Counted from the first letter of the stretch, positions 1 through 51,722 are shown. The stretch is DNA of 51,722 bases from Candidatus Magnetocorallium paracelense (GCA_029001845.1 JAREWP010000019.1:1-51722); one strand, 5' to 3'. A program made the numbers and translations. Notes: generated by a model from the sequence alone, not told the origin.

Positions 1-184
1 TCTTAATATCTCCTACAAATCCTAACGCTATCTCTGCAAGGTTTACTGTCTTGACCTTTATCAGAGCTATTATAAATTGAGCCAAAAAATTTATACGTGC
101 TCCGTGCCAATTTATTTTGTTCTCCTTCAGTATCTTCTCTAATTTCTTTACTCTTTTCATGGCGTTAGCTGTTGCTGACGCCAT
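1..184 (-). mobile_element. IS4-like transposase, N-terminal end (runs off window)
   Basis: The minus strand reads open from an ATG at 184 to the window edge, about 61 residues. After a basic stretch it shows NWHGARINFLAQFIIALIK and then VKTVNLAEIAL, the pattern I associate with the N-terminal region of IS4-type DDE transposases, which cut and paste insertion sequences. The catalytic core lies outside the window, so activity cannot be judged. A second in-frame ATG follows eight codons later. The upstream side, about 185-300, is very AT-rich and should contain the element's end, but I could not define a terminal repeat. Family assignment is from motif memory only. Confidence 0.6.
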
Positions 185-216
185 ATTTTCTACTAGTTTA
201 CTATAAAATGTCTAGT

Positions 217-232
217 CTATACATTTGTATAG
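217..232. repeat. Short palindrome upstream of transposase fragment
   Basis: CTATACA and TGTATAG form a 7-bp perfect inverted repeat with a 2-base centre, followed on the plus strand by a T run. It lies about 30 bases before the transposase start and could be an operator or part of the element end. Confidence 0.4.
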
Positions 233-309
233 TATTTTTTTGTCCTGTACTTAGATCAGACATATAATTATTTTATCATACAAAGAGAGTGTTTGTTTAG
301 TTGCTAAGG

Positions 310-330
310 CCTTCTTACCATCTCTTCCTC
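310..330. repeat. 21-bp motif shared with 6067-6087
   Basis: The 21 bases at 310-330 (start CCTTCTTACC, end TCTTCCTC) recur exactly at 6067-6087, where they form the right arm of a 13-bp hairpin next to an IS1182-like remnant. This suggests the end or target of a common mobile element. A diverged inverse form may be present near 51571-51590. Confidence 0.5.
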
Positions 331-360
331 ACACCTTCTTCCTTTCAAAAGGAGGTAAAA

Positions 361-648
361 ATGCTTAATTGTCCACGATGCAAATATTTAATGAGCATTG
401 ATTTTAATCGTTTATACAGGTTTTTTACTATTTACTGCCTACTCTGTGGGTGTTATATGTTCTATCCGCCAGGTACAAGGCATATCGATGGGTACGTTGA
501 GAAAAAGTGTATTTTATGTGGAAAGGTGTTTCAATCACCGGGAAATGGCAATAAGTGCCCGGATTGTAGTTATGAGGAGCGGAAGTTAAAGATGAGGGAG
601 TTGAAGAGGAGGTCTACAAAAAGTCGAGAAATAGAGAACCCCAAATAA
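361..648 (+). CDS. Small zinc-ribbon protein (four CxxC pairs)
   Basis: This 95-residue protein has four CxxC knuckles in order: CPRC, CLLC (followed by GC), CILC and CPDC. That is enough to bind two zinc ions as two zinc ribbons. The C-terminal third is rich in Lys, Arg and Glu. I chose the ATG at 361 over an upstream TTG at 301 because AAAAGGAGGT lies just before it with good spacing, and the longer version would be read through a repeated motif at 310-330. Function is unknown; such proteins often bind nucleic acid or another protein. It sits alone between an IS remnant and a truncated gene. Confidence 0.6.
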   Translation: MLNCPRCKYLMSIDFNRLYRFFTIYCLLCGCYMFYPPGTRHIDGYVEKKCILCGKVFQSPGNGNKCPDCSYEERKLKMRELKRRSTKSREIENPK

Positions 649-681
649 TTGCAAATATTGGCATGCACGACATGACAATGA

Positions 682-1587
682 CTAGACGATAACTGGGAAC
701 TCCTTATTGGTGTGGATAAAGTCTTTTGGGGAGTCACAGAGTTTGTTCACCTCATAGATATTATCAACCAAACCGATTTGGTGGAGAATATTGACGGAGA
801 AGATAAGTTGGGTCAGCCAATGATTAAGTTTTCTCTTCCATTGCAATGGGGAACAGTGGATATGTTTTTACTACCCTACTTTCGTGAACGCACCTTTCCG
901 GGACATAATGGACGTTTGCGTCATGCTCAGGTAATAGATACCAATAGAGCGAAATATGAGAGTTCCCTTGAGGAGTATCATATTGACTTTGCATTGAGAT
1001 ACAGTCATATCTTGGGAGACTTTGACATCGGAATATCCAATTTTACAGGAACCGGACGTGAACTGACATCGCTCATAGAATATAAAAATAGTGGTGAGCC
1101 TGACCTGATCCCCTATTATGAACAAATCAACCAGACAAGTATTGACATACAACTTGTTGAGGGAGCATGGTTGTGGAAAATGGAGGCATTTTACAGAACA
1201 GGACAGGGAGACGGTTTTTTCGCAGGTGTCGGCGGCTTTGAATATACCCTGTATGACATTTTTGAAACCGGTATGGATGTAGGTCTTTTGACGGAATATG
1301 CTTATGATGATAGGGACAATGAAGATACTACACCATTTGAAGATGATCTCATGTTCGGTATTCGTCTTACAGGTAATGATGTTTCAACTACTGAACTGCT
1401 GGTCGGCATGTTTCATGATATATTAACAGGCTCAAAAGTAGTAACCACTGAAGCGAGCCGCCGTATGGGACAAAACTATACACTATCCTTGGAGAGCCGC
1501 TTATTTTTAAATTCATCGGAAGATGACTATTTCTATGAATTAAGAAGCGATGATTACTTCAGGATCAAATTCTCTTACTATTTTTAG
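682..1587 (+). pseudogene. 5'-truncated outer-membrane beta-barrel protein
   Basis: The frame is open from just after a TGA at 679-681. The first residues, DDNWELLIGVDKVFWGVTE, look like the interior of an outer-membrane protein, not an N-terminus, and there is no signal peptide. The rest (about 300 residues) has alternating hydrophobic/polar strands rich in Tyr and Phe and ends in SYYF, a terminal aromatic typical of barrels inserted by BAM. I infer that the signal peptide and first strands were lost at a breakpoint near 682. A GTG at 712 gives the longest formal ORF but is inside the conserved stretch. It resembles DUF1302-type or alginate-export-like barrels, without certainty. The gene ends nine bases before idi. 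Confidence 0.6.
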
Positions 1588-1596
1588 GATACGACT

Positions 1597-2145
1597 ATGC
1601 AAGACTATGTAATACTCGTAGATGAGAATGATAATGAAATGGGTGTGGAAGAGAAGCTAAAGGCGCACATTGATGGCGGCAAACTCCATCGATCCTTTTC
1701 AATCTTTGTATTCAACGATAGCACCCACCTAATGCTTCAGAAGCGCTCTCACGACAAATACCACTCCGGCGGACTGTGGTCAAATACCACTTGTTCTCAT
1801 CCACGTCCCGGAGAATCGGTAATCGAAGCAGGAACCAGAAGGCTTAAAGAGGAGATGGGATTTAGTTGTGAACTAGAGGAGAAATTCAAATTTATTTACA
1901 AAGCAAGCTTAGACAACGGCTATACAGAGCATGAGATTGATCATGTTCTGATAGGTACATATAACGGAGACCCTGAAATTAACAAACAAGAAGTGAGTGA
2001 CTGGAAGTGGGTCGATGTTGCATGGTTATACAAGGATATAGAAAAGAATCAACATAATTATACCTACTGGCTTAAGGTCGCGTTAGAGAAGGTAAAGGAG
2101 CGGGATATTCTTAATGGGAAGTCGGTAGTGAAGATAAAGAAGTAA
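1597..2145 (+). CDS. idi: Isopentenyl-diphosphate delta-isomerase, type I
   Basis: Idi interconverts isopentenyl and dimethylallyl diphosphate, the two C5 units for isoprenoids, in the cytosol. The 182-residue protein is full length for the Nudix-fold type I enzyme. Visible hallmarks are HRSFSIFVF near residue 31, the catalytic cysteine in TTCSHPRPGE (about residues 64-73), the Nudix-like REx-EEmG segment RRLKEEMGF, and the metal/acid motif EHEIDHV (about residues 111-117). The start ATG is preceded by AGGA overlapping the stop codon of the truncated barrel gene. It is presumably read from outside the lost 5' part of that gene or from an unrecognised promoter. Confidence 0.95.
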   Translation: MQDYVILVDENDNEMGVEEKLKAHIDGGKLHRSFSIFVFNDSTHLMLQKRSHDKYHSGGLWSNTTCSHPRPGESVIEAGTRRLKEEMGFSCELEEKFKFIYKASLDNGYTEHEIDHVLIGTYNGDPEINKQEVSDWKWVDVAWLYKDIEKNQHNYTYWLKVALEKVKERDILNGKSVVKIKK

Positions 2146-2496
2146 ATCCCACCCTGTATTTGAAAGAAAAAGATGATTTTTCTATTAACCTATACTTGAC
2201 ATAATGTGAATGGCTTTCATATAATTAATTTTTAAATATTGATATGTCGGTTCCAGTCATTTTTTATTTCAAATTTTGTGAAAAAATATTTTTTTATGAG
2301 GTGCTTTAAATTCAATCGATAGCTTTGAGTGGTTCGAGAAAATACACTTTTGGAGAACTGTACGATGGGGTTGTCTCTCCTGACGACATTCACTAACAAG
2401 GTGTCATCTCCAATGAGGATTATAAAAATAGAAAAACAAAGTGGAGCTCCTTCGTTTAAATAATTTACCTGATTAAGGCCCAGTGTTTGGGTCTTA
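2146..2496. other. Intergenic region with one strong promoter
   Basis: These 351 bases carry no convincing ORF. Apart from the promoter at 2196-2225 I see an AT-rich stretch (2220-2300) and a more mixed one up to 2496, with no repeat or hairpin of note. If the promoter drives the gene at 2497, the leader is about 265 bases. Confidence 0.5.
2196..2225 (+). promoter_or_regulatory. Sigma-70-type promoter
   Basis: A perfect -35 box TTGACA (2196-2201) and a perfect -10 box TATAAT (2220-2225) are separated by 18 bases. The next gene in this direction starts at 2497 or 2566. Confidence 0.65.
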
Positions 2497-3102
2497 ATGG
2501 CAACAACGTTTAAGATAGATTTTCAGATTTTTGATTGCGGATTTCAGACGTGGGGTAAATCAATCATGATTACAGAGATATACGGAAAATCGATAGACAC
2601 GAGAGAAATAATTGAATTATTAATTACCGACTCAATTTTTTGTCTTCATGAATTTTTGAAGGCTGCTGAAATTTTTGGAGTATCCTATAATATAAACCAT
2701 GCTTTTATTGCAAAAGCTCACTTAGAGCTTGCAGAATGGTGCAAGTATTATTATTCTTACTTGAAAAACAGTGAAGAAAAACACCAGGAATCGATTATAA
2801 GCACTTTAAGCAATTTAATTGGAGAGGCCGACATAAAAACAGTCGCACCAGCCTATCATTATGAAATGGCATTGAGTCATAGTTACTCTTCATTAGAAAC
2901 TCACAATGAAGGCAAGGCTTACAGAGAAATTATAGAGGACATGTTCTACCTAAATGACGATTTAAATGATAATTTCTACCATTTTTTTGCTGCTATTGAG
3001 AGATACAGGATTAATACCGGAAGTGTAAATGACATAATTAAAAAAGCAAAGGAAAACCTGACAAAAGGAAGTCTATATAATTATGATAATTATGTAGGGT
3101 GA
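2497..3102 (+). CDS. Hypothetical protein, mostly alpha-helical
   Basis: I do not recognise this 201-residue protein. It has no signal peptide or membrane segment. It is rich in aromatic and acidic residues and looks helical (for example HAFIAKAHLELAEWCKYYYSYLK), with a tail reminiscent of helical-repeat proteins. The ATG at 2497 has only GGG as a weak ribosome site; the ATG at 2566, with GGGG upstream, is an alternative giving 178 residues. A strong promoter lies at 2196-2225. The base composition is more AT-rich than the housekeeping genes at 41-49 kb, consistent with acquired DNA. Confidence 0.5.
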   Translation: MATTFKIDFQIFDCGFQTWGKSIMITEIYGKSIDTREIIELLITDSIFCLHEFLKAAEIFGVSYNINHAFIAKAHLELAEWCKYYYSYLKNSEEKHQESIISTLSNLIGEADIKTVAPAYHYEMALSHSYSSLETHNEGKAYREIIEDMFYLNDDLNDNFYHFFAAIERYRINTGSVNDIIKKAKENLTKGSLYNYDNYVG

Positions 3103-3267
3103 CAGAAAAAACTTTTTCAAATAGTGACAGCATTCAAAGAATTCTTTGCCAAGCAATCAATGTAAGCTGCTCCTTCTTCATTTATAAAAGAGATCTGGGA
3201 CTTGCTTAAAAAAGAGATTGTCGGAGATTGTGTAAAAAAACAATAAACGAAAGGTCTATTATACATA

Positions 3268-3295
3268 TTCCACAGAGAAAAATTTGTGCTATAAT
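3268..3295 (+). promoter_or_regulatory. Promoter of the RelE-like TA module
   Basis: TTCCAC (3268-3273) and a perfect TATAAT (3290-3295) with a 16-base spacer lie about 30 bases before the antitoxin start. An AGAGG ribosome site follows. Confidence 0.5.
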
Positions 3296-3323
3296 TAATG
3301 AAAATTATTAAGAGGTTATAAAA

Positions 3324-3569
3324 ATGCCTATTAAAGCCAAACAAAGGGACATCATTAACGTCCGACAATATGTTACGGACAAGGAAGGCCATAAAATAGC
3401 GGCCATAATTGATCTTGATGAACTTGCGAGATTGAAAAAGGTATTAGAAATAATTCCATCTTCTGAAAAGTGGCTGTACGAGAATAAAGAAGCCTTTGAA
3501 AGCGTCAGGGAGGGATTAAAAGACCTGTCAGAAGGCAGGACATCAAGACTTAATATAGATGAGCTTTAG
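3324..3569 (+). CDS. Antitoxin, Phd/RelB-like, of a type II TA module
   Basis: This 81-residue protein begins INVRQYVTDKEGHKIAAIIDLDELARL, a Phd/YefM-like opening in which the N-terminal half dimerises and binds the operator, followed by an acidic helical tail (residues 45-81) of the kind that wraps around a toxin. It lies nine bases upstream of a RelE-like gene, the normal antitoxin-first order. Antitoxins of this type neutralise their partner and repress their own promoter; the promoter at 3268-3295 is close enough for that. The family is inferred from layout and weak motif similarity. Confidence 0.7.
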   Translation: MPIKAKQRDIINVRQYVTDKEGHKIAAIIDLDELARLKKVLEIIPSSEKWLYENKEAFESVREGLKDLSEGRTSRLNIDEL

Positions 3570-3578
3570 GAATGACCT

Positions 3579-3872
3579 TTGTTTGAGATATTTACTACTG
3601 ATACGGCAAGGAAACAATTAGAAAACCTGAAAGCAGATAAAGGACTTAGCAAAAGATATAAGGCTGTAAAGAGAGTAATTCAAATATTATCTGAAAATCC
3701 AAGATATCCAAGCTTACAGACCCATCAATACACATCACTAAAAGGCCCTAAAGGAGAGAAGGTCTTTGAATCATACGCCGAGCAGTCTACCCCGGCAGCA
3801 TATCGGGTATTTTGGTATTACGGCCCGGATGAGAGTCAGATAACTGTAATAGCTATCACACCTCATCCTTAA
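3579..3872 (+). CDS. RelE/ParE-like toxin
   Basis: This is a 97-residue basic protein with the RelE-fold outline: TARKQLENLK helix at the start, basic helix RYKAVKRVIQILSENP, and the C-terminal strands YRVFWYYG and ITVIAITPHP. RelE-type toxins cut mRNA on the ribosome, while ParE-type ones inhibit gyrase; I cannot tell which applies. The start is a TTG nine bases after the antitoxin stop, with AGGAATGA overlapping that stop as the ribosome site. A weak start codon for the toxin would keep antitoxin in excess. The module appears complete. Confidence 0.7.
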   Translation: MFEIFTTDTARKQLENLKADKGLSKRYKAVKRVIQILSENPRYPSLQTHQYTSLKGPKGEKVFESYAEQSTPAAYRVFWYYGPDESQITVIAITPHP

Positions 3873-3925
3873 ATTTTGAAAGACCTGTTTGATATAGCCT
3901 TCTCTTTTAAGTAGTTCTTGGAGTG

Positions 3926-4372
3926 TTATATGAGCTGGTTATCTAGAAAATCAATAACGAAGTTGATATTCCTTTCACAAGGCATAATCCTCCCGCTTAA
4001 CCAGTCCGTCAATTGCTCCGGGTCTTTACCCATCAAAATACCCAATCTTTCATAAGAAAGCCCCTTAATCAGCTTAAAATATCTAAGCTTACCTATCGGA
4101 TTGTCAGGACACTCAAAAGGCACATACCCCAGGAAATCAACAATTTTAGGCATAAATCTTATCTCAGCCTCCGTCCCATGCTCCCAATTCCAAACTGTAG
4201 ACTCTGTAACACCAACAATCTCAACCACTTCCCCCTGTATCAACCCAAGATCAAGCCTCCTTTTTCTTATATGCTCTCCGATAGTCTTAGGTTCCGTTGG
4301 ATATCCCTTTAGTGGTATAATAGGTCGTGGGAGCCGTAATAAATATTGAGGAAGTTTATCAAAGTGCACCAC
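3926..4372 (-). CDS. Tandem XRE-type helix-turn-helix protein
   Basis: About 148 residues with two successive HTH-like segments. The first runs KTIGEHIRKRRLDLGL then VVEIVGVTESTVWNWEHG; the second runs IGKLRYFKLIKGLSYERLG then DPEQLTDWLSGR. It is a small DNA-binding regulator of a family common in deltaproteobacterial and Nitrospira-like genomes. The start is uncertain: the frame stays open to 4558, but everything upstream of about 4372 is antisense to a comM fragment on the plus strand, so I place the start at the GTG at 4372. The real start may have been lost at that junction. Confidence 0.55.
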   Translation of the reverse strand: MVHFDKLPQYLLRLPRPIIPLKGYPTEPKTIGEHIRKRRLDLGLIQGEVVEIVGVTESTVWNWEHGTEAEIRFMPKIVDFLGYVPFECPDNPIGKLRYFKLIKGLSYERLGILMGKDPEQLTDWLSGRIMPCERNINFVIDFLDNQLI

Positions 4373-4854
4373 ACCCCTGTCCCTGCGGGTATTTGGGGGA
4401 TAATAAACATCAATGCGCATGCACTCCATCACAGATCCAGAAGTACAGAAGCCGCGTATCGGGCCCATTATTCGACAGGATAGACATACATGTCGATGTC
4501 CCGGCAGTGCCATACAAGGATCTATCATCAGACCTTGACGGCGAGCCGTCGGATACAATCAGAGAGCGAGTAATAAAGGCGAGAAATATACAACTTGATC
4601 GATTCAAAAGAGACAAGATATACTCAAACGGCCAGATGAAAACCCGTCATATAAGGAAATACTGCAACCTCGCCCCTGAAGCAAGGACTATAATAGACGA
4701 AACCATGCAAAAGCTCGGTCTCTCGGCCCGCGCCTATTCTCGTATCCTCAAAGTCTCTCGCACAATAGCCGACCTGGAAGGAATAGAAACGATCCAGGCA
4801 CATCACATATCGGAGGCTATTCAATACAGGACATTGGATAGAGGTGTGTTTTAA
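4372..4854 (+). pseudogene. 3' fragment of comM/yifB (Mg-chelatase-like AAA ATPase)
   Basis: The protein matches the C-terminal third of ComM/YifB, an AAA+ helicase acting in branch migration during natural transformation. It opens HPCPCGYLGD, where ComM has NPCPCGY, followed by further Cys pairs, then SGPLFDRIDIHVDVP, RHIRKYCNL, LSARAYSRILKVSRTIADL and the terminal HISEAIQYRTLDR. All ATP-binding motifs, which lie upstream in the family, are missing. A GTG at 4327 would give an ORF, but residues before the HPCPCGY segment do not match. The break coincides with the start of the HTH gene on the other strand. Confidence 0.8.
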
Positions 4855-4872
4855 AGAGGAAAGAGTTAGAAT

Positions 4873-5106
4873 TTATGCAGCGTATACTTCCTCATTAGCC
4901 AGTCGCCTAACGGCATATAGAAGTGCCGCTCTAATATCCTCCTCTGATATGAAAGGATAATCTTCTTTCAATTCATTTATTATCTCTCCATAAGCCATTT
5001 TTTCAATTATTATGTCTACAGACAATCTTGTACCTTTTATAACAGGCTTACCAAGCATTATTTCAGAATCAACAACAATCCTTTCAAGCAACGCTTCTTC
5101 CTTCAT
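4873..5106 (-). CDS. DUF433 antitoxin-like protein
   Basis: This is a 77-residue DUF433 protein. The hallmarks are RIVVDSEIMLGKPVIKGTR, then VDIIIEKMAYG and EEDIRAALLYAVR. DUF433 proteins are usually antitoxins (VapB45-like) for a PIN-like DUF5615 toxin encoded just downstream. Here the downstream side is the comM fragment and no PIN-like gene is visible, so this looks like an orphan antitoxin or the survivor of a deleted pair. It is 56 bases away from the YgiT-type antitoxin gene. Confidence 0.75.
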   Translation of the reverse strand: MKEEALLERIVVDSEIMLGKPVIKGTRLSVDIIIEKMAYGEIINELKEDYPFISEEDIRAALLYAVRRLANEEVYAA

Positions 5107-5162
5107 ATGATTTGGCTATATTGCAATTTCTTGATAGATATGTAGCAAGCTGAATAAAAAGC

Positions 5163-5444
5163 TTAAAAAGCCATCTCTTCCAAGTCGAATTTGATTGCAG
5201 GAACGGAAATCCGTGGGGCCTTTGCAATACGTTCAGAGTTGTTTATTAACTCTAAGACTCCCTTGCCTATATCAGCACTGACAACTTTTTCACCGCAATG
5301 CGGACATACGCCGGCAGGAACATCCTCAACTACAATAAGCTCTCCGCAAATATAGAAGTCCTGTTTGATCAGTCTTCTTACCATTGGGGTATCACAAACT
5401 TCGCACTCTCCATAATCATACTCGCCTGTTTTTGTATTTATCAT
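5163..5444 (-). CDS. YgiT/MqsA-type zinc-finger antitoxin
   Basis: A 93-residue protein with two zinc-binding CxxC pairs, CEVC near residue 14 and CPHC near residue 48, in the YgiT/MqsA N-terminal arrangement: the GECEVC knuckle, then VVEDVPAGVCPHCGE, then a helical tail. MqsA-type proteins bind toxin through the zinc domain and DNA through a C-terminal HTH; here the protein is too short for the full HTH and fits the short 'YgiT-type zinc finger' group. It follows its likely toxin gene by 11 bases on the same strand, in toxin-first order. Confidence 0.75.
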   Translation of the reverse strand: MINTKTGEYDYGECEVCDTPMVRRLIKQDFYICGELIVVEDVPAGVCPHCGEKVVSADIGKGVLELINNSERIAKAPRISVPAIKFDLEEMAF

Positions 5445-5455
5445 ACTACTTACTA

Positions 5456-5731
5456 TTATAAAGCATAGACAGTAATAAGTAAAAGCTTTCCAGTAGTTTT
5501 AATTCTGCAGATAACCGCTATATCTCTCATATTCCTTGTCGGAACGACAATTTCATAACGTGTTCCTCTATAATCTCTGGTAAATTTGCGTCTTATTCGT
5601 CCATTTCCTATGGCATTTTCAACATCACTCATAGTAAGACCATCGTCTGCCATCTCTTCAAAAAAGTGTGGGATAGCGAATTCAAATTCATTATTACGCA
5701 TTTTTTCTCTGATTTTATGAATAACAGCCAA
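5456..5731 (-). CDS. DUF4258 toxin-like protein
   Basis: This is a 91-residue DUF4258 protein. The visible outline is an N-terminal helix with FAIPHFFEEMADDGLTMSDVE, then GRIRRKFTRDYRGTRYEIVV and the C-terminal strand KLLLITVYAL. DUF4258 proteins are RelE-like putative RNases, commonly paired with a YgiT-type zinc-finger antitoxin, exactly the arrangement found here. The toxin gene comes first. Function as a toxin is inferred from family and context. Confidence 0.7.
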   Translation of the reverse strand: MAVIHKIREKMRNNEFEFAIPHFFEEMADDGLTMSDVENAIGNGRIRRKFTRDYRGTRYEIVVPTRNMRDIAVICRIKTTGKLLLITVYAL

Positions 5732-5810
5732 TTGTAATCTCCAGAATGTATTTTAACAAAATCTGCGTGTAGAGGAAATAATCATATACAATTCGGATAT
5801 AGCAACGTAG

Positions 5811-6044
5811 ATACTCAAAATATTTGTCTCTACACAACGGCAAATCGACAATCTGGATAAAAATGTAAACAACCTGGAAAGAAAAATCCTCCACAAATTA
5901 TCGGTTGAATACCAGATACCGCCTGACCTTGCAAAGGAACTCCTTGATCTGGTTATAAACAAACACAAATCACTGGATTTTCAATCCCAAAGAGACGATC
6001 TCGACAGAGATATAAGAGGATTAATCGAGCAATCAATTGAATAA
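5811..6044 (+). pseudogene. C-terminal gene remnant, family unknown
   Basis: After a TAG at 5808-5810 the plus strand reads open for 77 residues ending at TAA 6042-6044. The text is protein-like: a coiled-coil opening (DNLDKNVNNLERKILHKL) then IPPDLAKELLDLVINKHKSL and RDDLDRDIRGLIEQSIE. There is no start codon with a ribosome site. I take it as the C-terminal end of a longer gene cut off near 5810. I do not recognise the family. It is immediately followed by the hairpin at 6046-6076 and an IS remnant. Confidence 0.4.
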
Positions 6045-6045
6045 A

Positions 6046-6076
6046 GGTAAGAAGGTCGCTCTCCGACCTTCTTACC
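6046..6076. repeat. 13-bp perfect hairpin
   Basis: GGTAAGAAGGTCG (6046-6058) and its exact complement (6064-6076) enclose a 5-base loop. It begins two bases after the stop of the gene remnant, so it may have been that gene's terminator stem, but no U run follows. Its right arm is part of the 21-bp motif also present at 310-330. Confidence 0.6.
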
Positions 6077-6108
6077 ATCTCTTCCTCGTGATGCGTAAGT
6101 GATATGAG

Positions 6109-6318
6109 CAAGGATATAATGCCCAGGCAGTAGTAACGGAGAGTCAGATAATAGTGGCAGCCGATGTGACGCAGGAAGAAAATGATGTAAACCAATTAAA
6201 TCATATGATGAAACAAACACGTGATAACATCGAAGCGGCTGGTTGTAAAGATGCTATAAAAGTTGGATTACTTATGGGTTCTGGCCGGCTTACCAAAAGC
6301 CGAAAAGCCGGAAGCTGA
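6109..6318 (+). mobile_element. IS1182-like transposase internal fragment
   Basis: About 69 residues are readable, beginning QGYNAQAVVTESQIIVAADV and continuing QEENDVNQLNHMMKQTRDNI. This is the conserved core of IS1182-type DDE transposases, where GYNAQ and ADVT-ND precede the second catalytic aspartate region. Both ends of the gene are missing, and the downstream 6319-6520 contains nothing I can assign. It is a dead remnant. Confidence 0.7.
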
Positions 6319-6520
6319 ATATCAAAAAGCAGCGTAGCTTTAGCAGATTTTAAAAACAGTACATAATGATCGATAATATAATCGTGCCTTCTTTTGGACT
6401 TAATAAGAAAAATTTATTCACATTTAACAGAGGCGGTACACTAAAACGATATTGTCAGCCAGGCTGATAAATAATAGCGAAAAATACGCCGTGAAATCCT
6501 AATTATGGGACGGGACCTAG

Positions 6521-7279
6521 TTAACGGTCGACTCTTCTTGCAATGTAGACTCCATAACTCAAATACTCTTTGAACCTACCATAAAGGTCAATTTCAACCT
6601 TTTCAGCTTCAATAATTTCCTGTGCAGTAGTGCTATTACGGTTTCTCTCCAGAAATTCTGTGAAGCGACTTTGCATTGGATTATAATAATTATCTGTCCA
6701 ACAACTTTCAGGAAGATAAAAATATGCTACAGGTGAATATCCTGCCTTTTCTAATATTTTAATTTTTTCTGAAGCAGTATCAATTTCCGGATACTCTGAA
6801 TCCCAATGATTTTGAATTTCATCAGGGCGTTCTTCAGTAAGCCATGTTATTTCTGAAAGAATCAATAATCCATTTTTCTTTAAAAAACGCCTCCATTCTT
6901 TAACCCCTTTTTCGAAACCAATATTATAAATTGCTCCTTCAGACCAAAGCACATCGTATTCCTCATCATCGAATGGGAGGTTATCCATAGAACAAACTTT
7001 AGCATCAATATTTGTTAGATATTCAGACTTCACGGTTTGTTTTAAAACATCAATAAATTCAGGAAGAAAATCAATCGAAGTAATTCTCGCACTCAATTCC
7101 TTTGCCAGAAATATTGAAGCAATACCTGTTCCACATCCAATATCTGCAATTTTAAGATTTTTTTGATGCCTAAGGCCTGCAAGCTCAATCATTTTAAGAG
7201 TTTCTTGAACTCCACCCGGCCCTTGTCTTTTTCCATCTATATGTAAATCGATAAGTAACTTTAAGTATTTTTCGTCCAA
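6521..7279 (-). CDS. Class I SAM-dependent methyltransferase
   Basis: A 252-residue cytosolic methyltransferase. Motif I for S-adenosylmethionine binding is IADIGCGTGIASIFLAKEL (about residues 43-61), followed by the acidic residue in TSIDFLPE, the motif II region CSMDNLPFDDEEYDVLWSEG, and the motif III-like FLKKNGLLILSE. The C-terminal half (WDSEYPEIDT onward) probably forms the substrate lid, but the substrate is not predictable. The start is a TTG preceded by AAGGGAT; the ATG overlapping it is out of frame. It is monocistronic and lies between the IS remnants and the intron remnant. Confidence 0.8.
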   Translation of the reverse strand: MDEKYLKLLIDLHIDGKRQGPGGVQETLKMIELAGLRHQKNLKIADIGCGTGIASIFLAKELSARITSIDFLPEFIDVLKQTVKSEYLTNIDAKVCSMDNLPFDDEEYDVLWSEGAIYNIGFEKGVKEWRRFLKKNGLLILSEITWLTEERPDEIQNHWDSEYPEIDTASEKIKILEKAGYSPVAYFYLPESCWTDNYYNPMQSRFTEFLERNRNSTTAQEIIEAEKVEIDLYGRFKEYLSYGVYIARRVDR

Positions 7280-7324
7280 TGGAGATCCCTTCTAATTTAT
7301 GCCATAACACTCAGGTGAGCAGCG

Positions 7325-7695
7325 GTCGAGTAGAGCAAGGGAACTTCCTCCTCACCCTCTCACAGAACCGTACGTGAACCTCTCGATTCATACGACTCTT
7401 CATGTCCCTTGCAAAGTACCAAGTTTGAATAACTTGGAAGCTCCTCCCATTTCCGGTTGACTTCCGGTTATTTTGGACATGTCAGCCCCTTCACTCCATT
7501 TACATTACAGAAATTTCCTCACTACTACGAGCTGATCCGCCCCTGTGCTCTGCTCCGGGACTTAATTCGTACCCCGGTTTTGACAGTATCAGTAACTCCA
7601 TTTCGACACCTGATCAGCAGCTCACTTTCGTTCATCTCCTCAATACTCACCTGACAATTTCTTTATTGCCTTTTCCCATATCGCTTACGACATAC
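7325..7695 (-). mobile_element. Group II intron remnant lacking its RT gene
   Basis: On the minus strand 7398-7364 reads GAGTCGTATGAATCGAGAGG followed by TTCACGTACGGTTCT, a group II intron domain V hairpin of the bacterial type, then a domain VI-like stem down to about 7325. Upstream (about 7460-7690) is the leader typical of the domain I-IV region (for example GCAGAGCACAGGGGCGGATC). In intact introns a reverse-transcriptase gene of about 1.3-1.8 kb lies between; here the parts are joined directly near 7455. The catalytic AGC of domain V appears as AGT. The boundaries are approximate, and the 5' end abuts the IS1380 remnant. Confidence 0.65.
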
Positions 7696-7700
7696 ACTCT

Positions 7701-8404
7701 TCATGTTATAATAAAGCTGCGAAAGAACAGAAACTATCACCCGATAAGTGAGGTAATTATGAAACAAAAAGAGATAAAAAGCAAGAAAAAAATAAGCAGA
7801 GTAGAAGTAACGACAGACACAATGACAGGGCGAGGAGGAATATCGCTGTTTGTAAAATACTTAAGCGGGATAAAGATATATGAGATATTGGTTGAGCATT
7901 TTATGGGAATAAGAAAGAGCCGCAAAGGGGTATCGATATGGAACATATTCAAGCAGATAATGTGTAATTTTTATGACGGAACAAGCCGTCATTTAACCTG
8001 TTTTGATGAAATAAAAAGAGATGAAGGATACCGAGCCGCCATAGAGCTGAAACAATCATAAGCAATAATCATGAAAGGGGAGCAGATGAATTACCGCATC
8101 GAGGTTTAAAGGACTTTGGATTTGAAGAGTTACCGTTTAAGAGGTTTGCAGCCAACAGTGCATTTTATTATTGCATGGTTATATCGTTTTTTTATTTGAG
8201 ACATTTAAAGAAGATGTTTTGGAAGAGGTAATACCTGTAGGGAGTTATGCAACGACAGTAAAACGATTTTACCTCTTTCTATCAAAAAACTGCAAGAAAA
8301 AAATCAAAATAAATACATGCAAAATCAGGCTGCGAATGCTATATCCCTTTATTATGGGCCGGCGCAAACTAATAATAGCGAGAATCAAAAAGATGAATCA
8401 ATGA
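7701..8404 (+). mobile_element. IS1380-like element, internally deleted and frameshifted
   Basis: The first 100 residues from ATG 7759 (ribosome site GAGGT) match the N-terminus of IS1380-type transposases: TDTMTGRGGISLFVKYLSG, then SIWNIFKQIMCNFYDGTSRH and CFDEIKRDEGYRAAI. The frame stops at 8061. From 8079, in another frame, the C-terminus resumes: ELPHRGLKDFGFEELPFKRF, FAANSAFYYCMVISFF, then after a further frameshift FLFETFKEDVLEEVIPVGSY. The catalytic middle, some 250 residues, is gone. The first 144 bases (from 7701) recur at 51268. Confidence 0.75.
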
Positions 8405-8488
8405 AAGAAAATCTTCAAAAACTCACTCCAGTTTCCTTTTCGCTCAGGATACGTTTTACTTTGTGGTGACATGGAGAGTTATGGACGT

Positions 8489-9205
8489 TTATTCGGAAAT
8501 CCCATTCAATACATCGCCCAGGTTCGTGGCTATCGAGTATAGTGGATCTATGAAAGAGATATCGTCAATGCGATTATTCGTAAGATACCTTGTGAGGAGG
8601 TGAAATTCCGTGCATCCGGCAATAAAGGACGTAACTCCGTATTTATTCAGAAGTTTTTTAACGGATTCATAAACTGCCTGTAAGCGAGCTTCCTTTTTGA
8701 GATTTTCATAAATCAGTGCATGTATCGCTTCTTTGTCTTTATCGTCAGGTAAAATAATATACTGCTTTGCATCGGGAGAGATTTCATGATCGGTAAACAG
8801 ATGTTTATCATAGGAGCCGGTTGTGGCGAGCAGCAGTGAAGGTTCGCCTTTTTCCGCGAGTTTCCCCATTGTCACGCTCACCAGGGATATGATTTTATCG
8901 TTTATGGAATTGTCTATTTTATGCAATAAGCAGTGGGATGTGAAGCAGCAAACCACTATTTTTGAAACACCGGTATTATCTAATGTAATTAGATTTTTTT
9001 CTAAATGAGAGAGAAGCGCATCTTCGCTCCTCTCTTTAAAAGATGTCGTTCTGTCAGGAACGGAAGATATGGAATGGAGTATTATATCGGGATAGCCCTG
9101 TTCCCTGTCGCTGCTGTTGTTGCACTCATATAGCGTTTTTAAAAATTCAGTGGAAGCGATAGGCCCCATGCCGCCTAAAATACCTAATTTTTTGTAATTG
9201 CTCAC
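8489..9205 (-). CDS. Aspartate/glutamate racemase family protein
   Basis: A 238-residue protein of the Asp/Glu racemase superfamily, cofactor-independent enzymes that move a proton with two cysteines. It begins LGILGGMGPIASTEFLKTL, the family opening. The first cysteine region is VVCCFTSHCLLH and the second is FIAGCTEFHLL. The usual first motif is CNTAH; here Asn is replaced by Phe (CFTSH), so substrate or activity may differ. The start is a GTG lying within a leftover end of the GTTCACAG-type repeat (9200-9229), so the ribosome site is poor and the start provisional. No operon partner is evident; the cytochrome gene ends 66 bases upstream on the same strand. Confidence 0.75.
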   Translation of the reverse strand: MSNYKKLGILGGMGPIASTEFLKTLYECNNSSDREQGYPDIILHSISSVPDRTTSFKERSEDALLSHLEKNLITLDNTGVSKIVVCCFTSHCLLHKIDNSINDKIISLVSVTMGKLAEKGEPSLLLATTGSYDKHLFTDHEISPDAKQYIILPDDKDKEAIHALIYENLKKEARLQAVYESVKKLLNKYGVTSFIAGCTEFHLLTRYLTNNRIDDISFIDPLYSIATNLGDVLNGISE

Positions 9206-9229
9206 AGCGATCCGAAGTCAGAGATCCCT
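9200..9229. repeat. Partial end of GTTCACAG repeat family
   Basis: CTCACAGCGATCCGAAGTCAG resembles the terminal arm of the repeat family described at 11309-11478 (CACAGTGATCTGAGGTCA). Only one end is present, and it overlaps the start codon of the racemase-family gene. Confidence 0.45.
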
Positions 9230-9271
9230 TTCATATAGAAGAGCTGCCTCCCTCTTTTTGTCTCCCTCTCT

Positions 9272-11275
9272 TTATCGGCATTTTTTCGGCGGAATAGTGA
9301 AATTTTCAATTGTATAGAGTGTATATACAATATTCTTTTTAATCGCTTCGTCGTCAATGGGATCGACTCTGCCGGCATCTATGTCCGCTATTGCTTCTTC
9401 AGGGAAACCGACATTCTTTTCACTACGGCCGGCTTCGATATTTTTCCTGAGGTCCATTAAAAGCCAGGCAGGGTAGAAGCGCCAGTTAAGATTAAAATTG
9501 CCTGTTGCAGGTTTACCTCCGCACTGAGACATATCTATCTCAGGATAGTAAATGGTCTTTACAGGAGATGCCTTCCCCTTCTTCGAGGAGCTTCCTATAG
9601 GGCCTCTGGCGCCGGAATCGTTGACATGGCCGCCAACAAACTTCGAAAAGACGACGGCGCCTGCAAAATCCATAACAGGCTTGCCTCCCATATGTAAAGG
9701 CTTGTACAGAAAGTTATCAATAAAGTGAATGAGGTGTTTATCGTCGCCTTCACTACTGACGACAGGAAAGTAGAAGTCCCGTGAACCTTCATTTATAGAC
9801 TTGACATTGGAATAGCGTTCAAAGGTAATTGCATGTCCTCCCAGAAGATCGTATGGCGTTTTCACATGACCGGAAGAAAAAATCTTTTTCCCGTTGCATT
9901 CGACGGACGCCTCTACCCATAATTGACGAAACTGAGTAAAACCTGTGGGCACATTATGACCTCTTCTTGTATTTTCTACTCTGACGCCAACAGTGTTTGT
10001 ATCTTCATTGCAACTGTCTGAATCATTATCGTCGTCAGGTCTTAAAAGAACCTGAAAATCGATTGTAGAGCGGAGCATTTCGACTTTTTTATTCGCCAGT
10101 AGTTTGTAAGGATATTTTTCCTCTTTAGAAAGCCTGTCGCTCATTAAGATATTGGCCCCTCCGGGAGTACTATGATCAGCGCCGGGTATATTTTTATAAC
10201 GTTTCTCGGCGGAGTATCTCGAGAAGTCACCAATTCTGGGTTTTCCTTTTTGTGTATTAATCATGTGGCAATCGACACAGCTTTCTCCCCTTTTAAAGGC
10301 ATCGCTTTCACGCCATTCGCTTGCCGACATCTGTTCCAGAGGATCTTCATCGGGGTCTACATGGGCTCGTGTCTGTACCTGGTGACAGTGTCGACATACG
10401 CCGCCGGAATCGCCTTTTCCGGCGCCGCCGCCGGAAAAGCCGTCTTTAAAGGGCATATCTTTTTCGTTGTTGAGAACCGAAGTATTGCTTATCTCATCTT
10501 CCACGATAATCGGATGCTGCCCGAATTTATGGCTGTCAGCAATGGGAAGCGTCCTTGCTTCAAAGCTGCCCGACGCCGCATAACGTCCTGTTCTTACGGC
10601 GTTTGTCGAGAGGTCGTAGGACATCATGTTGGTGCCGTGCTGAAACTGAACTTTTTTCAGAAGCTCCATATCGGATGCGTGATCCAGTAAGGGAGAGTGG
10701 CAGGCCATGCAAGTGACACCTTCAGTTCCCAGTTGGTGTAATGGAGGAAAGGGCAGTTTTTTCAACATAATTTCGGCAAGCTCGTCTACTACGCCTTCAT
10801 CGTCGCCGATCTTCTTTTCTTTGGCCTTTTCGGCTAATTGAGCAATAACGGTCCGGTTCGGATTCGTTACGCGCTGATCGTAGGCCGCGGCGGGAGCATG
10901 ACAACGGACGCATAAATTCGGCAGACTGCCGTTTGTACGAAGAGCGCCGCCATTGAGGAGATTGATTTTAAGTTCGAACCAGTTATATACCGGCGCTTTG
11001 GCCGCCATAGCGTGATTGCTCTTGCGCCACTCCTTTAATTGCGTGTCATGACAATAACCGCATGACTTCGCCTGATTCTGTTTTGTGTTGTAAGTATAAA
11101 GGGGCGTCATGTCTGAATTTAACGACGGGTTTTGGGAATCTTTCATTACTTCACGAAATTTCGAATAGTCCGCATGAAGCGCAAGCGCCGGGGCTGAGTA
11201 AAATAAAAGGGCCGATATAAAAAAAAGCACGAGATAACAATCAGGAATTAAATCTCTTTTAACTAAATTATTCAT
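9272..11275 (-). CDS. Exported pentahaem cytochrome c
   Basis: A 667-residue protein with an N-terminal hydrophobic export signal (about residues 13-33, ending ALALHA). Five haem-binding CxxCH motifs are visible: CGYCH, CVRCH, CMACH, CRHCH and CVDCH, all in the first half (about residues 70-345). The motif spacing recalls cytochrome c-554-type proteins. The C-terminal half has a beta-rich module including RVENTRRGHNVPTGF, a pattern often seen in such cytochromes. It should be periplasmic and carry electrons; no partner reductase is adjacent. The start has AGAGG nine bases upstream. The gene is followed by the racemase-family gene and preceded by an MITE-like repeat. Confidence 0.85.
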   Translation of the reverse strand: MNNLVKRDLIPDCYLVLFFISALLFYSAPALALHADYSKFREVMKDSQNPSLNSDMTPLYTYNTKQNQAKSCGYCHDTQLKEWRKSNHAMAAKAPVYNWFELKINLLNGGALRTNGSLPNLCVRCHAPAAAYDQRVTNPNRTVIAQLAEKAKEKKIGDDEGVVDELAEIMLKKLPFPPLHQLGTEGVTCMACHSPLLDHASDMELLKKVQFQHGTNMMSYDLSTNAVRTGRYAASGSFEARTLPIADSHKFGQHPIIVEDEISNTSVLNNEKDMPFKDGFSGGGAGKGDSGGVCRHCHQVQTRAHVDPDEDPLEQMSASEWRESDAFKRGESCVDCHMINTQKGKPRIGDFSRYSAEKRYKNIPGADHSTPGGANILMSDRLSKEEKYPYKLLANKKVEMLRSTIDFQVLLRPDDDNDSDSCNEDTNTVGVRVENTRRGHNVPTGFTQFRQLWVEASVECNGKKIFSSGHVKTPYDLLGGHAITFERYSNVKSINEGSRDFYFPVVSSEGDDKHLIHFIDNFLYKPLHMGGKPVMDFAGAVVFSKFVGGHVNDSGARGPIGSSSKKGKASPVKTIYYPEIDMSQCGGKPATGNFNLNWRFYPAWLLMDLRKNIEAGRSEKNVGFPEEAIADIDAGRVDPIDDEAIKKNIVYTLYTIENFTIPPKKCR

Positions 11276-11308
11276 ATTCTCACAACCTCTGTTAATAATA
11301 ATTTATGA

Positions 11309-11478
11309 TAACTGTTCACAGTGATCTGAGGTCACAGGTCGGCTAAAGGTAAAAAGGGATTTTATTATTGAATTTCATGAGCATCATTGACATTACCACT
11401 ATTTTCGGAGTTCTTACCATAAAAAAAGGCAAATCGCTTTAAACAGACCACCGATCCCCGATCTCTGTGAACAGTTAC
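11309..11478. repeat. MITE-like repeat, GTTCACAG family, copy 1
   Basis: About 170 bases with inverted ends: AACTGTTCACAGTGATCTGA on the left, and TCTCTGTGAACAGTTAC on the right. The inside is non-coding. Related copies occur at 18101-18205 (one-sided), 23294-23441 and 27211-27389, plus one end at 9200-9229. It lies upstream of the pentahaem cytochrome gene and might hold or displace its promoter. Confidence 0.7.
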
Positions 11479-11753
11479 AATTTGTTAAGTATTGGTAAAA
11501 TACTATCGAACTGTATCAGTTCTCTCAGGTGTAATATTATAACACAGGTCATGGCACATAAATCATTACTTACCGGTCTTGGTTTAGTGTTTTTTGCATG
11601 AACCGGCGGGTTATTTATTTCCATGATCTCATAAGCTCTGTTGCCGACTATTTCAAAATCATAATCTAATAAGATTAAGAGTAAGATTATGAGTACTGAT
11701 GGGAAGACGTCCGTTACTGAAAGCGCAACTCTTTTCTTTATGAGTCTGAGCAA
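11475..11753 (-). CDS. Doubtful small membrane-protein ORF
   Basis: The frame is open for 92 codons from a TTG and shows one hydrophobic segment (FPSVLIILLLILL). No ribosome site is clear, the 3' end overlaps the repeat at 11309-11478, and the interior contains inverted AT-rich words (around 11660-11690). It could be the remnant of a gene or chance. I list it only because the 700-base gap otherwise holds just repeats. Confidence 0.15.
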   Translation of the reverse strand: MLRLIKKRVALSVTDVFPSVLIILLLILLDYDFEIVGNRAYEIMEINNPPVHAKNTKPRPVSNDLCAMTCVIILHLRELIQFDSILPILNKL

Positions 11754-11760
11754 ATCATCT

Positions 11761-11906
11761 TAAAACAGCAGTCAGCTATCAGCCTTCAGCTAAGGAAAAT
11801 ACTGATATCAAGCTTAAAAAGAGCATCACCTAAAGGGTGAAAGTGTTTTGAACTGTAAAGTGTTGCAATTTAAAAGCTGATGGCTGACTGCTAAATGCTT
11901 TTTTTA
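11761..11906. repeat. MITE-like repeat, CAGTCAGCTATCAGC family, copy 1
   Basis: About 146 bases. The left end is AAAACAGCAGTCAGCTATCA, the centre holds the small palindrome CACCTAAAGGGTG, and the right end is GCTGATGGCTGACTGC followed by TAAATGCTTTTTTT. The ends are inverted repeats of each other. The stem plus T run could act as a transcription terminator. Other copies lie at 14309-14641, 28269-28501 and 40116-40262. Confidence 0.7.
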
Positions 11907-11971
11907 GATTATTGCAGTTTTAGCGATTTTTAGAGTATTATAGTTATGTTCAACTTTTTGGAGATAGATAT

Positions 11972-12967
11972 ATGGCATTTTTTATGATTGGCACCCAGCG
12001 CTCAGGCTCCAATCTGCTTCGTCTCATGCTCAATCAACAGCCTGCAGCCGCAGCGCCTCATCCCCCACATATTCTTGAGAGATTTACCCCCTTACTACCT
12101 CTTTACGGAAACCTGGAAAACGAAAAAAATTTTGACCTGCTCATAGACGATGTCTGCCGTCTCATTGAATTAAATCCAATCCCCTGGGAGGGATTTTCGC
12201 TTGACCGACAACTTGTAAAACAGTGTTGCCTGGATCGTTCTCTAATGTCGGTGCTTGCCGCTGTTTACGATCTGTTTTGTGAGGCGAAAGACGCCTTTAT
12301 GTGGTGCGATAAGAGCCTTGCCAATGTTTATTTCCTGCCGGAAATCAAGGAAGCTTTTTCTGACGCTCGATTCATCTATCTCTATCGCGATGGCCGGGAC
12401 GTAGCGGTTTCATTCAGGAAAGCCGTGGTCGGAGAAAAGAGTTTTTATCATATTGCCGGACATTGGCATCGTGAGCAGCAATTGGCTTTACAATTTCGCG
12501 AGGAAGTAGATCCTGAAGACTTCTATTCTCTCAGTTATGAACAACTGATCGCTGATACGGAAAATACACTGAGATCGCTGATGGAGTATTTTTATATTCC
12601 CTTTGACAGCAATATGCTGCAATTCAACATCTCTGAAGAAGCCAAAAAAACAGCCCGTTCCGGTTCGTTATGGGAAAACGTCGTGAAGCCGGTGATCAAA
12701 GGGAATGTAAATAAATTTTTTAAAGAAGCCTCGGAAGAAGATATCCGTATTTTTGAATCCGTCGCCGGTGAAAGCTTGGATGCTTTGGGGTATGAGAGAG
12801 CTTATATACAACGAGGAGAAGAATTAGAATTCACTGAAGAGCAAATTCAATCTTTTGAAGAGGAAAATACAAGATTAAAAAAAGAAATTAAAGAAAGGCT
12901 CGCCCCCCGTGAGTTAGAGCTCAGACGGCCGCAGGCGGAACTTTTGGAAGAAATACGTAATCGCTGA
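11972..12967 (+). CDS. Sulfotransferase family protein
   Basis: A 331-residue protein that would transfer sulfate from PAPS to an alcohol or amine. The 5'-phosphosulfate loop is at the very start, FMIGTQRSGSNLLRLML (residues 4-20). The 3'-phosphate-binding segment is FIYLYRDGRDVAVSFRK (about residues 131-147). Residues 280-331 form a charged coiled coil that is not part of the catalytic domain. GGAG precedes the ATG by eight bases. The acceptor is not predictable. The chromate transporter gene begins 27 bases downstream and may be co-transcribed, although a functional link is not obvious. Confidence 0.85.
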   Translation: MAFFMIGTQRSGSNLLRLMLNQQPAAAAPHPPHILERFTPLLPLYGNLENEKNFDLLIDDVCRLIELNPIPWEGFSLDRQLVKQCCLDRSLMSVLAAVYDLFCEAKDAFMWCDKSLANVYFLPEIKEAFSDARFIYLYRDGRDVAVSFRKAVVGEKSFYHIAGHWHREQQLALQFREEVDPEDFYSLSYEQLIADTENTLRSLMEYFYIPFDSNMLQFNISEEAKKTARSGSLWENVVKPVIKGNVNKFFKEASEEDIRIFESVAGESLDALGYERAYIQRGEELEFTEEQIQSFEEENTRLKKEIKERLAPRELELRRPQAELLEEIRNR

Positions 12968-12994
12968 CCGGCTGAACCAAAACGTAAGATATGT

Positions 12995-14245
12995 ATGGAA
13001 AAAACGCAAACAACAGACAGAGATGAAAATAATTCCATCGTCTCTGGACAGCCCTCTCTCTGGTTTTTATTCTGGACATTTTTTAAAATCGGCAGTGTCG
13101 CCTTTGGCGGTTTTACGGCGCTGATTGCTGTTGTGGAAAATATAATAGTCAGAAAACAAAAGATCCTTCGTTCTGAAGAGATGCTGGACGGAATATCCCT
13201 CGCCATGCTTCTTCCGGGCCCTGTGGCGGTCAATGTGGTGGCCTATGTGGGATATCGTATTCGCGGCGGCGTTGGCGCGGTAGTGAGCGCTACAGCCGTT
13301 ATCCTTCCTTCCTTCTTTTTGTTGCTGGGGCTTTCCGCTTTTTATTTCAAGTATGGTGAAATCCCCGCTGTCAGTCATGCCTTCGCCGGTTTTGTCCCGG
13401 CAGTAACGGCGATTGTTATCAATACCGCCTGGGGGATGAGCAAAAAAGCGATTCAGGGAGTCGTGGAGTTTTGTATTGGTTTTACGGCGGGAGTCGTCCT
13501 TTTGAGTGTTGGCGGCTTTTACTCGACTTTGGTTATCATTTTTGGTTCCGGTATGTTAGGACTCGTTTTTTTCAGGACCATGCAAAAAAGGGAAAAAAAC
13601 AGCGAGATGAAAGATGTTCCTCACAGTCGCCCGTTTCAACTTGCCCGTTTTAGAAAAAATATTTTATCGGCGCTGCTTTTGGCAGGTTTCATGATCGTCT
13701 TTCTACTACCATTACCCTCATTGGCTGCTGACTCTTTCAGTCGCATTTTCATAACCTTTTCAGGTATGAGTCTGATGCTGTTCGGCGGCGGTTTTGTTTT
13801 TATTCCCCTTATTCAGGAAATCGTAGTAGAGGGGCTGCAATGGGTTACACAACAGGAATTTATCAGCGCCATCGCCATGGGTCAAGTGACTCCCGGTCCC
13901 ATTTTGATAAGTGCTGCTTTTATTGGTTTTAAAATAAAAGGGGTGGTCGGTGCGGCTCTTGCTACTTTCGCAATTTTTTTTCCCCCTGCTCTTCTTATGG
14001 TTAACAGTTCACAACTTCTTGAATTTATCAAATATTCAACACCGGTTCAGGCGGCATTAAAAGGCGTTCGTGCAGCAGTGGTGGGAATGATTTTCGCCGC
14101 TGCCGTCGTCATTGGTCAGGGGGTGTCTTTCCATTGGGCGACATTACTGATTTTTACAGCCTCAATGATAAGTCTTACCAGATTTAAGATAGATATAGTA
14201 TGGATAATTCCTTTGGCCGGACTTACAGGTCTTTTTTTATATTAA
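12995..14245 (+). CDS. chrA: Chromate transporter (CHR family, two-domain)
   Basis: A 416-residue inner-membrane protein with two homologous halves, each about 180 residues, the long-chain ChrA form. Half one has FFKIGSVAFGGFTALIAV and LPGPVAVNVVAYVG; half two has LMLFGGGFVFIPLIQEI and MGQVTPGPILISAAFIG. The GG and PGP motifs are the family signature. It would export chromate or a related oxyanion. A polar linker (about residues 195-218, KREKNSEMKDVPHSRP) joins the halves. The ribosome site is weak, so translation may be coupled to the sulfotransferase gene. A sulfotransferase next to an oxyanion transporter could point to sulfate-type substrates, but this is speculation. Confidence 0.9.
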   Translation: MEKTQTTDRDENNSIVSGQPSLWFLFWTFFKIGSVAFGGFTALIAVVENIIVRKQKILRSEEMLDGISLAMLLPGPVAVNVVAYVGYRIRGGVGAVVSATAVILPSFFLLLGLSAFYFKYGEIPAVSHAFAGFVPAVTAIVINTAWGMSKKAIQGVVEFCIGFTAGVVLLSVGGFYSTLVIIFGSGMLGLVFFRTMQKREKNSEMKDVPHSRPFQLARFRKNILSALLLAGFMIVFLLPLPSLAADSFSRIFITFSGMSLMLFGGGFVFIPLIQEIVVEGLQWVTQQEFISAIAMGQVTPGPILISAAFIGFKIKGVVGAALATFAIFFPPALLMVNSSQLLEFIKYSTPVQAALKGVRAAVVGMIFAAAVVIGQGVSFHWATLLIFTASMISLTRFKIDIVWIIPLAGLTGLFLY

Positions 14246-14308
14246 GAGCACAGATAAATAGTTTACACCATACAGACAATATTACAGGTTTGATATAATA
14301 TATTATTT

Positions 14309-14641
14309 AAAAACAGCAAACAGCTATCAGCCTTCAGCTAAGGAAATTACCGATATTGCGCTAATAATAAGCGTCACCTTAAGGTTGACTCAAAAATAAA
14401 TTCGTAATTAAAAGAGACAGATTTGCATTATATTTGGATGCACTGAATGAGCAAAACCGCAGGCATAGCAGCGCTATGTTGAGGATTTTGCGATTGAAGT
14501 GCAATCAAAGATGATGTGAAGGTGTCACCTTTTAATGCGAATTTATTTTTGAGTCAACCCTAAGGGTGAAAGAGTTTTGAACAGCAAATCTTTTTAATTA
14601 AAAGGCTGATAGCTGAAGGCTGACAGCTAAATGCTTTTTTT
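14309..14641. repeat. MITE-like repeat, CAGTCAGC family, copy 2 (interrupted)
   Basis: The outer parts (14309-14381 and 14560-14641) match copy 1: left AAACAGCAAACAGCTATCAG, right AAAGGCTGATAGCTGAAGGC then CTAAATGCTTTTTTTA. The central CACC-TTAAGGGTG palindrome is split by another element at 14383-14559. The outer repeat therefore came first. Confidence 0.75.
14383..14559. mobile_element. Nested MITE with 22-bp inverted ends and TA flanks
   Basis: Perfect 22-bp terminal inverted repeats begin GGTTGACTCAAAAATAAAT and close as the exact complement at 14538-14559. The 177-base interior has no ORF. Read with one extra base per end, the element is bounded on each side by TA, and removing it with one TA restores CACCTTAAGGGTG, the centre of the host repeat. 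TA duplication is typical of IS630/mariner-type transposition. No such transposase is in the window. Confidence 0.75.
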
Positions 14642-14688
14642 ACTATACAAGGATAATATGATCCACCTTACACAATAATGACGCAGAA

Positions 14689-16659
14689 ATGACTCATACA
14701 ATACACCATAAAATCCTCCTGAGCGTGATAATTACTCTTTTGTGTTGTTTTTTCGATGGCGCCATCCATATTGGCGCTATGGCTGAAAAAAAGTCCGAAA
14801 GGAGTGAGGAAAAGGAGATGATTATAGCCGTTGTAGCGAAACGCGGTAAACAGAAGTCTATCGACAAATGGCAGCCGACAGCCGATTATCTTACAGCACA
14901 CATACCGGGTTATCGCTTTACTGTTGCACCATACACTTGGGCAGAAATCCGTGAGGTCGTGTCTAAAGGAACCGCTGATTTCGTGCTTACCAACCCGGGC
15001 ATGTATGTTGAATTTGAAGCGTTGCATGATGTCAGGCGTATCGCCACGCTTAAAAACGTCCGTCTTGGCAGACCTTATACATCCTTTGGAGTCGTCTTAT
15101 TCTGCCGGGCTGACAGGACTGATATACAAAACCCTGAGGATATCAAAGGTAAACGCCTGGCTGCGGTAAACGAGACAGCCTGGGGCGGTTGGCAGGTTGG
15201 CTGGCGACAGTTACTTGAATTGGGAATCGATCCTTATAAGGATTTAGATGAATTGACATTTGCAGGCTCACATGACAATGTTGTTTATGCCGTTCGCGAC
15301 GGCACAACAGACGTCGGTAATGTTCGTACTGACACCATTGAACGGATGGCCTCGGAAAGCAAGATCAAAATGGCTGATTTTAAACCCATTTATATTAACA
15401 GAGAGTATGGAGATGAATTCCCTTTCTGGCTTAGTACTAAACTTTACCCGGAATGGCCTTTTGCGACGGCAACCCATACCCCCATGGAGCTAAATGAAAA
15501 AGTCGCTATTGCTTTGATGAGTATAACATCGGACAGCGTAGCAGCCAGGTCAGGCCTGTACGAAGGTTGGACGGTCCCGTCTAACTACCAGCCTGTTCAC
15601 GAAACTTTGCGGATGTTGAAAGTAACGCCCTATGAACGTTACGGCGAGATTACGATGAAGGCGGTTTTACTCAAATACTGGAAGGAACTGATTTTAATCA
15701 ACCTCATTGCTCTGGGAATGGCGGTTGCGGCATTCTATTTCAGAAGACTAAATCTTCGGTTGCTCAAAACGCAAAATGAACTGCAACTGGCCTCTTCAGA
15801 TCTGCAGGAAAAAAACAGAGAGCTGGAACAAACTCTGGAGCAGGTAAAGCAGATGCAGGATCAAATCGTCATGCAGGAAAAAATGGCTTCCCTTGGCGCT
15901 CTTACTGCTGGGATCGCCCACGAGATTAAGAATCCACTGAATTTCGTTATTAATTTTTCCGAACTCACCGGAGATTTGGTTAATGATCTGAAAGAAGAGT
16001 TGGAAGATGTTAAAGACGCCTTAAGCCAGGAAACCAGGGATTATATCTTTGAAATTCTTGCAGACATGTTCACAAATGCCGGGAAGATAAATGAACACGG
16101 GAAACGGGCAGATGGTATCGTTCGTAATATGCTCGATCATTCCAGGGGCCAGTCAGGGAAAAGTCAAACACTCGATGTCAATAAATTCATTGATGAATAC
16201 GTACAACTTGGCTATCATGGAATGCGTGGCAGCGATGCTGATTTTAATGTCGATATTCAGACCGATTACGATCCTGATGCAGCTTCTTTCGAGGTCTTTC
16301 CGCAAGATTTGAGCCGCGTTATACTCAATATAGTTAATAATGCCTGCTATGCCGTTCGAGAAAAGGAACAGCAAAGCGGAGATTCTTACACACCTACGCT
16401 GATAGTTTCCACGAAAAAAATAAATGCTTCAATCGAAATACGTATACGCGATAATGGCACCGGTATGCCTCAGGAAGTAAAGGAGAAGATATTCAATCCT
16501 TTTTTCACAACAAAACCGACAGGTTCCGGCACCGGTCTCGGCTTGTCCATGAGTTACGATACTGTCGTGCAGGTGCATAAAGGAGCTTTTGAGGTTGAAT
16601 CAGTGCATGGAGAATATACAGAATTTACCATCGTGGTGCCTGACGCGATATCGTCATAA
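14689..16659 (+). CDS. PhnD-type periplasmic-sensor histidine kinase
   Basis: A 656-residue inner-membrane sensor. An N-terminal hydrophobic signal/anchor (about residues 10-32) is followed by a PhnD-like phosphate/phosphonate-binding domain (about 43-300; KWQPTADYLTAHIPGYRF, VLTNPGMYVEFEAL, GSHDNVVYAVRDGTTDVG). Next come a membrane helix (about 332-352), a coiled coil, HisKA with MASLGALTAGIAHEIKNP, and an HATPase domain with VNNACYAV, DNGTGMP and PTGSGTGLGLSMS. It likely senses a periplasmic oxyanion or small phosphorylated ligand and phosphorylates a receiver, most simply the receiver-PP2C protein next door. No strong ribosome site is seen at the ATG. Confidence 0.88.
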   Translation: MTHTIHHKILLSVIITLLCCFFDGAIHIGAMAEKKSERSEEKEMIIAVVAKRGKQKSIDKWQPTADYLTAHIPGYRFTVAPYTWAEIREVVSKGTADFVLTNPGMYVEFEALHDVRRIATLKNVRLGRPYTSFGVVLFCRADRTDIQNPEDIKGKRLAAVNETAWGGWQVGWRQLLELGIDPYKDLDELTFAGSHDNVVYAVRDGTTDVGNVRTDTIERMASESKIKMADFKPIYINREYGDEFPFWLSTKLYPEWPFATATHTPMELNEKVAIALMSITSDSVAARSGLYEGWTVPSNYQPVHETLRMLKVTPYERYGEITMKAVLLKYWKELILINLIALGMAVAAFYFRRLNLRLLKTQNELQLASSDLQEKNRELEQTLEQVKQMQDQIVMQEKMASLGALTAGIAHEIKNPLNFVINFSELTGDLVNDLKEELEDVKDALSQETRDYIFEILADMFTNAGKINEHGKRADGIVRNMLDHSRGQSGKSQTLDVNKFIDEYVQLGYHGMRGSDADFNVDIQTDYDPDAASFEVFPQDLSRVILNIVNNACYAVREKEQQSGDSYTPTLIVSTKKINASIEIRIRDNGTGMPQEVKEKIFNPFFTTKPTGSGTGLGLSMSYDTVVQVHKGAFEVESVHGEYTEFTIVVPDAISS

Positions 16660-16914
16660 TTTTTATTATTCCGGTATTGGAGCAGGCGGAGAGGGCAAAT
16701 TTGTCTGTCCGTGAAAGAGACAGGGAATATAGTTTTTTTTTCTTCAGCCTTCAGCCGATATACCTGTTTTAAAAAGAAAGCAAAAGTGCTTAAAGCGCAG
16801 TTGCACAAAGAAAAGCGGCAGCTTTTGTAATTATTAATTGACAGTTCTTAATTCGTCAATCGTCTATCGAAAATCGTCAATTAAAATAGACTCTAACGGA
16901 AGGAGACATACGAT

Positions 16915-18075
16915 ATGCCCGGGAAACTTCTTATTGTAGATGACGAACCTGATTTAGAGACCTTGATTCTACAGAAATTTCGCAAAAAAATCCATAAGAA
17001 ACAATATGAATTTCTTTTTGCTCATGACGGCCTGGAAGCAATTAGCCGTCTTAAGGAGCACACGGATGTGGATGTCATTCTCACCGACATTAATATGCCG
17101 AAAATGGACGGGCTGACCCTCCTTAAAGAACTTCATGAATTGCAACTTATGGCCAAGGCAGTGGTTGTCTCGGCTTACGGAGACATGGACAATATTCGAA
17201 CAGCAATGAACAGAGGCGCCTTTGATTTTGTCACCAAGCCGATAGATTTTAGCGATCTTGAAATAACAATCGAGAAGACCTTGAGTGAAATCCAAACTTT
17301 AAAAGAGGGAGAAGCTGCGAAGAGCAGACTTGATGTTATTGGCCAGGAACTGGCAATGGCTGGAAAACTACAACAATCCATCCTGCCCCATAGTTATCCT
17401 GATCGGCGGGAAATCGCCATGTTCGGCCAAATGACACCGGCCAATAACATTGGCGGTGACTTTTACGATTTCTTCTTTATCGATGAGAACAGGTTGGGCT
17501 TTGTAATGGCCGATGTGTCGGGAAAGGGAATTTCAGCGGCTCTGTTCATGGCTGTTAGTCGTACTTTGCTCAGGTTTGTCGGCATCCAGGGGTACAGCCC
17601 CGGTAAAGTGCTGGCTGATGTCAATAACCTCCTCTGCGTCGACAATGAAATCTCCATGTTTGTTACAGTTTTCTACTCAATCCTCGATTTGCGGACAGGC
17701 GAGATCCGCTTTGCAAATGGCGGTCATAATCAGCCCTATAAACTTTCCCCTGCTACAGGATTAACTATCTGCGCAAGAACCAATGGAATTGCTTTGGGAG
17801 TCATGGAGGAGATGGAGTTTGAAGAAGGCGTTATTACTCTTGAACCGGGAGATATATTTTACACTTGTACTGATGGCGTTACCGATGCCGTTAACTCCAA
17901 TGAAGAATGTTTTGAAGAGGAACGGCTTGAGGAGTATCTCAAGCAGTTGACAGAGTTAACACCGGAAAAGATAATTACCGGTACTCAGGAAACTGTAAAC
18001 GCCTTTGCAGGAGATGTGGCTCAGTTTGACGATATGACTCAATTGGCTGTTCAATATTTGGGAAATCCCGGGTGA
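16915..18075 (+). CDS. Receiver domain-PP2C (RsbU/SpoIIE) phosphatase
   Basis: A 386-residue cytosolic response regulator. The receiver (residues 3-125) shows the acidic pair in IVDDEPD, the phospho-acceptor aspartate in VILTDINMPKMDG, and the Lys in VTKPIDF. The C-terminal domain (about 165-380) is a PP2C-type serine phosphatase: NNIGGDFYDFFFIDENRL, MADVSGKGISAALFMA, FANGGHNQPY and YTCTDGVTDA. Such proteins dephosphorylate an anti-sigma-factor antagonist in partner-switching circuits. No antagonist or anti-sigma gene is in the window, so the target is elsewhere. AAGGAG precedes the ATG. The kinase gene ends 255 bases upstream. Confidence 0.9.
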   Translation: MPGKLLIVDDEPDLETLILQKFRKKIHKKQYEFLFAHDGLEAISRLKEHTDVDVILTDINMPKMDGLTLLKELHELQLMAKAVVVSAYGDMDNIRTAMNRGAFDFVTKPIDFSDLEITIEKTLSEIQTLKEGEAAKSRLDVIGQELAMAGKLQQSILPHSYPDRREIAMFGQMTPANNIGGDFYDFFFIDENRLGFVMADVSGKGISAALFMAVSRTLLRFVGIQGYSPGKVLADVNNLLCVDNEISMFVTVFYSILDLRTGEIRFANGGHNQPYKLSPATGLTICARTNGIALGVMEEMEFEEGVITLEPGDIFYTCTDGVTDAVNSNEECFEEERLEEYLKQLTELTPEKIITGTQETVNAFAGDVAQFDDMTQLAVQYLGNPG

Positions 18076-18100
18076 ACATTCAGTAAAGGGCCTCTGAATA

Positions 18101-18205
18101 GTAACTGTTCACAGCGTTCAGAGATTGATGGCCTGTTTAAAGAGATGTGCCTTATTTTTCATGGTAAAGATTACGAAAAAGGTGGAAATGAGGGAAGAAT
18201 TTATG
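18101..18205. repeat. GTTCACAG repeat family, one-sided copy
   Basis: The stretch GTAACTGTTCACAG, then GGCCTGTTTAAAGAGATGTG and CATGGTAAAGATTACGAAAA, aligns with the reverse complement of 11309-11478 with scattered mismatches. The opposite end is missing. It lies between the phosphatase and hybrid-kinase genes; the rest of the gap (18206-18386) is AT-rich without other features. Confidence 0.55.
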
Positions 18206-18386
18206 TTTTTGTGCTACCGATATCCTTTTTCTAATTCTTTTCGCTCTTTTTTATTATACTCTGTTAAAAACTTTCTTTGAATTTCACTCCCTCTGTGTCA
18301 GTCATTTTAGCTTCCATATTTTTTATTTCCAAATGGATAGAAATTTAAAATAACTGTAACAATGTAATAAAAGTAAATGAAGTTTC

Positions 18387-21242
18387 ATGGGAAATTATGG
18401 AAACAATAAATTATACAGTTCCTCTCAAAGTAGTCTTATCTTTAGATATGTCATCTCCCTCATCGTTGCCGTAATTCTTACGATATTTGTTTTTTTAACT
18501 GTCATGTCCTTTCTTTATATCCCTAAAATAGAGGACGAGGCTAAAAGACAGACCAGGCAGTATGCCACTTACATTGCAGATGTCGCTTCATCTCACCTTT
18601 GGAACTTAAATACGGACGCAGTCAACGAGGTGCTGGCTGCGGGAATGCTTAACAAGGATATTTTATTGGCGCGAATTTATGATGGCGCTGAAATTTTTGC
18701 CGAGAAGCGGAGTCTGCTTGAAGAGACAGGAAATTCGATCGATCTCGAAGATAGGAGGAAGTACATCGTATTTAGAGATCAAATAGAATATAACAATGAA
18801 TTGCTTGGGTATGTCGAGTTAATCGTTTCCAGAAAAAGCATATTATCGAAGCTCTATCAGAATTTTATCTTTATCGGATTGACAGGCGCGCTTATCTGCT
18901 TTGTTGTGGCTCTCACCTCTATAGTAATAACAAGGATATTCGTTTACAGGCCCATTTTAGAGCTCAAAGAGAGGGCCGAGGAAAATGAAAGGAGATACAG
19001 AGACCTCTTTGAAAAATCGGCTGACGCACTTTTAATTATTGAAGGCCAGACAATTGTCGATTGCAACGACGCCACTTTAAAAATATTCAGATGCAGACAA
19101 AAAGACGAAATATTGGGAAGTCACCCCTCTACACTCTCTCCGGAAAAACAACCGGATGGAAGCTTTTCTTTTGAAAAAGCCAATGAGATTTTGAGCAGGG
19201 CTTTTAAATCGGGAAGTCATCGATTCGAATGGACCCATAAAAGAGCGGATAGCGATGTCTTTCCCGCTGAAGTTCTGCTTACCTCGATCAGGCATGAGGG
19301 AAGGAATATACTGTACTCAGTTCTAAGAGATATAACGGAACGTAAACAAGTCGAAGAAGCATTAAAAGAAGCAAAAGAAGAAGCGGAGTTGGCGAATAAA
19401 ATAAAAAGCGACTTTCTGGCTACCATGAGTCATGAGATCCGTACACCGATGAATGCCATAATAGGAATCACCTACCTTTATCTGCAAACGGAAGTTACTT
19501 ACAAACAGAGGGATTACCTTGAAAAAGTATATGCCGCCTCTCAAAAGCTTCTAACCATTATAAACGACATTCTCGATTTTTCCAAGATAGAGGCCGGAAA
19601 GCTGGAAATAGAATCTATCGTATTTTATCTGGACGATATATTAAAGGATTTATCGGACATAATGACATTGAAGGCAAGCGAAAAAGGAATAGAGTTCTTT
19701 TTCTCGGTAAACAAAGATGTGCCTCAATCTTTGGTAGGTGACCCGTTAAGGCTGAGCCAAGTATTAACGAATCTTGTAAGTAATGCTGTTAAGTTCACCG
19801 AATCCGGGGAAGTGTTGTTAGAAGTGGAAAAGATAGAAGAAAATCTAAAAGAGACGGTTCTCCGTTTTTCTGTAAGCGATACGGGAATCGGGTTGACACC
19901 TGTACAAATGGATAAGCTTTTCGATTCTTTTACTCAAGCCGATAGTTCGACTACCAGGAAATTTGGAGGAACCGGGCTGGGACTTGCCATAAGCAAGAGA
20001 CTGGTAGGGATGATGGATGGAAATTTAAGCGTAACGAGCGAATATGGTGAAGGGAGCACTTTTTCATTTACTTCAAAATTCGGCCGCTATTTTCAAAAGG
20101 AAACGATCTGTTCAGATGTGCCGGAGAATACCGAGGAAATTGACAAAAATGAAGTAATAAAACAGTTGTCCGGCACAAAGGTGCTGTTAGTGGAGGACAA
20201 TGAAGTGAATCGTCAACTGGCTATAGAATTGCTGGAGATGGTCGAAGTGGAAGTCGAAACAGCCAATAATGGTGCAGAAGGAGTCGATGCCGTTATTCAT
20301 GGCGACTATGATTTGGTGTTAATGGATATTCAGATGCCCGGGATGGATGGTTTAGAAGCAACTATCCTGATTCGTAATATAGTAAACAAAGAGATAGAGC
20401 ACCTTCCAGTAGTCGCAATGACTGCCAATGCCATGATAAGCGACCGGGAAAAATCTCTGAAAGCAGGGATGAACGACCATATCTCCAAACCCATAGAGCC
20501 TGATGAGCTTTATAATACTTTAGTAAAATGGATAGGTACGGGAAAGAGTAAAGCGCAGTGCAATTATAAAGTGAAAAGAAACATTCCCAATGAAGATTCT
20601 CCTTTCCCTGAACTTCCGGGCATCTCGGTTGAATCAGGGTTGGAAAGGATCGGAGGGAATCATGAATCCTATAGGAAGCTGCTTTTAAAGTTCAGTGAGA
20701 ACCAGACAAGAACAATAGATAAGATCAAGGCGGCTCTGGAAACAAAAGATTTCAGGGAGGCGAAAGAGATTGTTCATTCCCTGAAAGGAGTTGCAGGCAA
20801 TATTGGCGCAGAGAGAGTGCATAGGCTGACTATTGATCTGGAGGAGGTTTTGAAAGAGGAGAGAAGGGACAATATAAAGAGATATCTTTATGAAACAGAG
20901 GAAGCCCTTAAAGTGGTGCTGACTTCAATCTCTTTGTTAATGGAGGGAGAAGGTGAGATAATGCAAAAGGAGTTGTCTGTTTCAATGGAGGTAAACGATG
21001 AAGACCAGGTTAAGATAACCAAGAGCATAGAGGAACTGTCAAGGCTGATAAACGAAAACGATACAGACGCCGAGGAATATCTGGCAGAGGTAAAGGAGTA
21101 TTTGACAGGTTTTTATGACAAAGAGGAGGAGTACAAACTACTTGAGAGACAATTATCAATGTACGATTATAAAAACGCCATGAAGACATTGAATAGGATA
21201 GCAGATGTCATTCAGTCGGGGATTGAACTTCAAGTTGGATGA
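18387..21242 (+). CDS. Hybrid sensor histidine kinase with REC and HPt
   Basis: A 951-residue inner-membrane kinase. Domains in order: membrane helix (about residues 20-44), a periplasmic sensor of roughly 110 residues, a second membrane helix (about 163-187), PAS (205-320; RRYRDLFEKSADALLIIEG), HisKA with MSHEIRTPMNAIIG, HATPase with LVSNAVKFTESGE, DTGIGL and GGTGLGLAISK, a receiver with VLLVEDNEVNRQLA and LVLMDIQMPGMDGLEA, and an HPt domain with IVHSLKGVAGNIGAERV. A helical C-terminal extension follows the HPt (about 880-951). All phosphorelay residues look intact. Two solute-binding proteins are encoded convergently just downstream, and could feed the periplasmic sensor. Confidence 0.9.
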   Translation: MGNYGNNKLYSSSQSSLIFRYVISLIVAVILTIFVFLTVMSFLYIPKIEDEAKRQTRQYATYIADVASSHLWNLNTDAVNEVLAAGMLNKDILLARIYDGAEIFAEKRSLLEETGNSIDLEDRRKYIVFRDQIEYNNELLGYVELIVSRKSILSKLYQNFIFIGLTGALICFVVALTSIVITRIFVYRPILELKERAEENERRYRDLFEKSADALLIIEGQTIVDCNDATLKIFRCRQKDEILGSHPSTLSPEKQPDGSFSFEKANEILSRAFKSGSHRFEWTHKRADSDVFPAEVLLTSIRHEGRNILYSVLRDITERKQVEEALKEAKEEAELANKIKSDFLATMSHEIRTPMNAIIGITYLYLQTEVTYKQRDYLEKVYAASQKLLTIINDILDFSKIEAGKLEIESIVFYLDDILKDLSDIMTLKASEKGIEFFFSVNKDVPQSLVGDPLRLSQVLTNLVSNAVKFTESGEVLLEVEKIEENLKETVLRFSVSDTGIGLTPVQMDKLFDSFTQADSSTTRKFGGTGLGLAISKRLVGMMDGNLSVTSEYGEGSTFSFTSKFGRYFQKETICSDVPENTEEIDKNEVIKQLSGTKVLLVEDNEVNRQLAIELLEMVEVEVETANNGAEGVDAVIHGDYDLVLMDIQMPGMDGLEATILIRNIVNKEIEHLPVVAMTANAMISDREKSLKAGMNDHISKPIEPDELYNTLVKWIGTGKSKAQCNYKVKRNIPNEDSPFPELPGISVESGLERIGGNHESYRKLLLKFSENQTRTIDKIKAALETKDFREAKEIVHSLKGVAGNIGAERVHRLTIDLEEVLKEERRDNIKRYLYETEEALKVVLTSISLLMEGEGEIMQKELSVSMEVNDEDQVKITKSIEELSRLINENDTDAEEYLAEVKEYLTGFYDKEEEYKLLERQLSMYDYKNAMKTLNRIADVIQSGIELQVG

Positions 21243-21255
21243 AGCGGTATCAGGA

Positions 21256-22065
21256 CTATTTTATTACATATTCGTTGCGGAAAAAATCCAGGTACTCGTC
21301 GAAATATTGGTTAAACTTTCCGCTTTTTTTAAACTCTTTCAACGTTCTATTAAAGAGAGTCAAATATTTACTGTTTTTATTGTCGTTTTTATTAAGCATA
21401 AGAAAAATATGAGTAAAATAGACAGGTTTTGAATGGTTGGTAATACGATTTATCTCAATGGAATCGAAATTTTTATACAATAAAACATAACCGGGCAGTG
21501 TGCTCATGGGAAACAATTGAATTCTGTTTCTTAAAAGTTTATTGAAGTTTTGAATGTTTTTAGTCGATTTTTCTACTTCAATAATCCTCTTTGCCTCAGC
21601 GTTATGAAATTCTTTCCCGTAATCGTAGCCCAAGGTGGCGCCGACTTTAAAACCTTTTAAATCCTCATAATTGCTCCATTCGAATTCCGAAGAAATCAAA
21701 TAGAAAAATGAAATCGTATTTACTATCAGCGATTCGGAAAAAATGAAGTCCTTTTCAAACTCGGCTTTTTCGAAACTTCCTGCGATGCCGTCTATTCTCC
21801 CTTCTTTTGCATTTCTGACAGCTCTTTTGATTGGCAAATACCGGAATTCCACATCGATCCCCTGTGAAGAAAAAATTTCGGTAATCGATTTTGCGAGAAA
21901 ACCGTTGTCTTTAAATTCTTTTGTAAAGTAAGGCGGAAATTCATCTATGCTTATAATTATTTTGTCTTTAGAATAGGCCTTTGCATCTGCCCAACAACAT
22001 AAAAAAATTGCAATCCATATCACTCTTATTAAATTCTCTTTTTTAATTTTTTTTATTTCCACCAC
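21256..22065 (-). CDS. Family 3 solute-binding protein (amino-acid type)
   Basis: A 269-residue periplasmic binding protein with a basic N-terminus and hydrophobic signal (about residues 12-29, ending ADAKA). Family 3 features follow: IIISIDEFPPYFTKEF, DGIAGSFEKAE and FKVGATLGYDYGKEF. It may bind an amino acid or other small polar ligand. The start is a GTG that overlaps the last 13 bases of the DctP-like gene upstream, within GGAGGTGGTGG, so the two are translated together. No ABC permease or ATPase is nearby. Stand-alone proteins of this sort often deliver a ligand to a sensor kinase; the hybrid kinase gene lies convergently 13 bases away. Confidence 0.8.
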   Translation of the reverse strand: MVEIKKIKKENLIRVIWIAIFLCCWADAKAYSKDKIIISIDEFPPYFTKEFKDNGFLAKSITEIFSSQGIDVEFRYLPIKRAVRNAKEGRIDGIAGSFEKAEFEKDFIFSESLIVNTISFFYLISSEFEWSNYEDLKGFKVGATLGYDYGKEFHNAEAKRIIEVEKSTKNIQNFNKLLRNRIQLFPMSTLPGYVLLYKNFDSIEINRITNHSKPVYFTHIFLMLNKNDNKNSKYLTLFNRTLKEFKKSGKFNQYFDEYLDFFRNEYVIK

Positions 22066-23267
22066 CTCCTCGGATCGACATCTATTGCTTTTGTATGAGC
22101 CGGAATCTCCCGTGCAATTGCATGGAGCTCTTGAAAAATATCGACATCGCCGGCCATTTTATTAAGCTTTTCCCTCCACTTGGCCCAAGGATCGGGATTG
22201 TAAACAGGGGAACTCATCTGCTCTGCTTTATCGAGTTCGCTTTTATTCCAATAACAATTTCTTACACTATATTTATGATATAGAGTGCCCGGAAGAGGAG
22301 GTTCGGATATGCCTACTGTGCTGAGTAAGGCCGCTTCATTGGCCATCTGTACATGGTTTTGTGTCAGATATGCGGATTCCATCACAGCGTTCTGAAGGTC
22401 GGGGTCCAATTCTTCAAATTTTCTTAAATTCATGGCAGCATGTTCATTGCCCGAAAAGAATTCGCAACGCACGTCTTGAGCTATAAAAGGAGTTAACTTT
22501 GAATATCCTACTGCACTTGACCAAGTCTCCGCGCCATCGATTATCCCTGCCTTTAAAAATGTTTTGGTTTCCTCCCAGGCAACGGGAATCGGGTTGGTTC
22601 CCAAGAGCTTCATTGCAATTCGCCCCAGTCTGGTGCCGGTGACTCTCAATTTCATGTTCTTTAAACCTTCAACAGTCATTACATTGGGTTTATCTTTATA
22701 TTTTAATCCGAGCATAATATTTCTCAGTTCGCAGTGAGTCCAAAGAAATTGTAATCCATGTTGCTCTCGAAGAGGTTTTCTGAAAAGAGGCTCACTTTTA
22801 GGATGATAAAAGAAATAATATTGAGCTGCTCTGCCGGGCCAGAGATAGGCAAAATCCAAAACATTAAAGTAGATGGCGTTTGGCGACGCGTTTTGCGTTG
22901 AAGAGGCATAGAGATCGACACTTCCTTCCCGGCATTTTTTTACACAATTCAATTGTCCGCAAATTCTATTATCGCCAATGAATTCAATACGAATCTCGCC
23001 GTCTGTTCTCTCTTCGATATCTGAAATAAAGAATAATGCTCCCTGACGCTCGATTTTCAGGTTTTCTTCATTAAATCCGGCTGCTCCGAATTTTAAATTA
23101 AACTTGGCCCTTTTTTTATACCTACTGTTTTGGATTTCCAGAGCTTTACTCGCCAAGGCTTCTGTTGCAAAAACACCACCTCTTTGAAACATATTGGACA
23201 AGCCCAGAATTGTAGATGTAAGGCCAAATGTTGCGGCTACTTTAATAAAATCCTTACGAGTAATCAT
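22053..23267 (-). CDS. TRAP-type solute-binding protein (DctP family)
   Basis: A 404-residue exported protein. The N-terminus MITRKDFIKVAATFGLTS resembles a Tat signal, but the twin arginine is reduced to RK, so Sec or Tat export is open. The DctP-family core includes FNLKFGAAGFNEENLK, the ligand-contacting region MKLRVTGTRLGRIAMKLLG, and LKAGIIDGAETW. DctP proteins capture carboxylates or related anions for TRAP transporters, but no DctQ/DctM membrane genes are present. Together with the overlapping family 3 binding protein it makes a two-gene unit next to sensory genes, so a signalling role is plausible. An upstream repeat occupies its promoter region. Confidence 0.8.
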   Translation of the reverse strand: MITRKDFIKVAATFGLTSTILGLSNMFQRGGVFATEALASKALEIQNSRYKKRAKFNLKFGAAGFNEENLKIERQGALFFISDIEERTDGEIRIEFIGDNRICGQLNCVKKCREGSVDLYASSTQNASPNAIYFNVLDFAYLWPGRAAQYYFFYHPKSEPLFRKPLREQHGLQFLWTHCELRNIMLGLKYKDKPNVMTVEGLKNMKLRVTGTRLGRIAMKLLGTNPIPVAWEETKTFLKAGIIDGAETWSSAVGYSKLTPFIAQDVRCEFFSGNEHAAMNLRKFEELDPDLQNAVMESAYLTQNHVQMANEAALLSTVGISEPPLPGTLYHKYSVRNCYWNKSELDKAEQMSSPVYNPDPWAKWREKLNKMAGDVDIFQELHAIAREIPAHTKAIDVDPRRWWK

Positions 23268-23293
23268 AAAATTATTCTTTTTTATTTTTTGTC

Positions 23294-23441
23294 CTTCAGC
23301 AGTGATCTGAGGTCAGAGGTTAGTATAAAAAAAAGAACGATTTGTTGCAAGACATAATCATTAAAACCAAAGTCGAGTTGTGTTTGCACCACACAACTTT
23401 TTTTACACAGACCTTCAATCCCTGATCGCCGTGAACACTCA
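23294..23441. repeat. GTTCACAG repeat family, copy in dctP-regulator gap
   Basis: The left end CAGTGATCTGAGGTCAGAGG and the right end TCCCTGATCGCCGTGAAC match the ends of the 11309 copy; the interior differs and contains GTTGTGTTTGCACCACACAAC, an inner hairpin (bases near 23375-23400). It lies upstream of the DctP-like gene. Confidence 0.65.
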
Positions 23442-23463
23442 TTTTGTTACTTTAAACTCAAAA

Positions 23464-23577
23464 CCATTAACTTAAGGGGTGAAGCACCTTCCGACAGAAG
23501 CGGGTCATGCTTGAGAAGGCGCAGCGAAGCGGAGCCTTCGAGTTTAGACGCTGAAGGCGTCCTTAAGTGAATGACAT
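23464..23577. repeat. CATTAACTTAAGG repeat family, copy 1
   Basis: About 114 bases starting CATTAACTTAAGGGG and ending CCTTAAGTGAATG. The interior AGAAGGCGCAGCGAAGCGGA followed by GCCTTCGAGTTTAG is nearly identical to the copy at 49371-49492. The GC-rich core folds on itself. It lies just after (downstream of) the first receiver-wHTH gene. Confidence 0.7.
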
Positions 23578-23659
23578 TGACTTTAAACTGACATTATGGA
23601 GTGTGTTGGAATTTAAGGATAAGTACAACATCAATGCAGATACTTGAAATTTTGAAGAT

Positions 23660-24355
23660 TTAATTCCGTTTAAATTCGTTTTTAAAAAAATTATCCAACA
23701 TCAGATTAAGGCACTCAACTGCTTTAAGCCCCTCTTCTGTGAGAGAGTAAGTTTTGCCGTTTTGTAATACGATACCGCTCTGTCTGAGAGTTTTCAGATG
23801 AAAGACGACCTTAGTATGATCCTTTATTCCTAATTCACGTGTTATTTCAGTCAGACGAACATTCGTCCTGGAATTCAAAAACCCTAAAATCCTTCGCCTC
23901 AAAGGATTGGATAATGAAGTCAGTACATGATCAAATTCATCATCATTTGCTATGCTCTCTATGAATTTGGCCTCTTCTATTACACGTCCTACCGTTGCAA
24001 GAAATTCCTCTCTCTCAATGGGCTTTTTTATATAATCGCTGGCCCCTTTTTTCATCGCATTAACAGCGTCTTTAACGGATCCGTAACCTGTAATTATAAT
24101 TATTCTTGCCCCGGGTCTGATTTTTTTCATTTCGCTCATCACATCGAGTCCGCTCATCCTTGGCATAACAATATCGAGTAAAACAATGTCTATCGCTTCC
24201 TGAGAGGCAATATTAAGGGCTTTATTACCGGACTCGGCCTCAATTGTTGTATATCCGACATCTCGCAGCATTTCTGACAGCAGTGAACGCATATCGCTAC
24301 TGTCGTCAACAATCAGAATTTTTTCTTTATCAATGTACGAAATTGAATTTGGCAT
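23660..24355 (-). CDS. Receiver-winged-helix response regulator
   Basis: A 231-residue regulator. The receiver (residues 12-130) has ILIVDDSSDMRSLLSEML, the acceptor aspartate in IVLLDIVMPRMSGLDV, the Thr in IIIITGYGSV and the Lys in YIKKPIERE. The C-terminal domain (about 148-225) is an ArsR-like winged helix (LSNPLRRRILGFLNSRTNVR, DHTKVVFHLKTLRQSGIV). A receiver joined to this kind of HTH is commoner in archaea than in bacteria. It is a paralogue of the next gene. No kinase is directly adjacent; the hybrid kinase at 18387 is a candidate partner. Confidence 0.85.
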   Translation of the reverse strand: MPNSISYIDKEKILIVDDSSDMRSLLSEMLRDVGYTTIEAESGNKALNIASQEAIDIVLLDIVMPRMSGLDVMSEMKKIRPGARIIIITGYGSVKDAVNAMKKGASDYIKKPIEREEFLATVGRVIEEAKFIESIANDDEFDHVLTSLSNPLRRRILGFLNSRTNVRLTEITRELGIKDHTKVVFHLKTLRQSGIVLQNGKTYSLTEEGLKAVECLNLMLDNFFKNEFKRN

Positions 24356-24584
24356 GACTTTATCTTTAAGCTACATATATTAACAAAAAGGATTCAAAAA
24401 GTAGAAGAAGTCATCACAGCCGTTATGATACAAAGAGGAGGAAGAGGTTTCTGTCGTGAGCTTTATTACGTCCCATGAGTTGGTTTTGCACGGCAACAAT
24501 CATATTTAAATAAAATAAATGTCATTGTTCTTAAGACACATGTAATTTTATGTGAAATTGAAAATCTTCTATATATTGACTCTA

Positions 24585-25238
24585 CTACTTTTTATACTTT
24601 GCAAAGTAATTATTCATTATTCTCAAGACGTCAACTGCTTTCTCGCCTTCGTCTGTCAAATAAAACAACTTTTTTCTATACTGACTTATAATCCCGGATT
24701 CCTTTAGCATCTTAAGATGAAAAATAACCTTTGTATGATCGGTGATACCCACTCCTTTGGTTATGTCGACAAGACGTAGTCTTCTTTCAGTGTGGAGAAG
24801 CTTAATAATATTTCTCCTGATAGGGCTCGATAAGGCAAAGAGAATATGACTGTAATGCGTTTCTTCTTCATTTCTTCCAAATCTCACTTCCTCCTGAAGC
24901 TGGCCTATCATGTCGATGAATTCGCCTAATTCAAATGGTTTGCTTAATATGCATTTTTTATTCCTTGAAGTAGTACGCCCCCTTCTCCCTGCGAAAGCGG
25001 ACATATAGACTATTCTCGTCAACGGTCTTACCATTCTTAATTCCTCGACAATGTCAACGTCGCAGTTGTTGTGCAGAGCCTGGTCAATAAGAATAACATC
25101 AAAGGCTTCCAGAATAGCCTTTTTAGCCGCTACTCTGACATTATTGGAGTCGTCAATTTCAAAGCCGGCGTTCGTTAACATTTCCACCATCTGTTTTCTT
25201 GCCGTGTTGTTGTCATCGATAATTAATATTTTGTTCAT
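24585..25238 (-). CDS. Receiver-winged-helix regulator, diverged receiver
   Basis: A 217-residue paralogue of the neighbouring regulator. The winged helix (about residues 135-215) is very similar: LSSPIRRNIIKLLHTERRLR and DHTKVIFHLKMLKESGII. The receiver keeps ILIIDDNNTARKQMVEML and an aspartate in VILIDQALHNNCDVD, but lacks the usual MPxMDG loop and has an Arg-rich segment (GRRGRTTSRNKK) before SKPFELGEF. It may be phosphorylated poorly or respond by another route. The 229-base gap to the paralogue shows no obvious element, and a divergent 298-base gap separates it from 25537. Confidence 0.8.
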   Translation of the reverse strand: MNKILIIDDNNTARKQMVEMLTNAGFEIDDSNNVRVAAKKAILEAFDVILIDQALHNNCDVDIVEELRMVRPLTRIVYMSAFAGRRGRTTSRNKKCILSKPFELGEFIDMIGQLQEEVRFGRNEEETHYSHILFALSSPIRRNIIKLLHTERRLRLVDITKGVGITDHTKVIFHLKMLKESGIISQYRKKLFYLTDEGEKAVDVLRIMNNYFAKYKK

Positions 25239-25536
25239 AACATATACCTCAGGACTTCATTTGATTTAGATTTTGTTTGTTAATAAATGCTATATTATAT
25301 AACATAGTACCACACATATTTAGAATTGATATTCTCAAATTTTAGCATTTGCTTGAAAACTTGGCATTAGTATAACATTAATTAATAAAAATTAAAAGAG
25401 ACTTTTAAAAAATTATAAACCTATTGCAAAAAAAAAATCAATTGTTAATATCTTTTTTTTAATGAACGATAAAAATCGCAACGACATTTAATTTTATTTA
25501 TCGTTTATTGAAGACTTAATTTAAGGACCGGGGGAA
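25239..25536. other. Divergent AT-rich promoter region
   Basis: These 298 bases separate two divergent genes. They are strongly AT-rich with A and T runs (25400-25500) and probably carry promoters in both directions. I cannot single out a convincing pair of boxes, and no ORF or repeat is visible. Confidence 0.35.
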
Positions 25537-25707
25537 ATGGTGCAAAAAAGGGTAGACTGTTTCAAGTGCAAATCTCTTTATGTTACATGGGATCAAAGAT
25601 TTCCTTACGGCTGTAAGGCAATGGGATTCAAGAGTAAAAACATCCCCTCTGTCGAGGTGTACAAAGCATCCGGAATGAACTGTCAGAAATTCGCTGCAAA
25701 ATCATAA
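25537..25707 (+). CDS. Small conserved Cys-rich protein (56 aa)
   Basis: Bases 25537-25707 encode 56 residues beginning MVQKRVDCFKCKSLYVTWD, then FPYGCKAMGFKSKN and SGMNCQKFAAKS. The pattern CFKC..FPYGCKAMGFKSK..SGMxC is one I recognise as a small conserved protein, sometimes mislabelled uracil-DNA glycosylase, found in many delta- and betaproteobacteria. Four cysteines (residues 8, 11, 24, 50) could bind a metal. Function is unknown. It lies 38 bases before scpA in the same direction, so it is probably co-transcribed with it. Confidence 0.8.
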   Translation: MVQKRVDCFKCKSLYVTWDQRFPYGCKAMGFKSKNIPSVEVYKASGMNCQKFAAKS

Positions 25708-25745
25708 GATAGAGACTCAATATCTTTTGAGAAAGCCGCGTCATT

Positions 25746-26501
25746 ATGATGAAAGATAACACATACAATATAAAAACACCTGTTTTCGAAGGTCCTCTAG
25801 ATCTTTTATTGTCGCTAATAAGAGATAACAAGATTGATATATACGATATACCAATAGCTTTCATTACAAGCCGGTATCTTCAGTATTTACAGATAATGGA
25901 AGAGTTGAATCTGAATATCGCAGGCGATTTTATAGTCATGGCTTCTACGCTTGTATATATTAAATCACGTATGTTGCTGCCTGTAGAGGAACAGGGAGAA
26001 GACGAAGATATGGAGGACCCTCGCACCGAACTGGTGCAACAACTGATCGAATACCGCTCGTATAAAGAAGCTGCCTTCACCCTTAAGGAGAAGGAAAGCG
26101 AGTGGAACAGTATTTTTAGTCGAGAAGAAACGCCGGAGATCGATTTCGAGGAGCCGGAGAACAGCGAAAATATCTATCTCGATGTTAGTCTATATGACCT
26201 TTTAAAGGTCTTTAAGGAAATACTCGACAGAGCACCGCCGGAAACAAGATATGTTTATAAAGAGACTTTTAACATCAACGATAAAATAACTGAGATCAGG
26301 GAAAAGCTTGTTACTGAAAAAACTTTCAGATTTGACGTACTTTTTGCGAACTGTCAATCGCGCCGGGAATTAATAGTCACATTTCTGGCTCTGTTAGAGG
26401 CAGTAAAGACGGGATTGGTACATATTTATCAAAAAAAAGAGTTCGACTCAATCTGGATCCTGCATCCGGAGAGCGACAGGGAGAGTATTGAAAATGCATA
26501 A
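25746..26501 (+). CDS. scpA: Segregation and condensation protein A
   Basis: ScpA is the kleisin subunit that bridges SMC heads in the chromosome condensation complex. The 251-residue protein is normal length. Visible hallmarks are YNIKTPVFEGPLDLLLSLI at the N-terminus (SMC neck binding), DIYDIPIAFITSRYLQYL, AGDFIVMASTLVYIKSRMLL, and the C-terminal winged-helix segment SRRELIVTFLALLEAVKTGL. Usually scpB follows; here the downstream gene is a TPR lipoprotein starting inside the scpA stop region (ATGCATAA). Start is at the first of two consecutive ATGs; the second is possible. Confidence 0.95.
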   Translation: MMKDNTYNIKTPVFEGPLDLLLSLIRDNKIDIYDIPIAFITSRYLQYLQIMEELNLNIAGDFIVMASTLVYIKSRMLLPVEEQGEDEDMEDPRTELVQQLIEYRSYKEAAFTLKEKESEWNSIFSREETPEIDFEEPENSENIYLDVSLYDLLKVFKEILDRAPPETRYVYKETFNINDKITEIREKLVTEKTFRFDVLFANCQSRRELIVTFLALLEAVKTGLVHIYQKKEFDSIWILHPESDRESIENA

Positions 26502-27201
26502 AATTTTAATCCATATAACAGCTTTGCTCGTCCTGGCCTCATGCGCTACAATGGAACATGATATGATGCACAGAATGGCTGAGGCTCACTACAAGATAGG
26601 ATTGGCTAAATTAAACAGTAATGAGATACAGGGAGCATTTGTCGAATTCAATAAGGCGATAGATTTAAATCCGAATGATAAAAGATACCATAATGTCCTT
26701 GGTCTGGTATATTTACGTCTTGAGTATTATGATAAGGCAGAGGAAGCTTTTAAAAACGCCATAAGCCTCGATTCCGAATTCTCTGAGGCGCACAATAATC
26801 TTGGAGTCGTATATGCTGCGGCTTCCAAGACGGAGAAGTCCGTTGAAGCGTTCAAAAAAGCTCTGGCGAATCCGTTTTATGTATCGTCAACGCGTGCTTA
26901 TAATAATCTGGGGAAATCTCTATATATGTTAGGAAGGCATGAAGAGTCGATTAACTCTTTTAAGGAGTCTCTGAAAAGGTCACCGGAGTTTCACCTGCCA
27001 TTTTACGGTTTGGCTCTTTCTTATAATGCACTGGGCCGTTATGAATATGCCTATCAAGCTATTGCCAAAGCCATAAAGTACGATCCTGTGTATAAAGGAG
27101 ATATCGATCGGGCAAGAGCTGATTGGGACGGAAAGAAGCTAATGACGTCCGGTCAAGAGAACAATGATATTCTGGATTACCTTGATATTCTGAATTATTA
27201 A
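26494..27201 (+). CDS. TPR lipoprotein (PilF/PilW-like)
   Basis: A 235-residue lipoprotein. The signal MHKILIHITALLVLASC ends in a lipobox with Cys17. Tetratricopeptide repeats follow in tandem, for example YKIGLAKLNSNEIQGAFVEF, LGLVYLRLEYYDKAEEAF and LGVVYAAASKTEKSVEAF, at least five in all. Single-protein TPR lipoproteins such as PilF help assemble type IV pilus secretins, but the neighbourhood has no pilus genes, so this role is only a possibility. It overlaps the scpA stop by eight bases (ATGCATAA), implying translational coupling. I prefer the ATG at 26494 to a TTG at 26488. Confidence 0.85.
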   Translation: MHKILIHITALLVLASCATMEHDMMHRMAEAHYKIGLAKLNSNEIQGAFVEFNKAIDLNPNDKRYHNVLGLVYLRLEYYDKAEEAFKNAISLDSEFSEAHNNLGVVYAAASKTEKSVEAFKKALANPFYVSSTRAYNNLGKSLYMLGRHEESINSFKESLKRSPEFHLPFYGLALSYNALGRYEYAYQAIAKAIKYDPVYKGDIDRARADWDGKKLMTSGQENNDILDYLDILNY

Positions 27202-27210
27202 AAATCGACT

Positions 27211-27389
27211 ATCTGTTCACAGAGGTCTGATATCCCATCGGAGGTCAGTTTATGGCAAGAGACTATTTTGCTACTTATTTGACAGTGTAGAAACTGCAAT
27301 GCCTTGATAAAATGCTTAAACTTAACAGATATCTGCTACAACTATTCACAAAAACAAACCTCAGATCCCTGATCCCTGTGAACTGTTAC
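27211..27389. repeat. GTTCACAG repeat family, copy between convergent genes
   Basis: About 179 bases with ends CTGTTCACAGAGGTCTGA and CCCTGATCCCTGTGAACTGT. It fills almost the whole gap between the convergent TPR lipoprotein and 3D-domain genes, so it may serve as a two-way terminator. Confidence 0.65.
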
Positions 27390-27393
27390 AAAA

Positions 27394-28104
27394 TCACGTA
27401 GGAGTATCGGGCTTCCATGCTACGCGTGCATGCTTAAGCAATTTCTGCTTACTGCCTGCATTTGTTGTTTGTTTCGATTGAATCTTGCGAACAATAATGA
27501 CTTCAAGATTTTTCACTCCGAACTGTAAGGCTTCATTCCTGGTGGGATAAAAAATGTCTATTCTGTTACCCTTTATTTTCCCTCCCCTGTCTTCGGCGCT
27601 GAACCAACCCATACCTTTAATAAATACTTTACTTCCAAAGGGGATCACTCTCGTATCGACTGCAATTACTCCCCACCTTGCAATTGTCATCGTTGCCGTT
27701 CTTCCATCCCTCCATTTACTGACATTTATACTTCCGGCGTCATTGGAATAGGCTGTTGCAACAATCTTCCTTTCTTCGCCTAATCCTACGGACACTAAAA
27801 TATCCTTTATTCTCTCATATGTATCATTTTCTTCTTGAAGTATGCCATTACCAGGTGAATCATCTATTGTCAGGTTTTCGTCACGACTATTCTCTGCCTT
27901 TACCTGCATTTTTTTGCTCTTCAGGTTATCTTTGTCTACATCCAGTGTCTCTATCAATTCGCTGTCTCTTTTGTTATTATAATCCGAAACTCCATTATTT
28001 TTGTCAGAGATATAGAAAGCGCCACCAATAATTGTCAGAAGCGAGATAAAAAATGAAAAACGAAAAACAAAATAGTTTCCGGATAATTTCAGGTTTTTAA
28101 TCAT
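27394..28104 (-). CDS. 3D-domain (MltA/YabE-like) exported protein
   Basis: A protein of about 236 residues with an N-terminal membrane anchor (FRFSFFISLLTIIGGAFYIS), a low-complexity charged linker, and a C-terminal 3D domain. The three catalytic-type aspartates are visible in IAVDTRVIPFGSKVFI, SAEDRGGKIKGNRID and RIDIFYPTRNEAL. This double-psi barrel occurs in lytic transglycosylases and resuscitation-type cell-wall enzymes, so it likely cuts peptidoglycan at the membrane surface. The start is uncertain: I use the ATG at 28104, while a GTG at 28164 would add 20 residues. It is convergent with the TPR lipoprotein gene. Confidence 0.8.
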   Translation of the reverse strand: MIKNLKLSGNYFVFRFSFFISLLTIIGGAFYISDKNNGVSDYNNKRDSELIETLDVDKDNLKSKKMQVKAENSRDENLTIDDSPGNGILQEENDTYERIKDILVSVGLGEERKIVATAYSNDAGSINVSKWRDGRTATMTIARWGVIAVDTRVIPFGSKVFIKGMGWFSAEDRGGKIKGNRIDIFYPTRNEALQFGVKNLEVIIVRKIQSKQTTNAGSKQKLLKHARVAWKPDTPT

Positions 28105-28268
28105 AGTTCCGTAATTTTTCACTCCATAAAAGTATATATAAATCAATACTTCTATATAAAACACTATTTAAACAGATTGTGTCTGTATCATAGGATACTT
28201 CTCTTTGATGAGGAGATTTAATGAAGGCCCTGTTCAGGAGTTGTTTTGCGCAGAGTTTTATGTAATCC

Positions 28269-28501
28269 AAAAACAGCTATCAGCTATCAGCTATCAGCGG
28301 TCAGCTTTCAGCTTAGGAAAGAATTGATGTTATGCCAATAAACTAAAAAAAGCAATCAGCTGTCAGCAGTCAGCTAAGGAAAATCAAAGTGTTATGTTAA
28401 ACACAGCGCTCACCTAAAAGTGATGTGCAAGTTTGGATGTAAACGTTTAAAACAGAGAGCTGACTGCTGATAGCTGATGGCTGATTGCTAAATGTTTTTT
28501 T
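28269..28501. repeat. CAGTCAGC repeat family, copy 3 (partly duplicated)
   Basis: Two left ends in a row (from 28269 and from about 28345) and one right end (GCTGACTGCTGATAGCTGAT then AAATGTTTTTTTT to 28501). The left end carries the 7-base unit CAGCTAT repeated. It abuts the 3' end of the multihaem cytochrome gene and may be its terminator. Confidence 0.7.
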
Positions 28502-28504
28502 TAG

Positions 28505-30433
28505 TTATTGATCGGCCGTTACAGGCGGATTAAGCAATGAGGATTCATCTGGATTATGCAGGACGATTCCTTTATTGAATTTGTACTCTTTCAGTTGCTT
28601 TTTTGAAAGTTTATTTAATGAATTGTCTCTTTTTTCAAGCTCCTTTTTCAAAGCCCTTGTAAGGGAGAGATACTTTTCATAGGTCTTCACATCGACCTTT
28701 ATGGAGAAATCTCCGGGAATTTTCCATCTGTCCCGCATATGAAGCCACGAGGCGAAGTCCTCCGTCTTAAAGCCGGCCATTCGCTTTATTTCAGTCGTAT
28801 TTTTCAGGCCCTCGATCCTGAGTCCCTTAGAATCCGCCACAATCCTGTGTTCCCCCTTAAATGGTTCGGCGCCATAGTTGTCGTAAAATTCCCATGAAGA
28901 GCTCGATACCTGTCCTTTGCCTGTATGACAGGATTCGCATTCTCTCCCTCTGCCGTAAGGATGAGAGGCCTGTTCGATCTGAAACCACAAGAGGTGTTTA
29001 TTGTTTGCAGGAAGATCGTCAAATGTCCCTACAATATAGTAAGCATCGGCTGTCTCGCCTTCGGGCCATCTGAACTTAACCGAAGATGATGGAGGGATAT
29101 CATATTTGAAATTACCGAGGCTGTGAGGCCATATTTTGTAGGGACGCCATATCCCGTTCTGATCCTTGAGCAGAACAGGAGGTTTCTGCATGCCATAGTA
29201 AAGAGAATACTTTTTAAAGGGGTTCGGCTGCTTCGCCACAATACCGGGGCCCCAGACAGTGAGTTGGTAGCCCCTGAGTTCAGCGATATGACATGAAGCG
29301 CAGTCCATATTTTTATGGATGCTTCTCCCGTGAGCCTCTTCAATTTCTATATGACAGTCTCTGCATGTGGCTTTACGTTCGATATCTCCCATCCCCTTTT
29401 CGCCTGTCAAATGGCAATCCACGCAGTGGATATCTTTTTCATAATGAACATCGGGCGTCATGCCGGGAGGCACTGAATAGTCACCCCCTATATAGGTTTC
29501 TCCCCGTCTGGACTGCATGGCTCCCGGGTGACAAATACTGGTTCCCCTGCCGAATCCGGCGCAGCTCTCGGATTTCGGTATTTTTGTAAATGAGTGAACG
29601 CCTTCCTCATTGCTTGGAGTATAATGACAATCCAGACAACCGGCATGGCAGACATTACAAAATTTCTGTTTTGCTCCTGCCTGTTCTCTTGTAAAGGGAA
29701 CGTTTAGAGATTTCATGATTTCTTCTGTATTATTAAAGGAAAGAGCGGCGCTTTTTAATTCGTTACCAGGTGGGAGGTCTGCGAATGATGGCCCGCAGTT
29801 ATGGGGACCATATGGTTCAATCCAGTTTTTCATAAAACGTTGTCTGTAATTAATTCCCATAACCGTTTTTGAGAACTGTTCCAGTTCGTTAGGATGGCAT
29901 GGTTTTTTACTACAGGTTTTTTCGGCGATCTCCGGATCGAAATTAAATGTATCGGGGTCTCTGTCATGCCAGAGGATATTCCTGATATCTTCATAGAAAT
30001 ACAGATATCCCGCCTCTTCCACTTTTGGAAGAAGTTCGTAAATCCTGTTATCTCCCGTAGGCAGGAGGGGATCGGTGGTATACTCCAGACGATTCAGTCT
30101 GCTGCCGTCTTCGCCCACAAAAACCGCCTTTAACATCCCCTTATGAGCTTTCTCTTTATCTTCTGCCCTTCCATCGCCTAAATGACAATCCCTGCACTCA
30201 ATGTAGCGATGCTTACTCTGTGTTCGGACCATTTCATTGGTAACATAAAACTCCTGGAAGCCCGACTTCTCTAGGGCAGTCTTATCTCCGTGACATCGAA
30301 CACATTCGGTTGAGGAATCTTTCCACGATCTGTATCCCAGTAAGGAAAAGAGAAGAACAGCCTGAAATATAAAAAAAATAATGAGCTTGCCTGAAAAATG
30401 AGAGCTTAAATAGCCAAGAGTAAATGATTTCAT
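28505..30433 (-). CDS. Membrane-anchored multihaem cytochrome c
   Basis: A 642-residue protein with an N-terminal hydrophobic helix (about residues 17-34) that probably stays as an anchor. I count eight CxxCH haem motifs: CVRCH, CRDCH, CNVCH, CLDCH, CVDCH, CRDCH, CASCH and CESCH. There is also CSKKPCH (CX4CH) and an isolated SICH near a further Cys, which may be an extra unconventional site. The distal residues lie in the periplasm. It ends the minus-strand cluster, 75 bases after the 1124-residue coiled-coil gene. Such cytochromes shuttle electrons from the quinone pool to periplasmic acceptors; the partner is unknown. No strong ribosome site is visible at the ATG. Confidence 0.82.
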   Translation of the reverse strand: MKSFTLGYLSSHFSGKLIIFFIFQAVLLFSLLGYRSWKDSSTECVRCHGDKTALEKSGFQEFYVTNEMVRTQSKHRYIECRDCHLGDGRAEDKEKAHKGMLKAVFVGEDGSRLNRLEYTTDPLLPTGDNRIYELLPKVEEAGYLYFYEDIRNILWHDRDPDTFNFDPEIAEKTCSKKPCHPNELEQFSKTVMGINYRQRFMKNWIEPYGPHNCGPSFADLPPGNELKSAALSFNNTEEIMKSLNVPFTREQAGAKQKFCNVCHAGCLDCHYTPSNEEGVHSFTKIPKSESCAGFGRGTSICHPGAMQSRRGETYIGGDYSVPPGMTPDVHYEKDIHCVDCHLTGEKGMGDIERKATCRDCHIEIEEAHGRSIHKNMDCASCHIAELRGYQLTVWGPGIVAKQPNPFKKYSLYYGMQKPPVLLKDQNGIWRPYKIWPHSLGNFKYDIPPSSSVKFRWPEGETADAYYIVGTFDDLPANNKHLLWFQIEQASHPYGRGRECESCHTGKGQVSSSSWEFYDNYGAEPFKGEHRIVADSKGLRIEGLKNTTEIKRMAGFKTEDFASWLHMRDRWKIPGDFSIKVDVKTYEKYLSLTRALKKELEKRDNSLNKLSKKQLKEYKFNKGIVLHNPDESSLLNPPVTADQ

Positions 30434-30508
30434 AAGGAAGTTAGTGCGTATTCAGTAAAGGGAAAACAAAGGCTGAAGTGTAATAGAATAGAATGCTTGG
30501 GGGAATTT

Positions 30509-33500
30509 CTACCCCATATCGCCTCTCTTTTCCCATAAATCCTGGAGTTGTCTGAACTTCTCTTCTGCTTCATTCTTTTCCTTAAGATTTCTCTCTGCCA
30601 TCTCTTTCGTCTTTTTAATTTCCTTTTCCATCTCTTCAAACTTATTTTTCAGCATATCGTCTCCTGCATATCTGAGAAGTTCCATTTTCAGCTCGTCATT
30701 TTCCGATTCCAGCCTGCGGAGATGGCCGTAAAGAGTATCCAGTGTATTCATAAGCTTTGACTCCACTCTGTCGGAGATATCTTTTTCATTACTGTATGCA
30801 TTCATCAGTTTCTTTATTGAAAAGTACATCCCGTTAAGCAGATCGTTCAGTCTTTTGTCGCTTTCACGAAGGGCCTCTCTTATCCCGGAGATATCTTTGT
30901 CTCTGTCTCCCTTATGCTCTGCATCGAGCTTACGCATCTCTTTGTTGCTGCTTTCGAAGTATCTTTTCAATTCGTCAATAGAGTTGTTTAGGGAAGAGTG
31001 AGTCTTTCCCACAGCAGATGAGACCTCTTTTACAATTCCCACTGTCGTCCGTTCCATTTGTTCCGATATTTTTGGCAACTGCCTGTCCAGCAGATCTTTT
31101 AAAGAATCCACGCCTTTATCATTCGACGTAAGCTGCCTGGCAATGATTTCCTCTACTTTACCTGTGAAATCGGATAGAGAGGAAGACAACATCGATTTCG
31201 TTTCCTTATCAATATTTGCAACGTTTCTTGTAAGGCTTTCCGATGATGCAGTGAATTTTTCGATGAGCCCGTTAAACTGTCCTTCGATAATTCCTTTGAG
31301 GTGCTCACTCTGTCTGGAATCGTTTCTCATCTGTTTGTCTGCATTGGATTCGATATCCTTCTTCACATCTGTCAAAGCGTTTAAAAGCTGAATAGACGCC
31401 TGGTCCGCCAGCTCACGCTCCTTGTTGGAAGAGGCGGATAGTTTTTTAACCATAAAAAACATACTCGATATAATTTCATGTTGTTCTGCCTGACGATCCT
31501 GCAATGACTGTTTAAGCTCCTTTAACTCATCCTTAAAAACGTTGTTTTTTGAGACCTCGTCCATTGTCAGCCTGAGCTGAGTCGTAATATCACCGATTGT
31601 TTCGCTAATTGCTGTTTTGGTGATATTCTCGATGACTCCGCTAATATTCTTTGAAGATTCAGAGGTTGATTTGAGCATCTCTTTTATTGTACCTAATTCA
31701 ATGTCAAGAGTCTCCCTGATCGTTTTGCTCTGTTCCCCGGCTTCGGCAATGTGCCGCTCTTTTAATTTCGACAACTCCTCCTTTAAATGTTCTGTCTGCA
31801 CCAGAGACGCCTTTATCTGATCTTTCATATTGGCTTCCATGTATTTCTTCAAGTCCGCCGTGGATCTGTGTAAAAGAAGCTTTGCCGTTTTTTCTACAAC
31901 AGAGACTCTTCTCTCGGCTTCAGAGGAAGACTGATCCAATTTTTCAAGAAATTCCGCTAAAACAGCTTCCACAACGCCTTTGGTCGTCTCGTTCTGCTCG
32001 CTGCCTTTTTTGTGTATAAACTCCCTGATTTGGGCAATCTCTCCTTTTATGATACTTTTTTGAGAATCATCCATTTTCAGGCGGTTTTCCAACAATTCGT
32101 TTATATGTCTTTTCAATTCGATAGTCGATCTGTCAAGGGTCAGTTTAGCGGACTTCTCGACTTCTTTAAGGCCCTCCTCCATTCTGAATGTCGATATATC
32201 GATCTTTCCAGAAATATCGTTCAGGCTTTTTTCCAATACTTCTTTTACCAACTCCTCACGTTCATCTTTACCTTTTGTAATGAGCTTCTTTATTTCCACG
32301 ATCTCATTATTCAGGACAAGTTTAAGCTCATCCTCTTTTTTGTCGCTTCCTTCAAAACACTTGCCTATATACTCCCTTAACTCGACAACAGAGGCCTTTA
32401 CTTTTTCAATCGTATCTTTGTCTCTCTCTCTGAGGTTATCCATCATCGAAGCTTTGACTGTATTCAAACTCTCCGAAATACCGGGAATTTGATCTTCCAA
32501 AATGGCAATCATTGCTTTAAGAAACTCCTTTTGTACTGACATCTCCTTTTCGACCAAAGGGGCGATTCCCTTATCTACATTAGAGAGAGTCTCCAAAACT
32601 TCCTGAATCTGATTTTTCAATCCCTCAGTCGATTCGTTTAAGGTCGAGTGCGAAATATCCCGAATTTCTGCAAGTTGTTTATCTATACCGGATGCAGATA
32701 CTTCCAGCTTCTCCGATATAGCGGCCAACTCCTTTTCAACAACTCCGCTTAACAGGTCGTTCTGTTTCGTTATACTCTCTCCCAAAATTCCGGTCAGCTC
32801 GTTTAACTTCGTACCGATATCCTCTCTGTTTGTATCAACTGATTGCATCGTTTTTTTTATATTTTCATCTATATAACTCTTTACTTCTTCAATTACCTCA
32901 CTGTGCTCGTCTCCCCTCTTTTCAAGCATCTCCTTTATACCGGATATCTCCGTCCGTAATGTCGACTTTGACAACTCTTCGATTTCGGTAAGTTTTTCGT
33001 TCAAATCGGATGAAGATCCATCCAGTCTTTCTGATATGGCAGTCAATTCTTTTCTTACAACTCCGCTTATCATATCGTTCTGTTTTATTATACTTTCTCC
33101 CAAAATTCCGGCCAATTCATTTAATTTTTCACCAATCTCCTCTTTGCTCGTTTCAACGGATTGCATAGGCTTTATTATCGTTTCGTTTATATACTTCTTT
33201 ACTTCTTCAACGACCTCTTTATGCTCATCACCCCTCTTGTTAAGGAGCTCTTTAATGCCGGATATTTCAGTCTCTAAACTCGACTTCGACGTCTCTTCGA
33301 TCTCTGCAAGTTTCTCGTTCATCCCCGACGTCGATCCCTCCAGTTTTTCCGATATGGCTTCCAGTTTATTTTCTACAACTCCGCTTATCATATCGTTCTG
33401 TTTAATGATACTCTCTCCTAAAATACCGGCCAGTTCGTTTAATTTATTATTAATTTCCTCTTTTCCCGTTTCTACGGATTGCAAAGGTTTTATTACGATT

Positions 33501-33883
33501 TCGTTTATATATCTCTTTACTTCTTCCGTCACCTCTTTATGTTCGTCGCCTCTCTTGCTTAGCATATCCTTTATTTCGTCTATATTGGCCTGTAATACTA
33601 AGGTGTGATTTTTTTCTTCTTCCCTGCTCGGTGCTATAATATCCGTTATCTCATCAACAGATTTTTTAATGCGCTCTTCCGTGGATTCTCCAAGTCCGGA
33701 AATAGCCTCCTCGATCTTCCCGGTTTCTTTTGCCATATTATCGGAAACAATGCCGGACAACTCCCTTTTCATCAGATTTTTTATAAAATCGCTTAGCCTG
33801 TCCTCGATACTGTCGGCTATCTCTTCCGATAACCTGTTGATGAGAGTTCTGCTTACTATATCTATATATAATTCATCGCTCAT
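30509..33883 (-). CDS. 1124-residue repetitive coiled-coil protein
   Basis: A very long soluble protein with no signal peptide or membrane helix. Residues 1-45 (YIDIVSRTLINRLSEEIADS) resemble the start of the 396-residue protein at 38892-40082. Residues 101-418 comprise three copies of a 106-residue unit with RGDEH at 111, 217 and 323 and KLNELAGILGESI shared among them. The remainder is heptad-rich coiled coil with weaker repeats (LKEL, REFIHKK) and ends in a charged coil. Such proteins act as scaffolds or filaments. The ATG has AGGTGAT eight bases upstream. The gap before it (33884-34284) contains long inverted repeats, so it may be a separate transcript. Confidence 0.7.
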   Translation of the reverse strand: MSDELYIDIVSRTLINRLSEEIADSIEDRLSDFIKNLMKRELSGIVSDNMAKETGKIEEAISGLGESTEERIKKSVDEITDIIAPSREEEKNHTLVLQANIDEIKDMLSKRGDEHKEVTEEVKRYINEIVIKPLQSVETGKEEINNKLNELAGILGESIIKQNDMISGVVENKLEAISEKLEGSTSGMNEKLAEIEETSKSSLETEISGIKELLNKRGDEHKEVVEEVKKYINETIIKPMQSVETSKEEIGEKLNELAGILGESIIKQNDMISGVVRKELTAISERLDGSSSDLNEKLTEIEELSKSTLRTEISGIKEMLEKRGDEHSEVIEEVKSYIDENIKKTMQSVDTNREDIGTKLNELTGILGESITKQNDLLSGVVEKELAAISEKLEVSASGIDKQLAEIRDISHSTLNESTEGLKNQIQEVLETLSNVDKGIAPLVEKEMSVQKEFLKAMIAILEDQIPGISESLNTVKASMMDNLRERDKDTIEKVKASVVELREYIGKCFEGSDKKEDELKLVLNNEIVEIKKLITKGKDEREELVKEVLEKSLNDISGKIDISTFRMEEGLKEVEKSAKLTLDRSTIELKRHINELLENRLKMDDSQKSIIKGEIAQIREFIHKKGSEQNETTKGVVEAVLAEFLEKLDQSSSEAERRVSVVEKTAKLLLHRSTADLKKYMEANMKDQIKASLVQTEHLKEELSKLKERHIAEAGEQSKTIRETLDIELGTIKEMLKSTSESSKNISGVIENITKTAISETIGDITTQLRLTMDEVSKNNVFKDELKELKQSLQDRQAEQHEIISSMFFMVKKLSASSNKERELADQASIQLLNALTDVKKDIESNADKQMRNDSRQSEHLKGIIEGQFNGLIEKFTASSESLTRNVANIDKETKSMLSSSLSDFTGKVEEIIARQLTSNDKGVDSLKDLLDRQLPKISEQMERTTVGIVKEVSSAVGKTHSSLNNSIDELKRYFESSNKEMRKLDAEHKGDRDKDISGIREALRESDKRLNDLLNGMYFSIKKLMNAYSNEKDISDRVESKLMNTLDTLYGHLRRLESENDELKMELLRYAGDDMLKNKFEEMEKEIKKTKEMAERNLKEKNEAEEKFRQLQDLWEKRGDMG
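32630..33583 (-). repeat. Three tandem 318-bp coding repeats
   Basis: Residues 101-206, 207-312 and 313-418 of the coiled-coil protein are homologous units of exactly 106 residues. Copies one and two share long identical words (KLNELAGILGESIIKQNDMI), while copy three is more diverged, which orders the duplications. Confidence 0.75.
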
Positions 33884-33969
33884 TTCTCATATCACCTCAT
33901 AAAAGTTGTAATAGTTGCCTTCTAGTTTCGGGATAAACGTCCATGACCCTCCAAGCATGAAAATGGTTA

Positions 33970-34055
33970 GAAGTAGCAGTGATGTCCTGCCAGAACAAGG
34001 TGGTGTTTGAGTTTACGAGTTTCAGCTTGTTCTGGCAGGACATCACTGCTACTTC
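33970..34055. repeat. 30-bp perfect inverted repeat
   Basis: The arms 33970-33999 (GAAGTAGCAGTGATGTCC...) and 34026-34055 are exact complements around a 26-base loop. Each side is flanked by a diverged direct repeat, TAAACGTCCATGACC (33934) and CAAATGTCCATGATC (34083). The arms could form a very stable RNA stem that blocks read-through between the kinase and the 1124-residue coiled-coil gene. Confidence 0.7.
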
Positions 34056-34143
34056 CGGCACGATATCAATCTATTTTCGGAGCAAATGTCCATGATCTTT
34101 CGGGTCACAACTAAGCATAAAAAAAGTAGTAGACAGTTTTTAG

Positions 34144-34219
34144 TCCTAATCTTACTCTTAATTCTACTTTGTCTTATTACTCAAAAAGCAACATTTATCA
34201 ATTAAGAATAAGATTAGGA
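34144..34219. repeat. 20-bp inverted repeat with one mismatch
   Basis: TCCTAATCTTACTCTTAATT (34144-34163) pairs with 34200-34219 with one mismatch. It is AT-rich and lies directly downstream of the kinase gene (minus strand), where it could help terminate. A similar sequence lies near 11660-11690. Confidence 0.55.
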
Positions 34220-34284
34220 ACATATCAAAGCATTATATTCCGGTTCGTTGCAGCCAATTTTCATTATCACGAAAAATCCATTTT

Positions 34285-36306
34285 TTAATCCTGAGGGACT
34301 TCCGGCAATTGAGGGTCAACAGGTAATCTTATAATGAACCTGCTTCCTTTACCCTCTTCGCTCTGCACGGACAATTCGCCTTTATGCTGCTTTATTATAT
34401 TCCGGCTGATTGAAAGGCCCAGTCCGGTGCCTGTACCGACAGGTTTTGTTGTAAAAAAAGGATCAAATATCTTATCCAAAATCTCTTCAGGTATTCCGAC
34501 TCCTGTGTCGCTTATTTCAATACTGACCATGTGTCCTTCCGCCGATGTATCTATCCTTATCTCACCGCTTCCTTTGATTGCCTGACAGGCATTGATCAAC
34601 AGATTTATCAATACCTGATTTATTTTACCACAATAGCAACTTACCTCGGGAATATCTCCATAATTCCGGACAATCTCTATCCTGTTTTTATACTCATTCG
34701 CCATCAAACTCAGGGAGATGTCAAGGGCATTGTTAATATTTAACTCGTTCAGTTCCGATGCATCGACTCTGGAAAAGGTCTTTAAACCCTGTACGATCTC
34801 TTTCATTCGATCTATGCCATGCTTCGATCTTTCGATTATTTTTTTCAGTCTCTCCTTTATATAATCGTAATTGATCTGCTCCTTCTGCCTTTCCACTTCG
34901 GACCTGATTTTTTCCGGCAAATCAAAGAGTTCGTAGTTTTCCAATAAACCGAGGATTTTATTGGTGAATTTCTGTAAATTGCCTATATTTGAGTGAACAA
35001 AACCGAGGGGATTATTTATCTCATGTGCTATCCCGGCAGCCAATTGACCGATGGAGGCAAGTTTTTCCGATTGAATAAGCTGTTCCTGACTTTTAACGAG
35101 TTCCTCATAGAGTTCTGAAATTTCAGAGGTTCTCTTCTTCACTTCAGATTCGAGATGTTCGTTGTAACTTTTTAGCTTCTCTTCCATCTCTTTTCTTTCC
35201 CTTATATCTTCACAGCTTGTAACAACGGCAATCGGGTCTCCCGATTCACCGCTTACAAAATCGCTTTTCAGATAAACAGGGAAAAGAGTTCCGTCTTTAC
35301 GTATGTTTATACTTTCACGACTCCAGCTCTGCAATTTCATTAACTCTTCCATGCCAGGAAGGTTTTGCCGGTCATTGGGAGAGAATACTCTTACATCTTT
35401 TCCTATTAGTTCACCGGGGATGTAACCGTGCATATCATCGACAGCATTATTTGTATAACGAATGATTCCGTCCGCGCCCGTTATTGTCAATCCTGTTTGC
35501 ATTACACCTATGGCTTTATAGAGTATTAGCAGGGACTCTTCCATATATATTCGTTCCGAAATGTCTCGAATAACAAAGAGATTACCTCTGTCAACCCCTT
35601 CGTTTTTATCCGGGATAGGGGCTGTACTACAAGATATATACGTTTCCATACCCTGTTTGGACATTAATAAGGTGTTTTTGCCCATTATTGGCGTATCATT
35701 TGTGTTTAAAAGTTCTTTTACCGATATATCTCGGTACCGGGAATCTATCTTCCTTTTGATCGTCAAAACTTCCGTTATTTCTCTTCCCACAGCACTATTG
35801 TCAGGCCAGCCTGTTAATCTCTCGGCAAGGGGGTTTATAAATTTTATTATTCCTTCAGTGTTGGTTGCTATGAGTGCGTCTGTATGACTTCTCAGAATGG
35901 TGTCGAGGTATTGTTCCCTCTCCCGCAGTCGCCTTTCCATCCCATGCTTAAAGAGTGCTATTTCCATGAATGTGGAGAGCTCTCTCTCCTGAAAGGGTTT
36001 CAGTAAATAACCAAATGGTTCGGTAAGCTTGGCGCGTTTGAGTGTCTCATCGTCGGAGTAGGCGGTAAGATACAATACAGGTATGTCAAGACGTTTGTGT
36101 ATCTCTCCGGCTGCATCGATGCCGTCCATTTCTCCTTCCAGTTGAACATCCATTAGTATCAGATCAGGGGAGGTTTCTTCTGCCTTTGCAACGGCCTCTT
36201 CTCCGTAACTTACTGACGCAACAACATCATAGCCCATCTTCTCGAGCCTTTTTTCCATCTCCAGGGCGACAACCGATTCGTCTTCAACTAATAAAATTCT
36301 ACGCAT
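34285..36306 (-). CDS. Receiver-PAS-PAS histidine kinase
   Basis: A 673-residue cytosolic kinase. The receiver is at the N-terminus (MRRILLVEDESVVALEMEKR; acceptor in DLILMDVQLEGEMDG; Lys in LLKPFQERE). Two PAS domains follow (about residues 128-245 and 265-385), then a coiled coil and HisKA with KLASIGQLAAGIAHEINNP and HATPase with LINACQAIKGSGEI, DTGVGIPEEI and GTGLGLSISR. There is no membrane segment. The start at 36306 overlaps the GTPase stop in ATGCGTAG, so translation is coupled; an upstream reading to 36372 would sit inside the GTPase gene. It should link a cytosolic signal to the GTPase/coiled-coil proteins. Confidence 0.88.
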   Translation of the reverse strand: MRRILLVEDESVVALEMEKRLEKMGYDVVASVSYGEEAVAKAEETSPDLILMDVQLEGEMDGIDAAGEIHKRLDIPVLYLTAYSDDETLKRAKLTEPFGYLLKPFQERELSTFMEIALFKHGMERRLREREQYLDTILRSHTDALIATNTEGIIKFINPLAERLTGWPDNSAVGREITEVLTIKRKIDSRYRDISVKELLNTNDTPIMGKNTLLMSKQGMETYISCSTAPIPDKNEGVDRGNLFVIRDISERIYMEESLLILYKAIGVMQTGLTITGADGIIRYTNNAVDDMHGYIPGELIGKDVRVFSPNDRQNLPGMEELMKLQSWSRESINIRKDGTLFPVYLKSDFVSGESGDPIAVVTSCEDIRERKEMEEKLKSYNEHLESEVKKRTSEISELYEELVKSQEQLIQSEKLASIGQLAAGIAHEINNPLGFVHSNIGNLQKFTNKILGLLENYELFDLPEKIRSEVERQKEQINYDYIKERLKKIIERSKHGIDRMKEIVQGLKTFSRVDASELNELNINNALDISLSLMANEYKNRIEIVRNYGDIPEVSCYCGKINQVLINLLINACQAIKGSGEIRIDTSAEGHMVSIEISDTGVGIPEEILDKIFDPFFTTKPVGTGTGLGLSISRNIIKQHKGELSVQSEEGKGSRFIIRLPVDPQLPEVPQD

Positions 36307-38872
36307 TATCAGGTTCAAATGACAGCTCTGCGAACTGTTCGAGAAGTATTTTTTCCGTAAAGGGATCGTCAAGAGGGATTTCCATCTCTTTCCATTGCGT
36401 AAGACATTCCTCCGGTGAAAGTTTATCGTAACGCATCATAAGGGCGACTTCATAAAAATAATTATACCTTACCTCGTAGTTTTCATAAATAAACCAGCGA
36501 ATATTATGTGGTGAAAAGACCTTTTCCACCTCGACGATAGCCTCATCTACAAGAATATGGAGTCTCTCCTTCTGGAATGAAGCGCCTCCGGGATAAGTGA
36601 GTAAAAGCTTGTCCTCATATTTCTTCATTAAATTGAAAAAAACGTTTCTATCCACAATATCGCTTAGTGCAGATGCGACTCTGTGTAAATCGTCGATTAC
36701 AACCTGTATGACATCGGCCTTTTCAAAAAGTTCGCTGCTCTCGGCGATATCAAAGGAGTTATTATCGTTATTTAATATATAAAAGGAGAGAGAGTTTGAC
36801 AGGTCCCCTCCAAGGTCTATGTTTTTAATGCCGCCATTACCGTTTGAGGAGTTCAAGGCATAGGGGGGGATAGACTCATTCAGTATTGAAATGTGTTCGC
36901 TTCCCGGTTTTAAAAGCCTGTTTATAAAATCTACCTGTGTTTTATGGTTTTGGCCCACAAGGAGAATCGATTTTTCGCTCTTTTCGGTAAAATTGGAAAG
37001 CGTATCAATATAATAGTTATGAAAGAGTCCCTCATAGAGTCGAATACACATACGGAAAAAGAGGTTTTGAAACTCCGCTTTTTCACGTCTTACTGTTGTC
37101 TTTTTTGTATATTTGCCATAGGCGGGAAATTTTTCCTCTACAGCCTCGGAATCGCAAAGATGGGATATACTCCTGACCAGTCTGTGAAGATCTTTACTGA
37201 TTCCCACAAGTTTCGCGTACTGCACTTCATCATAGGTGGCGCCCTTTTCGATATTTTCTATATCGTCTTTCAGGGATAAGGTCTTTTTATAGAGGGGATC
37301 GACAAAAGAGAACGAAACGGTTTTGTCCCACCAGTCCAGGTGACCTATCAGTGGTGCAAAGAAGTGGTTCAAAGATTCTTTCAGATCCTTTATAAATTTG
37401 TTTTTGTCGATATACTCTGCAGTGACCTCACGGCCTTTCGCCAATAACGATCCCGATGAACCCTTTTCACGATTAAGAGCGTCGGAGACCTGTTTTTTCT
37501 GTACATTTGGGAGAAAAAAACTCTGCACGCCGGAACCCTGAATATCGGTACGTCTTACATCAAGGCCGATATCGTCAAAATATTCTCTGAACTTCTCTTT
37601 GGCGTTGTCAAGAGTCTCCAGTAAATCGTGTTTCATCCTCTGAGTCTTTTCGCTGATAGCTTCTGCTTTTAAAACAAATTCCCTGTCATGAACAGGATTG
37701 TATTCATAGTGAAAGGAGAATGTCTTTTGTAACTCCTTGCTATATATTTCATATAATGATATATAGTCAAGTTTTTTTCTCCAGTTACCGACAACGTTAT
37801 CTTTGATATGTATAATTTTTTTATAATAATCTACAAGTTTTTCAAGTTTTTTAACTTCTTCTTCTATGCTCTTCTTTTTTTCTTTTTCATCTTTGGCGGC
37901 ATTGATTATAAGTGTATTAAGGGAATTGATTTCGTCGACAATCCTTTTCAGACTCTTTAGAGTATATTCATATTGAAGCTGTTTTGTAACATTTTTTGTT
38001 ACATGGACGAACTCTTCAAAGCCTGAATCCTGCCAGGCGCTTTCGTCTTTATCTTTAAAATATTTTATTGCCGTAGTCGTTTCCACCTGTACAATCGGAG
38101 CGTCCTTTAATCTGGAGTAGTGGCTTATGGCTCTTTCAAACTCCTCCTTATGCCTCTTGAGAGACTCCTCTATGGATTCCGAGCCGTCACCGCCTACATT
38201 ACTTCCCACGACAGCGCCTTTGCAGGTTTGGGCAAAGATGATGCGTTGATCTGCATCCATGATCTTATTCAGGATTTTTCTGTCCGCCTCTTTCATGGGA
38301 CTCCTGACAGAAGAAAGATAGATAATTAAATCCGCCTGTGGAAGAAATTCGCGGAGAGTCAGATCTTCGTGCTCTTTATGTCCATAGGCGTCAAGCCCGG
38401 GAGTGTCGGCGATCTCAAGATCCCCTTGAAGGATAAAACTGGGCAGCCCCAGCTTTATATATTTAACACCATATTTATTTTGAGGGTTCTCGTCTTCTGA
38501 TGTATATTTCCACAGAGATTCGGTAAAAACGCCTTTACCGGTCGTTTTCTTAGACTCGCCGTTTTCAAAAATAATCTCAAGAAAAGGCTCTTCCGCCTTG
38601 GCGCAAAAAACAAGCATATTTGTCGTCGCCTTGCTCTGTTCCTTTAAGATTTTTTCTCCCTTACCTAACAGTACATTTAAAAGAGAGGACTTACCGGAAC
38701 TTGTAATTCCCACAAGTCCGCTTTTTATGGTATGCTTTGAGAAAGAACGGATATTATTTTCAAGATTATTGATTCTGTGCCTGAACTGCTCTATTCCCAC
38801 GTCCTTTAACTGAAGCACAGTGTCTTTGGCCCTGTCTAAAAAATCTTTAATCTCCTGTTCTTCTTTATCCAT
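36299..38872 (-). CDS. Dynamin-like large GTPase
   Basis: An 857-residue GTPase of the bacterial dynamin-like type. The P-loop is GITSSGKSS (residues 55-63), the switch I threonine is in SKATTNM (80-86), and the G3 motif is DTPGLD (156-161). G4 is unusual: TCKGAV at about 216 in place of T/NKxD. Coiled coil follows (about 300-440), then a middle region. Residues 633-800 look like a second, degenerate G domain with ILLVGQNHKTQVDFINRLLK instead of a P-loop and a late VIQVVIDDLHR segment. No membrane helix is predicted. GAGGAG precedes the ATG, and the gene overlaps the kinase by eight bases. Dynamin-like proteins remodel or sense membranes on GTP hydrolysis. Confidence 0.8.
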   Translation of the reverse strand: MDKEEQEIKDFLDRAKDTVLQLKDVGIEQFRHRINNLENNIRSFSKHTIKSGLVGITSSGKSSLLNVLLGKGEKILKEQSKATTNMLVFCAKAEEPFLEIIFENGESKKTTGKGVFTESLWKYTSEDENPQNKYGVKYIKLGLPSFILQGDLEIADTPGLDAYGHKEHEDLTLREFLPQADLIIYLSSVRSPMKEADRKILNKIMDADQRIIFAQTCKGAVVGSNVGGDGSESIEESLKRHKEEFERAISHYSRLKDAPIVQVETTTAIKYFKDKDESAWQDSGFEEFVHVTKNVTKQLQYEYTLKSLKRIVDEINSLNTLIINAAKDEKEKKKSIEEEVKKLEKLVDYYKKIIHIKDNVVGNWRKKLDYISLYEIYSKELQKTFSFHYEYNPVHDREFVLKAEAISEKTQRMKHDLLETLDNAKEKFREYFDDIGLDVRRTDIQGSGVQSFFLPNVQKKQVSDALNREKGSSGSLLAKGREVTAEYIDKNKFIKDLKESLNHFFAPLIGHLDWWDKTVSFSFVDPLYKKTLSLKDDIENIEKGATYDEVQYAKLVGISKDLHRLVRSISHLCDSEAVEEKFPAYGKYTKKTTVRREKAEFQNLFFRMCIRLYEGLFHNYYIDTLSNFTEKSEKSILLVGQNHKTQVDFINRLLKPGSEHISILNESIPPYALNSSNGNGGIKNIDLGGDLSNSLSFYILNNDNNSFDIAESSELFEKADVIQVVIDDLHRVASALSDIVDRNVFFNLMKKYEDKLLLTYPGGASFQKERLHILVDEAIVEVEKVFSPHNIRWFIYENYEVRYNYFYEVALMMRYDKLSPEECLTQWKEMEIPLDDPFTEKILLEQFAELSFEPDNA

Positions 38873-38891
38873 GACTCCTCTTCGCCCTCCT

Positions 38892-40082
38892 TTATTTCCC
38901 TGTCTCGGAAAGTTTCTTCAGTTTATCTTCAATTGCCACTTGATTGTTTAGAAAACTCTCAGCCAGCTTTTTTGCATTTTTCAGGTCATTTTCCAGAATA
39001 TCCTTTATAAAGCCTGCATTTTCATTTTTATTGGCAAGAATCGTCTCTCTTATATCTCCCAATTCGCTCTTAAGAAATGATATTATCTCCTCACCCGTAA
39101 CCTTTTGCTCCTCCTTACCGGTATCGAGAAGACCCTTGATATCCTCTCCGGATTTCTCTATATAGGCGCTTATCTTTCCTTCGATCTCTCCTATTTTGCT
39201 TTCTGTACTTTCCATTGAATTACCTATCTCTCTGCTCACATCGATCAGACGGTTTTCTATCTTCTCTATAAAACCGTTAAGAAAGTCGGTCTGACTCTCC
39301 TTTCCTTCCTGTAATATGCGTTTAATATCTTCCAGCATGGATTTTATAATAGTTTCGTCATCCTCTTTTTTTGCCAGTATATCTTTTAGCCGACTTTTAA
39401 TCTCCTCAGTCGATTCCTGTATCTGGCGTCCGACCTGTTTGCTGTCCCCTGTTATCTTGTCCTCTATTGTTCCAAAAGAGCTCTCCATCTTATCTGAAAG
39501 ACCGGATAATATACTCTCTGTCTTTGTCACGATGGAAACGATATTCTTGCTGTCCCCCCCGTCCTGTACGGCAAGTTTAATATCCTCGAGCATAGATTTT
39601 ATTGCAACGACATCTTCCTCTTTCCCGGTTTGAAAATCCTTTAATCGGCTGCTTATATCCTCAGTTGAATCCTGTATAAGGGTTTTCGCCATTTCGTTAC
39701 CTGTCGTAATTTTATTTTCCATCGTTTCAAAGGAACTCTCCATCTTGTCGGCCAGACCGGACAAGATACCGTCCATTCTTATCACTGCCGAATCTATCTT
39801 TTCATTATCTTTGTTCAGCATTGATTTTTGTAACTCTTCCAAAGCATCTTTAATAAAAGAGTTCTGTTCTTCGCTGTTTCTGTTTCTCTCGAGGCTGTCT
39901 TCCAGCAGCGTTTTGATTTCACTGTTATTGGCTTCCAGAAGCGCCTTTGTGTTTTCATCGACCTTTGTTATACGCTCTCCAATCTTATCGTCTATCTTAC
40001 CGGCTACGGCGGCGGCGATATGATCCGATAAGGTGGCGATAATCGTCCTTGTAACGCTGTCTATATAATAATCGTCTTTCAT
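38892..40082 (-). CDS. 396-residue coiled-coil protein
   Basis: A soluble coiled-coil protein with GGGAG before its ATG. It opens YYIDSVTRTIIATLSDHIAAAV, similar to the start of the 1124-residue protein (YIDIVSRTLINRLSEEIADSI). Inside are two copies of an 85-residue unit with ILSGLxDKMESSF at residues 106 and 191, and SRLKD / IKSMLEDIK elements following each. The rest is heptad-rich. It is the first gene of a minus-strand unit, 19 bases before the GTPase gene, so the two are probably co-expressed and may interact. Confidence 0.7.
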   Translation of the reverse strand: MKDDYYIDSVTRTIIATLSDHIAAAVAGKIDDKIGERITKVDENTKALLEANNSEIKTLLEDSLERNRNSEEQNSFIKDALEELQKSMLNKDNEKIDSAVIRMDGILSGLADKMESSFETMENKITTGNEMAKTLIQDSTEDISSRLKDFQTGKEEDVVAIKSMLEDIKLAVQDGGDSKNIVSIVTKTESILSGLSDKMESSFGTIEDKITGDSKQVGRQIQESTEEIKSRLKDILAKKEDDETIIKSMLEDIKRILQEGKESQTDFLNGFIEKIENRLIDVSREIGNSMESTESKIGEIEGKISAYIEKSGEDIKGLLDTGKEEQKVTGEEIISFLKSELGDIRETILANKNENAGFIKDILENDLKNAKKLAESFLNNQVAIEDKLKKLSETGK

Positions 40083-40115
40083 TTTTATTCTCCCGCTCTA
40101 AAAAAAAGAAGTAAC

Positions 40116-40262
40116 TAAAAACAGCATTTAGCTGTCAACTATTTAATTGAAACACTTTATGTTTCAAAACAGATTCACCCATAAGGTGAAGCTTATTATA
40201 GGCACAACATCAATTCTTTCCTTGGCTAAAGGCTGACCGCTGATAGCTGACTGCTGTTTTTA
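40116..40262. repeat. CAGTCAGC repeat family, copy 4
   Basis: About 147 bases in the opposite orientation, starting AAAACAGCATTTAGCTGTCA and ending GATAGCTGACTGCTGTTTTT, with the small palindrome CACCCATAAGGTG in the middle. It lies between the minus-strand GTPase cluster and the plus-strand DUF1640/pfkA genes. The remaining gap (40263-40400) is AT-rich. Confidence 0.7.
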
Positions 40263-40400
40263 GGGTAATACTTTACTGAAAAAGTAGTAACATACTTAAT
40301 ATCTTATTGGAGAATATTATAAAATATTATATCTCCTTAGGTATATAGATTTGGACCAAAGGCTGATATAAAAAGTTGTCCCTTACAGGAGGAATGCGAT

Positions 40401-40607
40401 ATGCCTTTATCAGATGATCATGAATATAAGCCAATGAAACCCTGCATTGTTTTTGAAGATTCCGATTTAGCCGTTTATTGTATATTTGAAAACGATTCTT
40501 ACAGGTGGATCGACAATGACGGGGAGTTAGTCAAAAATATTCCGACTGCTTCGACATTGGAAGAGGCCATGGTAAATTTGAAAAAGTGGAATAGAGCAAT
40601 TGACTAA
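40401..40607 (+). CDS. Small hypothetical protein (68 aa)
   Basis: An acidic 68-residue protein with ACAGGAGGAATG just upstream, a strong ribosome site. It has two short aromatic strands (VYCIFENDSYRWIDNDGE), then a helix (ASTLEEAMVNLKKW). There is no signal, membrane segment or metal motif. I do not recognise the family. It is 27 bases before the DUF1640 gene in the same direction. Confidence 0.6.
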   Translation: MPLSDDHEYKPMKPCIVFEDSDLAVYCIFENDSYRWIDNDGELVKNIPTASTLEEAMVNLKKWNRAID

Positions 40608-40634
40608 AAAAACAGAGCTGCGTATAATAAAAAA

Positions 40635-40916
40635 ATGGCGACTGTAACATTCGATACTCATGCGTATGTAAAAAAACTAAAATCTGCGGGATTTACCGAA
40701 CAACAGGCGGAAGCGCAGTCTGAAGCGCAAAAGGAGTTGTTGTCGGAGATTTTGGATTCAACCTTAGCGACAAAGGGAGACATCCAAATTTTAAAAGCAG
40801 AGATCGAAAAGGTGAAGGCCGATATCGAAAAAGCAAAATTCGATGTAATTAAATGGGTTGCAGGAATGTTAGCAGCTCAGGCTGCAGTCGTTGCAACTCT
40901 CATTAAGTTGCTCTAA
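40635..40916 (+). CDS. DUF1640 (CCDC90-like) coiled-coil membrane protein
   Basis: A 93-residue protein with the DUF1640 layout: FDTHAYVKKLKSAGFTEQQA with the AEAQ helix, the SEILDSTLATKGDI segment, a coiled coil of EIEKVKADIEKAKF, and a single C-terminal membrane helix (about residues 69-90). Related proteins in other organisms are small coiled-coil anchors, the eukaryotic counterpart being the mitochondrial CCDC90/MCUR1 group. Function in bacteria is unknown. The ribosome site is poor. pfkA starts 16 bases downstream, so they share a transcript by spacing, without an obvious shared pathway. Confidence 0.75.
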   Translation: MATVTFDTHAYVKKLKSAGFTEQQAEAQSEAQKELLSEILDSTLATKGDIQILKAEIEKVKADIEKAKFDVIKWVAGMLAAQAAVVATLIKLL

Positions 40917-40932
40917 ACAAAAGGAGTAGCAA

Positions 40933-41910
40933 ATGTCTTTCGTAAAAAGAATCGGTGTATTTACAAGCGGCGGAGACGCACCCGGCATGAATGCTGCGAT
41001 AAGAGCCGTTGTCAGAGCCGGCATATATTACAAACTTGAAGTGATCGGCGTCAAGAGAGGCTATGAAGGTATGATCGATGGCGATGCCGAATTAATGAAC
41101 TTGAGAAGTGTATCCAATATCATTCAAAAAGGCGGTACGATATTAAAAACAGCGAGGTCAAAACAGTTCATGACACCTGAAGGCAGAGAGAAGGCTGCAA
41201 AATTCCTGAAAAACCAAAATATCGACGGTCTCCTGGCTATTGGCGGGAACGGCACTTTAACAGGCCTTTTGGAATTGAGAAAACACTGGAACGGAAAAAT
41301 GATAGGACTCCCCGGTACGATCGACAACGACTTATACGGAACCGACTATACAATAGGATATCATACGGCCGTGCAAACAGCCATCGAAGCGATAGACAAA
41401 ATAAGAGATACCGCAGATGCCCACGACAGGATTTTTATGGTTGAAGTAATGGGGAGACATGCAGGCTTTATCGCTCTCGATTCCGGAATTGGAGGCGGCG
41501 CCGAAAAGATACTGCTGCCTGAAATCGATACGGAAGTAAATAAATGCGTTACAAATTTTCTGGAAGGGAAAGAAAAGGGCAAGACAAGCAGTATCTTTAT
41601 CGTTGCCGAAGGAAACAGTCTTGGCGGGGCAAGAGAAGTCGCTACAAAAGTTTTTGAGGCATCAGGGTGCGATTGTAAGGAAGTTGTAATCGGTCATATC
41701 CAAAGGGGTGGTTCTCCTGTAATAGGAGACAGAGTACTGGCAGGTAAGCTGGGAGTATTCGCCGTTGAAGAGATGATGGAAGGTAAAGATAATTCAATGG
41801 CAGGAGAAATAAACAACCAATGTGTTTTAACACCTATAGACAATGCCGTTAACTGGAAAAAACAGATCGACCCCTATAAACTGAAAGTCGCTTCCATATT
41901 GGCGACCTAA
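40933..41910 (+). CDS. pfkA: 6-phosphofructokinase, ATP type
   Basis: PfkA phosphorylates fructose 6-phosphate to the 1,6-bisphosphate, the committing step of glycolysis. The 325-residue enzyme has GVFTSGGDAPGMNAAIRA, LPGTIDNDLYGTDYTIGYHT (the Gly before Thr marks ATP rather than pyrophosphate use), VEVMGRHAGFIAL, and GHIQRGGSPVIGDR for substrate and effector binding. The Mg-binding site reads GGNGTLTG, Asn in place of the usual Asp (GGDGS). The start has AAAGGAG with good spacing. Confidence 0.93.
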   Translation: MSFVKRIGVFTSGGDAPGMNAAIRAVVRAGIYYKLEVIGVKRGYEGMIDGDAELMNLRSVSNIIQKGGTILKTARSKQFMTPEGREKAAKFLKNQNIDGLLAIGGNGTLTGLLELRKHWNGKMIGLPGTIDNDLYGTDYTIGYHTAVQTAIEAIDKIRDTADAHDRIFMVEVMGRHAGFIALDSGIGGGAEKILLPEIDTEVNKCVTNFLEGKEKGKTSSIFIVAEGNSLGGAREVATKVFEASGCDCKEVVIGHIQRGGSPVIGDRVLAGKLGVFAVEEMMEGKDNSMAGEINNQCVLTPIDNAVNWKKQIDPYKLKVASILAT

Positions 41911-42008
41911 GGGCTTGTCAGGAAATAAGTTTGACATACAGCGCCCGGATTTGGTTTAGATTCAATCAAAAAACTGAGTTCCCAATGAAAATGAAACTAT
42001 AATACAGA

Positions 42009-42593
42009 TTACTCCCCGCTCCATCTTTTAAACAAATTATGACTGACCTTCATTTGGTCCAAAAGCTTACCTGTTACAAAATCTACTATATCTTCCAGTG
42101 TTTCGGGAATCGTGTAAAAACCCGGTACAGGCGGAGCGATTGTTACGCCTAACCGTGCAAGGCGGAGCATATTTTCAAGGTGTATCGCGCTAAATGGCAT
42201 CTCCCTTGGCGAGATGACAAGAGGCCTTGCTTCTTTAATTGTAACGTCCGCTGCTCTTTCTATCAGATTCCCGGCATATCCGTTGGCCACGGCGGAAAGT
42301 GTCTTTACGGAACAGGGAACAATATACATTCCTTCGGTAATAAATGAGCCGCTTGAAACAGGAGCAAAAAGATCACTGTCACGGTATGCGAGGATATGAC
42401 GGCAATTGAATTGCCCTCTGGCTGTTTCAGAGATATCGGCGCTGAAGTCGATTCCTGTCTCATGTTTAATTATCGGTATGGCGTTAGAGGAAAGAATAAG
42501 ATGTACTTCAGAGGATTTTGACAATTCGCGAATAAGAGCGAGGCCGAACTTAATTCCGCTCGCACCTGTAATGGCAACAACATATCTCTTCAT
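42009..42593 (-). CDS. ubiX: Flavin prenyltransferase UbiX
   Basis: UbiX makes the prenylated FMN cofactor used by UbiD-type decarboxylases. The 194-residue protein has VAITGASGIKFGLALI for the flavin site, LILSSNAIP, the catalytic-type SVKTLSAVANGYAGNLIERA and LVISPREMPFSAIHLENML. No ubiD is in the window. The gene follows divIC at 12 bases on the same strand, so it is probably the last gene of an eno-divIC-ubiX run. The unassigned 98 bases to pfkA (41911-42008) hold no clear terminator. Confidence 0.92.
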   Translation of the reverse strand: MKRYVVAITGASGIKFGLALIRELSKSSEVHLILSSNAIPIIKHETGIDFSADISETARGQFNCRHILAYRDSDLFAPVSSGSFITEGMYIVPCSVKTLSAVANGYAGNLIERAADVTIKEARPLVISPREMPFSAIHLENMLRLARLGVTIAPPVPGFYTIPETLEDIVDFVTGKLLDQMKVSHNLFKRWSGE

Positions 42594-42605
42594 TGACCGC
42601 TCATA

Positions 42606-42929
42606 TTATTCCTCGAATTTAAAAATATATTCATCAGGCCTTGACAATCCAAGTTCTTCGCGAGCTTTCTTCTCCAAATAAAAATTGTCACTCTCTATCT
42701 TATCTATCTCTTCTGTAAGAGTAATCCTCTCCATATCCAGGCCCCTGATTTTATTCAAAATCTCCTGCTCGCCTTTTTTCAGATGAAGATATCTGATAAT
42801 TCCCATGTCATCGAAAACAAGGCTAAAAACGATAAAGAACAGACAAACAAAAAAAGAAAGGAAAAAAAGACGATTTTTTCTCTTTCTTTCCTTAATCACC
42901 TGTTTTCTCAATAAATTTCTGTTTTGCAT
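42606..42929 (-). CDS. Septum-formation initiator, FtsB/DivIC family
   Basis: A 107-residue single-pass membrane protein: a basic cytosolic N-terminus (KQVIKERKRKNRL), a membrane helix (about residues 22-41, FFLSFFVCLFFIVFSLVF), then a periplasmic leucine-zipper-like coil (EQEILNKIRGLDMERITLTE) and the family C-terminus KKAREELGLSRPDEYIFKF. FtsB/DivIC stabilises the divisome with FtsL and FtsQ. Its location next to eno is common in Gram-negative genomes. A terminator after eno would limit read-through, so it may have its own promoter. Confidence 0.88.
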   Translation of the reverse strand: MQNRNLLRKQVIKERKRKNRLFFLSFFVCLFFIVFSLVFDDMGIIRYLHLKKGEQEILNKIRGLDMERITLTEEIDKIESDNFYLEKKAREELGLSRPDEYIFKFEE

Positions 42930-42947
42930 CTACTAAATTGAAATCCC

Positions 42948-42976
42948 AAAAAAAGAGAGGCCTTGCAGGCCTCTCC
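42948..42976 (-). terminator. Rho-independent terminator of eno
   Basis: The minus strand reads GAGAGGCCTGCAAGGCCTCTC followed by seven T. The 9-bp perfect GC-rich stem with a short loop and the U run make an intrinsic terminator, 15 bases beyond the eno stop. Confidence 0.85.
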
Positions 42977-42990
42977 ATTGTTTAATTGAA

Positions 42991-44289
<1,299 letters not shown>

Positions 44290-44320
44290 TTAGATTTTAT
44301 GTAATAGATCGTTTTATTAA

Positions 44321-45712
44321 TTATTTCTTTGGTTTCGGTGCGTGAATGGCCTCGCCGTGCACATCTTCGGCAGCCTCCATCAGTCCCTCGGAAAGAGTAG
44401 GATGGGTATGAATGGTTTCAGCGATATCCCGTACCGTGAGCCCCTTCTGCATTGCAAGAGCGCCTTCGTGAATTATATCCGACGCATGGGCGCCTATTAT
44501 ATGAACACCAAGCACCTTATCTGTCGATTTATCGGCGATGATCTTAAAAAGGCCTGATATCTCGTTCATTGCATGGGCCTTACCAAGCCCTCTGTACTGA
44601 AACACACCGGTATTGAATTGTATGCCCTGCTCTTCCGCCTGGTCCTGCCTTAATCCCACGGAAGCGATCTCAGGTGAAGTGAATATCGCAGCCGGGACAA
44701 CGGAGTGATCCATTGCGTTCTTCTTTCCGAAGATGTTTTGAACAGCCACAATTCCTTCCTTTGAAGCAACATGAGCCAAGAGCATCCCTCCCGTCACATC
44801 ACCGATCGCATAAACATTGGAATTGCTCGTTTCAAGATATTCGTTTACCTGAATATCTCCGCGCTCTCCGGCCTTAATTCCTGCGTTATTGAGATTGAGG
44901 CTATCGCTGTTATAGGTTCTGCCAATGGTTACGAGCATTTTCTGACCGATCAACTCTTTATTATTGGACAAAAAGGCATGCACTCCGTCATTGTCTACAC
45001 TAACCTTTTCAACCTTAACATCCATTACAAGTTTGATCTTTTTCTTTTTCAGTTCCCGTTCGAGGACCTGGGAAATCTCGGGATCTTCCGTGGATACGGC
45101 TCTGGGCATTAACTCCACCAGAGTCACCTTTGAACCAAGATCACTGTAAATACAGGCAAACTCGCAACCCATGACACCGGCGCCTATAATCAGCATACTT
45201 TCAGGGATTTCCGTCAGGTTCAGAGCATCTGTACTGGAGATTATGTTCTCACCGTCAAAGGGAAAGGTAGGAATTTGCGCCGGCCTCGACCCGGTTGCAA
45301 TTATAATTTTGTCTGCATCAAGAGTCTCCTTCGCCCCCTCTTTATTTGTTACCCTTATCTCTTTATCCGACTTGAACGCTCCCCTGCCCTCTTTCAGCTC
45401 TACACCCCAGCTTTTAAAAAGAGCACGAATTCCTTTTACCTGTGTAGCAACAACATTGTTTTTTCGTTCGATAATCTTCTGCATATTGGGAGTAAGAGCG
45501 CCTTGAAGTTCTATTCCGAAAGAGTCGAGATGGGTGGCGTGGACATAGGCTTCCGATGAAGCGAGCAACGTTTTCGTTGGTATACAGCCGTAATTAAGAC
45601 ATGTACCGCCGACTTCATCCTCTTCGACAACAGTCACTTCAGCCCCTAATTGCGCAGCTTTTAAAGCGGCGACATACCCTCCCGGACCTGCGCCTAAGAC
45701 TATTATCTTCAT
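44321..45712 (-). CDS. lpdA: Dihydrolipoamide dehydrogenase
   Basis: A flavoprotein that reoxidises protein-bound dihydrolipoamide with NAD+ in the glycine-cleavage and 2-oxoacid dehydrogenase systems. The 463-residue chain has the FAD-binding IVLGAGPGGYVAALKAAQLG, the redox disulfide GGTCLNYGCIPTK (Cys about 41 and 46), the NAD-binding LIIGAGVMGCEFACIYSDLG, the FAD-contacting YAIGDVTGGMLLAHVA, and the catalytic His-Glu pair in HTHPTLSEGLMEA. Its ATG overlaps the gcvH stop (ATGA), which ties it to the glycine-cleavage H protein in particular. Confidence 0.96.
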   Translation of the reverse strand: MKIIVLGAGPGGYVAALKAAQLGAEVTVVEEDEVGGTCLNYGCIPTKTLLASSEAYVHATHLDSFGIELQGALTPNMQKIIERKNNVVATQVKGIRALFKSWGVELKEGRGAFKSDKEIRVTNKEGAKETLDADKIIIATGSRPAQIPTFPFDGENIISSTDALNLTEIPESMLIIGAGVMGCEFACIYSDLGSKVTLVELMPRAVSTEDPEISQVLERELKKKKIKLVMDVKVEKVSVDNDGVHAFLSNNKELIGQKMLVTIGRTYNSDSLNLNNAGIKAGERGDIQVNEYLETSNSNVYAIGDVTGGMLLAHVASKEGIVAVQNIFGKKNAMDHSVVPAAIFTSPEIASVGLRQDQAEEQGIQFNTGVFQYRGLGKAHAMNEISGLFKIIADKSTDKVLGVHIIGAHASDIIHEGALAMQKGLTVRDIAETIHTHPTLSEGLMEAAEDVHGEAIHAPKPKK

Positions 45713-46095
45713 CCTGACTCCTCTTCCAGATACTTTTCATATGACGCCGCATCCATCAGTTCATCCGTTTCCGACTGGTTTGTCATTTCCACAACAACAA
45801 TCCAGCCTTTGCCGTAAGGCTCCTCATTAATGACTTCAGGGGTGTCTTCAAGCTCTTCATTAACTTCCACTACCGTTCCGCTGACAGGCGCAATAACTGC
45901 AGAAGTCGCCTTAGTGGATTCTATTTCCGACATTTCCGTATTCACTTCGATTTCAGCATCGACTTCCGGAATATCTACGTACACAATATCTCCCAAAGCG
46001 TCCTGAGCATAATCGGTAATTCCGATAGTAGCCCGTTTGCCTGAAAGATTTACCCAGGTATGATCCTTATGATAAAGTAATTTGTCTGGTTGCAT
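45709..46095 (-). CDS. gcvH: Glycine cleavage system H protein
   Basis: GcvH carries the aminomethyl group on a lipoyl-lysine between the P, T and L components of glycine cleavage. The 128-residue protein has KLLYHKDHTWVNLSGKRATI, GDIVYVDIPEV, the lipoylation site EIESTKATSAVIAPVSG and PYGKGWIVVVEM. I start at the ATG at 46095, preceded by GGAGG five bases away, rather than an upstream start at 46110. lpdA overlaps at ATGA. The gcvT and gcvP genes are not nearby, so a regulatory or lipoate-carrier role also fits. Confidence 0.95.
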   Translation of the reverse strand: MQPDKLLYHKDHTWVNLSGKRATIGITDYAQDALGDIVYVDIPEVDAEIEVNTEMSEIESTKATSAVIAPVSGTVVEVNEELEDTPEVINEEPYGKGWIVVVEMTNQSETDELMDAASYEKYLEEESG

Positions 46096-46117
46096 AACTA
46101 CCTCCAGCAATAAATGG

Positions 46118-46138
46118 TTAACCTGTAAAACAGGTTAA
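46118..46138. promoter_or_regulatory. 8-bp dyad upstream of gcvH
   Basis: TTAACCTG-TAAAA-CAGGTTAA is a perfect 8-bp inverted repeat, 12 bases upstream of the gcvH ribosome site. It could be an operator or a leader hairpin. Confidence 0.4.
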
Positions 46139-46190
46139 TACAGTGATTTCATATCATAGTATATTAAGATTTGTCAAGTACGGCATCGTT

Positions 46191-48275
46191 TTATCTCTCT
46201 TCAAGTGCGGAAAAGTCCGCTGCTTTACCGGCCAGCTTATGTAATGAAGCCAGTATCGAGAGTTTATTATTTCGCTTTCTCTCATCTTTATCCATGACCA
46301 GCACTTTATCAAAAAACGTATTTATACTCCCGATGACTCCTTCAAGCATGGCAAAAGCGCCATTGTAATCTCCTCTGGCAGTGCTGTCGTGTATTCCTTT
46401 GCTTATGTTTTTTGTTTTTTCAAGGAGTTCTTTTTCATAAACCGAATCTAACGACTCTTCATCGGTTTCTCCCTCAAAACCGGGAGGAATAATATTGTGC
46501 ACCCTTTTTAGAGCAAAGAGAAAATCATTATAACCACTCTTACCCTTTAAAGAGCCCAGAGCATCGAGACGATTATTCAGATATAGTAAAGGAATATCCA
46601 TAAAATCATACATTGCTGCGTTGACAACGTCATTTGCATAGCCAAGAGACGAAAAATGTGATTCAAGCCTCTGCTTAAAAAAAGCTTTCAAGTTGTCCGG
46701 AATATGTCCGTCTCTTTTTATAATATCCGGGATTCCTCTTAATATGATACTCAAACTCACGGCAAAACCTCTGTGCAGCAAAATCAGGACAATGCCGTTT
46801 GCCTGCCTTCTCAATGCATAGGGGTCTTCCGAACCTGTGGGGACAAGATTTACGGAAAAGAAAGAAACAATATTATCCAGCTTGTCTGCAAGGCTCAATA
46901 TGACCCCTGTATCCGTTACGGGAAGTGAATCTCCTGCAAAAGCAGGGAGATATTGCTCCTCCAGGGACAGTGCGATTTCTCTTTCTTCCCTGTCATGAAG
47001 CGAATAGTATCTCCCTATGGCGCCCTGAAGCTCGGGAAACTCTCTTACCACGCCGGTTGTGAGATCGTTTTTCGAAAGCCTGACGGCGCGGCCGATCCTT
47101 TCTGTGTTCGTCGCCAGGCAGGGCTGTCCCTCAGCATTAAGCTTTTCTAAAAGCATTTCCGCGATGAATCCGATTCTCTCGACCTTTTCATGCATCGTTC
47201 CTATGTCCTTATGAAACATAACTCCCTTTAAACTATCCAGGCGGTCAATGAGAGGGATTTTTAAATCTTCTTCATAATAAAATCTGGCGTCATCGAAACG
47301 CGCGGTCAATACACGCTCGGCTCCCGATTTGACTGTCATCGAATTTTCCCCGGCAGTGTTGCTTATTATAATAAATTTATTAGTCATCCTGAACTCGTCA
47401 TCTTCAAGGGCGAAGTACTTCTGATGATCTCTCATGACGCTTATAAGAAGTTCCTTTGGCAGCGCCGTGAAATCTTCGGAAAAAGCACCGACAACGGCAT
47501 TGGGATACTCTACGAGAAAATTGACAGTGTCCAGAAGTTCATTGTCCTCGATAACCGATGCATTGACCGACCCTGCCTTCTCTTCCATCTGTTTTTTAAT
47601 TAAAGTTTTTCTTTCTTCAAAATCAACAATTACTTTATTCTCTCTTAATAGATTTTTATAATTGCCAATATCATTTATGGTCAGTGCTTTGTTTGAGAGA
47701 AACCTGTGCCCGTAAGTTGTTGCCGTGGCGTTTATATCATTCAGTGTAAAATGTATTGGTTTGCTTCCCATCACAGCGGTTATCCACTTTATTGGCCTGG
47801 CGAATTTAAAACTGCCGCTCCCCCATCTCATACTTTTTGGAAATTTAAGAGAGTTTATAACAGACAACAAAACAGAGTCTATAATTTCAACAAGAGCTGC
47901 CCCCTTTTCTTCTATTACGGCGACAACATATTCTCCCTTACCTTTTGTCTTAATAACAAGAGACTCGACTCCTATGCCATGGGAATTGGCGAAACCGATA
48001 GCCGCTTTTGCAGGCTTTCCCGATTTGTCATAGGCCCTTACCTTTGGAGGACCATAATACTCCTTTACCCTCGACTCCTGTAACATGTTAACTCCGCCGG
48101 CGATAAGCGAAAGTCTGTTAGGAGTAGCGGTAGTATATATCTCCTTGAATACGATTGCGTTATCTTTGAACCTGGCGTCGGCAATCTCCTTCAATTGAGT
48201 AATAGCTCCGGGCAGAAATCTCGCAGGGATCTCTTCTGTCCCTATCTCAAGTAGTATATCGGTTATCGATTGCAT
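46191..48275 (-). CDS. glyS: Glycyl-tRNA synthetase beta subunit
   Basis: The large subunit of the tetrameric bacterial glycyl-tRNA synthetase; it binds tRNA and contributes the editing-like and anticodon parts. The 694-residue chain starts ILLEIGTEEIPARFLPGAI, with FPKSMRWGSGSFKFARPIKW, TYGHRFLSNKAL, ISVMRDHQKYF, DARFYYEEDLK, and YALRRQANGIVLIL near the C-terminus. It is normal length and intact. It follows glyQ by 66 bases, a gap filled by a palindromic repeat. Confidence 0.95.
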   Translation of the reverse strand: MQSITDILLEIGTEEIPARFLPGAITQLKEIADARFKDNAIVFKEIYTTATPNRLSLIAGGVNMLQESRVKEYYGPPKVRAYDKSGKPAKAAIGFANSHGIGVESLVIKTKGKGEYVVAVIEEKGAALVEIIDSVLLSVINSLKFPKSMRWGSGSFKFARPIKWITAVMGSKPIHFTLNDINATATTYGHRFLSNKALTINDIGNYKNLLRENKVIVDFEERKTLIKKQMEEKAGSVNASVIEDNELLDTVNFLVEYPNAVVGAFSEDFTALPKELLISVMRDHQKYFALEDDEFRMTNKFIIISNTAGENSMTVKSGAERVLTARFDDARFYYEEDLKIPLIDRLDSLKGVMFHKDIGTMHEKVERIGFIAEMLLEKLNAEGQPCLATNTERIGRAVRLSKNDLTTGVVREFPELQGAIGRYYSLHDREEREIALSLEEQYLPAFAGDSLPVTDTGVILSLADKLDNIVSFFSVNLVPTGSEDPYALRRQANGIVLILLHRGFAVSLSIILRGIPDIIKRDGHIPDNLKAFFKQRLESHFSSLGYANDVVNAAMYDFMDIPLLYLNNRLDALGSLKGKSGYNDFLFALKRVHNIIPPGFEGETDEESLDSVYEKELLEKTKNISKGIHDSTARGDYNGAFAMLEGVIGSINTFFDKVLVMDKDERKRNNKLSILASLHKLAGKAADFSALEER

Positions 48276-48310
48276 CTCTTATATACTTTCCATCTATCCA
48301 TTTTCATGAT

Positions 48311-48350
48311 GATTCGTAGGGGCGAACACACATGTTCGCCCCTACGAATC
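48311..48350. repeat. 18-bp perfect palindromic repeat at glyQ 3' end
   Basis: GATTCGTAGGGGCGAACA, then a 4-base loop, then the exact complement. The GTAGGGGCGAACA core occurs as a dispersed repeat in many bacteria. Its right arm encodes the last glyQ residues and the TAG stop (minus strand), and the stem may attenuate read-through into glyS. Confidence 0.75.
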
Positions 48351-49196
48351 CCTATCTTCCAACGCCCCTGCATAAGCCTCGGCGCAAAGCTTCGCAAGAG
48401 CCCTGACTCTCGCTATATAGGTTGTCCTGTCCGAAACCGAAATCGCCCCTCTTGCATCCAGAATATTAAAGTAGTGCGAGCACTTCAGACAAAACTCATA
48501 AGCAGGGTAAATCAACCCCTCGTCAATCAATGCTTTGGATTCCGCTTCAAACTTTTCGAACAAAAGCTTATGGAGTTCCCTGTCAGCGAACTCGAAATTA
48601 AATTTCGAAAACATCACTTCATCGCTGTGATGGATATCTCCATATGTAAGTTCATTATTCCACATCAGTTTATAAACATTATCTACCCCTTGTAAGTACA
48701 TTGCAATTCTTTCAAGACCATAGGTTATTTCAAGGGATACGGGATGGAGGTCTATGCCTCCGAACTGTTGAAAATAGGTAAACTGGGTGACTTCCATTCC
48801 GTCGAGCCAAACCTCCCATCCAAGCCCCCAGGCGCCCAGAGTCGGCGATTCCCAGTCGTCTTCAACAAATCGAATATCGTGCTTATCAGGCTCTATGCCT
48901 AAAAACTTCAGGCTTTCGATGTAAATTTCCTGTGAATCTTTGGGAGAGGGTTTTAAAATTACCTGGTACTGGTAATATCTTTGGAGCCTGTTTGGGTTTT
49001 CACCGTATCTCCCGTCAGTCGGTCTTCTCGATGGTTGGACATAGGCAGTCTTCCATGAAGTCGGGCCAAGGACTTTAAAGAATGTGGCAGGGTGAAAAGT
49101 ACCGGCCCCGACCTCTGTATCATAGGGTTGGAGCACGACACAGCCGTTATCGGACCAAAACCTTTCAAGCCTGAATATAATCTCCTGAAAGTTCAG
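48342..49196 (-). CDS. glyQ: Glycyl-tRNA synthetase alpha subunit, CTG start
   Basis: The catalytic subunit, which activates glycine. Core motifs are intact: [58 protein letters not shown] and [15 protein letters not shown]. The formal ORF from 49136 (GTG) lacks the conserved start. Upstream in frame, bases 49196-49137 encode [20 protein letters not shown], the family N-terminus, bounded by an in-frame TAA at 49208. The only sensible initiator there is CTG at 49194-49196, with AGGAG five bases upstream. The protein is then 284 residues, the usual length. The last residues and stop come from the repeat at 48311-48350. Confidence 0.93.
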
Positions 49197-49280
49197 AGAA
49201 ACTCCTTACACAAATTGGGCCTGTATAAAAATGAGGCACAAGAATACGCTTCGCTCCATCCGTTACAAGGTAAGGGTAAA

Positions 49281-49310
49281 ATCTTAATGAATGTACTATG
49301 GTTTTGTCAA
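49281..49310 (-). promoter_or_regulatory. Promoter of glyQ
   Basis: On the minus strand TTGACA (49310-49305) and TAAGAT (49286-49281) are 18 bases apart, about 85 bases before the CTG start. Confidence 0.6.
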
Positions 49311-49370
49311 ATAGAAAAGGGATTTATCTTACACAACAACAGTGAGATTTGCTTATATTTATGACAATAC

Positions 49371-49492
49371 CATTAACTTAAGGAGCAAAGCACCTTCCGA
49401 CGGAAGCGGGTCATGTTTGAGAAGGCGCAGCGAAGCGGAGCCTTCGAGTTTAGCCGAAGAAGGCGGATGGTGCTTTGCTCCTTAAGTTAATG
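49371..49492. repeat. CATTAACTTAAGG repeat family, copy 2
   Basis: 122 bases with perfect 24-bp inverted ends (left starts CATTAACTTAAGGAGC, right ends CTCCTTAAGTTAATG). The core AGAAGGCGCAGCGAAGCGGA then GCCTTCGAGTTTAG is shared with 23464-23577. It lies between glyQ and the exported-protein gene and folds into one long hairpin. Confidence 0.75.
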
Positions 49493-49555
49493 ACAGTGAA
49501 TGACTGCTTACATAATTAAGCGGATTCTTTAATAATATTTTAGGAGGTTATAATT

Positions 49556-51154
49556 ATGAACTTATTTTTAAAAGGTGTCGGCGTACTATCAATCTTTTTA
49601 ATGCTTATTTTCCCTTTAACGGAAACACAGGCTGAAATGATCGTGTATGATGACTTCAGCGGCAGTGAGATCGATAGTACTTTATGGACATCATGGTATC
49701 AGGATTTTGAGAATCTGAGTACAGGGGCCGGTTATTTAATTGCCGAGATGCCTCAAAACGAGTATGGTCATTTGAAATAAACTCATGCTTTTAGCGGTAA
49801 TTTTAAGTTTATTGTCTATTTTGAGGATTACAGTTATACAGGGTCCGAAGATTTTGGTTGGTATTATCCCGGTTTTTCCGTGTCAACCATTTCTACGGAA
49901 TCGTCAACAAATGACTGGTATTATGACCAGGTATCTATTTCATTAAGCGGATACCCCGATGTGTCTAAATATATGGGAGGAACCATCGACGGTGAATATC
50001 AGGATAGTTATTATGAATCAGGCGCGAATATCAGCTCCGGCAGTGTAAAGCTGCATCGATCCGGCTCCACGGTAACAGGTTCCTTTTGTGATGACAGCGG
50101 CTGTACGACTCTCGGGTCATACAGCGGTTTTGACGATGAGGTTAAAATAGAACTCAACTTTAATGGAACAGACAGATCGGGCAGTATGTTTTATGTGTAT
50201 ATTGATGAAATCACTTACGAAGGAGAAGATCTTGGTGAAGAGATATCTGTTTCGCCTGGTAAGCTAATATTTTCCAACACCTCTGTCGGCAGCACATCGG
50301 AGCCGAAGTCCGTCACTGTTAAAAGCACGGGCTTCAGCGACCTCACAACCGGAGCAGTGGAAATAGATAATTCCGATGATTTTTTAATAGAAAACGATGA
50401 ATGTACCAATGTAACACTTGCATCGGGAGACACCTGCACGATTGAAGTGGTTTTTGCTCCGCTGTCTGAAGGTGAAAAAACAGGAGACCTGGATATATCC
50501 TATAGAAATAATTATATAGAATCCGTAACTCTCAGCGGAACGGCCTCATCCAGAACCGTTCTTACCATTGAGAAAGACGTCGCCGGTACAGGCAAAGTAA
50601 CAAGCACGGACAAAGGGATCAGCTGTGGAGAGGATTGTTCCGAAGAGTACGATGAAGGAACAAAAGTTACATTGGAAGCAATTCCTGACAGTGACTCCTC
50701 CTTTACAGGCTGGTCAATAGAGGAATGCGGAGATTTTACCAGATGCGTTGTTACCATGGATGAGGATGTCACGGTAACGGCGACTTTCGATGTCGCTGTA
50801 AATCCGGATATTAAAGTGAACGGCGAAGATGAGTCCGTTTCGCTATCACCGGACAATAATGTTGTTGTAACCCTCTCTCTTGAACTTTCCGACGATTATA
50901 CAAACAAGAGGGGTGAATTGTGGATATATGCTCATTCGCCTTTTGGTCAGTATACATATTCCCTTGATGGCGGCAGGTGGAGCAAAGGGGGTGGAACATC
51001 TTTGAGCGGTACATTACCTGTGCTGGATGAGATGGAGATATTGGACAGGACATTACCTCCCGGCGATTATACTTTCTGGTTTACCGTAGACATGAGTCCC
51101 AATAATTCCTATGATCATGACTTTGCCGATTCTGTTGAGGTAAAAGTGGAATAA
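49556..51154 (+). pseudogene. Exported ASH-domain protein split by an in-frame TAA
   Basis: The frame from ATG 49556 (ribosome site AGGAGG) reads 75 residues and meets TAA at 49778-49780, then stays open in the same frame to 51154, 532 codons in all. The first part has a signal peptide (ending TETQA) and MIVYDDFSGSEIDSTLWTS, a lectin-like start that continues after the stop (THAFSGNFKFIVYFEDYSYT). Then come an ASH/choice-of-anchor module (ISVSPGKLIFSNTSVGSTSE to LSGTAS) and a Gly-rich repeat (GTGKVTSTDKGISCGEDC to VTVTATF). Either a nonsense mutation or read-through explains the stop; I favour a mutation. It was probably a surface or secreted protein. Confidence 0.75.
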
Positions 51155-51267
51155 AAACTTTGTTTTTGTTACTTGTTGTATATTCTCTTTCAACCATTTT
51201 ATATAACCTAAGTTGAGCGGTTTTCAGTGCAAAGTAGAGAGTAAGAAGCACTTAAAGGGCGATAGAA

Positions 51268-51469
51268 TCATGTTATAATAAAGCTGCGAAAGAACAGAAA
51301 CTATCACCCGATAAGTGAGGTAATTATGAAACAAAAAGAGATAAAAAGCAAGAAAAAAATAAGCAGAGTAGAAGTAACGACAGACACAATGACAGGGCGA
51401 GGAGGAATATGTAAAATATTTAAGCGGGATAAAGATATATGAGATATTGGTTGAGCATTTTATGGGAGT
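51268..51469 (+). mobile_element. IS1380-like fragment, second copy
   Basis: Bases 51268-51411 equal 7701-7844, including the promoter region, ATG 51326 and first 28 codons. An 8-base deletion (TCGCTGTT) after GGAATA then shifts the frame, and similarity ends at 51469 where unrelated sequence begins. No transposase can be made. Confidence 0.75.
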
Positions 51470-51722
51470 GTTAAATTCCACAATAAACCGATCAAATAAT
51501 CACATAAAAAACGAGACAACAAATTAATCCATACAGATTTTAATGAAGAGAGAAAAAGAAGAAAAGCTAAGAGATGGTAAGTAAGAAGAGATGAGCATAA
51601 AAAGAGCAGAGACTCCGGGAAAAGCAGTAAAGTAATCCCGGAGCACAGAGAGAGCAGGAAAATTCTGAATCAGAACAATTTTAAATCCTGATTAATATTA
51701 AGAACTGAATTGATCTCAAGGA
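51470..51722. other. Unassigned sequence after IS1380 fragment
   Basis: Purine-rich with short open frames (for example HTDFNEERKRRKAKRW before a stop at about 51576). It contains an inverted repeat CTCCGGGA/TCCCGGAG (around 51610-51640), and may include the other end of a decayed insertion. No gene is supported. Confidence 0.3.

Follow-up and report, generated by a model that had tools for sequence, protein, structure and literature searches.

Five minus-strand genes of Candidatus Magnetocorallium paracelense, encoding a long helical protein, a dynamin-like protein (DLP), a histidine kinase, a second and much longer helical protein and a multihaem cytochrome, raise the question of whether they make up one system, as a sequence-only reading had proposed, and, if they do not, which of them belong together. 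Here, we show by homology and profile searches, gene-neighbourhood comparison and structure prediction, applied to a window of 51,722 nucleotides (GCA_029001845.1, JAREWP010000019.1:1-51722; by the window we mean this whole stretch) and to related genomes, that the conserved unit is smaller than proposed: it consists of the DLP and a rod-shaped partner, and not of five genes.

All five open reading frames are found where they had been placed (Table 1), and the finer points of the arrangement hold as well. A 19-nt gap (38873-38891) separates the end of the partner A gene from the DLP gene, with GGAGG ahead of the DLP ATG, and the DLP stop codon shares the overlap ATGCGTAG with the kinase ATG at 36306. 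The genes do lie in line in the proposed order; they do not form an unbroken unit, as the 401 nt between the kinase and partner B genes hold two large inverted repeats. One of these is a palindromic, REP- or MITE-like interspersed repeat, which recurs in the same genome in at least 49 copies of 78-90% identity, and the other spans 34144-34219. An Rfam scan of the region gave nothing at gathering score; the weaker matches were no more than chance miRNA-like hairpins on the repeat. Partner B and the cytochrome gene are 75 nt apart.

Table 1. Genes, domains and repeat of the locus, in positions of the window
Feature	Extent	Position	Strand	Basis or remark
Partner protein A	396 aa	38892..40082	-	ORF call
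Conserved N-terminal motif of partner A	aa 1-25	40008..40082	-	consensus YYIDxVTKxIIxxLSxxI
Dynamin-like protein (DLP)	857 aa	36299..38872	-	ORF call
N-terminal G domain of DLP	~aa 45-300	37973..38740	-	P-loop GITSSGKS, ATTN, DTPGLD; G4 segment QTCKG without Asp
SFFLPNVQKK loop of DLP	aa 440-462	37487..37555	-	conserved, between two long trunk helices; candidate membrane-contact tip
C-terminal domain of DLP	aa 600-857	36302..37075	-	predicted pseudo-GTPase fold without P-loop
Receiver-PAS-PAS-histidine kinase	673 aa	34285..36306	-	ORF call and Pfam
Palindromic interspersed repeat	33-nt arms at 33970-34055	33923..34123	.	between kinase and partner B
Partner protein B	1124 aa	30509..33883	-	ORF call
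Multihaem cytochrome		28505..30433	-	ORF call

The DLP was searched in its own genome and in 99 relatives. Most members of the family carry one or two full-length copies at 41-60% identity, including a second copy in the own genome (contig C46, 52% identity to the window DLP), and beyond the family but within the order these relatives gave only G-domain matches. In a sample of 198 Nitrospirota genomes five are DLP-positive, all of them in the same family. Named carriers are magnetotactic Nitrospirota, for instance Magnetobacterium casense and Magnetominusculus xianensis, together with one contig of a Desulfamplus metagenome-assembled genome (MAG), and one Sumerlaeota genome has the same pair, with a DLP of 25% identity and the two genes overlapping. 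Close relatives of the DLP are confined almost only to magnetotactic Nitrospirota. In the tree, ten DLPs including that of the window form a clade with strong support (99/100), from which the C46 copy is excluded.

The association with the helical protein is close. A long-helix protein directly adjoins the DLP in 24 of the 26 loci with a readable flank; its motif was directly seen in 21 of these 24, and a contig end cuts the partner gene in the other three. The two exceptions are the C46 paralogue and an incomplete MAG locus (L049). Usually the partner lies upstream of the DLP, and it lies downstream in a divergent paralogue (L038) and in the Sumerlaeota genome (L073). A profile of the first 40 residues of the partner, run over 21 related genomes, found the motif in all eight DLP-positive genomes and in none of the 13 DLP-negative ones, counts for which we give no p-value since the 21 genomes are related to each other. 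This co-occurrence is the strongest result of our analysis. Partner and DLP numbers are equal in seven of the eight positive genomes; the own genome has four partners and two DLPs, so that several combinations are possible there. Gain or loss strikes the DLP and its partner jointly within two genera, g2 (G002 versus G008 and G011) and g3 (G010 versus G001 and G007). The pair of coil and DLP is real, and it is conserved in adjacency and in co-occurrence.

At its own locus (L040 9644-12205), the C46 paralogue has as neighbours an HDOD protein and an AAA-ATPase/PD-(D/E)XK protein, and no partner gene adjoins it.

What kind of protein is the DLP? Its Dynamin_N match in Pfam is clear (E 6.9e-15, 55.9 bits against a cut-off of 27), and the P-loop GITSSGKS, ATTN and DTPGLD are intact in an alignment of all 16 relatives compared, K61 being the P-loop lysine of the window DLP. 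Foldseek matches the full-length AlphaFold model (pLDDT 76) to BDLP (2j69, E 1.2e-15 over 678 columns) and to IniA (6j72, E 1.4e-15), Cj-DLP1/2 and LeoA also being among the fold matches, and VIA-align over aa 1-575 gives Z scores of 19-22 (against 2j69 Z 19.3, 512 aligned, rmsd 6.8). As modelled, the DLP is a bacterial dynamin-like protein with a predicted BDLP/IniA-like helical neck and trunk, a fold consistent with the membrane role that had been suggested for the GTPase; we propose that it is located in the cytosol. The conserved SFFLPNVQKK loop is hydrophobic-basic in character and is modelled at low confidence. Its position corresponds to that of the trunk tips of BDLP and Cj-DLP2, by analogy with which it may serve as the membrane tip.

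One feature of the G domain departs from the usual pattern. The G4 aspartate is the residue that normally reads guanine. In every Nitrospirota and Desulfamplus member aligned, the G4 segment (aa 210-224) is QTCK[GSAN] and not [N/T]KxD, and the aspartate is present in the Sumerlaeota DLP (TQAD). Because the G4 aspartate is missing, GTP specificity of the DLP is not to be assumed, and judging from the motif its nucleotide specificity may be changed.

At the other end of the chain, the last 258 residues modelled alone (pLDDT 89, pTM 0.87) match TRAFAC-class GTPases, with VIA-align Z scores of 9.4 for EHD4, 8.4 for Era, 8.4 for Gtr1 and 7.7 for Cj-DLP1; the best Foldseek match is Cj-DLP1, a weak one (E 0.004). 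Neither a P-loop lysine nor DxxG was found in this domain in any of the 16 aligned DLPs. With reservation, we read it as a pseudo-GTPase domain, and since hhalign gives no match between the profiles of the N-terminal G domain and the C-terminal domain, it is the predicted fold that has to carry this assignment by itself. The same comparison led us to reject an internal G-domain duplication that would be detectable by sequence.

The partner proteins are built from a fixed N-terminal motif, a helix of variable length and, in most members, a conserved C-terminal end. Natural versions include ones of 168, 280 and 596 aa, and short ones have roughly 140-200 aa. Within the motif, Y6, D8 and L18 are invariant among the aligned proteins, Sumerlaeota included. 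In partner A the motif (profile E 2e-17) is followed by an 11-residue-repeat helix. The hydrophobic period is about 3.65-3.67 in most partners tested; in eight partners the 11/3 power lies 6 to 29 SD above shuffles, and the power at 3.5 is clearly lower except in a 252-aa orphan. Such an 11/3, or hendecad, pattern is typical of right-handed coiled coils and of 11-residue lipid-binding helices, and the partner helix could be either. The label of coiled coil given to these proteins earlier was too simple, because the hydrophobic pattern has a period of 11/3 and not 7/2. The hendecad pattern also explains why the partners yield sub-threshold Apolipoprotein and ZorA matches. No hydrophobic or transmembrane segment was found in partner A or partner B of the window. 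The Sumerlaeota partner (L073 6338-7846) differs from the Nitrospirota partners tested in having a transmembrane helix at its end.

Partner B starts with the same N-terminal motif as partner A, matches the partners of the paralogous DLP clade at 28-32% over its final 330 residues, and owes part of its length to three internal 106-aa repeats. By these sequence features we assign it to the same family, as a second partner encoded in the window. Two lone partners elsewhere in the own genome have no DLP beside them (L112 7202-9595, 769 aa; L113 7894-8652, 252 aa). In genus g4, which is Magnetominusculus-like, a helical protein of 335-360 aa (MAEIEGTDDFQQML...) lies downstream of the DLP (L032 10473-11522, L053 12567-13649, L035 1561-2571), and it is possibly a third component in that genus.

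How do the other genes of the locus, and other readings of the pair, fare against this evidence? That coil, DLP and kinase, together with the second coil, are one dedicated system in which the kinase controls a GTPase-scaffold machine is very improbable. The overlap and the tight spacing in the own genome do point that way, and two-component genes lie at most two genes from the pair in a few other loci (L039, L043, L060). However, none of the relatives has the trio with an orthologous kinase. Neighbourhoods of about 25 loci show the kinase, which has receiver, two PAS, HisKA and HATPase_c domains (Pfam), to be missing beside the pair in almost every relative, and in a search of 12 genomes its best matches outside the own genome do not lie beside a pair. 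In the own genome it has 78 matches at E<=1e-25, a large local expansion; two-component genes are not enriched near the pair (6 of 55 genes within two positions versus 19 of 107 four or more away, one-sided p=0.92); and the high-copy repeat stands between the kinase and partner B. Neighbourhoods, kinase search and near-versus-far comparison together lead us to reject the coil-DLP-kinase trio, whose conservation in the same order had been put forward as a check: the coil stays with the DLP in relatives, whereas the kinase does not. Given its expansion, the lack of enrichment and the intervening repeat, the kinase can be no more than an addition at strain level, and the five genes do not make up a single uninterrupted system. 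As a local addition, it might tune DLP expression or activity in this strain via translational coupling. A stress or anti-phage system of the LeoABC kind is unlikely too. The DLP has a weak PADLOC match to LeoA (9.8e-12) and a patchy distribution, and a related DLP sits on a Paenibacillus plasmid near LeoB-like and LeoA-like DLPs and a GajB-like helicase. Yet the score against the LeoA/HP0731 family (NCBIfam NF041922) is 30.5 bits against a cut-off of 325, neither LeoB nor LeoC is adjacent, no further Dynamin_N gene occurs among the neighbours scanned, and the neighbours are housekeeping genes (phosphofructokinase, enolase). Phage records gave no match and plasmids one partial match. The role in phage defence that had been raised for the locus is not supported by this context, the profile matches all being sub-threshold.

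A link to magnetotaxis is somewhat more probable, and we still regard it as doubtful that the pair helps to shape, divide, tether or arrange the magnetosome membranes, or the numerous chains of magnetosomes that these Nitrospirota have. All DLP-positive genomes that are complete enough and reach at least 45% identity have a magnetochrome domain, as does the Desulfamplus MAG; among 345 Desulfobacterota genomes, six exceed the magnetochrome cut-off, and the sole DLP-positive one is among them. In a Thermodesulfovibrionia MAG (L060/L128, G102:C15), a distance of about 9 kb separates the pair from mamK (464 bits, cut-off 400), mamM (402 bits, cut-off 350) and mamP-, mamQ-, mamB-, mamA- and mamE-like genes. 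Against this, five relatives (G002, G004, G005, G006, G010), three of them at least 92% complete, are magnetochrome-positive and have no DLP, so the DLP is not required for magnetotaxis. The own genome has the pair on one contig and the magnetochrome gene on another; in G008, whose genome is a single contig, about 340 kb lie between them; and the Sumerlaeota member has no magnetochrome match. The pair in the window is not part of a magnetosome gene cluster, and proximity to mam genes was found only at L060/L128. As for the Desulfamplus contig (L071), it is only 3 kb long and possibly misbinned; its tetranucleotide profile is closer to its own MAG than to most Nitrospirota, yet equally close to L060. 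A more specific version joins an active and a pseudo G domain in one chain with interchangeable hendecad rods that would act as molecular rulers, the whole shaping or tethering internal, magnetosome-related membranes of magnetotactic Nitrospirota; we hold this to be slightly less probable again.

The cytochrome, a membrane-anchored protein with an N-terminal hydrophobic segment, has the eight CxxCH motifs of the multihaem protein that it had been taken for. We found no tie between it and the DLP-partner pair, to which it is probably unrelated. It is weakly similar to ExtN/ExtO of selenite/tellurite reduction operons.

The Paenibacillus locus deserves mention in its own right. On plasmid pART37 of Paenibacillus sp. 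37 (L115), an 856-aa DLP related to the window DLP (hhalign 99.9% over 488 columns) is followed by a helical 207-aa protein and then by the LeoB-like and LeoA-like DLPs, beside the helicase, in a region that is possibly a defence island. We do not claim the 207-aa protein for the partner-motif family: its best window, EVDEMTRKIMETL, is N-terminal as expected, but 380 of 5000 shuffles reach its score. The 11/3 and 7/2 powers of this protein are alike, and no alignment was obtained between the C-terminal region and the pseudo-G profile. Plasmid carriage of the DLP was rejected, as the single match was partial and in Paenibacillus, and a viral origin was rejected because an IMG/VR scan and a phage collection gave no relative.

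What, then, would a DLP do with a rod? We think it probable that the core is a two-protein module of a cytosolic DLP and a rod partner; its likeliest role is to remodel or tether the inner membrane, driven by nucleotide, with the rod serving for both docking and spacing. From the domain make-up, the pairing and the joint inheritance, we infer that the N-terminal motif of the rod would dock on the DLP, a contact suggested by the genetics. Known bacterial DLPs usually work in twos, with two different DLPs that are fused or encoded by adjoining genes (PMC6104087, PMC4159319), and the built-in pseudo-G domain may replace the second DLP of such pairs, either regulating or completing G-domain pairing. 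The length of the rod might set the spacing or distance of action, or its amphipathic face might bind lipid and determine where the module acts. Nucleotide turnover would then drive remodelling, tethering or repair of the inner membrane.

Several known systems resemble this module in part. BDLP1 of Nostoc punctiforme and IniA of mycobacteria share the G domain, neck and trunk fold (aa 1-575), the intact P-loop and DTPG, whereas the DLP described here has an extra predicted C-terminal pseudo-G domain, no G4 aspartate and a constant helical, non-DLP partner gene. LeoABC and Cj-DLP1/DLP2, of which LeoA and Cj-DLP are among the fold matches, likewise place a DLP gene beside an obligate-looking partner (PMC4159319, PMC6104087); there the partner is a second DLP, whereas here it is a helical rod of variable length and the second G-like domain is fused and has no P-loop. 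DynA of Bacillus, two fused DLPs, also combines two G-like domains in a single chain; there both GTPases are reported to be required (PMC6104087). DynA, however, comprises two full DLP units in about 1190 aa, in contrast to the 857 aa here, where the second domain has neither a P-loop nor a trunk of its own. The partner bodies score against ZorA tails and apolipoprotein-type 11/22-residue amphipathic helices and share the 11-residue period with both. In contrast to Zorya (ZorAB), they have no MotA/ExbB membrane domain and there is no ZorB, and the matches stay under the curated cut-offs (NCBIfam ZorA, 21.3 bits against 250). Our literature search, which covered few subscription papers and is for that reason weak evidence of absence, found no description of a DLP-rod pair; as far as we found, the pairing of a DLP with a long rod partner is previously undescribed, in keeping with the earlier view that no described system has such a make-up.

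In conclusion, the pair is a real, conserved two-protein module with an unusual DLP architecture; we leave the kinase and the cytochrome out of it and drop the single-operon reading. If our reading is true, these bacteria have a DLP with a built-in G-like domain that is dead, and in place of a second DLP it depends on a rod whose length varies freely. The orphan partners and the paralogues would offer naturally occurring variants with which to test for rulers or tethers in the remodelling of bacterial membranes, and with the near-restriction of the module to magnetotactic lineages and one copy near a magnetosome cluster, a possible link to the magnetosome membrane becomes directly testable.
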